Source: Phycisphaerales bacterium (GTDB taxonomy: Bacteria; Planctomycetota; Phycisphaerae; Phycisphaerales; UBA5793). Taken from it: a DNA stretch of 64,000 nt. Below, piece after piece: positions 1 to 64,000 of the stretch. The translations under genes were made by a program, and so were the position numbers. Under the pieces are notes generated by a model. The model was not told the DNA's origin, searched no databases, and worked only from the letters and a program-made list of their open reading frames with translations. How positions within the stretch are numbered: the first letter of the stretch is position 1; each line of letters starts with the position of its first letter. The stretch covers positions 1 through 64,000 of the forward strand of contig JADZAS010000011.1 in the NCBI GenBank assembly GCA_020852515.1, in the 5' to 3' direction.

Positions 1-245
1 CGCGCGCCAGCGCACCGGGTCAGGCGCGACTTGTGCGCTGACTTCTCAGAAACGCAAATAAACGGATTAAAACTCGCCTGCACCCCCTCCAGAAAAATGA
101 AAATCGACGAAAATCGCCCAAAAGCCGCGACCATTTGGCGCTCTGGGCAAAATGAGCGTCGTGGCGCGCACGGTGCTGCTCGAAAACCAGCGCACGGAAT
201 CGCTCCCGTGCGCACGCCGCGCGCTTAACCCGGTGCGCGCCCGTG

Positions 246-262
246 TTGGCACGCGATTTGCC
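246..262 (+). promoter_or_regulatory. Sigma-54-like -24/-12 promoter motif (upstream copy)
   Basis: TTGGCAC at 246-252, five bases, then TTGC at 258-261. This fits the sigma-54 consensus (TGGCAC-N5-TTGC) including the spacing of the GG and GC elements. A second such motif lies 57 bp downstream on the same strand. No clear gene follows, so its target is unknown. Confidence 0.5.
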
Positions 263-302
263 TCGCACATTTCTGAAAATCGCCCCTGCCGCCCGCGCCA
301 CC

Positions 303-318
303 CGGCACAATTCTTGCA
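303..318 (+). promoter_or_regulatory. Sigma-54-like -24/-12 promoter motif (downstream copy)
   Basis: CGGCAC at 303-308, five bases, then TTGCA at 314-318. The spacing is canonical; the first base of the -24 element is C instead of T. A GAAAATCGCCC word lies just upstream at 275-285 and two related words lie at 99-119, where activator sites for a sigma-54 enhancer-binding protein would be expected. Confidence 0.45.
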
Positions 319-651
319 TGGCCACCCACTGCGCCGCGCCCCACCCCCACACTCACATCGCAAAATCAAGCCCCGCCGCGCACGCCAGCGCACGCGAATC
401 GGTATCAGGTGATGACGCGCTGCCCCACGACAAATCCCTCTCGCGACCACCTCGACATCGCACGAAACCATGGGCTCCCGCCCACGGCTACCCGATCTCT
501 CACCCCATCACCCATCACCCCATCACCCACTCACCCCCAGCGAACTCCAGACCCGTTGTCGTTGATCTTGGCGGCGCGGTCGAGAATGAAGTCGGTCGGC
601 AACTCGACGTGATCGTTGAGATCGCGTAACGGGGCCGCAGCACTGGCGGCG

Positions 652-759
652 TCACTCGATGCGCAACACGTTGCTCGTGGAGCAGGTCTGCGCATCGATC
701 AGCTGGACGTAGCCGCCGCACGCGCTGGCGTTCAACTCGCCGGCGACGGTTGCGCCATC
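652..759 (-). pseudogene. Remnant of a secreted-protein C-terminal domain
   Basis: About 35 codons ending at the TGA at 652-654 read as a clean C-terminus with ACGGYVQLID and TCSTSNVLRIE. The same ending closes the FG-GAP protein at 46194-47633 (ACGGFLQLI...CTTSNV) and the SBBP protein at 63086-64000 (ACGSFLQLID...TCGTSNVARIE). Upstream of codon 1 the frame runs antisense-free into the end of the FapA-like gene, so the rest of the original protein is gone. I read it as a deletion remnant abutting, and overlapping by two bases, the FapA-like stop codon. Confidence 0.6.
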
Positions 760-2203
760 ACGCCGCCTCGGCTGGGCGGTGCGGGCGGGTGATTTTTTCG
801 ATCGGGATTGGCGCCGCTCCCTGCGGGCAGAGCAGGACCTGGCCGCTTTCGGCGATGCGGATGAGAACCGGGCCGAGCACATCCATGTGCACGCGCATCG
901 GCTGGCGGCTGATGCCGAAGACCACGCCCACGTGCAGCATCTTCGTGATCGTCGCTTCGAATGCCAGCAGCGTCTCGATGAGCGCAGCGGCCTCGTCGTG
1001 CTTGCGCTGGGCTTCTTTGCGCTGCTCATCGGTGGTGCGAATGTCTTCGGTTACCTTGATGAGCCGCTCGCGCGTCGCGGCGGGCAGTCGCTTGGACGGC
1101 GCGACGAGTTGCTCTCGCTGCTGCACGAGCGCCGCGAGCACGTGGCCCAACTGACTCACCACGTCTTCGAGTTTGCGCACGCGAGCGCGAAGCAGCGGCA
1201 GCGAGCCGAGTTGGATCGTCGTCTCGACGCCGGCGGGGCTGCCGAGCACGGCGACTTCCATTCCCTTGGCGCCGGCGAGCGTGCCGCCGATGATCGAACC
1301 CTGTTGCGAGATGACGCGGCCATGCACAAGCGCATCGCAACCGATCATTTCCTTTTCGAAGAGCAGATCGCCCTGCACTTCGATGCGCGTGCCATTGAGG
1401 TACCGCGCGATGATGTCGCTCTGCGATCGGATGAGTGCGTGCTCACGGCCGGCGATTCCGCCGGCGAGGACGAGATCGCCGTCGCAATCGAGCGTGGCCG
1501 CCTCGACGAGGCCGCGCACCTCGATGCGTCCCGTGGCGCGCACCTTGAACAGGTCGCGGACGCCTTTGCGAACTGTAACGTCGCCGTGAAAGTCGATGTT
1601 GCCCGTCGAGAAATCGACGTAGCCGGGCACCTCGAGAATCTGGCGGATGGTCGGCCTGCCTCGCTCGCGGGCGAAGACGCCGTCGAGTTGGGCGACGAGG
1701 TCGGCGTGGTCATTGAGGATGATGGTCTCGTCGAGTTTGACCTCCGCCGGCTGGCCGTCCTTGGCGGGAATCGGCTCGCCGAGGACGTTGCGGCCGGGGC
1801 GGCCGGGTTCGGGCGCGATGAGGCGCGCGATGACCTGCCCGGCGCTGACCATGGTGTAGGCGCTCTGCTCGTAGAACGAGATGCTGCCGTCTTCCTTGAC
1901 GTGCGGCTTGTGTTCTTCTTCGATGAGCCACTCGATGCGGCCGTCGGCGCCGTGCTCGGGCTGGATGGCCTGCGCGACGGTGACGCGGTGCGAGGCATCG
2001 CAGGCGGGAGGATTGCTCACGAGTTCGGCGAGGCGCTGCAGGACGGCGTCAGTGATCTCGACGCCGGCCGAGCGGAGCGCTGCGGTGAGGCCGTCGACGC
2101 AGAACTGTTCTGCGCAGACGTTGTGCGGGATGGAGAGATCCGCCGTGAGCGCATCCTTGGCGACGATGACCTGGAGTTCTGCTCGGGCGGAATGGTGAGC
2201 CAT
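758..2203 (-). CDS. FapA/DUF342 family protein
   Basis: A 481-residue cytoplasmic protein with the DUF342/FapA architecture: an N-terminal domain (about 1-120), then a segment of glycine- and aspartate-rich short beta repeats (about 150-320; for example GNIDFHGDVTVRKGV, GRIEVRGLV, GDLVLAGGIAG) expected to fold as a right-handed beta helix, then a charged coiled coil (about 340-410) and a short beta tail. Family members are polymerising or scaffold-like proteins found in many bacteria; the exact role is not established. I chose the ATG at 2203 over an upstream TTG because the extension is not protein-like. No good Shine-Dalgarno site is visible. It stands alone: the next gene upstream is the PilZ protein about 0.5 kb away. 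Confidence 0.8.
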   Translation of the reverse strand: MAHHSARAELQVIVAKDALTADLSIPHNVCAEQFCVDGLTAALRSAGVEITDAVLQRLAELVSNPPACDASHRVTVAQAIQPEHGADGRIEWLIEEEHKPHVKEDGSISFYEQSAYTMVSAGQVIARLIAPEPGRPGRNVLGEPIPAKDGQPAEVKLDETIILNDHADLVAQLDGVFARERGRPTIRQILEVPGYVDFSTGNIDFHGDVTVRKGVRDLFKVRATGRIEVRGLVEAATLDCDGDLVLAGGIAGREHALIRSQSDIIARYLNGTRIEVQGDLLFEKEMIGCDALVHGRVISQQGSIIGGTLAGAKGMEVAVLGSPAGVETTIQLGSLPLLRARVRKLEDVVSQLGHVLAALVQQREQLVAPSKRLPAATRERLIKVTEDIRTTDEQRKEAQRKHDEAAALIETLLAFEATITKMLHVGVVFGISRQPMRVHMDVLGPVLIRIAESGQVLLCPQGAAPIPIEKITRPHRPAEAA

Positions 2204-2496
2204 TGGCCAATCCCCGCGCCTGGGCCGATCGGTGATCCGCAACGAGCCGATCGCTGACGCCGCTGGTCCCGGAACTGCGCACCATGCGCTTCGCGGCTGA
2301 GCACCGCTGCGGCGGCCGTAACGCGCACCACCGCAACGGGCTGTACCTTGTCGGAAAGATCGGCACGATCCGCAGAGGCATTCAATGCGATCCGCGGCAG
2401 GGCCGGATACGGCGGCGCCGGCGGTTGGGGTTATGCGGACGTGGAACTAACCTACGTGTCAAGCCACTGCCGCATCTTCGCCACTTCCCGAGTCAG

Positions 2497-2637
2497 CTAC
2501 GTCTGCCTTGAGCTGGTCAGTGTTGGCAACAGGGCTTCTAGCGCTTCGATCTGTTCCTGCAGTGCCGTTGGATGTTGATGATCATCGTCATCCAGAAACG
2601 CAAACCATACATGGCGAGCGGAGATCGCATCATCCAC
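2497..2637 (-). CDS. Possible small acidic protein, 46 aa
   Basis: A GTG-initiated frame downstream of the PilZ gene, in the same frame as the PilZ gene and after its TGA stop. The translation is protein-like in a way chance frames here are not: WFAFLDDDDHQHPTALQEQ followed by an amphipathic Leu/Glu/Ala stretch. The purine-rich GAGAAGAG touches the start codon, so translation initiation is doubtful. It could also be the decayed 3' end of a larger gene. I recognise no family. Confidence 0.3.
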   Translation of the reverse strand: MDDAISARHVWFAFLDDDDHQHPTALQEQIEALEALLPTLTSSRQT

Positions 2638-2739
2638 CTCTTCTCTTTCGGCGCATGCCGACGCCTCGCCACCAGGAATGTCGCGTTCATCTCCGCACGC
2701 TGACCCACCCGAAGCGCATACCGGCGAGCCTCGGCGTGG

Positions 2740-3252
2740 TCAGATCCGCTGGGCTCGCTGCTCGGCGATGAGTTCGCGCGCGACGCGTTCGGCCAGTTCG
2801 TCGAGCAGGTCGCCGGCGATGCAGTCGCCCGGCGGCTGAGCCAGTTTCGCGGCGGCATCGCGGCGCTGCGGCAGGCAGCGGCCGACCTGGCGCGCGGCAA
2901 ACGCGCAGGCCAGGCGGATGTGCCCATGCTCGCCGCCGTCGGCGCGCAGCAGGCGGATGATCGCCGCACGGTTGGCCGCAAGCGGCTCGAGGCCGGTGGG
3001 ATCGTCGAGGATGACAAGCCATTCGCAGCCGGGGCGCAGCGACTCGAGCCCGAGCGGCTGGTCGGCGCAGAGACGGAGCGCCACGCCGCCGCGCGAGATA
3101 TCGACGGCGGTGGCGAACTGCGCGACGCTGGTCAGGTCATCATCGAGAAGCCAGACGGCGGCCTCGCAGCGCCTTCGCGGATCGGTTCGCCGATCGTGCA
3201 GCAGCAGGCTGACACCTTCAGTTTCCTGGAAAGACGGATCGTGGCTGTTCAT
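2740..3252 (-). CDS. PilZ domain protein
   Basis: A 170-residue soluble protein. Near the N-terminus it has DRRTDPRRR (the RxxxR part of the c-di-GMP-binding motif) and about 30 residues later VDISRGGVAL (the D/NxSxxG part), so both binding elements of a PilZ domain are visible at about residues 18-60; the C-terminal part is rich in Ala/Arg and helical. It probably senses cyclic di-GMP, but the effector target is unknown. The ATG at 3252 is chosen because AAAGGAG lies 7 bases upstream; the open frame extends further but only with low-complexity sequence. Confidence 0.75.
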   Translation of the reverse strand: MNSHDPSFQETEGVSLLLHDRRTDPRRRCEAAVWLLDDDLTSVAQFATAVDISRGGVALRLCADQPLGLESLRPGCEWLVILDDPTGLEPLAANRAAIIRLLRADGGEHGHIRLACAFAARQVGRCLPQRRDAAAKLAQPPGDCIAGDLLDELAERVARELIAEQRAQRI

Positions 3253-3590
3253 CGCAGGACTCCTTTCGAGTCCGAACTTCGTGCGGCACCCGGTGCGGAC
3301 GCGAAGCCGGAACATGTAGCTCGATGTGAGTTCGCGTCTGCCGGGCGATTCGTCGGCCGGCAGCCATCGAACCAGCGATCCGTCAGGCGTTGCGGCGCCG
3401 CCCCTGGCGGGGCCAGCCGTGGAGATTGAGTCGCCGGCGGATCTCCCGACGCTCATGGTCGGGTATTTAGGTTATCGGCCGATGGCGCCGTCGCCGATAA
3501 CCAATTGTGTGGCCATTCGGCAGGCAGAACACAAAATGTAGTGTCTGCTCATGAAATCAACACAAGATGTTGGTGCGGAAGTCCGCCGGA
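3253..3590. other. Intergenic region with two hairpins
   Basis: Between the end of trpB and the PilZ gene start, both on the minus strand. It contains a perfect 10-bp inverted repeat (GGTTATCGGC at 3470-3479 with GCCGATAACC at 3493-3502) and a 6-bp hairpin (3445-3463). On the minus strand the larger hairpin follows trpB by about 90 bases and is followed by TAAATA, so it is a weak candidate for the trpB terminator. No gene seen. Confidence 0.45.
3470..3502 (-). terminator. Hairpin, candidate trpB terminator
   Basis: Perfect 10-bp stem with a 13-base loop downstream of trpB on the minus strand, followed by an AT-rich TAAATA instead of a true U-tract. The call rests on stem strength and position only. 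Confidence 0.35.
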
Positions 3591-4808
3591 TTAGGGGCGT
3601 TTCCCTGCCTCGATCAGCCGGGCCGCTTCATCCACATCCTTGTCCCCGCGGCCGGAGAGGTTGACGACGACGTTGCCCGTTGGTGCGAGCCGACCGGCGA
3701 TTTCCACGGCTCGGGCGATGGCGTGGGCGCTTTCCAGGGCCGGGAGGAGTCCCTCGGTTTGCGCCAGCAGCGAGAACGCCTCGAGGGCTTCGGAGTCGCC
3801 AGCGGTGCAGTAGTGCACGCGGCCGGCATCGCGCCAATAACTGTGCTCAGGTCCGACGCCGGGATAGTCCAGCCCGGCCGAGATCGAGTGCACCAGGCTG
3901 GTCTGTCCATCGTCACTCTGCAGGACGTAACTGAGCGAACCATGCAGCACGCCGGTCCGGCCGTGTGACAGCGGCGCTGCGTGCTCGCCTTCGCGGGATC
4001 CCCTGCCGCCCGCCTCCACTCCGACCAACTGAACGGACGCATCATCGACGAAGGGATGGAAGATACCTGCCGCGTTGCTCCCGCCGCCGACGCACGCCAC
4101 CACGACATCCGGCAGGGCGCCGATCTGCCCGAGGCACTGCGCGCGGCACTCGCGGCCGATGACGGATTGAAAATCGCGCACGATCAGCGGAAAGGGGTGC
4201 GGCCCGACGACCGAGCCGAGGATGTAGTGCGTCGTTTCGACCGACGTCATCCAGTCGCGCATGGCTTCGTTGGTGGCGTCCTTGAGGGTGCGCGAGCCGC
4301 TGTCCACGGCGATGACGCGCGCTCCCAGCAGTTGCATGCGCACGACGTTGAGTCGCTGGCGGCGCATGTCCTCGCTGCCCATATAGACATCGCACGCCAG
4401 GCCGAAGTGCGCCGCGGCGGTGGCGGTGGCCACGCCGTGCTGGCCAGCGCCGGTTTCGGCGATCACGCGCTTCTTTCCCATGCGCCGGGTGAGCAGCGCC
4501 TGTCCGATGGTGTTGTTGATCTTGTGGGCGCCGGTGTGGGCGAGGTCTTCGCGCTTGAGCCAGATCCGGGCGCCGCCGGCGTGTTCGGTGAGCCGCCGGG
4601 CAAGATAAAGCGGGGTCGGGCGGCCGACGAACGTGCGAAGGAGTTCGCCCAGTTCATCCTGAAACGACTGATCTGCGCGGGCGCGCGCGTATTCGAGGGT
4701 GAGTTCGTCGAGAGCCGCGACGAGCGTCTCGGGCACGTATCGGCCGCCGAAGACGCCGAAGCGTCCTCTCTCATCGGGCATGACGCTGGCGGTTTGGTTG
4801 GACGTCAT
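3591..4808 (-). CDS. trpB: Tryptophan synthase beta chain
   Basis: Catalyses the PLP-dependent condensation of indole with serine to tryptophan. 405 residues, the normal length of the TrpB1 type. Visible features: the N-terminal [15 protein letters not shown], the PLP lysine in HTGAHKINN, the [10 protein letters not shown] loop with the catalytic region, and the phosphate-binding [10 protein letters not shown]. It starts at ATG 4808 with GGAAGCG upstream. No trpA or other trp gene is near; instead the upstream neighbour (27 bp away, same strand) is a two-pass membrane protein, so the two may be cotranscribed without an obvious functional link. Confidence 0.97.
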
Positions 4809-4835
4809 GGAGCGCTTCCAGCCGCGGCCAACGCA

Positions 4836-5591
4836 CTACCCGCCCGCGCCGGCCGAGCGCTGCGTCTGGTCGAACTCGCCTTCGTCGCTTTCATCCTCGT
4901 CCGCTTCGGGGCCGTCTGTTTCGAGCAGGCCCGAGACCTGATTGACCGACGCCTGCCCGGCCGGGCTGTCTTCATCATCTTCCGCATTGGAAGGCTCGGT
5001 TCGATACTCTTCGGGGTGGAAGCGCCGGTTCAGGGAATCGATCACATCCTCGAGTTCCGCGTAGATCCACGCGTCGAGTTTGACCGCCTGGCCGCCTCCC
5101 TTGGGACCGCCGTTGATCTCGAGCATGGCGATGGACTTGGACATCCAGCGCGTCATGTCGATGCCGGTCATTTCGTCGGCGGTGAAGGTGCCCTCGGGCG
5201 CAACGAGGCTGCCGTCGTCGTTGTAGGTGTACACGCGGCGGGCGGAGATGACCCATGTGGCCACGAACAGCACGCTGATGCCCAGGCACAGAGGCATGAT
5301 GCCCCAGCGCTGGAACATGACGTCCATGTCCGTTCGCTCGGTGGGCGGCTGCGGATACTTGGCCTTGAGGGTGTTGTAGGTGCGGGATTCGTCGCCGAGG
5401 AGCGGTTCGCCGTTGCGAACGCGGGCTTCGAGCGGCCGGTAGACGTCGTAGTATTCCTTCCAGCGCTGCGCCTGGGCGGGGAAGAGCACCCAGCCGTCAT
5501 ACGCGGCCCAGAGGCCGAAGGCGAGGAAGAGCACGGTCAGGATGGCCTTGCGCAACCAGTAGCCGGTGGCAAGTCTGCTCTGTATGGCCAT
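4836..5591 (-). CDS. Two-pass membrane protein, unknown function
   Basis: 251 residues. Hydrophobic segments at about 14-32 and 95-115 bracket a soluble region with tryptophans and a YPQPPTERTD stretch; the C-terminal half is soluble and ends in a strongly acidic tail (repeated Glu/Asp). The ATG at 5591 is supported by GGAGG 9 bases upstream. It is probably cotranscribed with trpB, which begins 27 bp downstream. I recognise no named family; it may be lineage-specific. Confidence 0.7.
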   Translation of the reverse strand: MAIQSRLATGYWLRKAILTVLFLAFGLWAAYDGWVLFPAQAQRWKEYYDVYRPLEARVRNGEPLLGDESRTYNTLKAKYPQPPTERTDMDVMFQRWGIMPLCLGISVLFVATWVISARRVYTYNDDGSLVAPEGTFTADEMTGIDMTRWMSKSIAMLEINGGPKGGGQAVKLDAWIYAELEDVIDSLNRRFHPEEYRTEPSNAEDDEDSPAGQASVNQVSGLLETDGPEADEDESDEGEFDQTQRSAGAGG

Positions 5592-5835
5592 CAGGATCCA
5601 TCCTCCGGGAGCGCCGGCGGCGGTGCGCCGGATCGGGTGAAGTCGATCGTAGTTCACCGGGGGCGGCGTTTCAGCAGGCGGTCCGCCAATTCGCCACCGC
5701 CGGGCCGCAGCGGAACATCGGCCCTTCGCGGCACGAACATGGAATACCTTGCCCGGCGGCCGCGTCTCTGCCGGAGGCAGACTGGTGCAGCCGCGCGGCG
5801 AGGCCCGCCGGCACACGATTCCGGGAGAGCATTCG

Positions 5836-6210
5836 ATGAAAACCAGCATGATCAACGCGATCCGCAGTACGATCCTCGTTTCGGCCGGCGCGTCGGCACT
5901 GACGCTGGCGGGCTGCCAGAGCGACGCCCAGACAGGCGGGCTCATCGGGGCCGGGCTGGGCGCCCTGGCGGGGCAGGCGATCGGTGATAACACCACCGGA
6001 ACGCTTATCGGCGCCGCCGTCGGCGCGGGGGCGGGGTACGTCATCGGCAACGAGAGCGACAAAAACAAGGCCCGCAACTCGCGCTACACCGAGCGATACG
6101 AGTACGGGTATGGCGAAGATGACCGCCGGTACGGTGATCGCTATCGCCATGATCGCTCCTACTGCGACCGCTGCGGCCATTACCACGAATACGACCACTG
6201 CGACCGCTGA
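5836..6210 (+). CDS. Glycine-zipper lipoprotein
   Basis: 124 residues with a signal peptide ending in a lipobox LAGC at about residues 24-27, so it is expected to be lipid-anchored in an envelope membrane. Residues about 33-75 form a glycine zipper (GGLIGAGLGALAGQAIG and GTLIGAAVGAGAGYVIGN) as in the two-transmembrane glycine zipper family of outer-membrane lipoproteins. The C-terminus is unusual: rich in Tyr, Arg, Asp and His, with a CDRCGHYHEYDHCDR end that could bind metal. The start is the first ATG before the signal peptide, with GGGAGAG upstream. Confidence 0.75.
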   Translation: MKTSMINAIRSTILVSAGASALTLAGCQSDAQTGGLIGAGLGALAGQAIGDNTTGTLIGAAVGAGAGYVIGNESDKNKARNSRYTERYEYGYGEDDRRYGDRYRHDRSYCDRCGHYHEYDHCDR

Positions 6211-6249
6211 TCGATCGCGACTCTGACCGGCGCGTTGAGGTGGAATTGC

Positions 6250-6813
6250 TCAGTGGCGAGCGGACGCGAGCGGCTGACTCTTCACTTCAAGCGCCCCGAG
6301 TGCTCGCGCGGGCGTGTTGACGGCCGGCACGGCGCCGCTGCCCGCGCCGCTGGCGAACAGGCTCGGCAGGTTGCAGCCGTTCACGAAGTTGTACATCTGC
6401 AGCGTGCGTTCGTCGCTGACGCGCTGCGGCACGCGAGCTCGCACCACGCCCGTGACGGGGTTGTACCAGAAGCACGCGAGCGCTTCGTCGGCGGTGCGCA
6501 CCGGCGGATGAATCAGTCGCGCCTCTTCGGCGGCGGCCACTTCCATCCAAGGGTGGCCCGTGCCGACGAGCGGATTGCGCGGCACGACTTCGCCGAACCA
6601 CTCGGGGTCGATCGTGATCGGGAATCCATACTCATTGCGAGGCACGCGCTCGAGCGCCGCCTGGAGCATGACCTGCTGCTGAATCAGGCGGACGTTGGCG
6701 CGGACGGTCTCCACATCGCGCTGGTGCTGCTGCTCGTGTCGCTGGTGGAGGAGGATTCCCGCCAACAGCGCCGCCAGGACCACGGCCATCAGGCTGTCGA
6801 GAATCAATCGCAT
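6250..6813 (-). CDS. Membrane-anchored, pilin-like hypothetical protein
   Basis: 187 residues. A single N-terminal hydrophobic helix (about residues 3-22) continues into a long amphipathic helix with many Gln/Glu/Arg residues (RHEQQHQRDVETVRANVRLI), the general plan of a type IV pilin-like or secreted single-pass protein, but no prepilin peptidase site is visible. The rest is a soluble domain with WFGEVVPRNPLVG and a conserved-looking CFWYNPVTGVVRARVP stretch, which resembles the body of DUF1559-like or pseudopilin proteins of planctomycetes. The function is unknown. Confidence 0.6.
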   Translation of the reverse strand: MRLILDSLMAVVLAALLAGILLHQRHEQQHQRDVETVRANVRLIQQQVMLQAALERVPRNEYGFPITIDPEWFGEVVPRNPLVGTGHPWMEVAAAEEARLIHPPVRTADEALACFWYNPVTGVVRARVPQRVSDERTLQMYNFVNGCNLPSLFASGAGSGAVPAVNTPARALGALEVKSQPLASARH

Positions 6814-6947
6814 CGTCGTTCACGCCCGCTGCTGCGCGAGCCCTCCAGTGAAGAACTGTACGATTAACTTCGTCCGTAAACGGGCGTGAAAACAGTAAGT
6901 GGAGAGGATTGGCGGAACCTGTAGCGATTGTGCCGGACAGGCAACGT

Positions 6948-8162
6948 TCAGCCGCCATCCTGCCCGCCGCAGCCGAACAGCGGCAGTTGCCCCGATGCAG
7001 GGTCAAGCAGCGCGTCCGATACGTCGGGCCGGCGAAACGCCTCGTGGTTGAGCGGCGGCAATGGCCTGTCGAGCTTGAGTCGCCGGGCGAACGTCTCAAA
7101 GAGCGCGTTGATCTGCTCCGCTATCGGCCCCTTGCCGCGCTGCCGCACGCCAAAGGCGGGGTCGTAGAGGTCGCCGCCACGCATCTGGCGGAGCAGCGAC
7201 TCGACGCGGCGGGCCCGGTCCGGATAGTGCCGCTGCAGCCAGTCCAGAAACAGCGCCTTGATCTGATGCGGCAGGCGGAGCAGGATGTAGCCCGCGGTGG
7301 ACACCCCCGCTTCGGCCACGGCCTTGAGAATCGACGGGATCTCACGATCGTTGAGGCCGGGTATGACCGGTGCGATCATCGCGAAGGTCTGGATGCCGGC
7401 TTCATTCAGGGCCGCAAGCGTGGCGAGCCGTTCGGCGGGGCTGGCGGCGCGCGGCTCCATCTTCGACGCGAGGCGGTTGTCGAGCGTCGTGACGCTCAGC
7501 CCCACGCGGACGGCGCGGTTTTTGGCGAGTTCGCTGAGCAGATCGAGGTCGCGCAGGACGAGACTGCTCTTGGTGATGATGCCCACGGGTTGGCGACAGT
7601 CGGCGATCACTTCGAGGCAGCCGCGCGTGAGGCGATACTCTCGCTCGACGGTTTGATAGCAATCCGTCACGCCGGAGAAGACGATGGTCTCGCCTTTCCA
7701 CTTGGGATGAGCGAGTTCGCGGCGGAGCAGGCGCGGGGCCTGCGTCTTGGCGACGATGCGGGTTTCAAAATCCAGGCCGCACGAGTAGCCGAGCCGCTCA
7801 TGATCCGGTCGGGCGTAGCAGTAGATGCAGCCGTGCTCGCAGCCCCGGTACGGATTGATGGACCAGTTGAAGGAGACGTCGGGCGAGTTGACGTAGTTGA
7901 GAATGGTGCGCGTCGCGTCGGTGCGGACTTCGGTGGGCACCTGTCCGGCGCAGGGCGATTGCCCGTCCTCGCCGCGCTCTCGGGCCAGTTCGTCGAGATG
8001 CTCGCCGAGCACGTGCAGGCGGCGGATGACGCCGTGCTTCGGATCGCTGCCGACGTGGCGGTTGCCGGGGTTCAGCCCCGCTCCGCGCCCGCGAGGCACG
8101 CCATCGGGCAACACATCCGCGTATTCGTGGTCCGCGTCGAACTGGCTCTCCGAAGCCGGCAT
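6948..8162 (-). CDS. PA0069-family radical SAM protein
   Basis: 404 residues. The radical SAM cluster motif CEHGCIYCYARP (CxxxCxxC) is seen at about residues 108-119, in the sequence YRGCEHGCIYCYARPDHE typical of the PA0069/SplB-like family. It binds a 4Fe-4S cluster and S-adenosylmethionine; the substrate is not known. The ATG at 8162 is chosen over an upstream extension because the extension would overlap the next gene and because a perfect TATAAT lies 6 bases before this ATG, with no Shine-Dalgarno site (leaderless type). The start lies 24 bp beyond the stop of the zinc-ribbon gene. Confidence 0.85.
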   Translation of the reverse strand: MPASESQFDADHEYADVLPDGVPRGRGAGLNPGNRHVGSDPKHGVIRRLHVLGEHLDELARERGEDGQSPCAGQVPTEVRTDATRTILNYVNSPDVSFNWSINPYRGCEHGCIYCYARPDHERLGYSCGLDFETRIVAKTQAPRLLRRELAHPKWKGETIVFSGVTDCYQTVEREYRLTRGCLEVIADCRQPVGIITKSSLVLRDLDLLSELAKNRAVRVGLSVTTLDNRLASKMEPRAASPAERLATLAALNEAGIQTFAMIAPVIPGLNDREIPSILKAVAEAGVSTAGYILLRLPHQIKALFLDWLQRHYPDRARRVESLLRQMRGGDLYDPAFGVRQRGKGPIAEQINALFETFARRLKLDRPLPPLNHEAFRRPDVSDALLDPASGQLPLFGCGGQDGG

Positions 8163-8168
8163 CCGAAC

Positions 8169-8174
8169 ATTATA
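8169..8174 (-). promoter_or_regulatory. -10 box TATAAT of the radical SAM gene
   Basis: Perfect TATAAT on the minus strand, 6 bases before the ATG at 8162, with no ribosome-binding site between. Best example of the leaderless pattern in this window. Confidence 0.6.
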
Positions 8175-8185
8175 CGAACTTCTCG

Positions 8186-8677
8186 CTACAGCGGCCACTC
8201 GGAGAGCGGATCGCGCTGGTGCGAGATTGCCTTACCGGCCTGCTGAAAGGCCCTGCGAATCTCGGGCGGCATCTCATCGAGCGATTTGAACCGCTTCTCG
8301 ACTCCTGACTCGTCGGTGTAGATGTAGACCCGGCCGGTTGCAACGCGCACATCACCAGGCTCGCCTCTCTCGGCAGCGCTTCGGCGCAGCGCGCTGATCT
8401 TGGTCCGAAGATCGGAGGGCAGATCGTCGGGGAGGTCACGCGAACTGCCGATCTGCTCGAATCGCGCATCTTCAATCCGCAGTTCCGGCCCGCGAAGCAC
8501 GATCGCCTCATCTTCAGAGCTGAGGATGGCCGAGCCCGGTCTCCAGCCTGGCCGAGGAAAGAGCCACCCCAGGAATCGCGAAAGCCAGCCGCCGCCGGTC
8601 AACCGCATGCCGCACTGCACACAACGGGACTCCTCGGCCACTACCTTTGCGCCGCAATGTGAGCAGTAGTTGGCCAC
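8186..8677 (-). CDS. Zinc-ribbon protein, unknown function
   Basis: 163 residues. It begins with a double CxxC zinc ribbon (YCSHCGAK and RCVQCGM, residues 4-23), then a short hydrophobic stretch (WLSRFLGWLFPRPGW) that may contact the membrane, then a charged soluble region. A C-terminal KRFKSLDEMPPEIRRAFQQAGK resembles an amphipathic helix. It starts at GTG 8677 with a strong GGGAGG site 5 bases upstream. Possibly followed by the radical SAM gene as separate units, since that gene has its own -10 box. Confidence 0.65.
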   Translation of the reverse strand: MANYCSHCGAKVVAEESRCVQCGMRLTGGGWLSRFLGWLFPRPGWRPGSAILSSEDEAIVLRGPELRIEDARFEQIGSSRDLPDDLPSDLRTKISALRRSAAERGEPGDVRVATGRVYIYTDESGVEKRFKSLDEMPPEIRRAFQQAGKAISHQRDPLSEWPL

Positions 8678-8735
8678 GAATGCCTCCCGGTTCGTCCGTT
8701 ACCGTCGCCACCCCGCAATCGCTCAGGGTCGACCG

Positions 8736-9098
8736 TCACCAGACCAATGCAAACAGGCGGTCATGCGCGTTCGCTCCAGTGGTCCGGATCGGAAAGTCGA
8801 TGCGCCACCCTGGACCGGGCCCACTTTCACTGCACTCGACTTCCCACTCCTCACGCCCCTCGCTGACGGACCGCAACATCGTCGCAAACTCTGAAAGCGA
8901 GAGCGGCGGATCAACCGACTGCTGATCATCGCCCGCGATCTGGACGATGATTTCCTCTCCGGCGTCCAAAGGCCACACAGCGACAACATTGTGGCACGGC
9001 GGATCATCAGTGTTCGCTCGGCCGAACGCAACAACACCAAATTCTGCGGATTGCTGCAGATGTTCTTCCAGGCGCAGGAGCAGTGAAGAGAGAGTCAT
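8736..9098 (-). CDS. Hypothetical protein, 120 aa
   Basis: A small soluble acidic protein without signal peptide or membrane segment. It starts MTLSSLLLRLEEHLQQS and contains a WPLDAGEEIIVQIAGDDQQ stretch; no domain recognised. Start ATG 9098 has GAGG seven bases upstream. It lies between glnS and the zinc-ribbon gene, all on the minus strand. Confidence 0.5.
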   Translation of the reverse strand: MTLSSLLLRLEEHLQQSAEFGVVAFGRANTDDPPCHNVVAVWPLDAGEEIIVQIAGDDQQSVDPPLSLSEFATMLRSVSEGREEWEVECSESGPGPGWRIDFPIRTTGANAHDRLFALVW

Positions 9099-9127
9099 GT
9101 TCTAACCTCGCTATCGCGCCGTCCAAG

Positions 9128-10828
<1,701 letters not shown>

Positions 10829-10836
10829 AGGCGGGA

Positions 10837-10842
10837 ATAGTA
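10837..10842 (-). promoter_or_regulatory. -10 box TACTAT of glnS
   Basis: TACTAT on the minus strand, 8 bases before the glnS ATG; no ribosome-binding site in between. Confidence 0.5.
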
Positions 10843-10846
10843 GGAA

Positions 10847-10862
10847 GCGAAGACGCAAGCGG
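10847..10862 (+). repeat. Imperfect inverted repeat, left flank of transposase gene
   Basis: GCGAAGACGCAAGCGG; its imperfect reverse complement lies at 11513-11529, immediately beyond the transposase stop codon. The two differ at three substitutions and a one-base insertion. They may mark the ends of the RAYT-like unit or recognition hairpins. Confidence 0.35.
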
Positions 10863-10871
10863 AGGCGGGAG

Positions 10872-10877
10872 TACAAT
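10872..10877 (+). promoter_or_regulatory. -10 box TACAAT of the RAYT-like gene
   Basis: TACAAT followed by eight bases and the GTG start at 10886, without a Shine-Dalgarno site. Confidence 0.5.
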
Positions 10878-10885
10878 GCGGCGCT

Positions 10886-11503
10886 GTGGCGAGAAAGACC
10901 ATCGGACACCACCTCATCCTCATGCTCTACGGCCACTGGCTGCCCAACGACCCGCGAGGATCGGGCTCCGATGACTTCTACGACGAGAAATTCGCGCCGC
11001 TTGGGAGCATCCACCACGGACGAAAGCCCGAGCCGCTGCAGCCCACTCGCGAAGAACTGCGGCAGTTCCACCGCGAGGCGGAGCCGCTGCTGAACTTCCC
11101 CGTCGTCTGGATGGATGAAGCGAAGAGGCAAGCCGCTACGGACGCGATCGGCGAAACCCTTCGCGAACGAGGCTACACCTGCTGGGCGTATGCCGTTCTG
11201 CGCAACCACGCGCACATCGTGATTCGCATCCACCGTGATGATGGAAAGACCATGTGGGACTGCTTCGCACGGGCCATCGCCGACCGCTTGCGTCTTCGCT
11301 TCCCCAGCGACTGGAAAGCGTCGCACCCCGTGATCTCAGCGCGTCCCTATGATGTGTTTCTGTATACGCCTGACGACGTGCGCACTCGAATCGCGTATGT
11401 CGAAGGCAATCCGCAGCGCGAAGGACTGCCCCATCAGCACCACGACTTCGTCACGCCATACAACAACTGGCCGTTTCACAAAAAGCCCCCGCTGAAGCCG
11501 TGA
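10886..11503 (+). CDS. REP-associated tyrosine transposase-like protein (IS200 Y1 family)
   Basis: 205 residues. The HUH nuclease motif is NHAHIVI (about residues 110-116) and the downstream [12 protein letters not shown] matches the Y-x-x-NP-x-x-GL region that carries the catalytic tyrosine in TnpA_REP (RAYT) enzymes. The N-terminal [18 protein letters not shown] is typical of the planctomycete branch. RAYTs are single-copy, non-mobile relatives of IS200 transposases that act on REP hairpins. It starts at GTG 10886, eight bases after TACAAT. It sits on the plus strand between glnS and gltX, both minus, with imperfect inverted repeats on each side. It appears intact. Confidence 0.82.
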
Positions 11504-11512
11504 CATACGCCA

Positions 11513-11529
11513 CCGCTTTGCGCCATCGC
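11513..11529 (-). repeat. Imperfect inverted repeat, right flank of transposase gene
   Basis: Partner of the repeat at 10847-10862. It lies between the transposase stop codon and the gltX stop codon (the two genes converge), so it cannot be part of a coding region. Confidence 0.35.
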
Positions 11530-11530
11530 A

Positions 11531-13201
11531 TTACGCTCCCGCAAACGCCTCCAGACACCTTCGAATTCGGTTCACCGTGGAGACCCGGCCCAGGATGGCC
11601 AGCGTTTCGTATATCGCCGGTGAGATCGTCGTGCCCGTGACGGCCACGCGCAAGGGCTGGGCCACTTTACCGAGGTTGCCGCCTGCGTGCTGCTGCACGT
11701 ACGCGCCGATTGTCCTCTCGAGCGAGGGCACCTCCCAGTCATCCTGCTCTTCGAGAATTGGCAGGAGGTTTTCGAGGTGCGCGCGGCCGGGCATTTCGCC
11801 GCCCAGCATCGCCTTGCGCGCGTTCTTGTCGGCCGGGTCATATTCGATCGCGTCGTCGGATTCGATGAAGAACCGGCTGGAGCGGACCTGGTCGTCAAGC
11901 GTCTTGGAGCGCTTGTGATTCGCCGCCGCCAGCAGGTCGAAGTGCTCGGGCGGGAGTTTCTCAAGAAACTCGGTGTGGAACTCATTGCAGTGAGCGCGGA
12001 ACAGATCCACGAACTGCTGCGTCGAGAGCGCCTGGATCGCATCGTGGTTGAACGACAGCAGTTTGGCGCGGTCGAACCTGGCCGGGCTCTTGAGCACGCG
12101 CTCGAAACTGAGCTTCTCGATGAGAAAGTCGCGATCGAATTTCTCGATGTCGCCGCCGGGGTTCCAGCCGAGCAGGGCGAGGTAGTTGCACAGCACCTCG
12201 GGCAGGTAGCCGCTGCGGCGGAAGTCATCGACGTTGATCTCCGGCAGGGACACATCCAGCTCATCGGCGAGCATCATCGCGCTGTCGAACTCAAGTTGCC
12301 GGTCCTTGTCCTTGAGCCACTCGTCGATGCCGGCCGTTCGGCGGAACTCGGCGCTCAGATCATCGATGCCCTTCTCCCGCACCGCCGCGCGCAGCGCCTT
12401 GTCCTTGTCGCGCTTGGACATCTTCGAGCCGTCGGGATTGAAGATCAGCGGCAGGTGCGCGTAGACGGGCCGGCGAAAGCCCAGCGCATCCTGCAGCACC
12501 ATGTGCCGGGCCGTGTTCATGAAGTGCTCCTGGGCCCGGAGCACGTGCGTCACCTGCATGAGTTCATCATCGACCACGACCGCGAAGTGATAGGTCGGAT
12601 AGCCGTCGGCCTTGCGTATGACGAAGTCATCGAGTTGCTCGGGCGCAATCGTCGCCTCGCCGAGAATCTCATCGCGGATGACGATGGGCTGCTCGGGGAG
12701 TTTGAAGCGGATGACAGCCGGCTCGCCGGCCTTGAGGCGGCTCTCAACGTCTTCGGGCGGCAGCATGAGCCCCGCGCGGTCGTAGCGGTAGTTCTGGTTT
12801 TCCTTGCGCGCCTCGACCCGCTTGGCGTCGAGTTCGGCGGCCGTGTCGAATGCGTAGTAGGCCTTGCCCTCGGCGACGAGCTGGTCGAGGTACTTCGTGT
12901 AGATCTCCAGGCGCTGGCTCTGGAAGTACGGGCCGTAGTCGCCGCCGCCGCAGTCTTCAAACTCGGGCCCTTCATCCCAGTTGATGCCGAGCCACTTGAG
13001 GTCGCGCAGGAAGCCGACGCTGGCCGCGTCGCTGCTGCGCTTCTGGTCGGTGTCTTCGATGCGCAGGATGAACTTGCCGCGGTTCTGGTGCGCGAACGCC
13101 CAGCAGAACAGCGCCGTGCGGGCGCCGCCGACGTGCAGATGGCCCGACGGCGAGGGGGCAAACCGGGTGCGGACGATCGGCGGATGCGGTGAAGCGCTCA
13201 T
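11531..13201 (-). CDS. gltX: Glutamate--tRNA ligase
   Basis: Charges tRNA-Glu (and supplies glutamyl-tRNA for other pathways). 556 residues, somewhat longer than typical bacterial GluRS. HIGH motif as PSPSGHLHVGGARTAL (about residues 17-31), KMSKS as DGSKMSKRDKDKA. The ATG at 13201 is chosen because the catalytic domain begins a few residues later; a longer frame upstream has no protein-like content. TACCGT lies nine bases before the ATG and no Shine-Dalgarno site is seen. It faces metK divergently. Confidence 0.97.
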   Translation of the reverse strand: MSASPHPPIVRTRFAPSPSGHLHVGGARTALFCWAFAHQNRGKFILRIEDTDQKRSSDAASVGFLRDLKWLGINWDEGPEFEDCGGGDYGPYFQSQRLEIYTKYLDQLVAEGKAYYAFDTAAELDAKRVEARKENQNYRYDRAGLMLPPEDVESRLKAGEPAVIRFKLPEQPIVIRDEILGEATIAPEQLDDFVIRKADGYPTYHFAVVVDDELMQVTHVLRAQEHFMNTARHMVLQDALGFRRPVYAHLPLIFNPDGSKMSKRDKDKALRAAVREKGIDDLSAEFRRTAGIDEWLKDKDRQLEFDSAMMLADELDVSLPEINVDDFRRSGYLPEVLCNYLALLGWNPGGDIEKFDRDFLIEKLSFERVLKSPARFDRAKLLSFNHDAIQALSTQQFVDLFRAHCNEFHTEFLEKLPPEHFDLLAAANHKRSKTLDDQVRSSRFFIESDDAIEYDPADKNARKAMLGGEMPGRAHLENLLPILEEQDDWEVPSLERTIGAYVQQHAGGNLGKVAQPLRVAVTGTTISPAIYETLAILGRVSTVNRIRRCLEAFAGA

Positions 13202-13210
13202 CAGGGCAGG

Positions 13211-13216
13211 ACGGTA
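13211..13216 (-). promoter_or_regulatory. -10-like box TACCGT of gltX
   Basis: TACCGT on the minus strand, nine bases upstream of the gltX ATG. A weak match to TATAAT, kept because the same arrangement recurs before ten other genes here. Confidence 0.35.
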
Positions 13217-13313
13217 GCGAGCGCGGCAGAATGCGGCCAGTAGCAAAGTCCGCGCGGCGGCTCGGGGCTTTCTGCTCGCGGCCTGCCGCGCTGTCCCTCG
13301 GTGCGGGCGCGCC

Positions 13314-13319
13314 CTATGA
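13314..13319 (+). promoter_or_regulatory. -10-like box TATGAT, candidate metK promoter
   Basis: TATGAT about 108 bases upstream of the metK ATG in the divergent gltX-metK region. It would give a 5' leader of about 100 nt. No clear -35 is seen. Confidence 0.35.
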
Positions 13320-13427
13320 TCGAACCAGTTACTCAATCCAAATATCCGGATGAACGGATGAATGACGCGGGCCTGAGCCGGCTCGCCTCCTGACGCCCCA
13401 GACTCGAAGCAGAAAGGCCTGTCCCCC

Positions 13428-14681
13428 ATGCCCAGCCCCGGTACCATGACTTCCGCCATGCCCACCGCCAAGCCCGCTTCCGTGGACGCCACCCCCGCCG
13501 GCACGAATTACTTCTTCACCTCCGAATCGGTGAGCATGGGCCACCCGGACAAGGTCGCCGACCAGATCTCCGACGCCGTGCTCGATGCGATGCTCGCGGT
13601 CGATCCCAAATCGCGCGTGGCGTGCGAGACGATGGTCTCGACCGGCATGGCGGTGGTGGCCGGCGAAGTCACTTGCGACGGCTACGTTGAGGTGCCCGAT
13701 CTCGTCCGCGAGACGATCCGCAACATCGGCTACACGGACGCCGACCTGTGCTTTGACGACAAGAGTTGCGCGGTGCTGGTGAGCCTTAAGAAGCAGTCGC
13801 CCGACATCGCCATGGGCGTCGATCGCGAAGGCGCCGGCGACCAGGGCATGATGTTCGGCTTCGCCTGCCGCGAGACGGAGGAACTCGAGCCCGGCACGTT
13901 CATGCCCCTGCCCATCCATCTCGCGCACCGGCTCGTGCACCGCCACGCCGACGTGCGCCAGCGGGAGGTCATCAGGGGTCTGCGGCCGGACGCCAAGAGC
14001 CAGGTCACGGTGGAGTACGACCGGCACAACATGCCGGTGCGCGTGCACACCGTCGTGCTCTCGACGCAGCACTCGCCCTATTACAGCAAGGACAGCACGC
14101 AGGAAGAGCTGCGCCAGCTCGTCAAGGAGCACATCATCAAGCCGACGTTCGGCGATCGATGGTGGAACGACGACATCCGCGTGCACATCAACCCGACGGG
14201 GCGCTTTGAAATCGGCGGGCCGCACGGCGACGTCGGCCTGACGGGGCGCAAGATCATCGTCGATACCTACGGCGGAATGGGACGGCACGGCGGCGGCGCG
14301 TTCTCGGGCAAGGACCCGACCAAGGTCGACCGCAGCGCCGCCTACATGGCCCGCTACATCGCCAAGAACATCGTCGCAGCAGGGCTTGCCGACAAGGTGG
14401 AGATCCAGTTGAGTTACGCCATCGGCGTGGCTGAGCCCACCAGCGTGCACGTCAACTCGTTCGGCACGGCCAAGGTGGCGCCGCATCGCATCGAAGAAGC
14501 GGTGCGTGAGCTCTTCCCGCTCACGCCGCGCGGCCTGATCAGCCATCTCAACCTGCGCCGGCCGATCTACCTGAAAACCGCGGCGCACGGCCACTTCGGC
14601 CGCACGCCTGATGCCGACGGCGGCTTCACGTGGGAGAAGACCGACATAGCCGATGCACTTCGCAAGGCGTGCGCCGACTGA
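13428..14681 (+). CDS. metK: S-adenosylmethionine synthetase
   Basis: Makes S-adenosylmethionine from methionine and ATP. 417 residues; the N-terminal 25-30 residues exceed the usual length (about 385). Diagnostic motifs: [18 protein letters not shown], the [12 protein letters not shown] hexapeptide region and [22 protein letters not shown] codons at 13428, 13446 and 13458 are all possible starts; I keep the first, as AAAGG lies upstream, but the last fits the family length best. The strong hairpin at 14712-14739 probably ends its transcript. Confidence 0.96.
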
Positions 14682-14711
14682 TCGTCTCGTCTCGACCATT
14701 ACGCAACCGAT

Positions 14712-14739
14712 CCGGCCCGGCGCATCTGCGCCGGGCCGG
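14712..14739 (+). terminator. 12-bp hairpin after metK
   Basis: Perfect 12-bp stem (CCGGCCCGGCGC with its complement) and the four-base loop ATCT, 30 bases after the metK stop. It has no U-tract, and the next promoter-like TACAAT begins four bases after it. Confidence 0.5.
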
Positions 14740-14742
14740 TTG

Positions 14743-14748
14743 TACAAT
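14743..14748 (+). promoter_or_regulatory. -10 box TACAAT of the M24-like gene
   Basis: TACAAT, nine bases before the ATG at 14758, immediately after the metK hairpin; no ribosome-binding site. Confidence 0.5.
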
Positions 14749-14757
14749 GCGCTCGCC

Positions 14758-15894
14758 ATGAAAGGTCAGCTTTCCATCGGGATCGAGCCCATCAAGCGCG
14801 ACCGCCTCAACGCATTGTGCGAGCGACTCGGCCTGCACGCCCTGCTGCTTCGCAAGCGGGCGAACATCGCGTGGCTGACCGACGGCGCCGATGTGCACGT
14901 CGATCTCGGCAGCGCGACCGGTGTCGGCTCTGTCCTGTGGTTTGCCGAATCCTTCAAGCGCAAACCAGTCCTGCTCACCGACAACATCGAACGCAATCGC
15001 CTGCTCAAAGAGGAGCAATTCGATCCCGAACACTGGGATGTCGTAGCGCCAAACTGGTGGTCGTACGAAGCTGCATTCGATTCGATGCTCGACTCCGCGT
15101 TCAAGAAGGCAGGTGCTGACATCTCCCGATGCGGTTTCGACGTCATCGGAGCCGATCCGGTTCAATCCATTCGCACCCCACTCACGGAGCGCGAGATCGC
15201 AACCGTGCGAGCCCTCGGCGCCGACGCCGCGCAGGTCATGGCCGAGACACTCACGCACTTCATCAAGCCCGGTGTGAGCGAACTGGAGATCGCCGGCCAT
15301 CTGACCGGGGAGCTGGGCTCGCTGAACATCCTCGCACCGGTCGTGCTCATCGCCGCGGATGATCGCCTGCAGCGCTACCGCCACCCGATTCCGACCAGCA
15401 ACCGCATCGAGAAGACGGTCATGGTCGCTTTGTGTGCCCAGCGCAAGGGACTGACCGTCTCCATCTCGCGCCTCGTGCACTTTGGCAGGTCACTTCCCGA
15501 CGATCTCAAGCGTCGTCACGAGGCCGTGTGCAAAGTCGACCGCGCCCTGCACGACGCCACGCAGGTTGGTCGGCGCTGGTGCGATTGCCTCGCCGACGGC
15601 ATCGCGATGTACGAGCAGTGCGGCTTCAAGGACGAGTGGCACAAGCACCACCAGGGCGGCCCGATGGGGTACGACCTGCGCGACTTCAAGGCGACGCCCG
15701 ATGAAACGCGCACCGTTCAGCCGCGCCAGCTCGTCGGCTGGAATCCATCCATCACCGGCACCAAGAGCGAAGACACCATCCTCACGCCGAATGCGAACAT
15801 GCCCGGCGAATCGTGCGAGAACCTCACCGCCATGCGCAACTGGCCGCTCGATGAGTCAACCGGTCGCCCGGCCATTCTCGTCGTGAATGGCTGA
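14758..15894 (+). CDS. M24 peptidase-fold protein, probably not a peptidase
   Basis: 378 residues. An N-terminal creatinase-like domain (about 1-145) precedes an M24 'pita-bread' domain. The conserved HHQGGPMGYD, the LVGWNPSITGTKSEDT strand and the GxxSE region with a conserved Glu are present. In true M24 metallopeptidases two aspartates in a DxGxxxxGYxSDxTR-type element bind the metals; here the aligned strand reads VALCAQRKGLTVSISRLV and lacks both. It probably therefore has another role, as other metal-free members of the fold do. The start is supported by the leaderless box and by the creatinase-domain start. Confidence 0.7.
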   Translation: MKGQLSIGIEPIKRDRLNALCERLGLHALLLRKRANIAWLTDGADVHVDLGSATGVGSVLWFAESFKRKPVLLTDNIERNRLLKEEQFDPEHWDVVAPNWWSYEAAFDSMLDSAFKKAGADISRCGFDVIGADPVQSIRTPLTEREIATVRALGADAAQVMAETLTHFIKPGVSELEIAGHLTGELGSLNILAPVVLIAADDRLQRYRHPIPTSNRIEKTVMVALCAQRKGLTVSISRLVHFGRSLPDDLKRRHEAVCKVDRALHDATQVGRRWCDCLADGIAMYEQCGFKDEWHKHHQGGPMGYDLRDFKATPDETRTVQPRQLVGWNPSITGTKSEDTILTPNANMPGESCENLTAMRNWPLDESTGRPAILVVNG

Positions 15895-15908
15895 TTCAGA
15901 TCAGCGCT

Positions 15909-17051
15909 TCACGGCCGGGTCTTCTCGACTCGCTCGCGGCCGGCCTGGGCTGCGATCCACTGCATTCTGATGGGACGCTGGCTCAGGCCGCGCACCCACC
16001 ACGGCCGCGATTCATCACCCGCGGGCGGCGAAACCTCCGCCTGCGGGTCATCCGCTGTTGGCGAAGGGAAGTCTTCCTGCGTCGTTCCGACTTTGAGCTC
16101 TTCGGCTCCGGGCATCCAGTTGACCGGCACGAAGAAGATCTTGTCCTCCGCGAACATGCGCGGCCAGGGGACGTCTTCGGGCGCATCCATGGGCATCGCA
16201 ACCCCGCCCAGGAATCCGCAGAAGATCGCCAGCACCTTGCCGTCCGGCCGCCACGACATGTCGTGCACCGTGTGATTCAACAACTGCGGATGAACGCCGT
16301 GCAAAGGAATGTCTCGCGTGGAACTGGTCTTGAGATCGACGATGAACAGCGAACCCAGACCGCTCCAGGCAAGTTGCGATCCATCCGGGCTGATGGCATA
16401 CGAACTGATGTGCTGATCCGTGAGCAGGACGCGCCGGTCGATCTTGCCGCCGGGTTTGCGCGCATCAGGCGCTTTGGCGACGATGAGATCGATGAGCTGC
16501 TCCTTCTGCCGACTGCCTTTGTGCTCCAGATACACAATCGAACCATCGCCGAGGACCGACAGGCCGTACGCACGATGGGCGCCGCCGCTCACGCGAATCG
16601 GTCCCCGCTTGTGATTGATGTCGACGCACCAGACCTGCTGCATCGGCGCTTCACCGGCCAGAAACGCAAGCCGCTCGCCGTCGGGAAGCCATCGCGGTAA
16701 CACCGGGCGATCCTGGTCGGTCGTCACCCGGCGCAGATTCGCCTTTCCGGATGGCTGCGCCGGATCGACATCCGCCACGTAGAGATCGAACGGCCGGTCT
16801 GAGCCGGGCTCGGAGCCGACGAACGCGACGCGTTTGCCGTCCGGGGACAGCACGCCCATCGGAAACGAATAGTCCTCGATGATCACATGGGTGTCGAGTG
16901 CGCGCGGATCGATGAGGACGGATTGGGCCTTGATCTCCACGTCGAGCCACCACTCCTTTGAATGGCCCGAAACGGCTTGTCCCGCGGCGCCGACACCGAG
17001 CACGAGCGATGCAATGGCGGCCGTAATCTGAGAGCGATGCATGCAAAACAT
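15909..17051 (-). CDS. Secreted TolB-like beta-propeller protein
   Basis: 380 residues with a signal peptide (hydrophobic about 10-30, cleaved near GQA). The body carries WD40-like/TolB-type repeats, e.g. GVLSPDGKRVAFVGS, PRWLPDGERLAFLAG, YAISPDGSQLAWSGL and SWRPDGKVLAIFCG, consistent with a six- or seven-bladed beta propeller in the periplasm. The partner is unknown. ATG 17051 has GGGAGG five bases upstream; a second ATG three codons later is possible. The neighbour upstream on the same strand is rpiA, 94 bp away; it converges with the M24-like gene, gap 14 bp. Confidence 0.75.
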   Translation of the reverse strand: MFCMHRSQITAAIASLVLGVGAAGQAVSGHSKEWWLDVEIKAQSVLIDPRALDTHVIIEDYSFPMGVLSPDGKRVAFVGSEPGSDRPFDLYVADVDPAQPSGKANLRRVTTDQDRPVLPRWLPDGERLAFLAGEAPMQQVWCVDINHKRGPIRVSGGAHRAYGLSVLGDGSIVYLEHKGSRQKEQLIDLIVAKAPDARKPGGKIDRRVLLTDQHISSYAISPDGSQLAWSGLGSLFIVDLKTSSTRDIPLHGVHPQLLNHTVHDMSWRPDGKVLAIFCGFLGGVAMPMDAPEDVPWPRMFAEDKIFFVPVNWMPGAEELKVGTTQEDFPSPTADDPQAEVSPPAGDESRPWWVRGLSQRPIRMQWIAAQAGRERVEKTRP

Positions 17052-17145
17052 GATGACCTCCCGGTGGTGCATGGGGAACCGATGCGTGAGCATACCGGGT
17101 GCGAAACTCTGGCGCGCAACAGCCGCGCAACGAATGGCGACCTCG

Positions 17146-17853
17146 TCAGGGTCGCTCTCGCCGCTCCAGCCGCTGGCGATCGGCGCTTTCAATGAGCACG
17201 ACGTCGGCCTGGGTGACGAACAGGCCGTGGCCGACGACGCCGGGGATGGAGTCGATGTCGCGGGAAAGTTGCAGCAGATCGCCGGCTGATGTCTCGCCAT
17301 ATGCGCAGTCGAGCACGAGGTTTCCTTCGTCGGTCAGATAGAGGTCCTGCGTTTCATCGCCGACTGTTCGCAGGAGGGGCCCGAGGCCGATGCGTTCAAG
17401 ACCGGCGCTGGTCGCCGCGAGGCCGAACTCGAGGACTTCGACGGGCAGGGCGAAGCGCTCGCCGAGGCGCTGCACGAGTTTGCTGTCATCCATGAGGTAG
17501 ATGCACAGGTCGGCGGCGTCGGCGACGATCTTTTCGCGCGTCATGGCACCGCCGGCGCCCTTGGTCATGGCCAGGCCCGGCTCGAGTTCATCAATGCCGT
17601 CAAAGAGCACGTCGACGCGCGCCACATCGCGCATCGGCACGACGCTCAGTCCCAGCGAGAGCGCCAGTTCCGCCGAGCGCCGGCTCGTGGCCACGCAAGT
17701 GATGTCCAGCGACTCACGCTTCACTCTCTCGGCCAGGGCGTGGATGCCGCGGCTGGCGGCGCGGCCGGTGCCCAGGCCGACGATCATGCCGGTGCGAATC
17801 GACTCGACCGCCGCCTGAGCCAGCAGATCCGTTTGGCGCGGGTCTTGCGTCAC
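17146..17853 (-). CDS. rpiA: Ribose-5-phosphate isomerase A
   Basis: Interconverts ribose 5-phosphate and ribulose 5-phosphate in the pentose phosphate pathway. 235 residues. GLGTGRAA matches the phosphate-binding loop and DGIDELE...KGAGGAMTREKIVADAA the catalytic loop of RpiA. I choose GTG 17853 because GGAG lies seven bases upstream; the frame is open to a TTG at 17889. A 15-bp perfect inverted repeat lies just upstream in the leader (see separate entry). Confidence 0.93.
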   Translation of the reverse strand: MTQDPRQTDLLAQAAVESIRTGMIVGLGTGRAASRGIHALAERVKRESLDITCVATSRRSAELALSLGLSVVPMRDVARVDVLFDGIDELEPGLAMTKGAGGAMTREKIVADAADLCIYLMDDSKLVQRLGERFALPVEVLEFGLAATSAGLERIGLGPLLRTVGDETQDLYLTDEGNLVLDCAYGETSAGDLLQLSRDIDSIPGVVGHGLFVTQADVVLIESADRQRLERRERP

Positions 17854-18277
17854 AGCGCAGCTCCGCAGCGGTTCGTGCCAAAAGCACAAGCGTGTGCGCC
17901 GTCAGTCGAGGCGGCGCACACGCTTGAAAGTTCAGGCACGGCCGGTGCAAGTGTGCGGAGCATGGTACCACTTGCCAACCCGGCGCGCGCCCTGCATCTC
18001 TCCGTCCTTCGACCGGTGTGTCGTGCGACATGGCCGATCGTCAAGATCATAGCAAACCATAAGCACGGTCATCCAGTCGCGTCAAGATTTCGGGCAGCTC
18101 GATTTCTTGCGCCTCATCGTTGGCGCGTGAGGTGATTGCCGATGGCCGAATCCGCCAAATGCGATCGGCGCCGCGCGCTGCGCTGCAGCTGCGGACGTTC
18201 GAGAATCGACCAAACTCGCCCGCTGGAACGGCCGATATCTGACGGAGCAGGGCCACGCGCCCGCCGGGAGCGATCGC
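17854..18277. other. Divergent intergenic region rpiA - lipoprotein gene
   Basis: Contains the 15-bp inverted repeat at 17887-17926 near rpiA and no gene. The plus-strand lipoprotein gene has its ribosome-binding site at the right end. No clear promoter is recognised. Confidence 0.5.
17887..17926 (-). promoter_or_regulatory. Perfect 15-bp inverted repeat in the rpiA leader
   Basis: CAAGCGTGTGCGCCG at 17887-17901 and its exact complement at 17912-17926, loop 10 bases. On the rpiA (minus) strand the stem is followed by TGCTTTTGG, so it is terminator-like, yet no gene on that strand lies upstream. It is thus either an attenuator in the rpiA leader or an insulator. The GTG start lies about 34 bases beyond. 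Confidence 0.45.
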
Positions 18278-18712
18278 ATGCGAAGCACGACATTCCGAGC
18301 CGTTTACCGGGGAGTTCTCGCGGCTGCGGCTGTGGTCTGCATAACCGCGTGCCTGAGCGGTTGCGGGCCCAGCGACACGCGCAGCGCCGCTGAAATCCGG
18401 GCCGACCTTGTCGCCTCCATGCTCAAGGGCTTCAAGCAACCGGGTCTGAGCATTTCGGTTTCAGCCGACCGCTACGACGCGCAGGCCCAGGAACTTCGCG
18501 GCGTGCACGTGAACGGAAAGCAAGGCCTTCTCTATGCGGAACGCGCAACCATCACCGTCGATGAGAACACCCGGGCCGTTCGCATGAGACTCTTTGACGT
18601 CATCGTCGCCCAGCCCGCAGAAGGCTCCGGCGCTGCAGAAGGCTCGGAGGGCAAACTCGTGCGGTACCGTGAGATGGTGCTCGACGACCTGAACGCGCCC
18701 GCCAAGAAGTAG
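18278..18712 (+). CDS. Lipoprotein, unknown function
   Basis: 144 residues with a signal peptide and lipobox LSGC (about residues 26-29). The rest is soluble, with alternating strands (GLSISVSADRYD, RATITVDENTRAVRMRLFDVIV) that suggest a small beta domain, and it ends KK. ATG 18278 has GGGAG 8 bases upstream. No family recognised. Confidence 0.65.
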   Translation: MRSTTFRAVYRGVLAAAAVVCITACLSGCGPSDTRSAAEIRADLVASMLKGFKQPGLSISVSADRYDAQAQELRGVHVNGKQGLLYAERATITVDENTRAVRMRLFDVIVAQPAEGSGAAEGSEGKLVRYREMVLDDLNAPAKK

Positions 18713-18733
18713 CGGCGCTCCCCGCCGGCGCGA

Positions 18734-19723
18734 TTAGCGCTGCGGCTGTTCAAACTCGATTTCATCTGGGCTGGGCGGAGCGGGATTGGCGCGCTGCCGG
18801 CTCTGGAAGAGACGCTGCCGCTCGGCACGCGCCCGGCGCAGCCGCTCGCGCATCTGCGGCGTGAGCTGCGATTCATCGAGCATCGGCCGGCCGGCATCAT
18901 CGAGTTGCATGCCATCCATCATCCGATCCATCGCTTCAGGCGCGATGCCTGCGGCGGCCAGCCGTCGCCGCAACTGCTGCTCCTGCTGGGCGGCGCGCGT
19001 TTCTTCCAGGCGCCGGTCGAACTCGACCTGCTGCTGGGCGGTGAGCAGGTCGTAGAGGCGCTTCATGTACGGCTCTTGCGGCGGCGCGCCTTGTCGCAGC
19101 GCCGCCATCTGCTCCATCGCTTCGCGCGCCTTGGCCGTGGGGACGGGCCAGCCGGCGCGGTCGCCTCGCGCCGCGTCGGTCGCCGGTCGCTGCGGCGCGT
19201 CGGATCGCGGCGCCTCACCGGGCGCGGCTGGACGGTCGGTTGGGCGGTCCGTGACCTGCGCTGGGCGGCGATCCGTCACGCGGTCCGTAACAGCGTCGCC
19301 AGCGCGACCGGGGGCTGCGGAAGCGAGCGGGCCGGCCGATCGATTCTCCTGCGCGATGATGGATCGCAGACGGCGGAACTCCGCCGCGTGCTCTTCGAGG
19401 TACTGCTGCGTGTCCTGCTGGTACTGCGCCGCGATTGCTTCGGCCTGGCGGCGCTGCTCATCGCTGAGATCCATGTCTTTGAGAATTGAGATGTATTGCC
19501 GCAGGTTTGCCTTGAAAGCGCGCTCGACCGGCCGGTCGGCGCCAAAGGACATTGCAGCGCCGGGGGCATCGGAGAGATGCACGCGCGGACCCGCCAGCGG
19601 CGGCGGCTGGAGTTCCCGCGCGGCCGCCGGGTCGGCCGAGGGCGGCGTTGCGGAATCACGCGCGAAACCCGGTGCGGCGAAGAGCAGCCCGCAGGTCATC
19701 ACAAGAGTAATTCTGCACAGCAC
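18734..19723 (-). CDS. Secreted Gln/Arg-rich helical protein
   Basis: 329 residues with a signal peptide ending near GFARD (about residue 21). After a Pro-rich segment, residues about 60-120 form a charged helix with DLSDEQRRQAEAIAAQYQQ, and a second helical region near the C-terminus repeats LTAQQQVEFDRRLEETRAAQQE and LRRRLAAAGIAPEAMDRM, as in periplasmic LTXXQ/Spy-like or EF-type proteins of planctomycetes. Residues 140-190 are a low-complexity Asp/Arg/Pro stretch. The start is GTG 19723 with GGAGG seven bases upstream. The function is unknown. Confidence 0.65.
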   Translation of the reverse strand: MLCRITLVMTCGLLFAAPGFARDSATPPSADPAAARELQPPPLAGPRVHLSDAPGAAMSFGADRPVERAFKANLRQYISILKDMDLSDEQRRQAEAIAAQYQQDTQQYLEEHAAEFRRLRSIIAQENRSAGPLASAAPGRAGDAVTDRVTDRRPAQVTDRPTDRPAAPGEAPRSDAPQRPATDAARGDRAGWPVPTAKAREAMEQMAALRQGAPPQEPYMKRLYDLLTAQQQVEFDRRLEETRAAQQEQQLRRRLAAAGIAPEAMDRMMDGMQLDDAGRPMLDESQLTPQMRERLRRARAERQRLFQSRQRANPAPPSPDEIEFEQPQR

Positions 19724-19823
19724 GGCGTGTCCTCCACGGATCGATCTTGCGTCGTCTGGCGCAACGCTTCATCGGCTGTGCTATTGCAGCCGCGCCGGCC
19801 ACTGAATGGTAGTGGCGGGCCGG

Positions 19824-21161
19824 TCAGCCCGTGAATCGTTTGAAGATATTCGAGGCGTTGGCACCGCCGAAGCCGAACGCGTTGTTGAGCGCGTAATCGA
19901 TCCGCCGCTCGGCCGCTTCGCCGCGGACGTAGTCGAGTCCGGTGCACGCTTCATCCACGTTCTCGAGATTGAGGATCGGCGGAACGACGCCATCGCGAAT
20001 GGCCTGGACGCACTGGATCGCCCCGAGCGCCCCGGCCGCGGCGATGGCGTGGCCCATCATCGACTTCGTTGCCGTGATACTCGCGCGAGGCGCTTGGTCG
20101 CCCAGCGCGATGCGAATGCCGTCGGCCTCGGCGGGATCGCCGATGCCCGTCGATGTCGCATGGGCAAACACAACGTCAATGGCTTCGGGATCGAGTTGCG
20201 CATCAAGCAGTGCGGCTCTCATGGCGCCGGCCACGCCGTCGCCCACCGGCTCGGGCGCGTACAGGCTGTTCGCATTCGCCGAGCCGCCCGCACCGACGAC
20301 TTCCGCGAGGATCGTCGCATCGCGCCGCAGCGCGTGGTCGAGCGTTTCGAGCACCAGCACGCCGGCGCCTTCGGCCAGCACGAACCCCGAGCGATCGCGA
20401 TCGAACGGGCGGCTGGCATGATGGGGATCGGCACTGAAGGTCGTCAGGGCCCGCATCGCGTTGAGGAACCAGATGCCCCACGGATCGACGACCGATTCGC
20501 ATCCGCCGCACAGCGCGACTTCGCACTGCCCCCGCCGCAGCCAGCGCAAGCCGCGCTCCACGGTCTTGGCGCCGCTGACGCAGGCGCTGCTCACGGTGAA
20601 CAGCGGACCGGCGGTGCGGAGGTAGCGAGCGACGAGGTGCGTGGGGTAGTCCGGGTTCTGCCGGTAGACGATGTTGGGCTCGATGGTGTAGCCCCGGTGC
20701 TTTTCGCAGAAGTCCCGGTAGACGATCTCGACCAGATCGCCCATTCCGTCCGTGCCCGGGCCGCTGTCTGGGAAATACTGCAGACCCTTGCCTCCCCAGA
20801 CGTCGCGGCCACAGTTGTAGTGCGCGTTGGCCAGCACCACGCCCGCCTGGCTCAGTTCGCCGCGAGCCATGTCCAGCCCGGAGGTCTCGATGGCTTCGAG
20901 TGCCGCGGCGAGGCCGATCTGGGTGAAGCGGTCGCCAACGTACGCCCACTCGGCGCCGAGCACCTCAACGGGGTCGAAGCCGTGGATTTCGCCGGCGACG
21001 GAGATTTCGAAGCCCTGGCAATCCGGAAGGGAGAGTTTGCGGATGCCGGACTTGCCTTCGAGCAGCGCACACCACATCTGCTCCGCCGTCAGGCCAAGGC
21101 AGGTCACCGCACCGAGGCCGGTGACAACGACTCGGTTCCCTTTGGCGTTGCCGGCTGTCAC
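19824..21161 (-). CDS. 3-oxoacyl-[acyl-carrier-protein] synthase II (KAS-II-like)
   Basis: A Claisen condensing enzyme of fatty-acid elongation or a related acyl assembly line. 445 residues against about 412 for FabF. The catalytic cysteine lies in VSSACVSG, the first histidine in HATSTGIGDPAEA (family: HGTST), and the second in KSMMGHAIAAAGA, so the Cys-His-His triad is complete. I do not name it fabF since the active-site context diverges and no other fab gene is near. GTG 21161 has GGAG eight bases upstream. It is divergent from the GNAT gene. Confidence 0.85.
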   Translation of the reverse strand: MTAGNAKGNRVVVTGLGAVTCLGLTAEQMWCALLEGKSGIRKLSLPDCQGFEISVAGEIHGFDPVEVLGAEWAYVGDRFTQIGLAAALEAIETSGLDMARGELSQAGVVLANAHYNCGRDVWGGKGLQYFPDSGPGTDGMGDLVEIVYRDFCEKHRGYTIEPNIVYRQNPDYPTHLVARYLRTAGPLFTVSSACVSGAKTVERGLRWLRRGQCEVALCGGCESVVDPWGIWFLNAMRALTTFSADPHHASRPFDRDRSGFVLAEGAGVLVLETLDHALRRDATILAEVVGAGGSANANSLYAPEPVGDGVAGAMRAALLDAQLDPEAIDVVFAHATSTGIGDPAEADGIRIALGDQAPRASITATKSMMGHAIAAAGALGAIQCVQAIRDGVVPPILNLENVDEACTGLDYVRGEAAERRIDYALNNAFGFGGANASNIFKRFTG

Positions 21162-21466
21162 GAGAGCTCTCCAGTCGTTGCAGCGTTGCTGCTGCAGTCG
21201 TTGCGCACAAGGTCTGCCCGGGCCATTATCGTCCAGAGCCACCCCTTGATTGAGGCCCGCCGCCGCGCCTGGCGCTCCCCGACTGCGGAGCCCAACTATA
21301 CGCAGGAGCAGCGCCGGTGTTGCCCCGCGCGCTCGATGCCGGATGCGGTTTACCGATTCGCAACACTGGCGCATGGCTCGATTCGGCCGCGATATGATGT
21401 CCGGTTGTTCGCCGGACCGCCGCCGGGCGTTTGACGCCGCGATGCGATCGGCACAGGAGCGTTTCA
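21162..21466. other. Divergent intergenic region
   Basis: Between the divergent KAS-II and GNAT genes; it carries the Shine-Dalgarno sites of both but I see no gene, repeat or clear promoter. Confidence 0.4.
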
Positions 21467-22657
21467 GTGTCAAGCGATACCACCCCAGCAACCGGCGAGC
21501 CGAGAATCAAGGTCAGCGACCTCGAGATCAGGCGGTTTGAGCGCGGCGACGTGGCCCGGCTGCCCAAGCTTCTCAAAGAGTGTCTCGGCCGCACCGTCGA
21601 ACCATCGTACCTGGAGTGGAAGTTTTTCGGCGGGCCGTACACGAAGGACCTCGGCTTCTTCGTTGCCCTGCACGAGGGGGAGATCGTCGCGTTCATCGGC
21701 GCCAATCCCGTCCCCTATGCGGTCGATGGCGAACTCTCGCTCATCTACCAGCACCAGGACACGGCGATCCGGGAAGACTGCCGCAGCCTCGCACTGCTGC
21801 GCGCCATGACCGAGGGCGTCGAGCAGGCCTTCAGCCTGCCCTCGGTGCGCCTGACCTACAGCATCACCACGCCGCACATGCGCGCCCTGGTGACGAAGCG
21901 CATGAAGTACACCGTGGTGTGGGAGGATCTGAAACTGGTCAAGCTCATCTCGCTTCGAGGGATGGTGAGCAAGGCGACCAAGTCTGCGGCGCTGGCGTCG
22001 ATGCTGCCCGGGCCTATGACCAGGTCGTGGAAAGCCCCGGCGTCGATGACCGGCGACATCGCGCCGGTTGATCGCTTTGGCGCTGACTTCGACCAATGGT
22101 GGAAGGAGGCGCGAAAGCCGGGCGAGAACGGCCGCATCTTCGGCTGGGGCGAGTCGCACTGGCTCAACTACAAGTTCCGCACCGACGCCGCCGTGCCGTT
22201 CAAGTGCTTCGCCTACCGCGAGGCGGGGCAGGTGATCGGCTGCGTTGTGCTCAACATCACGCGCCTGGACGTGCGGATCTGCTACATCGACATGCTGTGG
22301 ACCTTGCCCGCGCGCCAGGATGTCGTGGACCTGCTGCTGAGTTTCGCATTGCACGAAGCGGCGAGCGAGAAGTGCGATCAGGTTGCGGCGTGGTCGCAGG
22401 AGGCCACGCCGCTGGGGCGGGCGATGCTCGGCCGCGGCTTTGCGCGCCGGCCGACGTCGCAGTGCATCTCGGTCAAGCAGGTGCAGCCGAACATGGGAGA
22501 CCTCGGCCTCAAGGGCGAGCACTGGAACATGCAGCGCGGCCACACCTACTACACCTCGGTCGGGCACCTTGAAGCCGAAGAAGGCACGCAGCGCCTCTAC
22601 CAGGCCAAAGAGAGCCGCGACCAGGACCGCGCGGAGCGTCTGCGCGACCAGAAGTAG
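21467..22657 (+). CDS. GNAT-family acyltransferase-like protein
   Basis: 396 residues. The N-terminal half (IRRFERGDVARLPKLLKECLG, then FFVALHEGEIVAFIGANPVPY) resembles the GNAT acyl-CoA-binding fold; a second half (about 230-390) repeats a similar strand-helix pattern (FKCFAYREAGQVIGCVVLN), so a tandem GNAT or FemAB-like arrangement is likely. The substrate is unknown. GTG 21467 is chosen because AGGAG lies seven bases before it; the upstream TTG alternative is weaker. Confidence 0.65.
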   Translation: MSSDTTPATGEPRIKVSDLEIRRFERGDVARLPKLLKECLGRTVEPSYLEWKFFGGPYTKDLGFFVALHEGEIVAFIGANPVPYAVDGELSLIYQHQDTAIREDCRSLALLRAMTEGVEQAFSLPSVRLTYSITTPHMRALVTKRMKYTVVWEDLKLVKLISLRGMVSKATKSAALASMLPGPMTRSWKAPASMTGDIAPVDRFGADFDQWWKEARKPGENGRIFGWGESHWLNYKFRTDAAVPFKCFAYREAGQVIGCVVLNITRLDVRICYIDMLWTLPARQDVVDLLLSFALHEAASEKCDQVAAWSQEATPLGRAMLGRGFARRPTSQCISVKQVQPNMGDLGLKGEHWNMQRGHTYYTSVGHLEAEEGTQRLYQAKESRDQDRAERLRDQK

Positions 22658-22664
22658 AAAAAGA

Positions 22665-22697
22665 CAATCGCCCGAGCCACGGAGGTTCGGGCGATTG
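22665..22697 (-). terminator. Intrinsic terminator of the PEP-CTERM-like gene
   Basis: A 14-bp stem (11 perfect pairs CAATCGCCCGA with its complement) followed on the minus strand by TCTTTTTC. It lies 50 bases beyond the PEP-CTERM-like stop codon and 8 bases after the GNAT stop on the other strand, so it may also serve that gene. Confidence 0.75.
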
Positions 22698-22750
22698 AGG
22701 TCGTGCACGAAGACGCGCGGCTCACGCCGCGACAGGCGTTCGAGTCATTC

Positions 22751-23380
22751 TCACGCCTGACGACGACGGCGGCTGGCAGCGGCGATGCCGCCGAGTCCGA
22801 GCAGCGCCACAGCGCCGGGAGCGGGAATCTCGCAGAAGCCCGCGCCGACGAGGGCGATCGAGTAATCGCCGTCGGTGCTGCCGGAGCTGCTCCACGAGTT
22901 GAGCGGGTCGCCAGCGCCGGGGCCATCCGGAGCGCGCTCGACGTTGAACGGGCTGTTGGCCCAGATCAGGCCGGAGATCGACGACGGATCGGCATTGTAC
23001 TGGCTGATGGCCAGGTAGTAGATGCCCGGCGACGTAATGAACGCACCGGTGATCGTCGACTGCAGCGTGCCGCCGCTGGCCGCATCGTCATTGTGGGTCA
23101 CGCCGTAGCCGTTCGCATCGAAGAGGAACAGCTGCGTGTCGATGCTCGTACCGCCCACGGTGCTCGCACTGAACGAGCGGATGTCGAGGATGCGGATGCA
23201 GTAGATGTCCACGTCGTTGGGGTCATGATGACCGCGAATCGCGTCGAGCGATCCGAGGCCGACGGTGTGCTGGGCAGTCGCGATGGACTGGCCGGCATCA
23301 CCCTGCTCGGCCCACACGTCGCCGAACGCCGCTCCAGACAGAGCGAGCGCCGCGGCTCCTGCAAGTAAGGCAATCTTCAT
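22751..23380 (-). CDS. PEP-CTERM-type secreted protein
   Basis: 209 residues. Signal peptide about 1-20 (ALALSGAAFGD). A middle domain resembles the DVUA0089/pre-peptidase C-terminal type: DVDIYCIRILD, DTQLFLFDANGYGV, GIYYLAISQY. The C-terminus is PAPGAVALLGLGGIAAASRRRR: Pro-containing motif, hydrophobic segment and Arg cluster, the sorting signal used by exosortase systems, with PAP instead of PEP. GGAGGAGAAGAAA precedes ATG 23380. An intrinsic terminator follows the stop. A sortase gene (EpsH/XrtA-type) is not seen in the window. Confidence 0.8.
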   Translation of the reverse strand: MKIALLAGAAALALSGAAFGDVWAEQGDAGQSIATAQHTVGLGSLDAIRGHHDPNDVDIYCIRILDIRSFSASTVGGTSIDTQLFLFDANGYGVTHNDDAASGGTLQSTITGAFITSPGIYYLAISQYNADPSSISGLIWANSPFNVERAPDGPGAGDPLNSWSSSGSTDGDYSIALVGAGFCEIPAPGAVALLGLGGIAAASRRRRQA

Positions 23381-23566
23381 TTTCTTCTCCTCCAAAACCA
23401 CTTCCTGTCGACAGAAACTCAAGAAAACACTTCTTGAGAAGGATTCGCCAAAAGTCTTGAGTTGCCGCCGCGCGCCACGCGAGCAGCCCCCGATACTGGT
23501 CGGCAGGCGCCATTCTCTCAGGATCGCGCCTGCCTGCTCACGCACCCTCGATCAGTGCAGGCTAAC

Positions 23567-23595
23567 ACCATACCTCAGTTTTGACCGGTGCACAA
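23567..23595 (-). promoter_or_regulatory. Candidate sigma-70-like promoter of the PEP-CTERM gene
   Basis: TTGTGC, 17 bases, TATGGT on the minus strand. The leader would be about 185 nt. Confidence 0.35.
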
Positions 23596-23615
23596 CCCGA
23601 ATGGCGCGCAATGGC

Positions 23616-23636
23616 AAAAAAGGGGCAGATTCCTGC
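23616..23636 (-). terminator. Weak candidate terminator of recO
   Basis: Four-base-pair stem (GCAG-GAAT-CTGC) followed on the minus strand by CCCTTTTTT, 63 bases after the recO stop. The stem is short. Confidence 0.3.
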
Positions 23637-23698
23637 GGAAACATCGGCCATGCCAGCCGTTATAGGACTCTGACGACACCGTCCCGGGTGATGCGCCC

Positions 23699-24475
23699 TT
23701 AGCGCGAATCGATCGCTCCAACGAAGTGCCGCATCGTGGGCAGTTCGCGCCCCATGAGGTGGCGCAGATACGCGGCCAGAAGACGGTTGGCTCGCACTGC
23801 AGTGGTGTCCCGGCCATCCGCCGCGTCGGCGGTGTCGGGATGCTCACCTGGCTGCGACGCCTTGCCGCGCTCCAGACTTCGCAGCATCTCGATGGTGCCG
23901 AGCCGAACCCGCCACAGACCACCGTTGCCGTTGAGATTGACGGTTCCGCCTGCCTCGGCGCTGAAGCCCACCGCGCCGTCGTCGCCGCTCAATGCCAAGC
24001 CGGTTCGCGCGTCGCGATCGAGAATTGGCTGGTAGCCCGTCTCAACGAGCACGCTCCACTGGAACCTGAGCACCGCGCCAGGCGCCTCCAGGGGCTGCTC
24101 CACGCCGCGCAGGGCGGCGAGCAGTTCGTCGTAGAGGCGAGGGTGCGGATCGCCCTCGTGGAGCATGTGGGCCGCGAGATCGGCCATGTACAGTCCGGCC
24201 CGGTGCGCATCGAGCCGTGCTGCGAGGGACGGAAAGATCTCAAGCAGATTCCAGTCGGTCAGCGTGGCGAGTTCGCGGCCTTTCTTGACGATGGCCAGGA
24301 CTTCGCCGCGCGTGAGCAGTTCGATGCCGCCGGAGAATGACCCCTTCTCCCGCTTGGCGCCCTTGGCGATGCCGCGCAGCAGCCCGAGATCGCGGCACAG
24401 CAGCGAGACGGTCTGACTCGTTTCGGAGAAGTCCCAGCGTCGAATGCAGATCGCTTCATCGCGCACGTTGGCCAT
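23699..24475 (-). CDS. recO: DNA repair protein RecO
   Basis: Mediates RecA loading on gapped DNA with RecF and RecR. 258 residues, normal length. N-terminal OB-fold: DEAICIRRWDFSETSQTVSLL then GLLRGIAKGAKREKGSFSGGIELLT, characteristic of RecO; central helical part LAAHMLHEGDPHPRLYDELLAAL. No CxxC zinc pair is visible in the C-terminal part, as in several RecO branches. Start ATG 24475, with TACGCT eight bases upstream and no Shine-Dalgarno site. Divergent from the DUF6941-like gene. Confidence 0.92.
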   Translation of the reverse strand: MANVRDEAICIRRWDFSETSQTVSLLCRDLGLLRGIAKGAKREKGSFSGGIELLTRGEVLAIVKKGRELATLTDWNLLEIFPSLAARLDAHRAGLYMADLAAHMLHEGDPHPRLYDELLAALRGVEQPLEAPGAVLRFQWSVLVETGYQPILDRDARTGLALSGDDGAVGFSAEAGGTVNLNGNGGLWRVRLGTIEMLRSLERGKASQPGEHPDTADAADGRDTTAVRANRLLAAYLRHLMGRELPTMRHFVGAIDSR

Positions 24476-24483
24476 GGCATGAG

Positions 24484-24489
24484 AGCGTA
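24484..24489 (-). promoter_or_regulatory. -10-like box TACGCT of recO
   Basis: TACGCT on the minus strand, eight bases before the recO ATG; no ribosome-binding site. Confidence 0.4.
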
Positions 24490-24558
24490 GGTGCGTTGCG
24501 CAGCGGGTTTCCGCGCCTCACTCGCGAGGTTCCGATGGCCCGGCCCCGTTGCCCGCCG

Positions 24559-24564
24559 TACCGT
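24559..24564 (+). promoter_or_regulatory. -10-like box TACCGT of the DUF6941-like gene
   Basis: TACCGT, six bases before the ATG at 24571, no ribosome-binding site; same layout as before gltX. Confidence 0.35.
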
Positions 24565-24570
24565 TTGTCC

Positions 24571-25023
24571 ATGACTGAAGCGCTCGAGCGGCCGTCGTGT
24601 CTGTCGATCATCATCAGCGATGCCGTCTACCGCGATGAGGTGACCAAGAAGCTCATCATCGTCGGCACGTTCAACACGATCCACGCGCAGGCCTTCCCGC
24701 ACCGGCACGACCATATGAACGTCCTGTTTTCGCTGACGAGCGGGCGGCGGACGTACGAAGTCGCCCTGGCGATCGAAAATGGGAGCAGCGGCACCGCGCT
24801 GACCGAGATCAAGGGCCCGATGCGCCTCGACAACCCGCTGCACATTACGGATGTCAACGTCGAATTGCGCCACCTCGAGTTCCCCGAGCCGGGCAAGTAC
24901 TGGGTGACGCTCCGCGTGGACGGGGAGATCATCTGCCAGCGGCCGTTCATGGTCGCCGGACCCGGCGCCCAACCCGACCTGGGGCCGCAGTCGCTCATCG
25001 AAGGCGAGCCTGAGACGGAGTGA
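24571..25023 (+). CDS. DUF6941-like conserved protein
   Basis: 150 residues, soluble. It reads SIIISDAVYRDEVTKKLIIVGTFNTI, then FPHRHDHMNVLFSLTSGRRTYEVALAIEN, and later NVELRHLEFPEPGKYWVTLRVDGE. This arrangement of beta strands resembles the DUF6941 family of uncharacterised planctomycete proteins; the assignment is from memory of the family. It lies just upstream of the ParA gene but the gap is about 120 bp. The start is the ATG at 24571, before the conserved region. Confidence 0.6.
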   Translation: MTEALERPSCLSIIISDAVYRDEVTKKLIIVGTFNTIHAQAFPHRHDHMNVLFSLTSGRRTYEVALAIENGSSGTALTEIKGPMRLDNPLHITDVNVELRHLEFPEPGKYWVTLRVDGEIICQRPFMVAGPGAQPDLGPQSLIEGEPETE

Positions 25024-25144
25024 GCGACGGAGGCGGAGCGGCGCAAAGCAGTCATCGCGCCGGCGGTCGACGGCCGATATGATGCAAGGCGCAAAGATTG
25101 CCGCAACTCCCATCCACGTTTCTTGATTCACCTGGCGGGGCGAC

Positions 25145-26065
25145 ATGGCTGCGACTCGAACCATCGCGTTTATGAACCAGAAGGGCGGCGTGGGCAAGAC
25201 GACCACCGCCGTCAATCTTGCCGCCGCCCTGGCCCGCGCGGGCCGCACCGTCGGCGTGATTGACCTCGACCCACAGGCGCATCTCACGCTGCACCTGGGC
25301 GTCGAAGTGCCGCCGGAAGGCGCCTCGGTGTATGACGTGCTGGTGGACGACGACATCCGGGTGGAGGATGCGCTCGTCAAGGTCAGCAACGACGTCTTCG
25401 TGCTGCCCGCCGAAACCGACCTCGCGGCGGCCGAGGTCGAACTCGCTCAAGCCCCCGATCGCACAGCCCGCCTGGCGCGCAAGTGTGCCGCGTGCGCGAC
25501 CATCCGGCACCTCGATTTTCTGCTCATCGACTGCCCGCCGAGCCTGGGCCTGCTCACGCTCAACGCGCTCGTGCTGGCCCGCGAGGTGATGGTGCCCATG
25601 CAGGCTCACTTCCTGGCGCTGCAGGGATTGAGCAAACTGCTCGAAACCGTGTCGCTCATCAGTGCGGATGTGAACCCCGCGCTGCGCGTCAGCGGGGTGC
25701 TGCTGTGCATGTTCGAAGGCCAGACCCGGCTGGCCTCCGAGGTTGTGAGCGATCTCGAGGCCTTCTTCGCATCGTGCCGCGACCAGCCCGTTCCGTGGCG
25801 TCAGTGCGAGGTGATCAAGCCGCCGGTGCGACGAAATATCAAACTGGCGGAGAGTCCGAGTTTCGGCGCATCGATCTTTGATTACGATGCGCACTGCCCC
25901 GGCGCGGAGGACTACCAGAATCTTGCCGCCTCGATCATGCGCCAGGCCGCGCCGGCGCCAGATCTCTCGGAAGCATCGCCGCCCGCCGTGGTCGTCACCG
26001 ATTCGATTTCCAACTCGCCGGCGCCGATCGAGGTCGGCGCGGGAGAATCCGGCGAGCGGAGATGA
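25145..26065 (+). CDS. ParA-family ATPase
   Basis: 306 residues. Deviant Walker A KGGVGKTTTAVNLAAAL near the N-terminus, switch I VIDLDPQAHLT and Walker B-like FLLIDCPPSLGLLTLNAL, the signature of Soj/ParA/MinD-type ATPases for segregating DNA or positioning protein cargo. The C-terminal 45 residues are extra and Pro/Ser-rich. No ParB follows: the next gene is a VanZ-like protein overlapping its stop by four bases (ATGA), so the two are translationally coupled. The partner is therefore unclear; a role in positioning an envelope structure is as possible as chromosome partition. Confidence 0.85.
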   Translation: MAATRTIAFMNQKGGVGKTTTAVNLAAALARAGRTVGVIDLDPQAHLTLHLGVEVPPEGASVYDVLVDDDIRVEDALVKVSNDVFVLPAETDLAAAEVELAQAPDRTARLARKCAACATIRHLDFLLIDCPPSLGLLTLNALVLAREVMVPMQAHFLALQGLSKLLETVSLISADVNPALRVSGVLLCMFEGQTRLASEVVSDLEAFFASCRDQPVPWRQCEVIKPPVRRNIKLAESPSFGASIFDYDAHCPGAEDYQNLAASIMRQAAPAPDLSEASPPAVVVTDSISNSPAPIEVGAGESGERR

Positions 26066-26490
26066 TTACCACAACCGTCGGTTGGATGGAATCAGTCAAG
26101 CCGGGCATCTGGCGCGGCGTGGCGCTGGCGTACTTCATTGCCCTGACCACCGGCACGCACTGGCCGAGCCTGCGCATCGGGGCGCCGGGGCCGATCCCGC
26201 TGGACAAAATCCTCCACGCGTTGGCGTTCTGCGGGTTGGCCGGGCTCCTGATGCTTGCTCGCATCGCCGACCGGAGCGCCTGCCGCGCCTTTTCGGCGCG
26301 CAACATCTGGCGCAGCGCGCTGCTGGCGCTGATCCTCGGTGCGATTGATGAACTCACGCAGGCGCTGCCGGGTCAGGACCGCTTTCCGGGCTGGCCGGAT
26401 TTTGCAGCCAACACCGTGGGCATTGCCATCGCGCTGGCGGTGGCGATGTTGGTCTTCCGGCCCGCGTCCGGCGCGCGGACAAACCCCTGA
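26062..26490 (+). CDS. VanZ-family membrane protein
   Basis: 142 residues with three or four hydrophobic segments. The conserved elements of the family are visible: DKILHALAFCGLAGLL, then GAIDELTQALPGQDRFPGWPDFAANTVGI. VanZ-like proteins are integral membrane proteins first known from teicoplanin resistance; their general role is unclear. The ATG overlaps the parA stop codon, with GGCGAGCGGAG upstream inside parA. Confidence 0.8.
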   Translation: MITTTVGWMESVKPGIWRGVALAYFIALTTGTHWPSLRIGAPGPIPLDKILHALAFCGLAGLLMLARIADRSACRAFSARNIWRSALLALILGAIDELTQALPGQDRFPGWPDFAANTVGIAIALAVAMLVFRPASGARTNP

Positions 26491-26503
26491 GGCGACTGCG
26501 TCC

Positions 26504-27841
26504 TTACGGAATGAAGATCTGCATCTGGCTGCGGATCGCCCACTGACCATCGTCGCCCATGGCGTCGGCGAGGAGGTTCTGCGCCCCGCCGGCCGCGGGA
26601 ATCTGGTCGAACGCGTAGACCCAGTCGGTGGTCCACTTCCAGCCGTGCCGTCGGAAGTAATAGTTGAATCCCAGGGCGAGCAGCGAGACCTCGGCATCCA
26701 CGGAGACGCCGGCCACCGCCCCGTCGAAGTCGTACCACTCGTAGCGGCCGAACAACTCGAACTTGTCGGGAACGAGGTGATAGCCGCCCTGCACCACGAA
26801 ACCGATCTGGTCGTAGCCCGGCAGCGCGCTGTCGTTGGGGCTGGTGTGCAGGCCGACCACATAGCCGGCGAGGTGGGCCGGCTGCATTTCGAGCGAGGCG
26901 TCAACGGTCCACATCAGCGTCTCGAGTTCATCGGGACCCGTGCCGTACTCTCCGTCCTGCCAGTGCACCGCGGCGCCCAGGAGCAGGCCCGGATCGTCGG
27001 TGGACCATGTGGTCCAGTCGCTGAACTGGCTCCACGAGCCGCCGATGAGCGCCTGCAGGCGCGAGGTAACCGCCCACTCGACGCCGTCGGCGCCGAACGC
27101 GGTGTTCTTGTTGAGCGTGTTGGCGCCAGTGACGGATGGCCTGACGCCGTCGTTGAACGAGATCCAGAAATCGATGATGTCGCCGCGGTAGTTGAGCCAC
27201 GTGCCTTGGGTGCGGTTGATGGTGGTCAGCGCGTGCACGTATGAGCGCTCGACGGCGAGGGTGTTCGTGTCGCCGAGCAGGTCTTCGCGCATGAAGGGGG
27301 CCTTACCCTGTCCCCAGCCCCACTGCCACCCTCCGCCGAGATTCCACGCGAACTTGGCGTCATCGAGCACCAGTGCGCCGCCGTTCTTGTCGAACGCGGC
27401 CTGGAACGCGTAGGTCAGATCCGGCGAACCCGCGTGTCCGGTAGCGCCAATGACCGTGCGGCTTTCTTCAAAGCCGAATGTGCTGCGGTCGGGGCTCTGC
27501 CTGTCGTTGTAGGCGGCGCGGAACTGCGTGTACAGGTAGAGATTGACATCGAAGGAGCCGTCCTCGTTGGAGAGGAAGAATCCCTTGCCCTCTCGGAAGC
27601 CGGCCAGCGCGCCGTTCTGGAGCAGGCTCGATCTCGTCTCGCTGTCGGCGAGGGCTTCGGAAACCAGCCCGCGCGTCTCTTCCGCTGTGAGCCACGAAGT
27701 GTGATCGTTTTTCAACTCTGCGATCTGCGCTTCGATCGCTGCGATGCGCGCATCAAGGTCGGGCCCGCCGGCCGCTGCCGCGCTCGCGCCGACCAGCGAT
27801 CCGCCAACCATCACGCATCCGATCCATCCACCTTGACGCAT
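26504..27841 (-). CDS. OprO/P-type porin
   Basis: 445 residues. Signal peptide about 1-24, then a coiled coil (DLDARIAAIEAQIAELKND, about 28-50) and a beta-barrel domain of many 8-12-residue strands (EDGSFDVNLYLYTQFRAAYND, WGWGQGKAPFMRE, WVYAFDQIP), closing MQIFIP. This is the planctomycete branch of the phosphate-selective porin family: an outer-membrane diffusion channel. ATG 27841 has GAGGAG upstream. It lies directly downstream of a paralogous porin gene (28092-29423) on the same strand. Confidence 0.85.
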   Translation of the reverse strand: MRQGGWIGCVMVGGSLVGASAAAAGGPDLDARIAAIEAQIAELKNDHTSWLTAEETRGLVSEALADSETRSSLLQNGALAGFREGKGFFLSNEDGSFDVNLYLYTQFRAAYNDRQSPDRSTFGFEESRTVIGATGHAGSPDLTYAFQAAFDKNGGALVLDDAKFAWNLGGGWQWGWGQGKAPFMREDLLGDTNTLAVERSYVHALTTINRTQGTWLNYRGDIIDFWISFNDGVRPSVTGANTLNKNTAFGADGVEWAVTSRLQALIGGSWSQFSDWTTWSTDDPGLLLGAAVHWQDGEYGTGPDELETLMWTVDASLEMQPAHLAGYVVGLHTSPNDSALPGYDQIGFVVQGGYHLVPDKFELFGRYEWYDFDGAVAGVSVDAEVSLLALGFNYYFRRHGWKWTTDWVYAFDQIPAAGGAQNLLADAMGDDGQWAIRSQMQIFIP

Positions 27842-28021
27842 GGTGCTCCTCTCGTCAGATCTGCCCGGCGGCGGAGCGAAAGGCGGCACTTGCCGCGGGT
27901 TCAACGGGATATCCCGCTCCGTCGGGCTGCATTATCTGCACCGTCGGGCCGACGAATCAAACGCGGAGGTCAAAGCGGCGCGCTGAACGGGGTGAAATTC
28001 CCGCTCACGGCCCAAGGTGCG

Positions 28022-28060
28022 AAAAAAGACAATCGGCCGGTTCGGAGAACCGGCCGATTG
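28022..28060 (-). terminator. Intrinsic terminator between the porin genes
   Basis: A perfect 14-bp stem with loop GGA followed on the minus strand by TCTTTTTTC. It lies just after the stop codon of the upstream porin (28092-29423), so the two porin genes have separate transcripts or strong attenuation between them. It starts with the same GACAATCG word as the terminator at 22665-22697. Confidence 0.85.
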
Positions 28061-28091
28061 ATGAGGTCTTGACGAGTCAGACCGGCCGCGA

Positions 28092-29423
28092 TTACGGAAT
28101 CGTGACCTGCATCTGGCTGCGGAGAGCCCACTGATCCTCGTCGGTGCCGGCATCGGCAAGCAGGCCGAGGTTGCTGGCGCCGACCGGGATGGTGTCCAGA
28201 GCCCACACGAGATCGGTGGTCCACTTCCAGCCGTGCTGACGGCCGAAGTAGTAGTTGAAGCCGAAGGTGACGAGGCTGAGTTCGTCCTCGGCCACGGCGC
28301 CATCGAGGTCCATCCACTCCCAGCGTCCGAAGATCTCGAACTTGTCGGGCACGATGTGGTAGCCGCCCTGAACGACGACGCCGAACTGATCGAAATCGGC
28401 TCCGCCGGTGGCGTTGGGATCAGTGCTCAGGCCGACGATGTAGCCGGCGAGGTTGGCAGCGCCGAATTCGGCCGAGGCGTCCACGGTCCACGAGAAGGAC
28501 TGGACTTCTTCGCCGCCCGTGCCGTATTCGCCGTCCTGCCAGTGAATGGCGCCACCGAGGAGCACGCCGGTCTCGTCCGTGGACCACGAGGTGTAGTCGT
28601 TGAACTGAGCCTTGGTGCCGGCGAGGACCGCCTCGACGCGAGCCGTGAAGGCCCACTCGGTGCCGTCAGCAGCGAACGGCGTGTTCAGGTTTCCGGCGTT
28701 GATGCCGGCGGGGCTGACCACGGCGCCATCATTGAACGACACCCAGAAGTCCACGGTGTCGTTGGCGTAGTGCAGCCAGGTGCCCTGGGTGTAGCCGGTG
28801 CCGAACCAGGCTTCGACGTAGGACTTGTCAACCGCGAGAGTCTGGAACTCGCCGCCAAGGGTCTCGTGAAGGAAGGGTGCCTTCGCCTGACCCCAGCCCC
28901 AGTCCCAGCCATTGCCCAGAGCCCAGTTGCCGTAGGCATCGAGCAGCACGAAGGCGCCGCCGTCTACGTTGAAGTCGCCCTGGATGAAGTAGGTCAAGTC
29001 CGGGTTGCCGGCATGGCCGTCAAACGTAAGGCGGGTGCGGGAGTTTTCCCACCCGAAGGTGCTCTCGTCAGCGGAATCCTTCTCATTGTAGATGCCGCGG
29101 AACTGGCTCTTGATGCCGATGTTGACATCGAACGAGCCGTCCTCATTGCTGAGGAAGAAGCCGTGGCCTTCGCGGTAGCCGGCGGTGCCGCCGTTCTGCA
29201 GCAGGCTGGCGCGGGTCTCGCTGTCCGCGAGGGTTTCGCGGACGAGGGCGCGGGTCTGCTCGGCATTGAGCCAGGAGGCGCTGTCATTGCGGAGCTGCGC
29301 GATCTGGGATTCAAGCGCGGCGATTCGTGCGTCAGTGTCTGGGGTGGAACCGCCGTAGCACACGCCAGCCACCATGGCTGACGCAGCACCCGCAAGCACT
29401 CCAACCTTCTTGTTGAGACTCAT
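28092..29423 (-). CDS. OprO/P-type porin (paralogue)
   Basis: 443 residues, paralogous over its whole length to the porin downstream at 26504-27841: signal peptide, coiled coil (DTDARIAALESQIAQLRND), the NEDGSFDVNIG element, WGWGQAKAPF and the MQVTIP end all align. The outer-membrane channel role is inferred from the family. ATG 29423 has AAGGAG seven bases upstream. A strong terminator follows it. The tandem arrangement indicates a recent or conserved duplication; expression may differ because each has its own leader. Confidence 0.85.
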   Translation of the reverse strand: MSLNKKVGVLAGAASAMVAGVCYGGSTPDTDARIAALESQIAQLRNDSASWLNAEQTRALVRETLADSETRASLLQNGGTAGYREGHGFFLSNEDGSFDVNIGIKSQFRGIYNEKDSADESTFGWENSRTRLTFDGHAGNPDLTYFIQGDFNVDGGAFVLLDAYGNWALGNGWDWGWGQAKAPFLHETLGGEFQTLAVDKSYVEAWFGTGYTQGTWLHYANDTVDFWVSFNDGAVVSPAGINAGNLNTPFAADGTEWAFTARVEAVLAGTKAQFNDYTSWSTDETGVLLGGAIHWQDGEYGTGGEEVQSFSWTVDASAEFGAANLAGYIVGLSTDPNATGGADFDQFGVVVQGGYHIVPDKFEIFGRWEWMDLDGAVAEDELSLVTFGFNYYFGRQHGWKWTTDLVWALDTIPVGASNLGLLADAGTDEDQWALRSQMQVTIP

Positions 29424-30032
29424 GTCTACTCCTTCAACGAATCGGGGCTGGTTTTGTGAGAGTGCCCCTTGGTCATCCACCCGTCCGACGACGCTGAAAC
29501 CAACAAGGTCCAGCAGGACGTGTATTTTTCCAACCAATCAAACCAATCGGTCCGCCGCTCGCTGTTTCGCCGGCTCCAACCAGCCGATACGAACGGCGTC
29601 ATGATTCCAAGTTCTCAGCGATGCGGTGTCGCCTCACGAGACGCGTGCCAACTAAGAACTGAGGCCTACCCGCCTGGTTTCCCGAGCGTTGCGGTTCCTG
29701 TCTGGGTTGTCACTTGCAGATCGCAGCCCATCCTCGATTCGACACATCGCACCCTGGCGTGCAGCCGGATCGATTCACCCTTGTGAAGACGTTCGCAGAA
29801 CTCAAACTGTTCCGTAACTTCGTATATTCTCGACACCCTCTATCGGGCCGTCAAGTCGAACCGGGTAAACATTTCCAAACCCGGTAACTCACACTATTTT
29901 CGACCTATGCCAAGGCACGCCTGTTGTTTTTCTGCCCAAATTCGGCCAACATTTCTCGCAACTGCCTCGAAACAAAGAACTTGGGCAACCAGGAATCGGC
30001 GCTTCACCTGAGCCGATAACCATACCTCGGAC
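29424..30032. other. Intergenic region upstream of the porin gene
   Basis: About 600 bp without a convincing gene, between transketolase and the porin gene. It is AT-richer than the surroundings (for example around 29780-29900). It contains a 7-bp inverted repeat (ACCGGGT at 29860-29866 with ACCCGGT at 29879-29885) and a 6-bp hairpin just after the tkt stop. The porin leader is long; I see no clear promoter. Confidence 0.45.
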
Positions 30033-32003
30033 TCACAATTCCACGACTTGAAGCATCCGGCAGGCTCGCTGGATGATGTCCGTCGCGTGCAGCCCGCAGA
30101 GCTTGAGTTCGTCATCAGCCGTTCGGGCCGACTTGGGAATCCGGCGGACGAACATCTGCTCCAGGGTGAACGAGCCGCCGTCTTCCGTCAGTGCATCGGC
30201 CACGGCCGAGCCGATTCCGCCGCCGTAATTGTCCTCGATGGTCAGGATCATGCCGTTGTTCGCGTTGGCCAGGTCGAGCAGTTTCTCGGTGTCGAACGGC
30301 AGCGAATAGAGATCGACGAGCGTGGCGTCGATGCCGGCCTTGTCCAGCGCATCGAGGCACTTGTTCGCCTCGTGCACCATGTAGCCGCTGGCCACAATGA
30401 GCAGGTCGCGGCCCTCCGTGAGCACCTCGAAGCCGCCGAGATTGAAGACCGTGTTGTCGTCATAGAGGAACTCGGTGTCGTTGCGCAAGGTGCGCATGTA
30501 GCACAGGCCCTCGTATTCGGCCATGACCATCGTCAGCGCGTAGGCGGCAAAGGCGTCAGCCGGCTGGAGCAGGTAGCAGCCGGGATTGCCGCGGTGATCG
30601 CGCATGGTGGAGAGGCTTCGGAACCAGGCGACGTCGGGCAGCGCCATCTGGCTCGGGCCATCCGCGGCCAGCGAGATGCCGGCGTGCGAGCCGACGATCT
30701 TCAGGTTCGCGCCTGAGTTCATTGCCATTTCGATCTGGTCGTAGCCGCGCGTGACGAATTTTGCGAACGTGGAGCAGAAGGGGGTCTTGCCTGCGGCGCT
30801 CAGGCCGGCGCCGACGGAGAACATGTTCTGCTCGGCGATGCGGCACTCGTAGAACCGGCTGGCGAGTTCGGAGTCCTTGGCAAATGTCTCGGCGAATGTC
30901 GAGTTTTTCACGTCGGCGTCGAGCGCGACCACATCTGCATTTGCGTGCCCGAGGGTGCGAAGCGCCACGCCGTATGCCTTGCGCGTGGCCCACGAGCCCT
31001 TCTGCACGATCGAGAGCATGTCGTAGCGGCGCATGGCGTCGGTAAAGGTGGGCGTGTCGCCCGGCTCGGCCGGCGTCGGCGCGGCACCTGTGGGCGCCGT
31101 GATGCGGAAGAAGTTATCCGGCACGCCGATGCTCCTGACGAGTTCCACGCGGCGCTCGTCGAGTTCGGCCTTGGCCTTGTTGAGCGCTTCGCCGCTGGCG
31201 GGCTTGCCGTGCCAGTTGCCCGACTGCATCGTCGCCGATCCCCAGCCCTTGACAGTGCGGGCGACGATGGCCATGGGTTTGCCGCTGTCGGCCTGCTCGA
31301 CAAAGTGTTGCAGGCTCTTTTTGATCGCCTCGGGGTCATGGCCGTCGATCACGCCAACTTCGTACCCTGCGGCCTGGAGCTTCTTCGTGAGCGTCTCGGC
31401 CGACTGCTGGGGCGAGACCTTGTCGGACTGGCCGGCTCCGTTGCAGTTGAAAATCGGCAGGACTGAACTCAGTTTGTGGTCGGCGATGAAGTCAATCGCT
31501 TCCCAGATCTGCCCTTCGCGCGACTCGCCGTCGCCAATCAGGCAGTAAATGCGCCGATCGAGGCCGTCGGCTTTGGCCGCGAGCGCGAGCCCGGCCGCGA
31601 CGCTCAGGCCTTGGCCGAGCGATCCGGTGGCGGCGTCGAAGAACGGGAAGCCCTCCATGGGATTGGGATGGCCGTCGAGTTCCGAGGCCGTCGCCCGCAG
31701 CAGTTTGAGGTCCTCAAGGGTCACCGGCCGGAGATTGTCAGGCGAGCCGAAGTAGCCGCCGATATCGGCAAACGCCGCGTAGATGATGGGCACCGCGTGG
31801 CCCTCGCTGAGCACGAGGCGATCGGAGCGGGGGTCGGCGGGGTTCTTGGGATCCCATCGCATCGTCTGGTACATGAGAACCGTGACGATGTGGCCCAGGC
31901 TCATGGCGCTGCTCGGGTGCCCGCTGCCGGCGGCGGCCGTCATGTCCAGCGAGAGTTTGTCGAGGTGAATGGCCTTGGCGTGGACGGCTGCTTCAAAAGA
32001 CAT
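30033..32003 (-). CDS. tkt: Transketolase
   Basis: Thiamine-diphosphate enzyme transferring two-carbon units in the pentose phosphate and Calvin-type pathways. 656 residues, normal length. Visible: AAAGSGHPSSAMSLGHIV, the ThDP motif GDGESREGQIWEA...FNCNGAGQSD, LDGHPN and the second-domain ECRIAEQNMFSVGAGL and SHAGISLAADGPSQM. The sequence style (VLMYQTMRWDPKNP) resembles the branch that includes animal transketolases. The start ATG 32003 follows AAGGGAC about 12 bases upstream. No partner pentose-phosphate gene is adjacent; rpiA is 14 kb away. Confidence 0.95.
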   Translation of the reverse strand: MSFEAAVHAKAIHLDKLSLDMTAAAGSGHPSSAMSLGHIVTVLMYQTMRWDPKNPADPRSDRLVLSEGHAVPIIYAAFADIGGYFGSPDNLRPVTLEDLKLLRATASELDGHPNPMEGFPFFDAATGSLGQGLSVAAGLALAAKADGLDRRIYCLIGDGESREGQIWEAIDFIADHKLSSVLPIFNCNGAGQSDKVSPQQSAETLTKKLQAAGYEVGVIDGHDPEAIKKSLQHFVEQADSGKPMAIVARTVKGWGSATMQSGNWHGKPASGEALNKAKAELDERRVELVRSIGVPDNFFRITAPTGAAPTPAEPGDTPTFTDAMRRYDMLSIVQKGSWATRKAYGVALRTLGHANADVVALDADVKNSTFAETFAKDSELASRFYECRIAEQNMFSVGAGLSAAGKTPFCSTFAKFVTRGYDQIEMAMNSGANLKIVGSHAGISLAADGPSQMALPDVAWFRSLSTMRDHRGNPGCYLLQPADAFAAYALTMVMAEYEGLCYMRTLRNDTEFLYDDNTVFNLGGFEVLTEGRDLLIVASGYMVHEANKCLDALDKAGIDATLVDLYSLPFDTEKLLDLANANNGMILTIEDNYGGGIGSAVADALTEDGGSFTLEQMFVRRIPKSARTADDELKLCGLHATDIIQRACRMLQVVEL

Positions 32004-32246
32004 AGAGGTTGGTCCCTTCGTTTGCTGGAGCGCGAGCCGGGCTCGAGCGCTCCCACGAGATGCTTCACGTGTGCCACGCGCCACTGCCCTTAATCGCAAC
32101 AGTATCGCCCCCGGCAGGTCAGCGGCAAGGCGAATCCTCCGTTTCGCGAATAACCTCTCGATTTTCCGGTCTTTGTCCCAAACGCGCAACAGAACCGCCG
32201 GCCTCGCGGCGGCCGGCGGCGCGGATGGGGCGCGGCAGTGAGCGCG

Positions 32247-33236
32247 TCAGTTGATCCAGGTGGCCACGACGGTGCTCGCCTGGCCGGGCTGGAGCACCTG
32301 GAACCACACATCGCGGCCGCGCGCGTTGGCCGGGATGGGCAGGCGCCATGAGACGGCCCCGCTGGCGTCGGCGTTCCGCGCCGGGCCGGCCTGGATGGGA
32401 TTGCGAATTCCCGCCGTGACGTTGAGTTGCGGGATGTAGACCTGTCCGAGTCCGGTCAGGCTGTAGATGAGGTACGAGCGACTCGCAGGCGCGCCGCCGA
32501 CGGCTGAGAAATCGGCGCTCTGCCCGCCGACGAGTTGCCCGACGGTGAGCTTGAACGGGTTGGGTCGCACGGTTGTGAGGGCAAAGTCGTATTCGACGAC
32601 CTCGCCCTGCGGGCCGCGATAGCCCGGGATGCGCACGGTGCCCAGCGAAGGTTCGCCATCGGCGAGACCGACGAAGGCGCCGATGAGAACCGAGTCGCCC
32701 GAGCCGGCTTTGTAGAACTCGATCGTGTCGATGGGCGTCTGCGAGACAAAGCCCTGGCCGACCGCGAACACGCCGTCGAGACTTCCGCTGTAGCGCATGA
32801 CGGTCGCGATGAGTTGCCCGCCCGAATACAGCTTCATGGCCGCCTGGGAGGCAATCGAAAGCGAGCCGTAATAGACATAGAAGGAGTAGATGGGCGTGGA
32901 GAACTGCCAGGTGGAGCCCGGGCCACTGGTGGCGTAGAGCGGCGCATCGGAGACCCAGCCGAAGGGGATGCTCGCATCGCGCAGCGCGCCACCGCCGTCG
33001 TTACGCGTGACAGTCAGCTGCGTCACGCCGAGGTCGATGGTGACGGTCTGCGGGGTGAGATCGCCCTTGTCGTCCATGCCGGGATAGAACGAGTCGAAGG
33101 CGAAGCGCTGTACCTGGTCGGCGTTGTAGAGCCAGTTTTCCAGGTCGCTGGAGAATTCCTGCACCTGGGCGTGGGCCGGCCCCGCCTGAACGAACACCAG
33201 AGCCGCACACAATGCCGTTGCCGCTGCCATGCGCAT
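32247..33236 (-). CDS. Secreted protein with a shared C-terminal beta domain
   Basis: 329 residues. Signal peptide about 1-23 (ALVFVQAGPAHAQ). The body has many short beta strands (DSFYPGMDDKGDLT, FYVYYGSLSIA, DTIEFYKAGSGDSVLIG), suggesting a jelly-roll domain. The last about 100 residues (GQSADFSAVGGAP...LPIPANARGRDVWFQV) match the C-terminus of the HAF protein at 55398-56720, so this is a shared domain. The ATG 33236 has GGAAGGAC upstream. It faces the alpha-2-macroglobulin gene divergently. Confidence 0.65.
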   Translation of the reverse strand: MRMAAATALCAALVFVQAGPAHAQVQEFSSDLENWLYNADQVQRFAFDSFYPGMDDKGDLTPQTVTIDLGVTQLTVTRNDGGGALRDASIPFGWVSDAPLYATSGPGSTWQFSTPIYSFYVYYGSLSIASQAAMKLYSGGQLIATVMRYSGSLDGVFAVGQGFVSQTPIDTIEFYKAGSGDSVLIGAFVGLADGEPSLGTVRIPGYRGPQGEVVEYDFALTTVRPNPFKLTVGQLVGGQSADFSAVGGAPASRSYLIYSLTGLGQVYIPQLNVTAGIRNPIQAGPARNADASGAVSWRLPIPANARGRDVWFQVLQPGQASTVVATWIN

Positions 33237-33532
33237 GATTCGAGTCCTTCCGCGTCTGTAGTTTGGCGCATCGCTCACAATGCGCGGCGAGTCAGCGCCG
33301 GCGCTGCACTCCACCGCATCAAGGGTGCCACCATTCGGGGCGGCGTCGAGCGAGACGACGGCGGCGCGGACCAATATGTGCCGGTGGTATCGATCGCGCC
33401 GTCTGCACCGGCGTCATACCGGACTTTGCCTGTTGTCGGCGGACTGCCGGGGAAACCGGCCGGAACGGGTAAGATTGACCGGGTTCATGCGTCCTGATCT
33501 GTTGACGCGACTATCCGGGATGGAGAAGCACC

Positions 33533-36500
33533 ATGTCTGCAACGCCTGCCGCCGCCCGCATCCTGCCGGATCGCGGTGCCGTACTGATTCGTTCTCTGCT
33601 GCTGGCCGTGCTGATGCTGGGCCTGCTGGGCGTCCGAGGGGCGCTGGCTCAGGACAGCCGCTATGAGGCCCTCAAGCAGCAGGCTGAGCAGTTCTACGCC
33701 GAGAAGTCCTACAGCCGAGCCCACGAACTTTACGAGCAGGCACAGAAGGTTGATGTGCCCGCCGCGGAGCAGCGCTGGGTGCGCTTTCGCCTTGCTGACA
33801 CGCTGTGGCGCGCGGCGCCGGACGACGTGGCCGACGACGCGGTCAAAACCGCGCGCAAACAACTGACGGCACTGGTCGATGAAATCGATCGGATGGAGGA
33901 TCGCGACCTCGTCTGGGCCGCGGCGAACGAATCGCTGGGCGACTCGTGGCTGCAGGGCGCCCGCCGCGCCAACGCCCGCGAGGCCTGGCCGTTTTATGCG
34001 CAGGCGCTCCAGTGGTGGGGCTCGAGCAGCGACATCGACGCGGCGCGCGACCGCTACATCTCCATGGTCTGGCGGGCGCTTGATGCCGAGGGCGGCGACT
34101 GGAGCTGGCGCGGCCGCTCCCCGGTCGTCCCGCTCGACGTGCTGCGCAACGTGCTTGAGATCGCGCAGAATGACTCCGACCGCACTCGCGCGCATTTTGA
34201 GATCGCGATGAAAATGCGCTACGTGACCGGCCGCGACCCTCGCCCGATCCAGCAGGTGACCGAGCATTTCGAAGCTGCGCTCGAGACCGATGCCCGCGAC
34301 TCACGCTACGTGGACGCGTTGATGGCCTACGCGGAATGGTGCACGCGATACGGCCAGATCGAAGTGCTCGAGAGCGGCCAATGGACCTGGAAGCCCGACT
34401 ACGTTCGCGCCGCCGAACTCTACAAGCGCCTGCTCGACGAGTTCAAGGCCGAGGAGATCGATCGCGACGAGGTAGTGCGGCGTTACAACGAAATCGTCCT
34501 GCCTGCGCTCGACGTGTACGTGAGCCATGCGTTCCTGCCGAACTCCGAGATTGCCTTCGACGCGCAGTGGCGCAACGTGAAGCAGATCGACTTCATCCTG
34601 TATCGCGTCAACCTGCGCGAGCGGACGGCGCTGACCGGCGCTATGAAGTCTGGTGAGCAGGACAACCGGCGCCGCTACTACGGCAGCGCGGTTGACGGGT
34701 GGATCCGCCACGTGGATCTGAACGGCGCTGAAGTCGCACGAAGGTGGTCAAAGCAGACCGGCGACACCGGCCGTCACGAGCCGATGTCTGATCAGATTCG
34801 ACTCGAAGAGCCACTTCCGGCCGGCGCGTACATTCTCGTGGCGCAGGCGGGGGCTGATCTTCGCGTGGTCGATCTTGTGCTGGTGAGCGACCTGGCGGTG
34901 GTCTCCAAGCGCCGGGGCAACGACGTGCTGCTGTATGCCTGCGATGCACTGACCGGCGCCCCGGCCCCGGACGTGCAGTTTCGCGCGTGGGACCTCGCCG
35001 CGCCGGACGAAAAGTGGACGGGCAACAGTTACACCGCTGCGGCCGATTCGCACGGCATCGCCCATCTGCAGGCCAAGCCCGCGACCGGCTCTTCGGAGAA
35101 TGTGAGTCTGCTCATTCTCGCCGGCGACGGCGCGCGGCAGACGTTTCTCACGTCCTACGAGGGCTACTGGTGGGACCGCAGCGACGAGAGCGTGCAGTGG
35201 CGCATCTACGCGCACAGCGATCGGCCGGCCTACCGCCCCGGCGACACGGCCAACTACCGCTTCGTGGCGCGCACGTGGAGCCCGAACGGCTGGACCACTC
35301 CCGCGGAACGGACGCTGCACTATCGCATCGTCGATCCGCGCGACACGGCGGTCTTCGAAGGCGAGACTGCGCTGAGCGAGTTCGGAAGCGCGTTCGCATC
35401 GCTGCAACTCCAGTCCGACTGGCCGCTGGGCGAATACACGATTCGCTTCAGCACGCTCGACGCGGCCGGGGATGAAAGCCAGGTGGCGTCCGCGACGCTG
35501 TTTCGTGTCGAGGAATACAAACTGCCCGAGTTCATTGTGACCGTCAAGCCGCTCGAAGACGACGAAGGCCAGCCGCACCTGTTTCGCATGGGCGACGTGG
35601 TGACGGCCGACATCGTCGCCGAGTACTACTTCGGCGGGCCCGTGGCGAGCGCCGACGTCGAAGTCGTTGTCAAGCAGCGGCCGTTCTGGCAGACATACGA
35701 GCCGCCGCGCCCCTACCCGTGGCTCTACGAAGATGCGAACCGGTGGAACTCCTACGGCTGGTGGAGCGGTGAGACGATCAAGACCGAAACGCTCAAGACC
35801 GACTCGGAGGGCCGGGCTCGCATCACCTTTGAGACGCCCTTCGACGCGGACCAGGACTACGAGTACACGATAGAAGCGCGCGTGACCGACCTCTCGCGGC
35901 GCGAGATCACCGGAAGCGGCAGCGTGCGCGTGACGCGGCAGAGTTACTTCGTTTATCCGGAAGTGGCGCACAAGATTCACCGGCCCGGCGACAAGATCGA
36001 GACCAGCATCAAGGCGCTCGACCCCAACGGATCTCCCGTGGCCGTGGAAGGCACGGTGACGGTGATGCGCCAGTGGTGGGATGAGGTGTGGGTCGATCCC
36101 GCCGGCCGCGAAGTCCTGCTCGACGGCGTCGAGCGATTGCGCGAGCAGTACGGAGTCTTTCCGCCTCCGCCGCGCCCCGAGGAGCACCACCGGTGGCAGC
36201 CGATCTTCCGCGGCTATCGCTCCGAGAAAGTGACTTCGGAGAAGGTGACGACGGACGAAGACGGCGAGGCGACGTTTACCTTCACCGCGCAGCGCGAGGG
36301 CTACTACATCATCGAGTGGGCCAGCCCGGACCCGCCGCTCGTGCCCGTCACCGCGCAGACCGCGGCGTGGGTGACGACGCAGCAGACCGCCAGCCTCGGC
36401 TACCACAACGACGGCGTCGAACTCATCGTGGACAAGGACACCTTTGCGCTGGGCGCGACGGCTCCGGTCATGATCTCCACGTCGTCGAGCAACCGCTACG

Positions 36501-39500
36501 TGCTGTTCACGATCGAAGGCGAGGAGTTGTACGACTGGCAACTCGTGCACGTGGCCGGCAACGTGAAACTGCTCAACATCGAGGTGCGCGAAGCGTACAT
36601 CCCCAATGTGTTCCTCGCCGCGGCGATGGTGAGCGGCGCGGCGATGGCCGAGTCAAGCCAGGAGATCATCATCCCGCCGGTGGAGCAATTCCTCAACGTC
36701 GCCGTCAAGGCGGATCAGGAGATGTACGAACCCGGCGCCGAGGGCACGCTCCAGATCACGACGACAGATCAGCAGGGCCGGCCCGTTGCCGCCGAGGTCG
36801 CGGTGTCGGTGTTTGATGAATCGGTGCTGTACATCCAGAGCGCGTACGCCGGCGACCCGCGCGCGTTCTTTTACGACCGCAAGCAGCGCAACGCCGTCAC
36901 GACCGACGGCAGCCTGGAAGAACTGCCGCTGATTCGCCTTGTCAAAACCGAGTCGGGCCGGTATGAGGATGCGCGGTTCGCGGCAGAAAAGAAGGAAGGC
37001 GCCCGGAGCAACGCCGCCGTCGGATTCGAGGGCGGAGGCGGCGGTTCAACGGGCAACTTCTTCCGCGATGACGACGGAGGAGCAACGTCCTTTGAGGGAG
37101 CCGCCGCGTACCGGATGGCCAGCCCGGCGTCTAAGGCCGCGGGCAGTCCCCCGCCGCCGCCGCCCGCCGGATCGCCCGAGCAGGGCCAGCCGCCGGCCGA
37201 CATTGTCGTCCGCACTGACTTCCGCGCCACGGCGTTCTGGGACGCCCGCGTGATCACTGATGACAGCGGCACGGCCACCGTCACCGTCCCCTACCCGCAA
37301 ACCCTCACGCGCTGGAAGGCCGAGGCGCGCGCCAACACGACGGGCGCGAGGTTCGGCATGGGGGAGACCACGGCGCGCACCAACAAGCCCATCACCGTGC
37401 GCATCCAGGGACCGCGCTTCATTACCGTCGGCGATGAGTTCGTCATCTCCTACATCGTTCGCAACAACACGGACGAGCGCATCTCGCAATTGCCCTTTGT
37501 TGACATGGAGGGCCTGATCTATCGCGGCCGGCGCGGCGGAGACGGCAACTACCACGATCGGCTCGCGCCAGGCGCGGGGCGCGTCATCGACGCAGGCGGC
37601 GAGACACGATTCGATCTCAAGTTCATTGCCGATAAGAGCGGCACAGCGGCAGTCAGCGTCTCGACGAAGATCGAGGACACGGATATCTCCGATGCCGTGC
37701 GCGCCACGTTCCCGGTGCACGATCACGGCATCGACAAGTTCGTCGCCGTCTCGGGCAAGGCGCGAGGCGATCAGGCGATCGTCACGCTCGATCTGCCCGA
37801 GGCCCGGCGCGTGGGCACGACGAGCATGAGCGTGCAGGTGACGCCGAGCATGGCCGTGACGATGCTCGACGCCCTGCCGTACCTGCTCGAATATCCCTAC
37901 GGCTGCGTCGAGCAGACCATGAGCCGCTTCCTGCCGGCGGTGATCGTAAACCGCACGCTGGCGGATCTCGGACTCGATGCCGAGGAGGTGGCGAAGCGCA
38001 CCTTCGGCGGCATTGAGATGGTTGACGGCAAACCTGCGCAGCCGCGCGACGACGCCAAGGGACTCGACCAACTCGATGAAATCGTCGCCGCCGGCCTGAG
38101 CCGGCTTGACGACATGCAGCACGACGACGGCGGCTGGGGCTGGTGGAAAGGCGGCGAGAGCGATCGCTACATGACCGCATACGTCGTGTGGGGACTGGGC
38201 CTGGCGCGGCAGGCGGAACTCGATGTGCCCGGCGACATGATCACGCCCGGCGCCGACTATCTCGTGCAGCGGCTCAACACGGCGCGCGACGTGCCGGAAC
38301 TCCAGGCGTGGATGCTGCACGCCCTGGCCGCGAGCAAGGCGACGAGCTTGCCGCTCGAATCGCACGGCGCCGTCGCGACCGCGTTCGACAACCTCTGGCA
38401 GAAGCGCGATCAACTCAGCGCCACCGGCCGCGCGCTGCTGGCCCTGAGCGCGCATCACCTCGGCAAAGCCGAGCAGGCGCAGACGCTGGCGCGCAATCTC
38501 GAAAACGGCGTGATCCGCGATGATCGCCCCGACCAGTCGATCCTCGTCAAGAACGCCGACGGCTCGCCGGCCACCGTCCTGGGCACGGCGCACTGGGGGC
38601 GAGAAAGCGGCTATCGCTACTGGTGGGACGGCGGCATCGAATCGACCACGCTGTGCCTCCGCGCACTGCTGGCCATCGCGCCCCAGAGCGAACTCATCGA
38701 ACCGGCGACGAACTGGCTCATTCGCAACCGGCGCGGTGCGCAGTGGACCAACACACGCGACACCGCCATGGCCGTGCTCACGCTGTGTGACTACCTCCGC
38801 GCCAGCGGCGAACTCGAAGCCACCGGCCGCTATGAAGTGATGGTCAACGGCCGACTCGTGGGCAAGTCAGAGGTAACGCGCGAGAGCATTCTCAGCGCCC
38901 CGGCTGTGTTTGCGGTGCCTGAGGCGAGCATCCAGTCCGGCGCCAACACGATCCGCATTCGCCGCCTCGAAGGCGACACGGCGCTCTACTTCGCGGCTCA
39001 GGCGGAGTTCTTCTCAACCGAGGAGCCCGTCACGCCGGCGGGCAACGAGATCTTCGTGCGCCGCGATTACTACCGCCTCGTGCCGGCGCCCACGCTGCTC
39101 AGCGGCGTTGAGTATGTGCGCGTGCCGCTGAAGGATGAAGACCACCTCAACAGCGGCGACCGCGTCGAGGTCGTGCTCACCATCGAAGCCAAGAACGACT
39201 ACGAGTATCTCGTGCTTGAGGACCTGAAGCCCGCGGGCTTTGAAGCGACGCAGATCCGCAGCGGCGAATCGATGTACATTCATCAGATCAAGAACGCCGC
39301 CGCGCAGCGGCTCTTTGCCCAGGGTGAGGCGACCGATCAGGACGGCCGGCGCGAATTCGATCCGTGGTCGATCACCGGCGACGCGAGCAATCTCACCGGC
39401 CGCTCGCGCTGGGTGCACCAGGAACTGCGCGACCGCAAGGTGGTTTTCTTCGTCGATCAACTGGGCCAGGGGTACTGGCAGGTGCGCTATGAAGCGCGTG

Positions 39501-39622
39501 CCGAAGTGCCCGGCCGCTTCCACGCCATGCCGCTGCTGGGCCACGCGATGTATGTGCCGGAGATCCGCGCCAACAGCAGCGAGATTCGCGTGAACGTGGA
39601 GGAACGTCCCGGGACGCCCTAG
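33533..39622 (+). CDS. Alpha-2-macroglobulin family protein
   Basis: 2029 residues, the length of a bacterial A2M protease trap. Signal peptide about 1-38 (LLGVRGALAQ). Residues about 40-330 are TPR-like helices, then macroglobulin (MG) beta domains. A glycine/proline-rich stretch at about 1160-1225 is a plausible bait region. The thioester element is GCVEQ with Cys1458 (bacterial A2Ms: CLEQ; animal: CGEQ), inside YPYGCVEQTMSRFLP. The thioester helical domain follows, then a receptor-binding-like C-terminal domain. The bacterial family usually sits beside a penicillin-binding protein 1C gene; none is seen here. Envelope location is inferred. Its stop codon shares CTAG with the convergent dockerin gene. 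Confidence 0.92.
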   Translation: MSATPAAARILPDRGAVLIRSLLLAVLMLGLLGVRGALAQDSRYEALKQQAEQFYAEKSYSRAHELYEQAQKVDVPAAEQRWVRFRLADTLWRAAPDDVADDAVKTARKQLTALVDEIDRMEDRDLVWAAANESLGDSWLQGARRANAREAWPFYAQALQWWGSSSDIDAARDRYISMVWRALDAEGGDWSWRGRSPVVPLDVLRNVLEIAQNDSDRTRAHFEIAMKMRYVTGRDPRPIQQVTEHFEAALETDARDSRYVDALMAYAEWCTRYGQIEVLESGQWTWKPDYVRAAELYKRLLDEFKAEEIDRDEVVRRYNEIVLPALDVYVSHAFLPNSEIAFDAQWRNVKQIDFILYRVNLRERTALTGAMKSGEQDNRRRYYGSAVDGWIRHVDLNGAEVARRWSKQTGDTGRHEPMSDQIRLEEPLPAGAYILVAQAGADLRVVDLVLVSDLAVVSKRRGNDVLLYACDALTGAPAPDVQFRAWDLAAPDEKWTGNSYTAAADSHGIAHLQAKPATGSSENVSLLILAGDGARQTFLTSYEGYWWDRSDESVQWRIYAHSDRPAYRPGDTANYRFVARTWSPNGWTTPAERTLHYRIVDPRDTAVFEGETALSEFGSAFASLQLQSDWPLGEYTIRFSTLDAAGDESQVASATLFRVEEYKLPEFIVTVKPLEDDEGQPHLFRMGDVVTADIVAEYYFGGPVASADVEVVVKQRPFWQTYEPPRPYPWLYEDANRWNSYGWWSGETIKTETLKTDSEGRARITFETPFDADQDYEYTIEARVTDLSRREITGSGSVRVTRQSYFVYPEVAHKIHRPGDKIETSIKALDPNGSPVAVEGTVTVMRQWWDEVWVDPAGREVLLDGVERLREQYGVFPPPPRPEEHHRWQPIFRGYRSEKVTSEKVTTDEDGEATFTFTAQREGYYIIEWASPDPPLVPVTAQTAAWVTTQQTASLGYHNDGVELIVDKDTFALGATAPVMISTSSSNRYVLFTIEGEELYDWQLVHVAGNVKLLNIEVREAYIPNVFLAAAMVSGAAMAESSQEIIIPPVEQFLNVAVKADQEMYEPGAEGTLQITTTDQQGRPVAAEVAVSVFDESVLYIQSAYAGDPRAFFYDRKQRNAVTTDGSLEELPLIRLVKTESGRYEDARFAAEKKEGARSNAAVGFEGGGGGSTGNFFRDDDGGATSFEGAAAYRMASPASKAAGSPPPPPPAGSPEQGQPPADIVVRTDFRATAFWDARVITDDSGTATVTVPYPQTLTRWKAEARANTTGARFGMGETTARTNKPITVRIQGPRFITVGDEFVISYIVRNNTDERISQLPFVDMEGLIYRGRRGGDGNYHDRLAPGAGRVIDAGGETRFDLKFIADKSGTAAVSVSTKIEDTDISDAVRATFPVHDHGIDKFVAVSGKARGDQAIVTLDLPEARRVGTTSMSVQVTPSMAVTMLDALPYLLEYPYGCVEQTMSRFLPAVIVNRTLADLGLDAEEVAKRTFGGIEMVDGKPAQPRDDAKGLDQLDEIVAAGLSRLDDMQHDDGGWGWWKGGESDRYMTAYVVWGLGLARQAELDVPGDMITPGADYLVQRLNTARDVPELQAWMLHALAASKATSLPLESHGAVATAFDNLWQKRDQLSATGRALLALSAHHLGKAEQAQTLARNLENGVIRDDRPDQSILVKNADGSPATVLGTAHWGRESGYRYWWDGGIESTTLCLRALLAIAPQSELIEPATNWLIRNRRGAQWTNTRDTAMAVLTLCDYLRASGELEATGRYEVMVNGRLVGKSEVTRESILSAPAVFAVPEASIQSGANTIRIRRLEGDTALYFAAQAEFFSTEEPVTPAGNEIFVRRDYYRLVPAPTLLSGVEYVRVPLKDEDHLNSGDRVEVVLTIEAKNDYEYLVLEDLKPAGFEATQIRSGESMYIHQIKNAAAQRLFAQGEATDQDGRREFDPWSITGDASNLTGRSRWVHQELRDRKVVFFVDQLGQGYWQVRYEARAEVPGRFHAMPLLGHAMYVPEIRANSSEIRVNVEERPGTP

Positions 39623-41163
39623 CGCCGCACGCTCCCGACGATCATGTCGATGAAGACCTTCTCGTCGAGCGAGTCGATGCGATCGTCGTGGTTCATGTCC
39701 GCCGCGGGGTTGAACAGCGGGTGGCCGGCGCTCAGCCCGCGCATCGCCTTGATAAGCGCCAGGTCGAACTGATTCACGCGACCGTCGCTGTTCACGTCGC
39801 CGGGCTTCTCGTAGCCAATCTCCGCAAGATCCAGCGAACCCATCCTGCTGTCGTAGTCAATGTCGTACAGCGCGAAGTTGCGGCCGAAGTCCCGCAGCGT
39901 CGTCTGCCCGTTGGGCTGGCCGTCGGCGTCGAATGACGTGCCGTCGGTTTGCCGGATGGCGGTCATCAGCATCTGCTGATCCTGGCTGTTGACCAGGCCG
40001 TCGCCATCGCAATCGCCCGGCTCGACTTTCGGCGCCACGTCGGTCCACGCGAAGAGGGCGTCGTTCTGGGCCTGCGCATAGGCCGTGCCCACCAGCGCGA
40101 GCACTTCCCACTGTTGGACGCGGAGGTAGTCGTCGAGTTCGCCGTGATTGCTATCGGCCCAGTCGCGGAGCAGATCAAACGGCGTGCCCTGGCCGGGATC
40201 GTTGGTGTGCTGGGCGGTGAAGCGGATCTCGGTGAGCATCTCAAGGATGCTGGTCTGATTGCCTGCGTTGAAATCGATGGGCTGGGTCGCCTGGCCGAGC
40301 AGCGCCGCCGTGCCGCTGTTGTCCAGGCCGTGAATGAGCGTGATCGTCGTCCGATCGCTCTGGAGGTCATGCTGGAAGCGCAGTTTGACGACCGGATCGT
40401 ATTCGCCCGAGCGCGACCCGCCGAAAGCGCCGCTGTACCGGCTGAAGGCGTGGGTGCGCGCGAGGAAGCGACCGGAGACGATCCATGTGTCGCCGGCGTC
40501 AAAGGTGTTTGGAGTCGGATCGTTGATCGGCGTGATGGTGAGGCCGAAGCAGGCGCAGAAAGCCAGATGCATTTCTTCGCCCGAGCGCTCGACCAGCGGC
40601 GCCGTGAGCAGGTTGCCGTCGAAGTCATCGGCGGTAACGGCCGCGCGCCCGCCGACGGAGTCTTCAAATCGCCCGCCGAAGCGCGAGACGTTGCCCAGCG
40701 GGCGATTGCGGACGTTGTCGATCTCGCCGCCGGTGTCGAGGCGTGAATCAAGATCGAACTCGATGTAGCCGTACACCGGATTCAGCCCGTATCGGAACGG
40801 GTCGTACCCCTCGCCTTGGAGATTGAGCGGGCCCGGAGGATTGACTACGCCATTGAAGACCAGGTCGATGCGGAAAAGATTTGTGTCGCGCGGATCGATC
40901 CATCGGCCGCTGTAGGGGTCGGAGCTTGGCGAACTGGTGGTCCATCCGCCGTACGCCATGCCGAGGAGATCGGGAAATCCGGCCTGTGGATTGAGCGGGC
41001 CGTCGGCGCCGAGATCGGTGCGGCGGGCAACCGCATCGCCGAGGGGGTCGGCATAGGTGCGAGGATCGTCGTCGCCGAGACACGCGCCGGTGACGCACGC
41101 CGCGAGGGCCGCCGCCAGGCACAGCGAGCGCGGCGACCAGGATTGGATGGAACTGCGGCTCAT
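39619..41163 (-). CDS. Secreted dockerin-repeat protein
   Basis: 514 residues with a signal peptide and cysteine near 24-28 (CVTGACLG), possibly a lipoprotein. The body (about 60-370) is a beta-rich domain of unknown type. The C-terminus carries EF-hand-like dockerin calcium loops: GDCDGDGLVNSQDQQ, GDVNSDGRVNQFDLALIKAM and ADMNHDDRIDSLDEKVFID. In planctomycetes dockerins mostly mark secreted proteins and need not imply a cellulosome. Its ATG overlaps the stop of the upstream regulator gene by four bases, so it belongs to that operon. Its last base pairs overlap the A2M stop. Confidence 0.75.
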   Translation of the reverse strand: MSRSSIQSWSPRSLCLAAALAACVTGACLGDDDPRTYADPLGDAVARRTDLGADGPLNPQAGFPDLLGMAYGGWTTSSPSSDPYSGRWIDPRDTNLFRIDLVFNGVVNPPGPLNLQGEGYDPFRYGLNPVYGYIEFDLDSRLDTGGEIDNVRNRPLGNVSRFGGRFEDSVGGRAAVTADDFDGNLLTAPLVERSGEEMHLAFCACFGLTITPINDPTPNTFDAGDTWIVSGRFLARTHAFSRYSGAFGGSRSGEYDPVVKLRFQHDLQSDRTTITLIHGLDNSGTAALLGQATQPIDFNAGNQTSILEMLTEIRFTAQHTNDPGQGTPFDLLRDWADSNHGELDDYLRVQQWEVLALVGTAYAQAQNDALFAWTDVAPKVEPGDCDGDGLVNSQDQQMLMTAIRQTDGTSFDADGQPNGQTTLRDFGRNFALYDIDYDSRMGSLDLAEIGYEKPGDVNSDGRVNQFDLALIKAMRGLSAGHPLFNPAADMNHDDRIDSLDEKVFIDMIVGSVRR

Positions 41164-42611
41164 GTCGCCGACACCTCCTGAATGAACTCGTCAAGCTTGT
41201 AGCGCTCAATGCGATAGCGCAGCGAACTTCGATTCATGTCCAGCAGTTTGGCGGCGCGCGAGACATTGCCGCGCGCGTGGCGCAAGGCTTCGCGGATGAG
41301 CCGCTCCTCGACGCCTTCGGCGGTAAACGAGCCGTGATCGAAGTCAAACGTCAGGTCTTCAACGCGGGCCGCCGGCCCCGATGCGGCGCTGCCGCCAGCT
41401 TCGGGCGCGGCGCCTGGGATCCTGGTGCTGCCCAGCGCCAGGTCGTGCGGCTGGACGGCGTCGCCCTCCGCCAGCAGGGCTGCCCGCTGAATGGCGTTGG
41501 CCAGTTCGCGCACGTTGCCGGGCCAGTTGTGCGCCTCGACAGCGCGTTTCGCCTCGGCGCTGAAGTGCAGTCGATCCCGGTGAAACTTGCGGGCCGCGGC
41601 GGCCAGAAGAGATTCGGCAATGAGCAGCGCATCGCCCTGCCGATCGCGCAGCGCGGGGATGGGAATGGTCAATCCACTCAATCGGTAGAACAGGTCCCGT
41701 CGAAATTCATCGCGCTCGGCGCGCTCCTTGAGGTCGTGGTTGGTCGCGGCGAGGATGCGCATGTTCACGCGCCGCTCGGTGGAGCCGCCGACGCGGCGGA
41801 AGGTGCCCTGCTCGACGACGATGAGCAGTTTGCTCTGCAACTCGATGGGCATGTCGCCGATTTCATCGAGGAAGATCGTCCCCCCGTCGGCCAGTTCGAA
41901 GAGCCCTTGGCGCGACTCGCGCGCGTCGGTGAAGGCGCCCTTTTCGTGGCCGAAGAGTTCGCCCTCGATCAGATTGGCGGGCAGCGCCGAACAATTGACG
42001 TGCACGAACGGCTCGTTGGCCTCGGCCGAGGATTCGTGGATGAACCGCGCCAGCATGCCCTTGCCCACGCCGGTTTCACCCAGCAGCAGAATCGTCGTCG
42101 GCTCCGTGCCGGACTTGACGGGCAACTGCGCGAGGCGCTGTGCCAGTTCGACCGTCTTGCGCCACGCCGGGCTGGCGCCGAGCATTTCCTTTTCGCCGCG
42201 GCTCGAACGCTCGATGCGCTCGTAGAGATCGAGACGGCTGCGCACCTTGCGGTTTTCGAGGACGCGGCCGACGACGACCTTGAGTTCCTCCATCGAAAGC
42301 GGCTTTTGCAGAAACTCATCGGCGCCCTGTTTGATTGCTTCGACAGCCGTCTCGACCGAGCCGTACGCGGTGATGACGATGACGGCCGCGCTCTGCCCTT
42401 CGGCCCGGAGGCGCTTGACGATGTCCAGGCCGTCATCCCCGCCGTGCAGGTTGAGGTCGGTAATGACGACGTCGGGCTCCTGAGCCGTGGCGATGCTCAG
42501 AGCCGGGGCGACCCGATCAGCGTCGAACACCGCGTGCCCGGCCTTGGCCAGGGTGCGTTTGATCGAATACCGCAGGTTCTCTTCGTCCTCGATGACGAGA
42601 ATTTTGGCCAC
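41160..42611 (-). CDS. NtrC-type sigma-54-dependent response regulator
   Basis: 483 residues. Receiver domain 3-120 with Asp52 in VVITDLNL and the LQKP lysine; AAA+ domain about 140-375 with Walker A GETGVGKG and Walker B GGTIFLDEIGD; Fis-type HTH at the C-terminus (HARGNVSRAAKLLDMNRSSL). The sigma-54 contact loop reads GAFTDA instead of GAFTGA. GTG 42611 has AGGAG upstream. It is transcribed with the kinase just upstream (gap 9 bp), so the pair forms a two-component system. Its likely target is a sigma-54 promoter; one lies about 3 kb away at 45452-45467. Confidence 0.9.
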   Translation of the reverse strand: MAKILVIEDEENLRYSIKRTLAKAGHAVFDADRVAPALSIATAQEPDVVITDLNLHGGDDGLDIVKRLRAEGQSAAVIVITAYGSVETAVEAIKQGADEFLQKPLSMEELKVVVGRVLENRKVRSRLDLYERIERSSRGEKEMLGASPAWRKTVELAQRLAQLPVKSGTEPTTILLLGETGVGKGMLARFIHESSAEANEPFVHVNCSALPANLIEGELFGHEKGAFTDARESRQGLFELADGGTIFLDEIGDMPIELQSKLLIVVEQGTFRRVGGSTERRVNMRILAATNHDLKERAERDEFRRDLFYRLSGLTIPIPALRDRQGDALLIAESLLAAAARKFHRDRLHFSAEAKRAVEAHNWPGNVRELANAIQRAALLAEGDAVQPHDLALGSTRIPGAAPEAGGSAASGPAARVEDLTFDFDHGSFTAEGVEERLIREALRHARGNVSRAAKLLDMNRSSLRYRIERYKLDEFIQEVSAT

Positions 42612-42620
42612 TTCGGGCTC

Positions 42621-44081
42621 CTAGGCGCCGCCTGCCACGGGGAAGGTCACGATAAAAGCCGCTCCGCCGAGGTCTGCCGAGCGATCGACGCGGATTCGCC
42701 CCCCGTGGGCGGTAATCACATTGTGCGCTACTGCAAGCCCGATGCCAGTGCCGTGCTTCTTTGTGGTGAAATGGGGCGTAAACAGGCGACCCATCGCCTC
42801 CGGCGCCACTCCGGCGCCTGAGTCTTCGACGCGGATGAACACCATCGGCCCCTGGAGGGCCTCCTCGACTCCGCCGGTGACGCGCACCGTGCCGCCTTCG
42901 GGCGCGGCCTCGATGGCATTGCTGATGATGGCGACCAGCGCATGCTCCATTTGAGCCGCGTCAACGTGAAACGACGGCGGCAGACCCGCATCGCGCAGCT
43001 CAAGCGTGATCTTTCTCGAACGGGCCATCGGAGCGTGCGAGGCCTGCAGGCTGTCGAACAGTTCGCGCGAACCGACGGTTTCGCGCTGGAGTTTCATCGG
43101 GCTCGTCGAGCGGAGCAGCTCCGCCAGCCACTTCTCGAAACGGTCAACCGCGCCGACGATGCGCGTCTGGTTCTCGGCCAGTTCGGAGTCCGCCGGCAAT
43201 TCGCCCAGCGTCAGTTCCGCGAGCCCGCGGATGCCCGCGAGCGGGTTGCGCAGATTGTGGGCGAGCCGCCGCACGAGTTCACCCACGGCCGCGAGCCGCT
43301 CGCGTTCGACGAGCCGCTGCTGTGCGGCGACGACCATCTCAGCCATGTGGTTCACTTCGCCCGACAACTGGCCGAATTCGTCGGCGCTGCGCACCTCCAG
43401 CCGATAGCCGAGGTTCCCTGCGGCCAGTTCACTGGTCGCCTGCCGCAGGCTGGTGATGGGCGCCAGCACCCACCGCCGGACCAGGATCAGCGCCAGCAGC
43501 GCCACGAGCACGGAGAACGCCAGCGACGCCGCGATGATGCGCAGCAGCATAGCGCGCAGGTCACGGCCGTAGACCAGCGAGATCTCGACGTCGCGCAGCA
43601 ACTGGGCCTGCACGCGCTCAATCAGTGCGTGCGTGGCTTCGAACTGCGCCTGAGCGCCGGCGCGAACGGGGTGCTCGATCGGCAGGGGCGGGGCCGTGAA
43701 CGTTGCGTCCTGGTACTCTCCCATAAGACTCTTGCAGCGGCTGACCAGCGACATCAGCAGCGTCGAGGTGCTCTCACCCACGCGACGGCGAAAGCCGGGC
43801 GTCGTCCGGAGTGCCTCCACCACCGGGTCAATCTGGGCTTCGAGCGGAATGCGTTCGATCAGCGCCGGCCCGCCGTCGTTGGCTTTGTTGATCGCGGCGA
43901 GGTCATGCTCGAACGCCTGTTTGATGCGGTCGAGCTGATCAAGCACGAAGGTGAGGTCGCTGTAGGCGCTGCTGACTTCCTCACTGACGGTCTGCACGCT
44001 CCACGCGGCAAATCCCAGGCTCAGCACGACGCTAAGCCCGAGGAGCGAAATCAGCAACGCGAACTTCTGCAGCAGTTTCAA
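42621..44081 (-). CDS. Sensor histidine kinase, partner of the NtrC-type regulator
   Basis: 486 residues. Transmembrane helices at about 7-29 and 181-203 enclose a periplasmic sensor domain of about 150 residues; HAMP about 204-256; the phosphorylated His275 in LAHNLRNPLAG; ATPase domain with N-box ISNAIEAAPEG, G1 VEDSGAGV and G2 KKHGTGIGLAVAHNVI. The initiator is TTG 44081, eight bases after TACACT and with no Shine-Dalgarno site. This fits the leaderless pattern. It is first in the operon kinase-regulator-dockerin protein. Confidence 0.92.
   Translation of the reverse strand: MKLLQKFALLISLLGLSVVLSLGFAAWSVQTVSEEVSSAYSDLTFVLDQLDRIKQAFEHDLAAINKANDGGPALIERIPLEAQIDPVVEALRTTPGFRRRVGESTSTLLMSLVSRCKSLMGEYQDATFTAPPLPIEHPVRAGAQAQFEATHALIERVQAQLLRDVEISLVYGRDLRAMLLRIIAASLAFSVLVALLALILVRRWVLAPITSLRQATSELAAGNLGYRLEVRSADEFGQLSGEVNHMAEMVVAAQQRLVERERLAAVGELVRRLAHNLRNPLAGIRGLAELTLGELPADSELAENQTRIVGAVDRFEKWLAELLRSTSPMKLQRETVGSRELFDSLQASHAPMARSRKITLELRDAGLPPSFHVDAAQMEHALVAIISNAIEAAPEGGTVRVTGGVEEALQGPMVFIRVEDSGAGVAPEAMGRLFTPHFTTKKHGTGIGLAVAHNVITAHGGRIRVDRSADLGGAAFIVTFPVAGGA
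42732..42747 (-). promoter_or_regulatory. Sigma-54-like motif inside the kinase gene
   Basis: On the minus strand TGGCAT-CGGGC-TTGCA lies within the 3' part of the kinase gene, about 120 bases before the regulator start. The match is good except T for C at the end of the -24 element. It may be chance; if real, it would permit autoregulation of the regulator. Confidence 0.25.
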
Positions 44082-44089
44082 GGCACGAC

Positions 44090-44095
44090 AGTGTA
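44090..44095 (-). promoter_or_regulatory. -10 box TACACT of the kinase gene
   Basis: TACACT on the minus strand, eight bases upstream of the TTG at 44081; identical to the box before the cardiolipin-synthase-like gene and pyrG. Confidence 0.45.
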
Positions 44096-44247
44096 GTCAG
44101 CTGCGAGTGCGCCTCGGCAGCGTGTGAGGGTGCGTTGGTCCAATCTGTCATTGGCGCGCGCGAACGGCCCGAGGAGAGTCGGGGCGGGAATCCACAACGC
44201 AGCGTTGGCGTCCAAGGAGAGAAAACACGCCGCATGCACGCTCGTTG

Positions 44248-44267
44248 ATGCCTGCCTGCGCAGGCAT
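44248..44267. repeat. REP-like hairpin
   Basis: ATGCCTGC-CTGC-GCAGGCAT: an 8-bp stem, 4-base loop. It has the style of the extragenic REP-type repeat whose translation reads MPAQAGI and which is widespread in bacteria. A second remnant of such a unit (GCGGGAATCC) lies at about 44187-44196. Both are in the 220-bp gap between the kinase gene and the pilin-like gene. Confidence 0.5.
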
Positions 44268-44301
44268 GACGGTGCTGGCGCACCCTCGGGGAAAAAAATC
44301 G

Positions 44302-45066
44302 TCAGCGAACGGGGCGGTAATCCCAGCGCCAGTCGGCGTCTTCGAGCGGCGAATCCGTCGCGCGAACCGAGCCATCGAGCGCCGCGATCTGCACGGTTCC
44401 GCCGTGACGCAGCGAGGGGAACCACTCCTGCCCGTCGCCATACGGCCGGCCGGGCTCGCTGGGCGCGGCCGAATAGTGCGGCGTGACGCCGCGCTCGGAC
44501 GCGACGGCGCCGTCGATGTCCCACAGGAGCGGGATCTCGTCGGGCCGCGCGACGGGCGAGTTAAGGATGCGGTCGCTCAACGGCACCTGGCGGGCGATCC
44601 AGAAGCCGCCCACCAACTGCTCGGGCGAGTCCAGTTGCAGGTTGAAGGCATAGGAGACGTTTCGGGCCGGCTGCACGGCGCCGGACCGGCACGGCGTATC
44701 CGAGCGGAGGATGACCTCGCCACGCACTTCGTCGCATCCCATGACGCCGAGGTCGGCGACGCTGCCGGTGAAGATGGATCCGGGTCGCCGCCAGAATTCG
44801 TCAATCCCGTACTGCGATTCCTGGAATGTCTCGAGTCGGAACGTTGAGCCGGCATCGTCGCCGCGATTGCCGTGCAACGAGGCGTCCGCGAAGATCGCAA
44901 AATCGAACGACACGCTGCGCAGGTTGACCTGACAGGCGTAGGCGCGCGATCGCGAGCGCACGGACTGCACGCCCGGCACCAGCAGGGAGAGGAGGATTGC
45001 GATGAGCGACATTGTCACCAGCAGCTCAACCAGCGTGAAGGCGCGGCTGGAGCGGCAGTGCGTCAT
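44302..45066 (-). CDS. Pseudopilin-like protein (prepilin N-terminal motif)
   Basis: 254 residues. A short leader and then SRA|FTLVELLVTMSLIAILLSLLVPG, a type IV prepilin N-terminal hydrophobic helix. The residue before the cleavage point is Ala, where Gly is normal. The C-terminus carries RHGGTVQIAALDGSV, the HxxxxxxxxDG-type signature of DUF1559 proteins. In planctomycetes such proteins are abundant and may be secreted or form fibres via a type II/IV system. The ATG at 45066 lacks a good Shine-Dalgarno site; a GTG nine codons upstream is an alternative. Confidence 0.65.
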   Translation of the reverse strand: MTHCRSSRAFTLVELLVTMSLIAILLSLLVPGVQSVRSRSRAYACQVNLRSVSFDFAIFADASLHGNRGDDAGSTFRLETFQESQYGIDEFWRRPGSIFTGSVADLGVMGCDEVRGEVILRSDTPCRSGAVQPARNVSYAFNLQLDSPEQLVGGFWIARQVPLSDRILNSPVARPDEIPLLWDIDGAVASERGVTPHYSAAPSEPGRPYGDGQEWFPSLRHGGTVQIAALDGSVRATDSPLEDADWRWDYRPVR

Positions 45067-45573
45067 CTGGGCTGTGGAGGAGTCTCTCACTTCTTCGCTT
45101 CCACGCAAACAAACGCGTCGGGGCAGCGGCATAAGCCGCCGCACTTAAACGTCTATGTTATCGAAATCCACGGGCATTGCAAGCGTGTGAATCGGGGTTT
45201 CTTCCCTGATTTTCAGACACTTGCACAGGGCCATCCACATATCTGCGCGACTGTCGGCTGGCCAAAGTTTTCCGCCGCGAGGCTTCCGGCCGGCCCACGG
45301 GAGACGCCGGAATGCCGCTGTCGCTCGACGGCTCTGACGCTGATTCGTCAATATTCGCGACGCCGCTCGCTGCGAAAAACCGGCAAAACGCTGTGGAATA
45401 GCGGCTTTTCCGGCTGCGCGTCGATCCGGGTCGGCGACAGGCCGCCGCGTCTGGCACAGCCCTTGCATATCGGGCCATTCGCTGCAGCGGTGAGCCTGCA
45501 ACTCACCACCTCGTGCTCGATCGTCTGAACTGTTTCACTTCAACACCATCAATGATTTCAGGAGAGTTTACCA
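45067..45573. other. Intergenic region with a sigma-54 promoter
   Basis: Divergent region of about 500 bp between the pilin-like and 45574 genes. It contains the sigma-54 motif at 45452-45467 and, at 45208-45217, GATTTTCAGA (its complement TCTGAAAATC also occurs at 272-281 in the leader at the left window edge). No gene. Confidence 0.5.
45452..45467 (+). promoter_or_regulatory. Sigma-54 promoter of the 45574 gene
   Basis: TGGCAC-AGCCC-TTGCA, matching the sigma-54 consensus (TGGCAC-N5-TTGCA) at all positions. It lies about 107 bases upstream of the ATG at 45574; transcription would start near 45478. An NtrC-type activator is encoded at 41160-42611. Confidence 0.7.
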
Positions 45574-45999
45574 ATGTTTTCCGCTCGCAAAATCACCTCG
45601 CTTCTTTCGGTTCTCGTCCTCGCCCTCATGGCGTTCAACACCGCTTCGGCCCAGGCGAACCCCGACGACAAGATCTGGGAAGCCAACGCCACGCAGAACG
45701 GCGTCGTCCTCAAGGCCAAGTACAAGGAGTCGCCGGAGAACGGCCTGCTTGACCAGACCCTCGAGGTTCAGGTCGAGAACGCCCCGCAGAACATGACTCT
45801 GCAGATCACCATCAACGGCCGCGTCGTCGGCACCATGGTGACCAACGGCTTTGGCCGCGGCACCTTCCGCAAGGACATCTTCGGCGTCACGCCCGGCGCC
45901 GACGGCCGTCCGACCGGCCCGCGCATCAACACCGACGACGTCATCCGCGTCGGACGGGGCGGCCAGGGCATCTCGGCCACCTTCGTGCAAATTCAGTAA
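45574..45999 (+). CDS. Small secreted protein, likely sigma-54-controlled
   Basis: 141 residues with a signal peptide (ALMAFNTASAQA, cleavage near 26). The mature part has beta-strand character: GVVLKAKYKESPENG, LDQTLEVQVENAPQNMTLQITINGRVVGTM, GTFRKDIFGVTPG. I recognise no family. ATG 45574 has AGGAGAG about nine bases upstream. Preceded by the sigma-54 promoter; followed by a hairpin pair. Confidence 0.7.
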   Translation: MFSARKITSLLSVLVLALMAFNTASAQANPDDKIWEANATQNGVVLKAKYKESPENGLLDQTLEVQVENAPQNMTLQITINGRVVGTMVTNGFGRGTFRKDIFGVTPGADGRPTGPRINTDDVIRVGRGGQGISATFVQIQ

Positions 46000-46027
46000 C
46001 GCCCACCACTTCCTCCTCCTCCCGCAT

Positions 46028-46064
46028 GCGGCGAAAGCCGCAGGCGGGCTTTTCACAACCCGCC
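46028..46064 (+). terminator. Candidate terminator after the 45574 gene
   Basis: Two adjacent hairpins: GCGGC-GAAA-GCCGC (46028-46041) and GGCGGG...CCCGCC (46043-46064) with CTTTT between. The first stem followed by AGGCGGGCTTTT is terminator-like. Confidence 0.4.
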
Positions 46065-46193
46065 GTTCCATCGACTAAGGCTGGGTCAGTCGGGACTGCA
46101 CGTGCAATCCACCGGCCTAGGTCGGCGCCGCCCCCGGCGCCGGAAACGACGGACTTCATCGCGATTTCGAGAGACCTCGAAAGGAGAGACACG

Positions 46194-47633
46194 ATGACAC
46201 TTCGACGACGATTCCTTTTGCTCGCCCCCAGCCTGTTCCTGGGCGCCAGCGCTTTCGGGCAAGTGAGTTTCCAGGCGCCGGTTCCTTATGCCGTTGGCCC
46301 ACGGCCTTCTGACTCGGCGATAGCCAATTTCGACAATGCGGGCGGCCTCGACGTGGCCGTCACCGTCGACACGCCCGACCGCGTGATCATCCTGCTCAAC
46401 AGCGGGAACGGCTCGCTCAACCAGAGCGCCTCGATCCAACTGCCCAGCGGCAGCGGCGCCGGTTCGATCGTCGCGGCCGACTTCGACGGCGACACCGACG
46501 CGGACCTGGCGGTCGCTATGCAGAACACCGGGCGCGTGACGATCCTCTTTAATAACGCCGGGTCGTTCACCGTGGGCGGCTCGTTTACTGTCGGGGCGAA
46601 TCCGCGCGGCTTGAGTGCGGCCGACCTGAATGGAGACACCATTGCCGATCTCGCCGTGGCCAATCGCGACAGCAACAGCGCCAGCGTGCTGATCAACAAC
46701 GGCAGTGGTTCATTCGCCGTGACGACGCTGGCGGCCGGCGCCGAGCCGCGCGGCGCGGCGCTGGGCGACTTCGACGGTGACGGCGACAACGACCTGGCCG
46801 TCTCCAATCACGATGATCGCAGCATCTCGCTGTTTGCCAACAACGGCAGCGGCGCCTTCAGCCCGGCCGGCACGCTGTCCGTCGGCGGCCAGCGCCGCCC
46901 TGAGGGCATCGTCGCCGCCGATCTCAATGCGAGCGGGCGCGATGATCTCGTCGCCGCGACCAACGGCGACTTCGTCGAGAGCGCCACGGTGTTCCTGGCC
47001 ACCGGCGGCATGGCCTTCAGCGGCCCCGTGCACTACCCCACCGGCGGCCTGGACACCTCCAACGTCAACGTCGCCGACATCGACTGCAGCGGATCACTCG
47101 ATCTGGTCACGACCCACCAGAGTTCGGGCAACTTCGGCGTGCTGCTCAACAATGGCTCGGGCGCCTTCGGCGCTGCATCGCTGTTCGCCAGCGGCGTGAG
47201 TCCCCAATCGGCCGAAGCCGGCGACCTCGACGGCAACGGTTCGCCGGACCTCGTCGTGAGCAACCGCGACAGCAACAACATCACCGTGCACCTGAATACG
47301 ACCTGCACGGGCGGGGGCTACACCCTGACCATCACCGGCACGTGCCCGGGCCAGGTAACCATCAGTTGGTCTGGCGCTACGCCCAATGCCCAGCAGGCGC
47401 TGCTGTTCGCGACTTCGCAGGGCAATTTCGTCATTCCCACCGGCCGGCCTTGCGCGGGCACGCAACTGGGCCTGAGCGCGAATCAACTGCGCGTGGTCAC
47501 GCCTCCGGGGACGTTCTCGACGGGCAACGGCAGCGGCTCGATTTCAGGCAATGCCGGCGCGCAGGCGTGCGGCGGGTTCCTGCAACTCATTCAGGGCGGC
47601 TCGTGCACCACGAGCAACGTAGCCGGCCTGTGA
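46194..47633 (+). CDS. FG-GAP/VCBS repeat secreted protein
   Basis: 479 residues. Signal peptide about 1-22 (SLFLGASAFGQ). About six FG-GAP-like calcium loops follow (DFDGDTDADLAVA, DLNGDTIADLAVA, DFDGDGDNDLAVS, DLNASGRDDLVAA, DIDCSGSLDLVTT, DLDGNGSPDLVVS), so the body is an integrin-like beta propeller. The last about 110 residues (TGTCPGQVTISWSGATPN... to CTTSNVAGL) form the C-terminal domain shared with the SBBP gene at 63086-64000 and the remnant at 652-759. AAGGAGAG precedes ATG 46194. Confidence 0.85.
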   Translation: MTLRRRFLLLAPSLFLGASAFGQVSFQAPVPYAVGPRPSDSAIANFDNAGGLDVAVTVDTPDRVIILLNSGNGSLNQSASIQLPSGSGAGSIVAADFDGDTDADLAVAMQNTGRVTILFNNAGSFTVGGSFTVGANPRGLSAADLNGDTIADLAVANRDSNSASVLINNGSGSFAVTTLAAGAEPRGAALGDFDGDGDNDLAVSNHDDRSISLFANNGSGAFSPAGTLSVGGQRRPEGIVAADLNASGRDDLVAATNGDFVESATVFLATGGMAFSGPVHYPTGGLDTSNVNVADIDCSGSLDLVTTHQSSGNFGVLLNNGSGAFGAASLFASGVSPQSAEAGDLDGNGSPDLVVSNRDSNNITVHLNTTCTGGGYTLTITGTCPGQVTISWSGATPNAQQALLFATSQGNFVIPTGRPCAGTQLGLSANQLRVVTPPGTFSTGNGSGSISGNAGAQACGGFLQLIQGGSCTTSNVAGL

Positions 47634-47718
47634 CGATACGGAAAGACGCGGGCCGCGTGGCTCAATCCACCCGTCTGCCTCTTTCCACGGATTCTTCACT
47701 CGGTTGGCGCACGGTCTC

Positions 47719-47750
47719 GAAAGGGGCCGTCGCGCCTTTCTTCTCTCTTT
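47719..47750 (+). terminator. Candidate terminator of the FG-GAP gene
   Basis: GAAAGG...CCTTTC (six pairs) followed by TTCTCTCTTTCC on the plus strand, about 86 bases after the stop codon, before the convergent HlyD-like gene. Confidence 0.4.
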
Positions 47751-47798
47751 CCTCCCGCGCGCGGCCGCCGATGGCGGTCGCGTTGCCGTTCTGGAGCG

Positions 47799-49004
47799 CT
47801 ACGACCGCACTTTCACTGGCGCGCCGTCGCTCACTTCGTCGCTCGGGTGGACGATGATGCGATCGCCCGGCTCGAGTCCTTCGAGGATTTCGACCTCGAG
47901 CGTCGTGCGGTGGCCGACGGTCACCGGCTGAAGCGCGGCCTTCCCATCGCGGACCACGAACACAGCCCACTGCTGGCCGCGGCGAAACAGCGCGCCGCCC
48001 GGCGCCTTGGTGACGTTGTCATCGCGCCAGGTGACGATGCGCGCCTCGATGCGGTAGCCGTCGCCGAGCGACTGCCACTTGTCGAGCGGATCGGTGAAGT
48101 CGATGATGACGTACACGCGCTGCTCCTCGACGCCCAGTGCGGAGATCTTCGTGAACGCCTGCGGTTCGACGAGTCGCACGACGCCGCTCAGCGGCGCATC
48201 GCCGCCCCAGCGCTCGATGTGCACGGGCGCGCCGGGTTGAATCTGCACCGCATCGGTCGAAAGAACATCGACGGCGATCTCGAGATCGGCGGGGTTGCCC
48301 AGCTCCATGAGCGGCGAGCCGGGATTGACGACTGCGGCGCTCTCCTGGATGACCCGCAGCACGCGGCCAGTGATGGGTGAGCGGATCACGAGGTACTCGC
48401 TGCTGGTCTCGCCTTGCCCCACCGGGCGGGTGCGAAGCAGCGCGGCCTGCGCGAGCTCGAGTTCGAACTCGGCGATCTTGCGGGCGAAGGTGGCGGCGTC
48501 GAGATCGGCGCGGGCGGTGCGGTCGGCGACCTGAACCGCGTCGAGTTCGGCCTGACTTGCGGCCTGCTGGTTGAAGGCAGTTTTGACGCGATCGAGTTCC
48601 ACCGCGGCGAACTGCTGGCGCGCCGTGGCCGCCTGGAGTTCGGCCGCCGTGCGATCGAGCGCGGCCTGGGCGCGGCGGACTCGGGCCTCGGCTTCCAGCG
48701 CGGCGCGAGCGTCGAGCAGCGACGGGTCCATCGGCTCGAGCACCGCCAGTTCGGTTTCGCCCGCGATCACTTCATCGCCGGCGTCAAGGCTGATGCGCTG
48801 CAACTGGGCCGTCAGCGGCGCCGAGACGACGTAGCGGTCGCGAATGCGCGTGCGGCCGTCTTCATCGACCGTCACTTCCAGCGGGCCGCGCACCACCTCG
48901 GCCACATCGACGGGCACGGGCTCGGGCAGAAACGCCCACACGATCGCGGCGATCACAGCCAGAGCCACGGCGACAAGGATGATCCGGTTGACAAGCGTTC
49001 GCAT
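47799..49004 (-). CDS. HlyD-type efflux adaptor
   Basis: 401 residues. One N-terminal membrane helix (about 8-26), then the membrane-fusion-protein plan: a lipoyl half-motif (LTAQLQRISLDAGDEVIAGETELAVLEP), a long alpha-helical hairpin (about 100-195) and a return lipoyl/barrel part (VIRSPITGRVLRVIQESAAVVNPGSPLME). It couples the inner-membrane transporter to the outer side. It is the third gene of an operon: ATPase (51385), permease (49008) and this, gaps 7 and 3 bp. No outer-membrane channel gene is adjacent. The exported compound is unknown. Confidence 0.88.
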   Translation of the reverse strand: MRTLVNRIILVAVALAVIAAIVWAFLPEPVPVDVAEVVRGPLEVTVDEDGRTRIRDRYVVSAPLTAQLQRISLDAGDEVIAGETELAVLEPMDPSLLDARAALEAEARVRRAQAALDRTAAELQAATARQQFAAVELDRVKTAFNQQAASQAELDAVQVADRTARADLDAATFARKIAEFELELAQAALLRTRPVGQGETSSEYLVIRSPITGRVLRVIQESAAVVNPGSPLMELGNPADLEIAVDVLSTDAVQIQPGAPVHIERWGGDAPLSGVVRLVEPQAFTKISALGVEEQRVYVIIDFTDPLDKWQSLGDGYRIEARIVTWRDDNVTKAPGGALFRRGQQWAVFVVRDGKAALQPVTVGHRTTLEVEILEGLEPGDRIIVHPSDEVSDGAPVKVRS

Positions 49005-49007
49005 GAA

Positions 49008-51377
49008 TCACCCGCGCGTCTTGAGGACCTCGATCAGATCAAGATGGGCAATGCGGCGAATCACGACCAGGCCAGAAACCACCGCGGCGAGTATCACCAC
49101 CAGCGCGGCGAAACCGTAGGTCGAACGGTTCACCACGATGGGAATGCGGAACAGTTCCGAATCGACAGAGGCAATGACCGCAGCCGAGAGAGTGTATCCG
49201 AGCACCAACCCCAGCGGAATGGCGACGAGCGTGAGCAGCGCGAGTTCGCCCATGAGGATCGACGAGACCTCGGCGCGCGTAAAGCCGATGACGCGCAGCG
49301 TCGCCAGTTCGCGGCTGCGCTCGGCGAGACTGATGCGGGCGCTGTTGTACACCACGCCGAAGGCGATGATCACGGCGAAGATGACGTTGGCCAGCCGCAT
49401 GCGCATGAGATTCTCGGCGATCACGTTGTTGAAACTCTCGACCGTCGCCTTCTTGAGCGCGACGCCGGCGACGGCGGGCATGTTCTTGAGTTCGGTGTAG
49501 AGACGATTGGTGCGCGCCTCGTCGGCGGCGAGGTACGCGCCGCTGACGCGGTCCTGCTCGCCCATGAGGCGGTGCAGAGCGTCGAGCCGCATGTACGCCG
49601 ATAAGCCCGAGAAATCATCGATGAGCCCGGAGACGGGCAGTTGCACGACGGGCCGCTCGGATTCGAGCACTTCGAGCGTGACCACGTCGCCCGGGCCGGC
49701 GCCGAGGATGTCGCCGAGCTTGGTCGAGAGGTACAGGCCGCTGCGGTCGAACTCGACGAGCCCGCCGTGGATGTCCATGACGCGGAAGAGTTGGGCCCCG
49801 GGCTCGATGGCCGTCACCCCGACGCGCCGGGTGTAATGGCCGTGCCGCAGCCGCGCCGGCACGGTGCGAAACGCCTCGGCCGAGAGCACGCCGGGCAGGT
49901 GGAGCATCTCGCGCACGGCCCGGCCGTTGATCGGCTCGTTGAGCGTGACCGTCATCGTCTCGCGCTGAGCGCGGCGGAATTGAAGATCGAGCACGTAGTC
50001 CACCGAGTCCTTCATGAAACTGCCCACGACGAGTACCGCCGCGGCCATCGCGATGCCGAAGCAGGAGATGGCGGCCTTGAGCGGGCGGCGCTCGAGTTCG
50101 CGCAGAATGGTCCGGGCCGCTGGGCTCACCAGGCGCTGCAGCCCGAGGCGCTCGAGAATGGTCGGCTTGAAATTCGCAGGTGGCTCAGGGCGCATGGCCT
50201 GCGCCGGCGGCAGCTTGGCGGCCCGGCGCACCGCGGTGAGCGTGCCGATCGAACCGGCGCCCATCGAGATGCCGATCGCGGTTACGACGACGCGCGGCGG
50301 TAGCGAAAACGACAGGATCGGAAAGTGAAAGAAGCGCGTGTACATGACCGCCAGGCCGCGGCCCATCCACGTGCCCAGGCCGGTGCCAATGATCGCGCCG
50401 ACGAGCGCGATGACCAGCACCATCTGCATGTAGTGCCAGCCGACCTGCCAGTTGGAGTAGCCGAAGGCCTTGAGCGCCGCGATCTGCTCGCGCTGCGTCG
50501 AGATGAGGCGCGTGAAGACGACGTTGAGCAGGAACGCGGCGACGAGCAGGAAGATGAGCGGTGCAATCACCGTCATGCCGCGCAACTCGTGCAGTTCGTT
50601 GGACACAAACTGGTGCGACGGGTGATCCGCCCGGCCGTAGGCGCCCAGGCCGCCGTATGGATCGAGCAGCGCATCGAGGCGGCGAATGACTTCGGCTTCG
50701 CTCGCGCCGGGCTCGAGGATGAGGCTCACGTCGTTGAAGGCGCCTTCCATGTCGAAGGCGGGCGCCAGTTCGCGCTCGCTCATCCAGAACACGCCGAAGC
50801 GCTTGTCATCGGGCAGGATGTCGCCGGGGCGAATCTGATAGATGTACTCCGGGCTCAGCGCGATGCCGACGATGCGCAGCACATCGCGCCGGCCGTTGAT
50901 GACGGCGCGCACGGTGTCGCCGGGCACGAGGTCGTGCACCTTGGCGAACGCTTCGCTGACCAGCACCTCGCCGCGCCGGTTGGGCTCGATGTAGCGGCCC
51001 TCGCGCAGATACAACCCGTTGATCCACGGCTCGTGCGACTCGGGCACGGAGATGATCCGGCCCAGCGCCGGCTCAGCGAGGTCTTCGACATCCAGATTGA
51101 CGTTGACCACGACGCGCGTGGCGAACTGAGCCACGCCGGGGAGGTCGGCGATGCGCTCGCCAAGGCGGTTGGGCGCGCGCTTGAGTTGGGCAAACACGTC
51201 GGCAAAGCCGTGCCGGTCGTAGTAGGTGTCCATCGTCTGCTGGAGCGAGGCCATGGTGGCCGCGGCGAGGATGAAGGTCGCGATGCCGCTGGCCATGACC
51301 AGCGCAATCGCCAGCGCCTGGCCCTTCATCGACCACAGGTCGCGCGTCAGTTTGCGATGGAGAGCAGCGAGGATCAT
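49008..51377 (-). CDS. FtsX-type ABC transporter permease (MacB/LolC-like)
   Basis: 789 residues. A first membrane helix near 20-40, a periplasmic MacB_PCD-like domain (about 45-270), a bundle of three helices (270-400), then a second copy: helix about 430-455, a periplasmic domain and three final helices (640-780). This two-fold FtsX arrangement matches MacB/LolC/YknZ-type transporters or the duplicated DevC type. The conserved [18 protein letters not shown] and [19 protein letters not shown] loops contact the ATPase. It starts at ATG 51377. Confidence 0.88.
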
Positions 51378-51384
51378 GCGGCGG

Positions 51385-52122
51385 CTACCACTCCAGTTCG
51401 CGCGCGGCCGACTTGGTTTCGTTGCGGTGCTCGGATGCGATGCGGCCGTCGGAGAGCGCGATGACGCGATCGGCCATGGTGGCGATCACCGCGTTGTGGG
51501 TGATGACGGCGGTCGCGGTGCCGAGTTCGCGGTTCACCTTCTCGATGGCTTCGAGGACGACGATGCCGGTGTGCACATCGAGCGCGCCCGTCGGTTCATC
51601 GCACAGCAGCACCTGGGGCCGCTTGGCCACGGCTCGGGCGATGGCGACGCGCTGCTGCTCGCCGCCGGACAGTTGCGAAGGAAAGTGATCGAGCCGCTCG
51701 CCCAGGCCGACCAGCCGCAGCGCCTCGGCGGGCGGCATCGGGTCGCGCGCGATGTCCGTCACCAGCGCCACGTTCTCGCGCGCGGTGAGGCTCGGAATGA
51801 GGTTGTAGAACTGGAAGACGAAGCCGACGTGATCGCGGCGATAGCGCGTGAGAGCCGCCTCGTCGTATTCAGTCAGGTTGTGGTCCTTGTAGTGCACCGT
51901 GCCCGAGGTGGGCACATCGAGGCCGCCGAGGATGTTGAGCAGCGTGGACTTGCCGCTGCCCGACGGGCCGAGCAGGACGATGAACTCACCTTCGAAGAGA
52001 TCGAGATCGACCCCGCGCAGCGCCTGGACATCGACCTCGCCGACGTGGTAGGTCTTGGTGAGGCCGCGCGCCTCGAAGACGGCGGCGGTGGCTGGGGGTG
52101 ATGCGTCAACGAGAGCGGGCAT
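51385..52122 (-). CDS. ABC transporter ATPase (MacB/LolD type)
   Basis: 245 residues. Walker [10 protein letters not shown], the [14 protein letters not shown] signature, Walker [12 protein letters not shown] and H-loop AVITHN are complete. [16 protein letters not shown] and the Q-loop FQFYNLIP are typical of the LolD/MacB branch. It starts at ATG 52122, with GAGG eight bases upstream. A much longer frame upstream is rejected because it runs antisense to the 52228 gene. It is the first gene of the operon with the permease and the HlyD adaptor. Confidence 0.9.
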
Positions 52123-52214
52123 GGGACGATCCTCGGCGCGTGCGGAGGATCGTACGGGCTTCAGGCTGGCGGGATGGATCGGCCGCCGAGCGAATCGGGG
52201 CGTACCCGGGCCTG

Positions 52215-52220
52215 TAGAAT
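52215..52220 (+). promoter_or_regulatory. -10 box TAGAAT of the 52228 gene
   Basis: TAGAAT, seven bases before ATG 52228 (four before an alternative GTG); no ribosome-binding site. Confidence 0.5.
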
Positions 52221-52227
52221 TGGGGTG

Positions 52228-52956
52228 ATGCTGAAGTGGGCGCGGAGCATTCTGGTGTTTCTTGTGCTGGGCGCGATTGTGAACGTGGCTGTGGCTTGGG
52301 GGTGTGCACTCAATGTCCCCAATGCACAGCGGTATGCGACGAACACGGTGAGAGAGTCCGCCACATTCTGTGATCCCTATGCCCCCGACGCTGCGATGAT
52401 CGACGTTTTGGATCGGTTCGGAAGCCAACGCATCGACAACTGGTCTCGCGTGACGAATCCGTTGACGCTTACAGAAAGACGCGGTTCGTTTCCTGGTTTT
52501 CCCGGGCGGGTCTGGTGGCCCGACACCGATCGGGATGCGTGGCGCCCGGATGTTTACAACATTGCGAGTGGTTGGCCGATGCTGTCGCTGCGGGCGCGAT
52601 ACCAATTTGGCATGCCGGAGATTGGGATGCTCTTCGCAAATGACTCGGTCTCTAGGACAGTTGGATGGGAGTACGCATTCGTCCTCGGCGAGCGCGACCA
52701 GCAACGAGTCGTATTGCCGTTGCACCCGATCACGGTCGGCTTTGTCATCGACACTTGTTTCTACTCGGTCTGTGTCGCCGCGCTTGCATATGGATTGGCT
52801 GGCCGGCGCCGGATGATTCGCCTTTGGCGATATCAATGCCCCGCCTGCGGCTACCCGCGCGGCACATCGCCCGTCTGCACCGAATGCGGAGAGGCGCTGC
52901 CATGCTCAAGCGGGCGCGGCGCATCTTCGTGTTCCTCCGGCTCGGCGCGATTGTGA
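52228..52956 (+). CDS. Membrane protein with C-terminal zinc ribbon
   Basis: 242 residues. N-terminal signal/anchor helix ([19 protein letters not shown], about 7-25), a soluble domain, a second membrane helix ([22 protein letters not shown], about 170-192) and a cytoplasmic zinc ribbon [19 protein letters not shown]. This family occurs widely in planctomycetes; its function is unknown. It ends inside the next copy of the same N-terminus (see 52902), so the two genes overlap by 55 bases in different frames. The start follows TAGAAT. Confidence 0.7.
52885..52912 (+). repeat. 28-bp direct repeat, copy 1
   Basis: A 28-bp sequence ending in ATGCTCAAGCG at the start of the 52902 gene. A copy with two mismatches lies at 54534-54561, on the other side of the cardiolipin-synthase-like gene. 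Confidence 0.5.
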
Positions 52957-53192
52957 ACGTCGCGGTGGCGTGGGGGTGTGCGATCTGGCACGGTCAGTTC
53001 AGGGCGAGTCCGTTCAGGGCTTACCATCGTGACGGATTCGAGAGTCCACGCCTTGTCTTCACGCACTCGCGGTTCGGATACCGAATCGTCATTGACGATG
53101 ACGTTGATGGACCCATGCTTCGCGCTCGCACGCTCTTGAGCCCATCCAATCCTACAACTGCGATCGAAGCAGCTCGGCGGCGCGTTCGATGA
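52902..53192 (+). CDS. Truncated paralogue of the 52228 gene
   Basis: 96 residues. The first 25 residues ([27 protein letters not shown]) copy those of the 52228 protein almost exactly. After residue about 30 it diverges ([13 protein letters not shown]) and stops without the second helix or zinc ribbon of the full-length paralogue. The ATG lies within the upstream gene's last codons, and the end overlaps the convergent cardiolipin-synthase-like gene by 41 bases. It may be a decaying duplicate or a short secreted relative. Confidence 0.55.
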
Positions 53193-54423
53193 GGCGCTCC
53201 CGGCGCGGGCGGTTGCGCCACTCTTCCAGCGAGATCAGGCGCGACTGGGAGCGGTCTTCATTGAAGAGCGATACCTGGCTCTGCGCGAACTGGGCATTGA
53301 GCACATTCAGGTTCGACTCGTCATTGAGACGGAACGAGCGGTTGTCGAAGTTGGTCGAGCCGACCGACACCCACAGATCGTCGATGATCATGAGCTTGCA
53401 GTGATAGAGGCTGGGCTGGTACTCGTAGATGCGGATGCCGGCTTCCAGCAGCGGCCCCCAGCGCGCCCGGCTGGCCTGGCGGGCGACTTTCACGTCGATC
53501 CGGGGCCCGGGCACGATGATCTCCACATCCACGCCGCGCTGAGCCGCGTGAGCGAGCGCCTTGACCGACAGGTCATCGGGCACGAAGTAGGCGCTGGCGA
53601 GCCTGATGGAGTGCGCCGCCGAAGCGATCGACAGCAGGTACATCAGGCGCAGAGATTCGCTGCCCTCGCGCGGCGAACTGGAGAACACCTGGGCGACGCA
53701 GGGGCCGGCCTGCTTGAGGGGCGGGAAGTAGGCCGGGCCGTGCAGCACGTGGGAGTGCGTCGTGATCCAGTTGTCCATGAACGCCGATTGCATCTGCGCG
53801 ACGCCGGGCCCTGTGAGCCGGTAGTGGTTGTCGCGCCATCGCGTCGGTTTGTCGCCCGCACCATCCCATTCATCCGCGATTCCGACTCCGCCGGTGAACC
53901 CCACGCGGCCATCGACGATCAGGAGCTTGCGATGCGTGCGGTGGTTGACGCGCCAGGCGTTGTACCAGCGCAGCGGATGGTACAGCTCGACGTGGGCGCC
54001 CGCCGCTTCGAGGTCGCGGAGGTAGGCGGGATCGATGGTCTTGCTGCCCAGCCAGTCGATGAGGACGTGCACCTTCACGCCGGCCCGCGCCCGATCGCAG
54101 AGGGCATCGACGAATTTCCGGCCGATCTGCCCTGACCAGTAGATGAACGTCTCGAAGCAGATGGTTTCGCGGGCATCGGCGATGGCCGCGAGCATGGCGG
54201 GGAAGATCTGTTCACCGTTGATCAGGGTGGTGACGGCATTGCCCTCGGACATCGGTGGCGGAAGCAGGTTGCCCATCGAGCGGCGGAACTGGTCGTCGGC
54301 AACGGCATACAGCGTCGGGATCTCGTATTCGATCTTCTTTTCCTGCCCCACCAGGCCGACGACGATGATCACCGCGACGATCGTGAGCACGAAAACGATG
54401 ATCGCGGTGACGGCGATGGCCAT
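53152..54423 (-). CDS. Cardiolipin synthase/phospholipase-D-family protein
   Basis: 423 residues. One membrane helix (about 3-24), then two PLD catalytic motifs HxKxxxxD: HRKLLIVDGRVGFTGG (about 165-180) and HCKLMIIDDLWVSVGSTNFDNRSF (about 350-372), both intact. Bacterial cardiolipin synthases (Cls) have this layout and length; the usual two N-terminal helices are reduced to one here. It would transfer phosphatidyl groups in membrane lipid synthesis. ATG 54423 follows TACACT by seven bases with no Shine-Dalgarno site. Confidence 0.88.
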   Translation of the reverse strand: MAIAVTAIIVFVLTIVAVIIVVGLVGQEKKIEYEIPTLYAVADDQFRRSMGNLLPPPMSEGNAVTTLINGEQIFPAMLAAIADARETICFETFIYWSGQIGRKFVDALCDRARAGVKVHVLIDWLGSKTIDPAYLRDLEAAGAHVELYHPLRWYNAWRVNHRTHRKLLIVDGRVGFTGGVGIADEWDGAGDKPTRWRDNHYRLTGPGVAQMQSAFMDNWITTHSHVLHGPAYFPPLKQAGPCVAQVFSSSPREGSESLRLMYLLSIASAAHSIRLASAYFVPDDLSVKALAHAAQRGVDVEIIVPGPRIDVKVARQASRARWGPLLEAGIRIYEYQPSLYHCKLMIIDDLWVSVGSTNFDNRSFRLNDESNLNVLNAQFAQSQVSLFNEDRSQSRLISLEEWRNRPRRERLIERAAELLRSQL

Positions 54424-54430
54424 AATGTCA

Positions 54431-54436
54431 AGTGTA
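54431..54436 (-). promoter_or_regulatory. -10 box TACACT of the cardiolipin-synthase-like gene
   Basis: TACACT on the minus strand, seven bases before ATG 54423, no ribosome-binding site. Confidence 0.45.
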
Positions 54437-54533
54437 CGAGGCGGGGCGGGTCAGCAATCCGTGCGATCGGGGTCGCTCGGACCACATTACGGTCAGAACC
54501 GGGTGGACCCGCCCGACGCACCCGGCTGGGTGG

Positions 54534-54561
54534 TGCGGCGAGGCGCTGCCATGCTGAAGCG
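54534..54561 (+). repeat. 28-bp direct repeat, copy 2, zinc-ribbon remnant
   Basis: 26 of 28 bases match the repeat at 52885-52912. Read in the zinc-ribbon frame it gives CGEALPC and then a TGA stop, so it is the tail of another copy of the 52228 family. No full-length gene is left there. Confidence 0.5.
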
Positions 54562-54708
54562 CAGCGCCGCTTCGCCTCACCCACACAGGGCGTGCGGGTC
54601 GGTATCGCGCAGCGAAAGAACCTTCGGTCCGGCGTGTCCGCGCAGCGCCATCCCGCCGGCGCGCACGGCCCCGCGTGCTTCAATCGGGTCGCGGGATGTC
54701 GTACCTCG

Positions 54709-55350
54709 CTACTCGCGCTGCCAATCGAGCGCGCCCACATCCTCCTTGCGGACCGCCGCGACGTGCCAGTCGGCGAAGAGGATATTGGCCGAACCGAGGT
54801 GTCTCGACTGCACCTTTCCTTCGCGCCCCTTGAACGAGACGCCCTCCCCGGTGTACTCCGCGTCAAAGATGATCGGTGCAGACACGGGGCGCGGAATCCA
54901 CTGCAGCTTCACGAACGGCTGCGTGTTGTTCTCGAGGCCGCTGTTGAAGCGGTACGCCTTGATGAAAGACGGCGAGGTGCGATCCACTTCGGGACACAGC
55001 TTGACGGCTGGATAAAACTCCGTCCGCCCGAGCACTGAATCGTCATTGCGCACGCCGAGATAGCGGTTGATGCCGAAGTACCAGCACAGAACCTCCGGGT
55101 GATTCGAATCGTCCTCGTGCGGAAGTGCGCCGTAGTCGAGATCGTAAAGGTTGAACGCCACGCCGTGCTGCCGCAGGTTCGAAAGACACGTTCCCGCGCG
55201 CGCCGAGCGCCGGCTGCGGGCCAGCGCCGGCAGGAGCAGGGCGATGAGCAGCGCGATCACGGAAATCACGACGAGCAGTTCGATGAGGGTGAAAGCGCCA
55301 TCGCACCGCGGCGCCCGGCTCCGGTTCTTCGCGAATGGATGGCGTCTCAT
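54709..55350 (-). CDS. Type II pseudopilin-like DUF1559 protein
   Basis: 213 residues. A basic leader, then [24 protein letters not shown], the prepilin helix (cleavage after Ala). The body ends with the [12 protein letters not shown] element, a variant of the DGHV signature of DUF1559 proteins. ATG 55350 has GAGG six bases upstream. It is the last gene of the minus-strand cluster (ABC exporter, nucleotidyltransferase, glycerophosphotransferase, HAF), though its own gap of 47 bp leaves the link uncertain. The function is unknown; likely secreted or surface-exposed. Confidence 0.7.
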
Positions 55351-55397
55351 GGCAGCCTCATTTCCCCCGGCCCGCGATTCCCCATCGGGTCGGCCCG

Positions 55398-56720
55398 CTA
55401 CTGGAACGTGTGCGAGTTTCGATTCGAAACCCGGCAGGAACTCTCTTCGTACGCCTGGAAGTACACCAGTACGCCTCGCGCGTTGCTTGGCACCGGCACG
55501 CTCAACTGGGCATGGCCGTTCTGATCGGCGTTCGCCGCACCCATGAGCGTGGCGTTCTGCAGGCTCAGCGAGATGTTGGGGCAATTCGGTATCGAGGTCG
55601 AACCGGAGCGCAGCCCGTAATAGAACCGCTGGCGCGCGCCGGGCGTTGCGCCGTCGATCGTGAACGTGTTGGACTGGCCGGCGATTCCCGGCGTCGGTCC
55701 GCCGAGGATGAGCACATTGCTGCCCGTAGGCACGAGCAGAAAGGCGTGCGTCTGTCCGTTCACCGATCCGCGGCCGACGATCTGGCCGTCGTCGTTGATG
55801 TCCATCGCCTCCTTGAGGTTCCATCCTGCCAGCGGCGAGATGAGATCGTTGAGCTGGAACATCTGGCCGTTCTGCCACAGGAACGCGCGTTTCACGTCGC
55901 CGACGGCATCGGCGTAACCCACGATCTGGCCCGCGTTGTTCACGGCCCAGGCCAGGCTCGAGGTACCGCCGAACGTCCCCATGTCATGAGCGCCGTTCTG
56001 GTCCCAGTAGCAGGCGTGCGAAGGGCCCTGCGCGGTGTGCGACTCGCCGACGACGAGTCCGCCTTCGTTGAGGTCGTAGGCGAAACTGTTGGGGCCGCCG
56101 AGCGTGCCCAGGTCGACCATCTGCTGATTGCGGATGACGAACGCATGCTGGGCGCCGCCGAGCGCGAACGAGTAGCCGGCGACTTCTGACGCGTCATTGA
56201 TCGCGCGAGCCCAGCTTGACACGCCGCCGAGCGTCCCAAGGTCGGTCATCTGCCCGTTCTGCCAGCGAAACGCGCGCGTCGCGCCGGTGTTGGTGTCCGC
56301 CCAGCCGACGATCTGATTGGCGCTGTTGATGTCATAGGCCGAACTCTGAAGTCCCCCGAGCGTGCCGAGATCGAGCGACTGGTTTCCCTGCCAGCGCACG
56401 GCGTGCTGGGTCCAGTAGTTGATATCCGCCCGTCCGACGATGATCCCGGCGTCGTTGATCGCCCGCGCGTTGCTTTCGCGCCCGCCAAGCGTGCCGAGGT
56501 CGGTCATCAGAACGCCGTCCCAGTAGAACGCGTGATCATTGCCGCCCACGATGTCGGAATAGCCGACCACTTTGCCCTGTGCGTTCAGACCGCGCGATTC
56601 GCTGTCGTTGCCGCCGAGTGTGCCCAGGTCGATGACGTCGTACTGCTGGGCGCGGGCGATGGATGTTGCCGAGCATAGTGCACATACGGCCAGTGCGGCG
56701 ATTGAAAGCCCTCGATTCAT
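55398..56720 (-). CDS. HAF-repeat secreted protein
   Basis: 440 residues with a signal peptide ([10 protein letters not shown], cleavage near 25). Six DLGTLGG-type HAF repeats at about 28-260 (the last reads DMGTFGG) alternate with [13 protein letters not shown]-like units, a beta-propeller-type extracellular array. The C-terminal about 100 residues ([16 protein letters not shown]... [16 protein letters not shown]) match the end of the 32247-33236 protein. AGGAGAAG lies upstream of ATG 56720. It follows the CDP-glycerol-type transferase by 13 bp and is probably cotranscribed. Confidence 0.8.
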
Positions 56721-56733
56721 TTCTCTTCTCCTG

Positions 56734-57951
56734 TCAGGTTTGAGCCGGCGCTGCCGATTGGGATGCGCCCGGCGGGTGTGAGTCGATTCGTCGGTCGGAC
56801 GATGATGGGCGGGACGCGGCTGTCTCCGTGCGGGTGTGGTTCGACTCGCTTCGCGGAAGCCGCCCGTGATTCAGGAACGTCTGGCGGAACCACTTCAACG
56901 CAGCCTCGGTGGCACATCCGCGGTTGAAGAACAGATCCTCGGCCATGGCGCGCCGCTGTGGGGCGAACTGTGTTGGGTTCGCCAGCGCCTGCTTCAGCGC
57001 TTCGACAACCTGCGCCGGCTCTTCGACGATGGCGCCGGCATGCCGGCCCCATGTGTTGAGATCGAGCTGGCTCCCGTCGCCGCGCCCGGCCCGCCTGATC
57101 AGGCGCGGCACGTCAAGGAACAGCATCGGTCGGTCGAGCAGCGAATACTCGCTCGATACCGACGACGCATCGGTCATGAGCACATCAGCAAGGAACAGCA
57201 GCGGGATGACATCCACTTCGCGCGAGATGTGCACGTGCGCGCTGCCCAGGGGCGCCAGCCGGTCGAACCAGTTGATCTCCGTGTTCTTCGGATGATCGTG
57301 AGGCTTGAGGATGAGATCGCAGCCGCCCCACCTGGCGATCTCTTCGATCACCGCTTCGCCCATCGTTTCCAGAGAGTTGTACTTCTGCCCCGTCGGCGCA
57401 TACAGCACGATCGGCCGCGAGCCGTCGATGCCATACTTCGCTGCGAGCCTGGTGCGATCGAGCGAGCCGTCGAGCAGCCGATCGGTCTTCATGAATCCGA
57501 TATCAAGAGCCCGTGGATCACCGGGCTCCATGAGTCCCGATTCGACGAATCGCCGCCTCATGTAAGGCCCGATCAGGAAGTAGTAGTCGGCGCCCATGTT
57601 CTCGGCGCGCACCGCCTTGTTGCGGAACGAAATGCCGTGAAAGATCTGAACGCGCTTCCCGACCTGCGCAGGTGCGATCATGTTCGTATTGCCGGCGAAC
57701 AGCACGTCGCATTGCACTCGCCCGAGATCCGCGGTCGGAACGATCTGTGCGGGCGCGATCCCGAACGGCTCATACATGCCGCGCTCGTCATACGTGACGG
57801 CTTCGCCCTGCCTGGTCCGCAGTCCTCCGGAGAGCATGACTTCGACGCCGTCCAGTCGGGTCAGTTGCTCGAAGAGAGGTCGAAAGCAGGCGAAGTGCAC
57901 CGGTGCATATCCGGTGAAGAGCACCTTGAGCGGAGGCCGCGTGTTCATCAT
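56734..57951 (-). CDS. CDP-glycerol glycerophosphotransferase-like protein
   Basis: 405 residues. Resembles TagB/TagF-fold enzymes: the HGISFRNKAV loop, LYAPTGQKYNSLETM, LKPHDHPKNTEI and LMTDASSVSSEYSLLDRPMLFLD. These transfer glycerol-phosphate (or related polyol-phosphate) units from a CDP donor to a growing wall or capsule polymer. No helix for membrane anchoring is seen. ATG overlaps the stop of the nucleotidyltransferase-like gene by 4 bp, so they are translationally coupled. In a planctomycete-like genome it suggests a surface phosphopolyol polymer. Confidence 0.8.
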   Translation of the reverse strand: MMNTRPPLKVLFTGYAPVHFACFRPLFEQLTRLDGVEVMLSGGLRTRQGEAVTYDERGMYEPFGIAPAQIVPTADLGRVQCDVLFAGNTNMIAPAQVGKRVQIFHGISFRNKAVRAENMGADYYFLIGPYMRRRFVESGLMEPGDPRALDIGFMKTDRLLDGSLDRTRLAAKYGIDGSRPIVLYAPTGQKYNSLETMGEAVIEEIARWGGCDLILKPHDHPKNTEINWFDRLAPLGSAHVHISREVDVIPLLFLADVLMTDASSVSSEYSLLDRPMLFLDVPRLIRRAGRGDGSQLDLNTWGRHAGAIVEEPAQVVEALKQALANPTQFAPQRRAMAEDLFFNRGCATEAALKWFRQTFLNHGRLPRSESNHTRTETAASRPSSSDRRIDSHPPGASQSAAPAQT

Positions 57952-58757
57952 CGCCGGCCCCCGGCCACGCCGTTGCGGATCTGAGCGTCGTCGGACAGGT
58001 GACCGGCTCCGTTAACGGTGACGCCAGGGCGTGCTTCGCTCGGGATGCGCATCTTCATGCGCCGCCAGACGCTGCTCGTGGCATACTCAAAGTCCTGCGG
58101 GAAATCGATCTCGGCCCAGGGCATGCCGGCGATGTCGATCGCTTCGATTGCGACTTCAGAGGCAATGGCTGAGACGGCCGCGGGAGCCCACTCCATCATC
58201 AATCCGTCGCGGACAATCCGATCGGCCGCAATGAGCAGCCGGTGAGCCGCCGCTTCGTCGAACTTGAGCAGACCAATGCTCTCGCCGGCCGATTCGCCGA
58301 CAGGCGTTGACTTGCTCAGCCCGATGACGCGCGCGCCGCGCAGCGAGACCTTCATCTCCTCGGGATCGGCGCCGGAACCTGAGTCATACGCGAGTCCGGA
58401 GCCTTTCGCCGCCGCCACGCGCTCGTAGATGCGCGTGTCGGCGAACAGATCGCTGTTCACCATCATGAACCCGGACTCGATCCATCGGCGCGCGACCCAA
58501 AGCGAATAGAGGCTGTTCGTCGAGGCGTACTCGTGGTTATCGATGAACTCGACCTGTCCGCCGATCGTCTCTCGAACGTAATGGGCGCCATGTCCGACGA
58601 CGACTCCGATGCGTGAGATCCCGCACGCCCTCAGAGTCGCGATCTGGTGTTCGATGAGCGAGACGCCGCCGATGGTCAGCAGCCCCTTGGGCTTGCCGTT
58701 CAGCAGCGCGCCCAGGCGGCTCCCTCTCCCCGCGGCCAGTATCAATGCCTGTTGCAT
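57948..58757 (-). CDS. Nucleotidyltransferase (NTP:sugar/polyol-phosphate type)
   Basis: 269 residues. The classical NTP-transferase start ALILAAGRGSRLGALLNGKPKGLL (residues 4-27) and FMMVNSDLF (metal-binding Asp region). The short length and GxGxR...KPKGLL start match the cytidylyl- or uridylyltransferases for polyol phosphates, inositol phosphate or choline phosphate. With the adjoining CDP-glycerol-type transferase, it may make the activated donor. The ATG at 58757 follows a weak purine-rich site and a CCCGC hairpin (58777-58790). Confidence 0.8.
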   Translation of the reverse strand: MQQALILAAGRGSRLGALLNGKPKGLLTIGGVSLIEHQIATLRACGISRIGVVVGHGAHYVRETIGGQVEFIDNHEYASTNSLYSLWVARRWIESGFMMVNSDLFADTRIYERVAAAKGSGLAYDSGSGADPEEMKVSLRGARVIGLSKSTPVGESAGESIGLLKFDEAAAHRLLIAADRIVRDGLMMEWAPAAVSAIASEVAIEAIDIAGMPWAEIDFPQDFEYATSSVWRRMKMRIPSEARPGVTVNGAGHLSDDAQIRNGVAGGRR

Positions 58758-58776
58758 GTAAGAACGAGCCCTCTCC

Positions 58777-58790
58777 CCCGCTTGCGCGGG
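58777..58790. repeat. Small GC-rich inverted repeat before the nucleotidyltransferase gene
   Basis: CCCGC-TTGC-GCGGG, five pairs, in the 34-bp gap between the ABC exporter stop and the nucleotidyltransferase start. It may modulate translation; no other copy was seen. Confidence 0.3.
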
Positions 58791-58791
58791 C

Positions 58792-60549
58792 TCACAGCTG
58801 CAACTCGGTTCCCGCGTGTTCGACGCCGGAATCCGCTGACGCCTCTGTGACGGCGCCATCTCCCGCATCGGCCGCGATCCGGCCGCTGCGCAATTCGATA
58901 ATCCGATCGAATCTCTGAATCCTGATCGGACGTGAGAACGTCATGACCAGCGTGCGCTGGCCGATATGCTCCAGTACGGCGAGTACCGCCTTTCGTGCCG
59001 CTCGCTTACTCAAACCCGCAGCGATGTCATCAATGAGAAGCAGCGGCGGCGCCGGCTGCAGCAGGGCTCGCGCCAGCGCGATCTGCTTGCGCTCTCCCAG
59101 CGACAGATCCTCGGATGAGACGCGACTGTCGAGCCCGTCGGCCATTCGACGAAGCGCCTTGGCGGCGCCGCACGCGCGCACCAGCTCCAGAGCCTGGTCG
59201 TCCGTGACGCTCGCCGTGATGCCGAGCGTGTTCCGGAGCGGTTGCCGGGGCCAGGCGGGAAGCGCCGGCACCAGGCACGATCGCCCGGCAAGTTCAAACG
59301 ATTCCTTCGCCAGGTCCCATTCGTGCTCGTCCCAGTCGAGACGACCGCGGGCGGATCGCTGGCTTCCGGCGAGCAGTTGCAGCAGCATGGTCTTGCCGCT
59401 GCCCTGCGGCCCGATGACCGCCACACGCTGACCCGCGGCGATTTCGAGTAAGTCGATGCGCAAAACGTTTCGCCTGGCCTGGCGCTTGCCGAGTCGCACG
59501 CGCGCGTCGCGAAGCCGCAGCCGGGACTTCAGCACGGCGCTGACGCCAGTGTCGCGAGTCGCCGCCGGTTCCATGTTGACGATCTCGAGCACGCGCTCGA
59601 GGCACGCGACGATCTTGCCCGTGCGCACGCCCTGCCGGGTCAGTTGCACGAGCGGCGCGCGCATCATCAGCGCGTAGAGCGCGAAGACGACGAGATGGCT
59701 CGGCTCGATGCGACCTGAGCGGGCACCCGCCATGCCGACGAGCAGACAGCCCAGCACGGTCGCACCGAATATGGTATGAGCCGCCCAGGTGGCCCGGCCC
59801 TGCAGGCAGGTGATTCGCGCCTCGTGGCTCGCGCTCTCGGAGCTGCCGGAGGTAAACGACTCGCTGCCAGTTCGCTCGGAATGCGTGCTGTGCAGGAACT
59901 CGGCCAGCGCGCCTTCCTTGGCGCGGTACTTCGCGGCCTGACGGTACACCGCCCCCGCCGCCCGCCACGTTACCAGGACAGTGAGCACCACGCCCACCGT
60001 GAAGACCAGCCCGAGCGCCGGGTCGATCGAGATCAGCACAACAGATACGCCGATCGCCATAGCGCCATTTGTCGCGACATGGACGAGGAAGCCTTTGAGC
60101 CCGGCCTTGATACGGGCGGTGTCACCGATCAGCCGGGCGATGATGTCGCCCTGGCGAACGCCGCTCCCGGCTGGACTGTTCAAAATGCGCCCGATCGCGC
60201 CGACGGCGCGGGAACGGAGGTCATGGATTACCGTGATCGCGAATCGCGCAAACGACAGCCGCTCGCGATAGTCCGCATAGCCCATGATGACGAGCAGAAC
60301 CAGGAAACTCACGGCCGCGAACAGCAGCGGACCCGTCAGCGACGGCGACTCTCCCCCAGCGCCGGCAGCCGACTGCCCGGCGGAAAGCAGTGGTTTGAGA
60401 GCGGCCTTGAGCGTCCACGGAAGAACCAGTCGCGCACCGACCACGGCCAGCGCGGCACCGAGCCCGACAGCAAATGAAGCGCGGTGCGCCCACGCCAATG
60501 GCCATATGCCACGCACGACCGATCGCCCGTGGCGTCCGGAGGCTCTCAT
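58792..60549 (-). CDS. ABC exporter (fused membrane and ATPase domains), degenerate ATPase
   Basis: 585 residues from the ATG. Six membrane helices within about 20-330 precede the nucleotide-binding domain. Walker A GPQGSGKT is normal, but the signature is LSLGERKQ (LSGGQ), Walker B LLLIDDIA has Asp in place of the catalytic Glu, and the H-loop reads MTFSRP without His. So ATP hydrolysis by one site is likely slow or absent; it may work with a partner. An alternative TTG at 60630 lies seven bases after TACACT (60638-60643) and adds 27 residues. It is first in the cluster with the nucleotidyltransferase and glycerophosphotransferase. Confidence 0.75.
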   Translation of the reverse strand: MRASGRHGRSVVRGIWPLAWAHRASFAVGLGAALAVVGARLVLPWTLKAALKPLLSAGQSAAGAGGESPSLTGPLLFAAVSFLVLLVIMGYADYRERLSFARFAITVIHDLRSRAVGAIGRILNSPAGSGVRQGDIIARLIGDTARIKAGLKGFLVHVATNGAMAIGVSVVLISIDPALGLVFTVGVVLTVLVTWRAAGAVYRQAAKYRAKEGALAEFLHSTHSERTGSESFTSGSSESASHEARITCLQGRATWAAHTIFGATVLGCLLVGMAGARSGRIEPSHLVVFALYALMMRAPLVQLTRQGVRTGKIVACLERVLEIVNMEPAATRDTGVSAVLKSRLRLRDARVRLGKRQARRNVLRIDLLEIAAGQRVAVIGPQGSGKTMLLQLLAGSQRSARGRLDWDEHEWDLAKESFELAGRSCLVPALPAWPRQPLRNTLGITASVTDDQALELVRACGAAKALRRMADGLDSRVSSEDLSLGERKQIALARALLQPAPPLLLIDDIAAGLSKRAARKAVLAVLEHIGQRTLVMTFSRPIRIQRFDRIIELRSGRIAADAGDGAVTEASADSGVEHAGTELQL

Positions 60550-60637
60550 GGTTGTTTCCCCAACACGAATCCCGCTGTTCGGCCGAGTCGGACACCTCGG
60601 CGTGCAAGCGAGTCGGCACTCACCGAGCAATTGCGCC

Positions 60638-60643
60638 AGTGTA
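60638..60643 (-). promoter_or_regulatory. -10 box TACACT before the ABC exporter
   Basis: TACACT on the minus strand, seven bases before an in-frame TTG at 60630. Together with the kinase gene this is a second TACACT-TTG pair. Confidence 0.35.
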
Positions 60644-60682
60644 ACCCAACTCGAACGAAAGTGGGAAGAATTGCGTCAGATT

Positions 60683-60697
60683 GGGGCAATATGCCCC
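60683..60697. repeat. Small hairpin in the tRNA-exporter gap
   Basis: GGGGCA-ATA-TGCCCC, six pairs and a three-base loop, between tRNA-Met and the exporter gene. There is no U-tract, so it may be a processing or termination signal of unknown strength. Confidence 0.3.
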
Positions 60698-60813
60698 TAA
60701 CGGGCGGTGCATCCGTCCGAAAACGACACTTAACGCGCAGTCAATATCAGAAGCTGCGCCCCGCAGCCGCCAGAGGCGCGCCAACATCTCCTGGCCGGGA
60801 GTCGTCGGGGAAG

Positions 60814-60887
60814 TGGCGGCACGTGGACTCGAACCACGGACCTAGGGCTTATGAATCCCTCGCTCTAACCAACTGAGCTATGCCGCC
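60814..60887 (-). tRNA. tRNA-Met (CAT), elongator-type
   Basis: A complete 74-nt cloverleaf on the minus strand: acceptor GGCGGCA with TGCCGCC, D-stem GCTC with GAGC, anticodon loop TTCATAA with anticodon CAT, 5-nt variable loop, T-stem CGTGG-TTCGAGT-CCACG, discriminator A. CCA is not encoded. The D-arm AGCTCAGTTGGTTAGAGC resembles elongator tRNA-Met, so I prefer that to initiator or lysidine-modified tRNA-Ile. The anticodon stem has a 31-39 A-G mismatch. Confidence 0.93.
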
Positions 60888-60988
60888 GGGGCGTGCCTCG
60901 GGGCGGCCTTCGCGGCCGGTTTCCGGGCAGATGCGATGGTAGTCGCAAGCCGCCGACGGTCAACGGTTTTCGGGTCTGCGGCCGCTGG

Positions 60989-62932
60989 TCAGCGCGACGG
61001 CGCCGGCGCGGCGGCGGAGATCACGGCGACGGCGGGACGAACCCTATCCCCGCCCTCCGATGTGCTCGGCTCGAAAGGGCGCAGCCAGCGGGCCGACACC
61101 TCCTCGACCTTCAGGCTCGGCCGGGCGTGGCGGGCGGCGGCGGCGATCAGGCCGGCGAAGAGCGGATTCGGCCGCGCGGGCCGGCTGGTCAATTCCGGAT
61201 GGAACTGCCCGCCGATGAAGTAGGGATGCATCTCCGTGCTCAACTCCAGCACCTGCATGATCGGCTGTTTGGGGTGGCGGCCGGAGAACATCAGCCCCGC
61301 AGCCTCGAAGCGATCAACGTACCTCGGCTCGACCTCGTAGCGGTGGCGGAAACGCTCGCGAATGTGGAAGGTGGACGACCTGGCGTTGCCGATCTGCGAC
61401 CGGGCCTCGGCGCGCTGGCGGCTGCTGGCGTAGAGGAATGCAGCGAGCGAATCGGCCCGGATGACGACTTCCTGCCCGCCCAGGCGCATCGTGCCGCCGA
61501 GGCCCTCGATCTGCTTCTGCTCGGGCAGTTCGCTGATGACCGGATCGGCGCACTGCGAGTCGAACTCGGTCGAGTTGGCGCCGCTCAGACCCAGGACGTT
61601 GCGGGCGAACTCGATGACGGCGACCTGGAAGCCAAGGCAGATGCCCATGTAGGGCAGCTGATTCTCGCGGCAATAGCGGACGCAGGCGATCTTGCCCTCG
61701 ACGCCGCGCGCGCCAAAGCCGCCGGGCACGATCACGCCGTTTAGCCCTTCGATCGAAGCGGCGACGTTGGCGTCGTTGATCTCCGTGGTGTCGATCCACT
61801 TGACGTCGATCTCGGCGGAGAGTTCGGCGCTGCAGTGCTCCAGGGCCTTGTCGATGGAGGCGTAGGCGTCGCGGAGCGCCGCGTACTTGCCCGTGATGCC
61901 GATGCTCACGCGGTGCTTCTTGGGCCGCGTGAGCGAATGGACGAAGCCGCCCCACTGCTCGCGCGCGGCGTCTTCGTTCACCTGGTTCACCCGATCGTGC
62001 AGGCTGAGGATCGAGAGCACCTGGCGGTCGAGCCCCTGCGCGCGAAGCGCATCGGGGATGACGTAGATCGACTCGCGATCGTGCATCGAGAAGGTGCGGT
62101 TGAGCGGCACGTTGCTGAACATCGCGATCTTCTGGCGCACGGTGTTGGTGACGGGGTTCTTGGCGCGGCAGGCGACGATGTGGGGCTGGATGCCGACTTC
62201 GAGCAGGCGCTTGATGCCCAGCTGGGCGGCCTTGGATTTCTGCTCGCCGAGGATCTCGGGCTCGATGACGTAGGTGAGGGCGACGAAGCAGACGCTGCCG
62301 GGGCCTTCTTCGAAGGCGAGTTCGCGCAGGGCTTCGATGTAGAAGCCGTTCTCGAAATCGCCCGCGGTTCCGCCGACCTCGACGAAGACGACGTCGGCCG
62401 GTTCGCCGTTGCAGCCGGTCATGGCGAGCTGGCGGAGCATGCGCTTCACCTCGCCGGTGACGTGGGGGATCATCTGCACGTCGCGGCCGAGGTAGCCGCC
62501 GCGGCGCTCGCGATCGAGGATGGTCGAGTAGATGCGGCCGGCGGTGGTGAAGTTGTCGTAGGAGAGGTTCTGGTCGAGGATGCGCTCGTAGGTGCCCAGG
62601 TCCATGTCCGTCTCGGTGCCGTCGTCGAGGACGAAGACTTCGCCGTGGCGGTAGGGGTTGAGCGTGCCGGCGTCGATGTTGAGGTAGCCCTCGAGCTTGA
62701 TGGGGGCCACCGAGAGGCCCTTGTCCTTGAGGAGCTTGGCGATGGAGGAGGAGAAGATGCCCTTGCCCAGGCCGGACATGACGGTGCCGAAGACGGCGAC
62801 GTAGCGATGGCGCGAAGGCTGATAGCCCTTGGGGACGGGCGAGTAGTACTCGGTGGTCTCCTCGGGAGCGCCAAACTGGGCGAGGAGGGATGGGTTCGAA
62901 TGCGGGCTCTGCGGGGCGGATCGGTCGGGCAT
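60989..62932 (-). CDS. pyrG: CTP synthase
   Basis: Makes CTP from UTP, ATP and glutamine. 647 residues (E. coli about 545); the N-terminal about 37 residues and the last about 45 are extra. Synthetase domain: VFGTVMSGLGKGIFSSSIAKLL, IKLEGYLNIDAGTLNPYRHGEVFVLDDG; glutaminase domain: YMGICLGFQVAVIEFAR with the catalytic Cys and GGQFHPELTSRP with the His/Glu pair. Start ATG 62932 chosen because TACACT lies five bases upstream. The tRNA-Met gene is the next downstream. Confidence 0.96.
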   Translation of the reverse strand: MPDRSAPQSPHSNPSLLAQFGAPEETTEYYSPVPKGYQPSRHRYVAVFGTVMSGLGKGIFSSSIAKLLKDKGLSVAPIKLEGYLNIDAGTLNPYRHGEVFVLDDGTETDMDLGTYERILDQNLSYDNFTTAGRIYSTILDRERRGGYLGRDVQMIPHVTGEVKRMLRQLAMTGCNGEPADVVFVEVGGTAGDFENGFYIEALRELAFEEGPGSVCFVALTYVIEPEILGEQKSKAAQLGIKRLLEVGIQPHIVACRAKNPVTNTVRQKIAMFSNVPLNRTFSMHDRESIYVIPDALRAQGLDRQVLSILSLHDRVNQVNEDAAREQWGGFVHSLTRPKKHRVSIGITGKYAALRDAYASIDKALEHCSAELSAEIDVKWIDTTEINDANVAASIEGLNGVIVPGGFGARGVEGKIACVRYCRENQLPYMGICLGFQVAVIEFARNVLGLSGANSTEFDSQCADPVISELPEQKQIEGLGGTMRLGGQEVVIRADSLAAFLYASSRQRAEARSQIGNARSSTFHIRERFRHRYEVEPRYVDRFEAAGLMFSGRHPKQPIMQVLELSTEMHPYFIGGQFHPELTSRPARPNPLFAGLIAAAARHARPSLKVEEVSARWLRPFEPSTSEGGDRVRPAVAVISAAAPAPSR

Positions 62933-62937
62933 GAGAT

Positions 62938-62943
62938 AGTGTA
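62938..62943 (-). promoter_or_regulatory. -10 box TACACT of pyrG
   Basis: TACACT on the minus strand, five bases before the pyrG ATG; no Shine-Dalgarno site. Confidence 0.45.
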
Positions 62944-63085
62944 ACCGGGAATGCGGGGAGGGCGAGGGGTGGGCGGGGCGCGGGCGACGCACTCGAAATG
63001 CCGAGCGCCGTGCCAGAAGCAGCGATTTCGAGGGGCCAGTGTCCCGGCTTATGGTTTGATTTGCAGCAGGCGGTCGACTTCTTGA

Positions 63086-64000
63086 CTACTCGATGCGGGC
63101 CACGTTGCTCGTGCCGCAGGTGGTAAGGTCAATGAGTTGGAGGAACGAGCCGCACGCGGCGCCACCGACTGAGGAACTGAGAATCTTCGATCCATCTCCC
63201 TCGGAACGGCCGGTCCAGACTACTTGAATCTGATTGGCACAGAGCCCAAGCGACGTGCCGGGACAGGGCATCTGTTCCGGCACGACAAAGGCACCTTCGC
63301 ATCGGGCGAAGATCAGTGCCACCCGCGCGTCGGGTGTTGCTCCGTTCCACTCCACGCGAATAGGGCCACCGATTGGACAGGTCGCATTGACAGAAAGCGC
63401 GACACCGGTCCGATTACTTAACTTGACGAGCACCGCGTCTGTAAAACCGTGGAACGAGTTGCTGTGCCCTTCGAAATCCCCTGATTCGGTCGATCCAACT
63501 ATCAACGCATTGCCAAGCAAATCCAGCTCCACATCGCGACCCGAATCCACTTCACTACCCCCAAGGTAAGTCATCCATTGAATCTCACCGACCGCATCGA
63601 CCTGGAGTATGAACAGGTCGTTCACTCCGCCGTGGTGCTCGTTGTTCCTCCCCTCAAAGTCCGTCGATTGTGTCGTGCCCGCCACCAGCGCATTGCCGGC
63701 ACGATCAACTGCAACTCCAAACCCATCATCGTCACCGCTGCCGCCAAGGTAGGTCATCCACTGCAGTTGGCCGGCAGGGTCGACTTTGAATACGAAGCAC
63801 TCCCCCGAATCTCCGTGGCTCGAATTGTTCCGGCCTTCGAAGTCTATGGATTGCGAATACCCCGTCACAATTGCGTTGTCGGCCGGGTCGACAGCAATGT
63901 CTTTGCCACGGTCCCAGTCACTTCCTCCGTAGTATGTCATCCAGCGCACTTGACCGGTCGGGCTCACACTGGCAACAAAGGCGTCTCCTCCCCAAGTACC
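63086..64000 (-). CDS. SBBP beta-propeller secreted protein, 5' end outside the window
   Basis: At least 304 residues; the frame stays open to the window edge (AFVASVSPTGQVRW precedes the first GTG), so the N-terminus is missing. SBBP-type repeats of about 55 residues are seen: QVRWMTYYGGSDWDRGKDIAVD, QLQWMTYLGGSGDDDGFGVAVD, EIQWMTYLGGSEVDSGRDVELD, each with NALVAG and DFEGRNN-type parts. The C-terminal domain (NATCPIGGPIRVEWNGATPDA... TCGTSNVARIE) is the one shared with the FG-GAP protein at 46194-47633. Likely secreted; function unknown. Confidence 0.82.
   Translation of the reverse strand, partial: GTWGGDAFVASVSPTGQVRWMTYYGGSDWDRGKDIAVDPADNAIVTGYSQSIDFEGRNNSSHGDSGECFVFKVDPAGQLQWMTYLGGSGDDDGFGVAVDRAGNALVAGTTQSTDFEGRNNEHHGGVNDLFILQVDAVGEIQWMTYLGGSEVDSGRDVELDLLGNALIVGSTESGDFEGHSNSFHGFTDAVLVKLSNRTGVALSVNATCPIGGPIRVEWNGATPDARVALIFARCEGAFVVPEQMPCPGTSLGLCANQIQVVWTGRSEGDGSKILSSSVGGAACGSFLQLIDLTTCGTSNVARIE

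Follow-up and report, generated by a model that had tools for sequence, protein, structure and literature searches.

Repeats and transposases in described systems

Single strands of REP elements are reported to be cut and rejoined beside the hairpin by TnpA_REP (PMC8266576), and RAYT transposases are described as co-evolving with REPs, which in some genomes are confined to the vicinity of the gene (PMC2817692). In the REP-rayt-REP unit the gene of an HUH transposase is flanked by inverted repeats with a GT(A/G)G head, and the accessible part of that report was found to contain no mention of REPs inside the rayt reading frame (PMC2817692). The tnpAREP genes of subclass 2.4 do carry in-frame REP insertions, which according to the portion of the source available to us are of variable length and generally situated after HuH and before Y, in what modelling indicates to be a peripheral region (PMC6006769). 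TnpA_Y1 class 3, known from Planctomycetes, Acidobacteria and Proteobacteria, is characterized in the same portion by a YV..EQ motif, a CnGA foot and atypical non-GTAG structures around the gene (PMC6006769). REPs of the GTAG and CGTC types, as far as the accessible text goes, are also read in frame as protein within genes unrelated to transposases (PMC3733652).

Here we describe a gene in a stretch of planctomycete DNA of 64,000 nucleotides, which as a whole is called the window, and which has features in common with each of these systems. The HUH transposase and the flanking inverted repeats resemble the REP-rayt-REP units, the planctomycete hosts and the non-GTAG structures around the gene resemble class 3, and the reading of REPs in frame as protein is shared with the intragenic GTAG and CGTC REPs. 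As in subclass 2.4, REPs occur both around the transposase gene and in frame inside it, at two places termed site A and site B. Unlike subclass 2.4 there is no insertion at site A, which precedes the HUH motif, site B lies in a helix before the tyrosine, and both sites are helical in the predicted structure; membership in subclass 2.4 was rejected on these grounds. In addition, it is through codon choice that the copies agree with the REP variant of the genome, a covariation left undescribed for subclass 2.4 in the part of the source accessible to us (PMC6006769). Class 3 was rejected as well, since the window protein reads YVEGNP instead of YV..EQ and N175 is found in at least 90% of 49 sequences; the family mostly reads Y[VI]xxNP, and the repeat has a GA(G/T) flank in G003, one of the genomes of the window's genus (here G001 to G004, with the window's own genome as G000). 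The REP-rayt-REP units differ in the head of the repeat, as mostly GAG or GAT precedes the stem in 21 copies from G003, and the intragenic GTAG and CGTC REPs differ in that here the host is the transposase's own gene, with fixed positions across a clade.

In-frame REPs in tnpAREP genes are already known. What sets the present case apart is the lack of an insertion at site A, the location in core helices, and the tracking of the flanking and genomic variant at the level of codons; no report of REP-matching codons in a transposase gene was found in the open-access literature, supplementary files aside. TnpA_REP genes and REPs are, to our knowledge, otherwise poorly described in planctomycetes. 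The locus offers an approach to the question of how REPs and transposases stay matched while both change: the embedded copies can be set beside the flanking and genomic ones of a single genome, and by synonymous recoding the role of the DNA site can be told apart from that of the protein. The case also points to an influence of a mobile repeat on the protein sequence of the very enzyme acting upon it.

The transposase gene and its flanking repeats

The 702-bp gap between glnS (minus strand, start at 10828) and gltX (minus strand, open reading frame ending at 11531) holds one plus-strand open reading frame (Table 1). It lies on contig C11 of a 4.72-Mb genome. The intact reading frame with NHAHIVI that a preliminary description had placed here is borne out; the tyrosine motif named alongside it is also present, with the spacing Y-x-x-x-NP (Y-V-E-G-N-P) and not Y-x-x-NP.

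Table 1. Positions of the transposase gene and of the associated repeats in the window
Feature	Position	Strand	Remarks
Upstream REP copy U, GGAAGCGAAGACGCAAGCGG	10843..10862	+	core conserved in G002 and G003
Possible -10 hexamer TACAAT	10872..10877	+	by eye; 8 nt upstream of GTG
RAYT-like Y1 HUH transposase gene	10886..11503	+	205 aa, GTG start; NHAH (H108, H110); candidate catalytic Y171 (YVEGNP)
Embedded REP copy, site A	11117..11133 (near-copy span 11116-11135)	+	16/17 bases identical to U; codons E78-A-K-R-Q-A, helix start, before HUH
Embedded REP copy, site B	11284..11303	-	exact 20-bp reverse complement of U; codons (D)RLRLRF, end of the helix that follows HUH and precedes Y
Downstream degenerate REP copy D, GCGATGGCGCAAAGCGG on minus strand	11513..11529	-	exact GCGAAGACGCAAGCGG downstream of the G003 gene

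The HUH motif and the downstream tyrosine in a Y..NP context are those of RAYT or TnpA_REP proteins, and in the 49 sequences H108 and Y171 are invariant and H110, like N175, is conserved in at least 90%. An AlphaFold2 model of the window protein (pLDDT 89, pTM 0.86) has its best PDB match in 4er8_A, the structure of a RAYT in complex with a REP hairpin (E 1.3e-4, probability 1.00, TMq 0.46). The NCBIfam model NF047646 (REP_Tyr_transpos) matches with E 6.3e-8 and 32.6 bits, below its curated cut-off of 80, and a Pfam search of the protein gave no match at E 1, Y1_Tnp included; we therefore call the protein RAYT-like and not a member of the NCBI equivalog. Within these bounds the RAYT-like identity proposed before is supported, by the sub-cut-off match (E 6e-8) and by 4ER8 as the best fold. 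At E 0.01 the Pfam model Y1_Tnp detects 6 out of 16 members of the family.

The leaderless-type start that had been suggested is plausible by eye from the position of TACAAT relative to the GTG, and TAGAAT and TAAGAT occupy a similar place in two orthologues (by eye), but a promoter scan at the gene returned 0 promoters and did not pick up the hexamer. If TACAAT is the -10 element, the upstream copy U would cover the place of the -35 element at about 10849-10854. A further imperfect inverted pair (10865-10880 and 11527-11542, 13/16) surrounds the gene, and it overlaps the hexamer TACAAT considered here as a possible -10 element.

The imperfect inverted repeats previously listed at 10847-10862 and 11513-11529 are present. 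The members of this outer pair, GCGAAGACGCAAGCGG and GCGATGGCGCAAAGCGG, differ by two mismatches and one gap by eye, and the pair is absent from the ungapped repeat list; the segment at 11513-11529 resembles a degraded version of the element seen in U. What went unnoticed in the first reading is that 10843-10862 and 11284-11303 form an exact 20-bp inverted repeat with its second arm inside the gene. It is the sole exact inverted pair of at least 17 bases within 1 kb in the 64-kb window, which contains three matches with up to three mismatches to the upstream repeat (0.02 expected). As an exact copy also follows the gene of G003, the locus has four copies there: upstream, A, B and downstream. 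The repeats are conserved around orthologous genes insofar as the upstream GCGAAGACGCAAGCGG is kept in G003 and G002; the downstream repeat is present in G003, and none was seen by the truncated G002 gene.

A REP stands on each side of the gene in inverted orientation, U on the plus strand and the degenerate D on the minus strand in the window, and an exact pair in G003. The proposal of a boundary-defined module is supported in part by this arrangement, which corresponds to that of REP-rayt-REP; against it, the right copy is degenerate, the orientation of the flanking repeats varies among the other homologues, and there is no clean excision scar. The last point emerges from the spacing of glnS and gltX in relatives without the gene, a comparison the preliminary description had called for. 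The gap is far shorter there, with about 75 bp in G004 and roughly 75-90 bp in G004 and G001, 42 bp of the ~75-bp gap of G004 align to neither flank, and this gap retains a REP-like GCGAAGGCGCAACCG.

Orthologues occupy the same gap in G003 and in G002, where the C-terminus is truncated, and the gene is absent from the gap in G004 (gltX identity 95%, the nearest of five relatives tested) and in G001 (82%). The protein identity between orthologues (73-75%) is similar to that of gltX (78%), for which reason we read the history of the gene as probable vertical descent with losses. An intact mobile insertion sequence of the IS200 type, in place of a resident gene, would fit the Y1 HUH fold and the empty site in the nearest tested relative; it is made very improbable by the one close copy in the window's genome and by the same site in three genus members, at an identity resembling that of gltX. 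The transposase gene is itself this only close copy, the second match in the genome being at E 0.008.

A search of genomes at E 1e-40 gave matches in at least 10 out of 392. Among the related loci in named genomes 33 out of 34 have planctomycete titles, 17 of these Phycisphaerae or groups within. Identical entries were counted once (L006 = L080 = the L036 gene; L003 = L032; L004 = L033). The locus L032 (WYBR01000095.1) is titled Vicinamibacteraceae (Acidobacteriota); its gene matches contig C79 of G003, in the window's genus, and the title looks wrong.

Repeat copies within the coding sequence

In the AlphaFold2 model site A forms the start of helix 78-95, ahead of the HUH strand, and site B the end of helix 120-138, ahead of the catalytic tyrosine. 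An alignment of 16 rows has no gap at site A, and near site B two extra residues occur in only 2 out of 16 rows (window and G003).

To quantify the agreement of gene and flank, we compared all 15-mers of 35 homologous genes with the 300-bp flanks of the gene they came from. The mean score over the whole scan is 10.37 (sd 0.88), and the ten top-ranking columns by mean score are without exception columns of site A, with a maximum of 12.11, or of site B, with a maximum of 11.31. With their own flanks the genes reach 13.34 matches out of 18 at site A and 12.63 at site B, with swapped flanks 11.97 and 11.55, respectively, and the true gene-flank pairing was reached by 0 out of 20000 permutations at A and likewise by 0 out of 20000 at B. 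In a null model of synonymous recoding, with the protein fixed and the codon usage of each gene retained, the Stouffer z is 7.4 at A and 4.4 at B against a background of 187 columns with a mean of 0.96 (sd 1.26) and a next unrelated column of 2.4; as the homologues are related, these z values and the permutations overstate independence. If the set is thinned to below 55% identity (about 20 genes), site A retains a mean z of 4.7 and ranks among the top three columns in 200 out of 200 draws, and site B retains 2.8. At a pairwise identity below 50% (about 10 genes) the mean z is 2.6 for A, which is among the top three in half of the draws, and 2.0 for B.

The choice of codons has the same tendency. 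We counted it in 18 genes picked for an AKRQA-like peptide or a match at site A. The glutamine codon at site A is CAA in 17 out of 17 cases, compared to 40 out of 106 glutamine codons elsewhere in the same genes, and the arginine codon is AGG in 8 out of 17 cases, compared to 20 out of 353 elsewhere. The embedded copies match their own flanks at the nucleotide level beyond the requirement of the protein. That AKRQA and RLRLR are simply needed by the protein, and resemble the repeat by chance, is accordingly hardly credible: the AKRQA peptide is indeed common in the homologue family, but the recoding null, the swapped flanks, the codon choice and the genome-wide matching of variants contradict such an explanation. 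Relatives of the YGFW type have, by eye, different residues at site A, which means that the fold does not generally require AKRQA.

For single genes the picture is more varied. A gene-flank match at A or B beyond 40 out of 40 shuffles was obtained for 13 out of 36 genes. Beyond these, the match of L007 overlaps the columns of site B and that of L045 lies three to four columns after site A (about four codons on), three genes match at the gene ends only and 18 fail the shuffle test, with no gene-flank match in the 40-shuffle test for L041 and L047, for example. In L040 the copy is found at about residue 64 and again in the C-terminal tail, and not at A or B. When compared to the flanks of the three nearest relatives, a sign test yields 20:10 for A, 20:11 for B and 21:4 for a control column, which is no separation; a ranking of the 187 columns by their mean margin over the nearest relatives puts A on top, in a tie with an overlapping column, the unrelated column 45 third and B seventh.

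Among the homologues with a match, the majority shows it at a single site, either A or B. This bears on a possible control at the level of the mRNA, where A and B would pair in the transcript or embedded hairpins would slow the ribosome. In the window A and B are complementary in 16 out of 17 positions at a distance of 152 nt, as such pairing would demand, but with one site only in most matching homologues the pairing is not conserved, and the hairpin itself is weak; we regard this kind of control as highly unlikely.

A phylogenetic tree places those of its genes that match at A or B in one group of 25 leaves (support 99/97), with L007 outside, and the embedded copies may have a single origin. 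A general trait of planctomycete Y1 transposases was considered and discarded: four out of 21 other relatives pass the shuffle test, all at the gene ends and none in the core. These relatives comprise 19 members of the YGFW or YGYW type, among them L026, which lacks its N-terminus, and the nearer L083 and L084. The locus L121 was likewise dismissed as another embedded case, as its repeat copies fall outside the open reading frame, one of them beyond the stop.

The truncated or frameshifted genes L059, L061, L063, L064 and L065 were left out of the sets for the flank scan, swap, recoding, sign, codon and thinning analyses (35 out of 40 kept). The shuffle test omitted proteins of less than 140 aa (L059, L061, L064 and L065; L027), and likewise L085 and L086 as duplicates (36 out of 40 and 21 out of 24 kept), and the tree was calculated without L056 and L062 as well and with six outside relatives added.

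Agreement with repeats elsewhere in the genome

The unit of G003 reads GA(G/T)GCGAAGACGCAAGCG(G) with sharp boundaries in 21 copies from 20 loci, which were chosen among the exact matches listed for places away from the gene. These copies have no GT(A/G)G (GTAG) consensus at the foot, with A at -2 in 21 out of 21 and G, T or A at -1, and a GTAG-tagged REPtron was rejected for lack of this foot. Across lineages the letters can be read roughly as GCS-N4-SGC-AAGCS, that is a 3-bp stem, a 4-base loop and an AAGC tail, and by this reading the GCG..CGC and GCC..GGC types are compensatory and the GCG..GGC type is not. As single-stranded DNA the fold is weak, with -2.4 to -3.0 kcal/mol where it is formed and in several cases no better than many shuffles; the hairpin is not formed in the AGAGGC (GAGGC) type and on one strand only in the AAACGG type.

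Exact copies were counted on both strands in 20 genomes per search, including the copies at the gene. The counted variants were mostly chosen from embedded copies, and the count covers variants other than those of L038, L040, L049, L052 and L034. The variant GCCAAAAGGCAAGCC occurs 11 times in the genome of L046 and 0 times in the other 19, and GCGATGGCGCAAGCG occurs 14 times in the genome of L045, four times in G001 and at most twice in the rest. For GCGAAGAGGCAAGC we found 22 copies in the genome of L036, 15 in that of L035 and four each in those of L037, L042 and L043, with five in G479, two in G003, one in the window's genome and 0 in the other 12. The variant GCCNAACGGCAAGCC has 186 copies in the genome of L039, 80 in G111, 33 in the genome of L048, nine in that of L046 and at most two elsewhere; the respective controls with the reversed pattern are 1, 44, 16 and 5, and the high values in the last three genomes are to be expected, since by its letters a REP reading GCCGAACGGCAAGCCG contains the reversed pattern. 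In the genome of L039, 25 out of 25 listed copies of GCCNAACGGCAAGCC read AAAC, in that of L048 30 out of 33 read GCCGAACGG (GAAC), and the L048 protein possesses glutamate (SAERQA) where the AAA-type genes encode lysine (AKRQA).

In most genomes counted, the genomic variant is the variant embedded in the gene. There are exceptions: G479 has five copies of GCGAAGAGGCAAGC although its gene L056 is of the GCCAAACGGC type, which occurs just twice there; G111, with 80 copies compared to 44 in the control, holds a mixture of variants, and its gene L053 has a copy that differs from the flank; L037 at site A is one base off the variant counted in its genome; and the exact count of the GCCNAACGGCAAGCC type found no copy in the genomes of L050 and L052.

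The flanking repeat does have copies elsewhere in the genome of the window, where the preliminary description had proposed to look for them, but it is nearly extinct there, with five exact copies in total and three of these at the transposase locus. One of the two others lies between two phage-like genes (C15:35763; one capsid-like by eye), the second inside an open reading frame that resembles tgt (C26:15009; named by eye). With up to one mismatch there are 37 matches, compared to 16 for the reversed pattern; the corresponding numbers are 110 and 8 in G003, and 59 and 7 in G002. In G003, 39 out of 42 listed matches to GCGAAGANGCAAGC read ACGC, and 4 out of 42 are at the gene. A homologue with 57% identity is found elsewhere in G001, where the flank holds GCGAAGGCGCAAGC and site B reads GCTTGCGCCTCCGC; among the matches listed for this genome GCGAAGGCGCAAGC accounts for 14 out of 36 near-matches (hand count). 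The glutamate codon ahead of site A follows the upstream REP within the genus, with GAA in the window and GAG in G003 and G002. Site A itself is off the genomic repeat by one base (AGG for ACG), whereby arginine is kept and not replaced by threonine, and at this site the protein seems to win over the repeat.

These observations bear on the idea that the transposase gene serves as a master copy, i.e. that the genomic REPs are short pieces copied from the coding sequence and therefore follow its codons. An argument in its favor is the repeat GCGAAGAGGC of L035, L036, L037, L042 and L043, which spoils the 3-bp stem and yet suits the codons Ala-Lys-Arg(AGG)-Gln-Ala, and another is that in the genomes of L037, L042 and L043 two, two and three out of four copies, respectively, can be assigned to the transposase locus from their contig and spacing. 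L035 and L036, by contrast, come from genomes in which most copies are away from the gene. The genomic repeat in the window's genus is GCGAAGACGC where site A reads AGG, so the REPs there do not follow site A and match site B instead, and the glutamate of L048 in place of the lysine of many relatives looks as if the protein had followed the REP. We consider such a master copy rather doubtful, though it does not exclude the explanation preferred below.

A proposed self-limiting gene and possible passive homogenisation

We propose, with a probability of about one half, that the gene encodes a RAYT-like transposase which is kept vertically in single copy, has its recognition repeat around the gene and at two fixed coding positions, and limits itself. 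The short REP GCS-N4-SGC-AAGCS would be the recognition site of the protein, which could nick and rejoin REP single strands in the manner of TnpA_REP, and the embedded copies A and B would then be substrates of the very protein they encode. Strand exchange or conversion between REPs, together with selection, might keep the embedded and the genomic REPs in step. The self-limitation would lie in the enzyme binding the promoter-proximal REP (U) and cutting its own gene, which would make high expression costly. A new REP variant copied into the gene would alter gene and target together.

The main rival is passive homogenisation, which explains nearly as much as this proposal. Here the REPs would have fallen on, or arisen in, tolerant parts of the gene, and their likeness would be kept up by ordinary gene conversion, or by template switching among inverted repeats close to each other, neither gene nor host gaining from it. 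Site A is inverted relative to site B, and site B of the window relative to the upstream copy, an arrangement prone to template switching. Of five genus members the gene is absent at the site in G004 and G001 and truncated in G002, so that selection on the gene looks weak, and the accessible part of an earlier report describes REPs within unrelated genes (PMC3733652). Local template switching alone, however, leaves the agreement with REPs scattered over the genome unexplained, and in the model A and B are ordered helix positions, not loops. We hold passive homogenisation to be a tentative but serious possibility.

The proposal of a self-limiting gene can be extended. The gene might act as an archive of its repeat family, in which the scattered REPs and the codons of two core helices form one co-evolving sequence: changes of the repeat would rewrite the enzyme and vice versa, specificity and target would be locked to each other, and the gene would be its own target. 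This extension is speculative, and we think it rather unlikely as a whole.

Other repeats and Y1 genes of the genomes

A REP-like hairpin at 44248-44267 of the window had been brought into connection with the transposase gene. It belongs to a real repeat of moderate copy number: its 17-base core at 44253-44269, TGCCTGCGCAGGCATGA, has 11 exact copies in the genome, and with up to two mismatches there are 38 matches, counting overlapping palindromic hits on both strands, many of them on contig C15, compared to one for the reversed pattern. The sequence is unrelated to the repeats of the transposase gene, and none of its copies lies within 1.5 kb of the six Y1_Tnp matches in the window's genome. 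It is not tied to the transposase gene and was rejected as a partner repeat.

These six further Y1_Tnp matches (L117-L122; contigs C13, C11 at 150398, C15, C30, C21 and C5 of G000) include five above the Pfam cut-off, and some repeated 13-mers occur around all six. In G003 the repeat is also found in tandem with a step of 24 bp (L115, C87:12230-12315; L116, C98:39105-39142). In G111, 60 out of 80 listed copies of GCCNAACGGCAAGCC are arranged in inverted pairs whose starts are 27 bp apart, similar to a REPIN or BIME.

Follow-up and report, generated by a model that had tools for sequence, protein, structure and literature searches.

A recurrent C-terminal Ig-like domain as a candidate protein-sorting tag in a family of Phycisphaerales planctomycetes

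Two propeller proteins with different bodies, encoded on a 64,000-nucleotide stretch of a Phycisphaerales bacterium genome (the whole stretch analyzed, hereafter the window), end in the same last domain, which raises the question of what this domain is and what it does at the end of otherwise unrelated proteins. The question reaches beyond this locus, as the transit of planctomycete proteins across the outer membrane and their retention at the surface are poorly known. The features of the window that bear on it are the following:

46194..47633 (+): FG-GAP propeller protein of 479 aa, with signal peptide, FG-GAP body and C-terminal domain (translation)
47319..47630 (+): C-terminal predicted Ig-like two-disulfide domain, copy 1, 104 aa (profile/genome search; AlphaFold pLDDT 90.3)
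63086..64000 (-): SBBP/DUF7948 propeller protein, its 5' part outside the window, about 816 aa in the assembly (Pfam SBBP, 6.1e-27; locus L033)
63089..63403 (-): C-terminal domain, copy 2, 105 aa (49% identical to copy 1, E 3e-31)
655..756 (-): 34-residue remnant corresponding to the C-terminal third of the domain, without a gene of its own (sequence comparison)
22754..23380 (-): PEP-CTERM-tailed paralog of a domain-bearing protein encoded elsewhere in the genome (G000:C2:67754), its putative tag-swap partner (62% identity over 188 aa, E 2e-78)

The shared domain and its predicted fold

The gene encoding the FG-GAP protein starts with an ATG at 46194 and stops at 47631-47633; the protein has a hydrophobic N-terminus and a body matching Pfam FG-GAP_3 (5.2e-43). 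The gene of the SBBP protein, on the minus strand, has its stop at 63086-63088 and is open past the window end. The two copies of the domain align over 104 aa with 49% identity (E = 3e-31), which confirms the common last domain already noticed in a preliminary description of this DNA. The third copy had been regarded there as a remnant, and this holds: the 34-residue tail at 655-756 begins where the upstream frame stops, at 758, has neither a start codon nor a signal peptide of its own, and is 52% identical over 31 aa to the domain copy of the SBBP protein. The window also encodes a bacterial alpha-2-macroglobulin of 2002 residues (33614-39622, plus strand; bMG10, MG2, A2M, bait region and TED) and, near the FG-GAP gene, a pseudopilin-like protein with an N-terminal methylation motif (44305-45066, minus strand).

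The impression that the domain is not a named family was right. Searches of Pfam and NCBIfam with the whole FG-GAP and SBBP proteins recognized no family over it, and 117 isolated domain copies had no family match in the same databases, the stray matches of 1-3 of the 117 to unrelated families looking like chance. The domain profile found no match among PDB sequences, and no description of the domain was found in open-access papers. The invariant or near-invariant residues of the 117 copies are C13, P14, G15, G39, P44, C49, G51, G75, C88, Q93, C100, and S103. C13 and C88 are kept or lost jointly (phi 0.97 among 279 sequences lettered at all four cysteine columns, kinship uncorrected), and 28 remote sequences retain just C49 and C100. 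On the simplest reading, the cysteines pair as two predicted disulfides, C13-C88 and C49-C100, of which the latter would be the older. The preliminary description spoke of conserved paired cysteines, and four cysteines are near-invariant; the "terminal motif" proposed along with them is the last strand of the folded domain and no separate short signal.

The AlphaFold model of the domain is an Ig/FnIII-like beta-sandwich (mean pLDDT 90.3). Its top fold matches in the PDB, modestly significant (Foldseek 8.7e-3), are FnIII/Ig domains. After realignment, the Fn3 domain of Pel3/PelI comes first (Z 8.6, 2.4 Å over 81 residues), and unrelated sandwiches come next with Z 7-8; we take this match of a predicted model as a lead only.

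Copies, protein bodies and distribution

The source assembly of the window comprises 39 contigs and 4.72 Mb. A single-sequence search located the domain at 123 places of this genome, and about 128 copies were obtained when these places had been fetched and the profile iterated. The copies lie in 128 separate open frames, so that two domains per protein are never seen, and the domain forms no internal repeats. In good matches it ends 3-9 residues before the stop codon (11-22 in a few weak, divergent ones), and none of 12,770 decoy frames, reversed and shuffled, matched the profile at E 10. A signal-peptide-like N-terminus was detected by a simple hydrophobicity rule in 110 of the 128 proteins. 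Taking the window's gene density as representative, we estimate that roughly 3% of the genes of the genome carry the tag (128 copies in 4.7 Mb).

Ninety-nine of the domain proteins have bodies, which were sorted into 46 clusters and include FG-GAP, SBBP/DUF7948, Kelch, subtilase, HAF, CHRD, DUF4394, and right-handed helix, as well as choice-of-anchor B (2.9e-104), choice-of-anchor J and R, and DVUA0089. We take choice-of-anchor B, J and R, DVUA0089, HAF, CHRD, the subtilases, and SBBP to be families known for alternative anchors.

Seventeen proteins of the genome consist of a signal peptide and the domain only, and are often encoded in tandem, by sets of two to three genes that lie from a few bases up to a few hundred apart. 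The same solitary class, tandem too, is found in the related genomes G001-G004. Members of the tandem sets at loci L034, L039, L057, L061, L069, and L109 have diverged to about 30-40% identity. We read these genes as a small family with an evolution of its own. Dedicated machinery was looked for beside them and rejected, the neighbors being unrelated, with no recurring gene. A common promoter or regulon was rejected as well: a search for a shared upstream regulatory motif of the domain genes found none, enrichment being confined to the ribosome-binding site and to words that code for the tails of upstream tandem copies.

The domain occurs in each of the six genomes of the window's family and in none of 55 genomes from the order's other families. 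At E 1e-10, its counts in the other five genomes of the family are at least 127, 78, 139, 111, and 50 among the best 150 candidates scored. A wide alignment (A1) was too diverse for a scan of contigs; the tight set used in its place (A2) found the domain in planctomycete MAGs, e.g., Phycisphaerales bacterium UBA5793. Contigs WYBR01..., titled Vicinamibacteraceae bacterium isolate PLA1, hold many planctomycete tags (L112, L117, L146, L157, L172, L174, L175, L177, L181), and the title of this record is thus probably wrong. Within a phylum-wide sample, 26 of 294 genomes had a match. Strong four-cysteine forms recur in a distant planctomycete family, f62, in which six genomes have from 7 to at least 16 matches apiece; weaker forms turn up sporadically in the phylum. 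The remote forms are likewise C-terminal, mostly 3-8 residues before the stop; an internal placement is seen in just two remote, low-scoring relatives (L210 and L289), both from genome G075. Of the two outcomes that the preliminary description had named as refuting its idea, hits in the middle of proteins and a match to a named family, neither was thus seen for the family proper. As the remote forms are spread through the phylum and are C-terminal too, the amplified tag looks like a specialized branch of a wider planctomycete C-terminal Ig-like domain.

Homologous bodies with exchanged C-termini

The PEP-CTERM/exosortase system (Haft 2006, PMC1569441) likewise has a C-terminal tag that occurs in many copies per genome, on a wide variety of signal-peptide proteins, and the two kinds of C-termini meet on homologous bodies. 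The body of one domain protein of the window's genome (L077, on G000:C16) was searched in 61 genomes. It ends in the domain in at least six genes of the window's family, from same-genus genomes, including most of the homologs there. In sister families, homologs with 57, 33, and 36% identity have PEP-CTERM-like tails instead (EIPGPAGLAILGLGLVARRNRRR, IPSPGAAALLGLGALAGARRRR, and IPEPATCFLFGLSTLLLRRPRNR, respectively), as have two distant same-genus paralogs. Bodies of the DVUA0089 family behave likewise, with the domain in the window's family and PEP-CTERM-like tails in several other families. The exchange is also seen within a single genome: the DVUA0089-like protein encoded at 22754-23380 (minus strand) shares 62% identity with the protein at C2:67754 over 188 residues, the similarity ending at the tag boundary, beyond which the former has the tail CEIPAPGAVALLGLGGIAAASRRRRQA and the latter the domain instead. 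Both tag systems thus coexist in this genome, where PF07589 detects nine PEP-CTERM tails. It is mainly this swapping of tags on homologous bodies that leads us to call the domain a sorting tag. It also supports, by sequence comparison, the initial suggestion that the domain serves in anchoring at the surface or in secretion, as PEP-CTERM or type IX CTDs do.

Copy numbers alone do not prove a replacement of PEP-CTERM. PF07589 counts are 0-9 in the domain-bearing family (f1) versus 34-123 in most genomes of families f5 and f6, but families f2 and f3 are also low and lack the domain, and a simple trade-off was therefore rejected. Every one of the six genomes of the window's family has exosortase, which is missing from four of the six domain-bearing genomes of f62 (G259, G270, G331, and G132, 87-90% complete). 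The tails differ as well. The Pro-Glu-Pro motif is absent from the consensus of the 117 copies; the best 17-aa hydropathy of the domain tails has a median of 0.84, with 0 of 116 at 1.6 or more, and at least two K/R occur among the last eight residues in three of 116 copies, whereas seven PEP-CTERM-like tails used for comparison have hydropathies of 1.36-2.04 and four basic residues each. Without a helix and basic tail, and with several of its host genomes lacking exosortase, the domain would work in the manner of PEP-CTERM or a type IX CTD but appears to belong to neither. It is a genuine C-terminal domain, so far undescribed and limited to certain lineages, and occupies the anchor or sorting slot; the absence of PEP-CTERM or T9SS from a genome need not mean that a C-terminal sorting system is missing.

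Candidate role and comparison with known systems

A sorting role is well supported by these sequence comparisons, and we consider it likely that the domain is a C-terminal protein-sorting tag. The proteins bearing it would leave the cytoplasm via Sec, the tag would fold and oxidize in the periplasm, forming its predicted disulfides, and an outer-membrane export or retention machine would then recognize the folded tag and bring the protein to the surface or the extracellular matrix, on the model of the T9SS CTD as an outer-membrane export signal (PMC4804311). In the window's lineage, the domain may thus do the job of PEP-CTERM/exosortase in sister lineages, with both coexisting in one cell, and it would predict much of the surface proteome for the whole family. 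A secretin (type II-like) translocon is our first guess for the machine, because such systems move folded proteins and secretins are present in every domain-bearing genome tested. Secretins were found in 36 of 36 distinct genomes, domain-less ones included; being equally common without the domain, they argue neither for nor against a type II route. The check proposed early on, for a peptidase or transporter gene co-occurring with the domain, gave no specific partner, exosortase being dispensable, secretins ubiquitous, and the neighbors of the solitary genes unrelated.

An unusual ABC-secretin fusion is encoded in the window's genome by one 1570-residue frame (G000:C19:2881-7593, plus strand; L234:2881-7593), with matches to ABC_membrane (6.8e-35), ABC_tran (1.7e-32), and a secretin domain (2.3e-42). 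A tag-bearing gene is convergent with it, a tag gene adjoins a secretin frame in genome G004 (C68), and several other genomes of the order have comparable long secretin frames.

The 17 proteins made of a signal peptide and the domain speak against a pure sorting label, which does not explain them. They suggest that the domain has an additional function of its own, e.g., in self-assembly or surface-layer docking. A more specific scheme, which we offer tentatively, is that of an undescribed planctomycete outer-membrane sorting and display system, in which a folded two-disulfide tag would have arisen from the phylum's generic one-disulfide C-terminal Ig-like domain and, in one family or more, been amplified to over 100 cargos, sharing cargo families with PEP-CTERM/exosortase and using the solitary proteins as structural or docking subunits. 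Matrix assembly would put these proteins at the center: the domain would bind or polymerize, with itself or with exopolysaccharide, the solitary copies would build an extracellular layer, and the tagged proteins would co-assemble with them through the domain. The often tandem arrangement of the 17 genes, with tandem sets in G001-G004 too, fits such a layer, as do the oxidized Ig-like domains that adhesins commonly have. Yet, an adhesive module need not be strictly C-terminal, single-copy, and swapped with PEP-CTERM, and the internal repeats expected of an adhesive Ig domain do not occur in this genome, which makes us regard this explanation as rather unlikely. That the domain has no sorting role, and is a stability cap or spacer spread among secreted proteins by recombination, would suit its wider planctomycete relatives, which resemble a generic C-terminal Ig-like domain and are twice internal; it appears very unlikely, because the domain and PEP-CTERM tails replace each other precisely, at one and the same boundary of the body, and because the domain is present on families known for alternative anchors. 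The natural pairs with the same body and different tags permit direct tests of the role of each tag.

Among known systems, the CTD of the T9SS (Por_Secre_tail) is an Ig-like beta-sandwich serving as an outer-membrane export signal (PMC4804311). Like it, the domain is a (predicted) Ig-like sandwich that forms the very C-terminus of proteins exported by Sec, whose bodies are unrelated; unlike it, the domain has two predicted disulfides and a planctomycete host. A true type IX system, in which the domain would be a divergent T9SS CTD handled by a SprA/PorU-like machine, would account for the C-terminal sandwich, the Sec signal peptides, and the many diverse cargos (PMC4804311), but seems very unlikely, as the T9SS CTD models of Pfam and NCBIfam were matched by none of the 117 domain members at E 0.1 and SprA was matched in 0 of 21 genomes, in a search that had no positive control. 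T9SS CTD structures are absent among the fold matches listed, which carries no weight against T9SS.

In type II secretion, Fn3 loops help the recognition and recruitment of Pel3 (PMC7949064). The Pel3/PelI Fn3 domain is the best fold match of our model; it differs in being the N-terminal domain of one enzyme family, with 11-16% identity and a Z-score that a common sandwich arrangement can reach. The GlyGly-CTERM/rhombosortase system (PMC3237569) falls, as the domain does, within the wide class of signals for processing or sorting at the C-terminus; the domain differs from GlyGly-CTERM by having neither a transmembrane segment nor a basic end. Unlike PEP-CTERM, the domain is folded, of about 105 residues and with four cysteines, and like PEP-CTERM, it is a multi-copy tag on diverse signal-peptide proteins that takes the same slot on homologous bodies.
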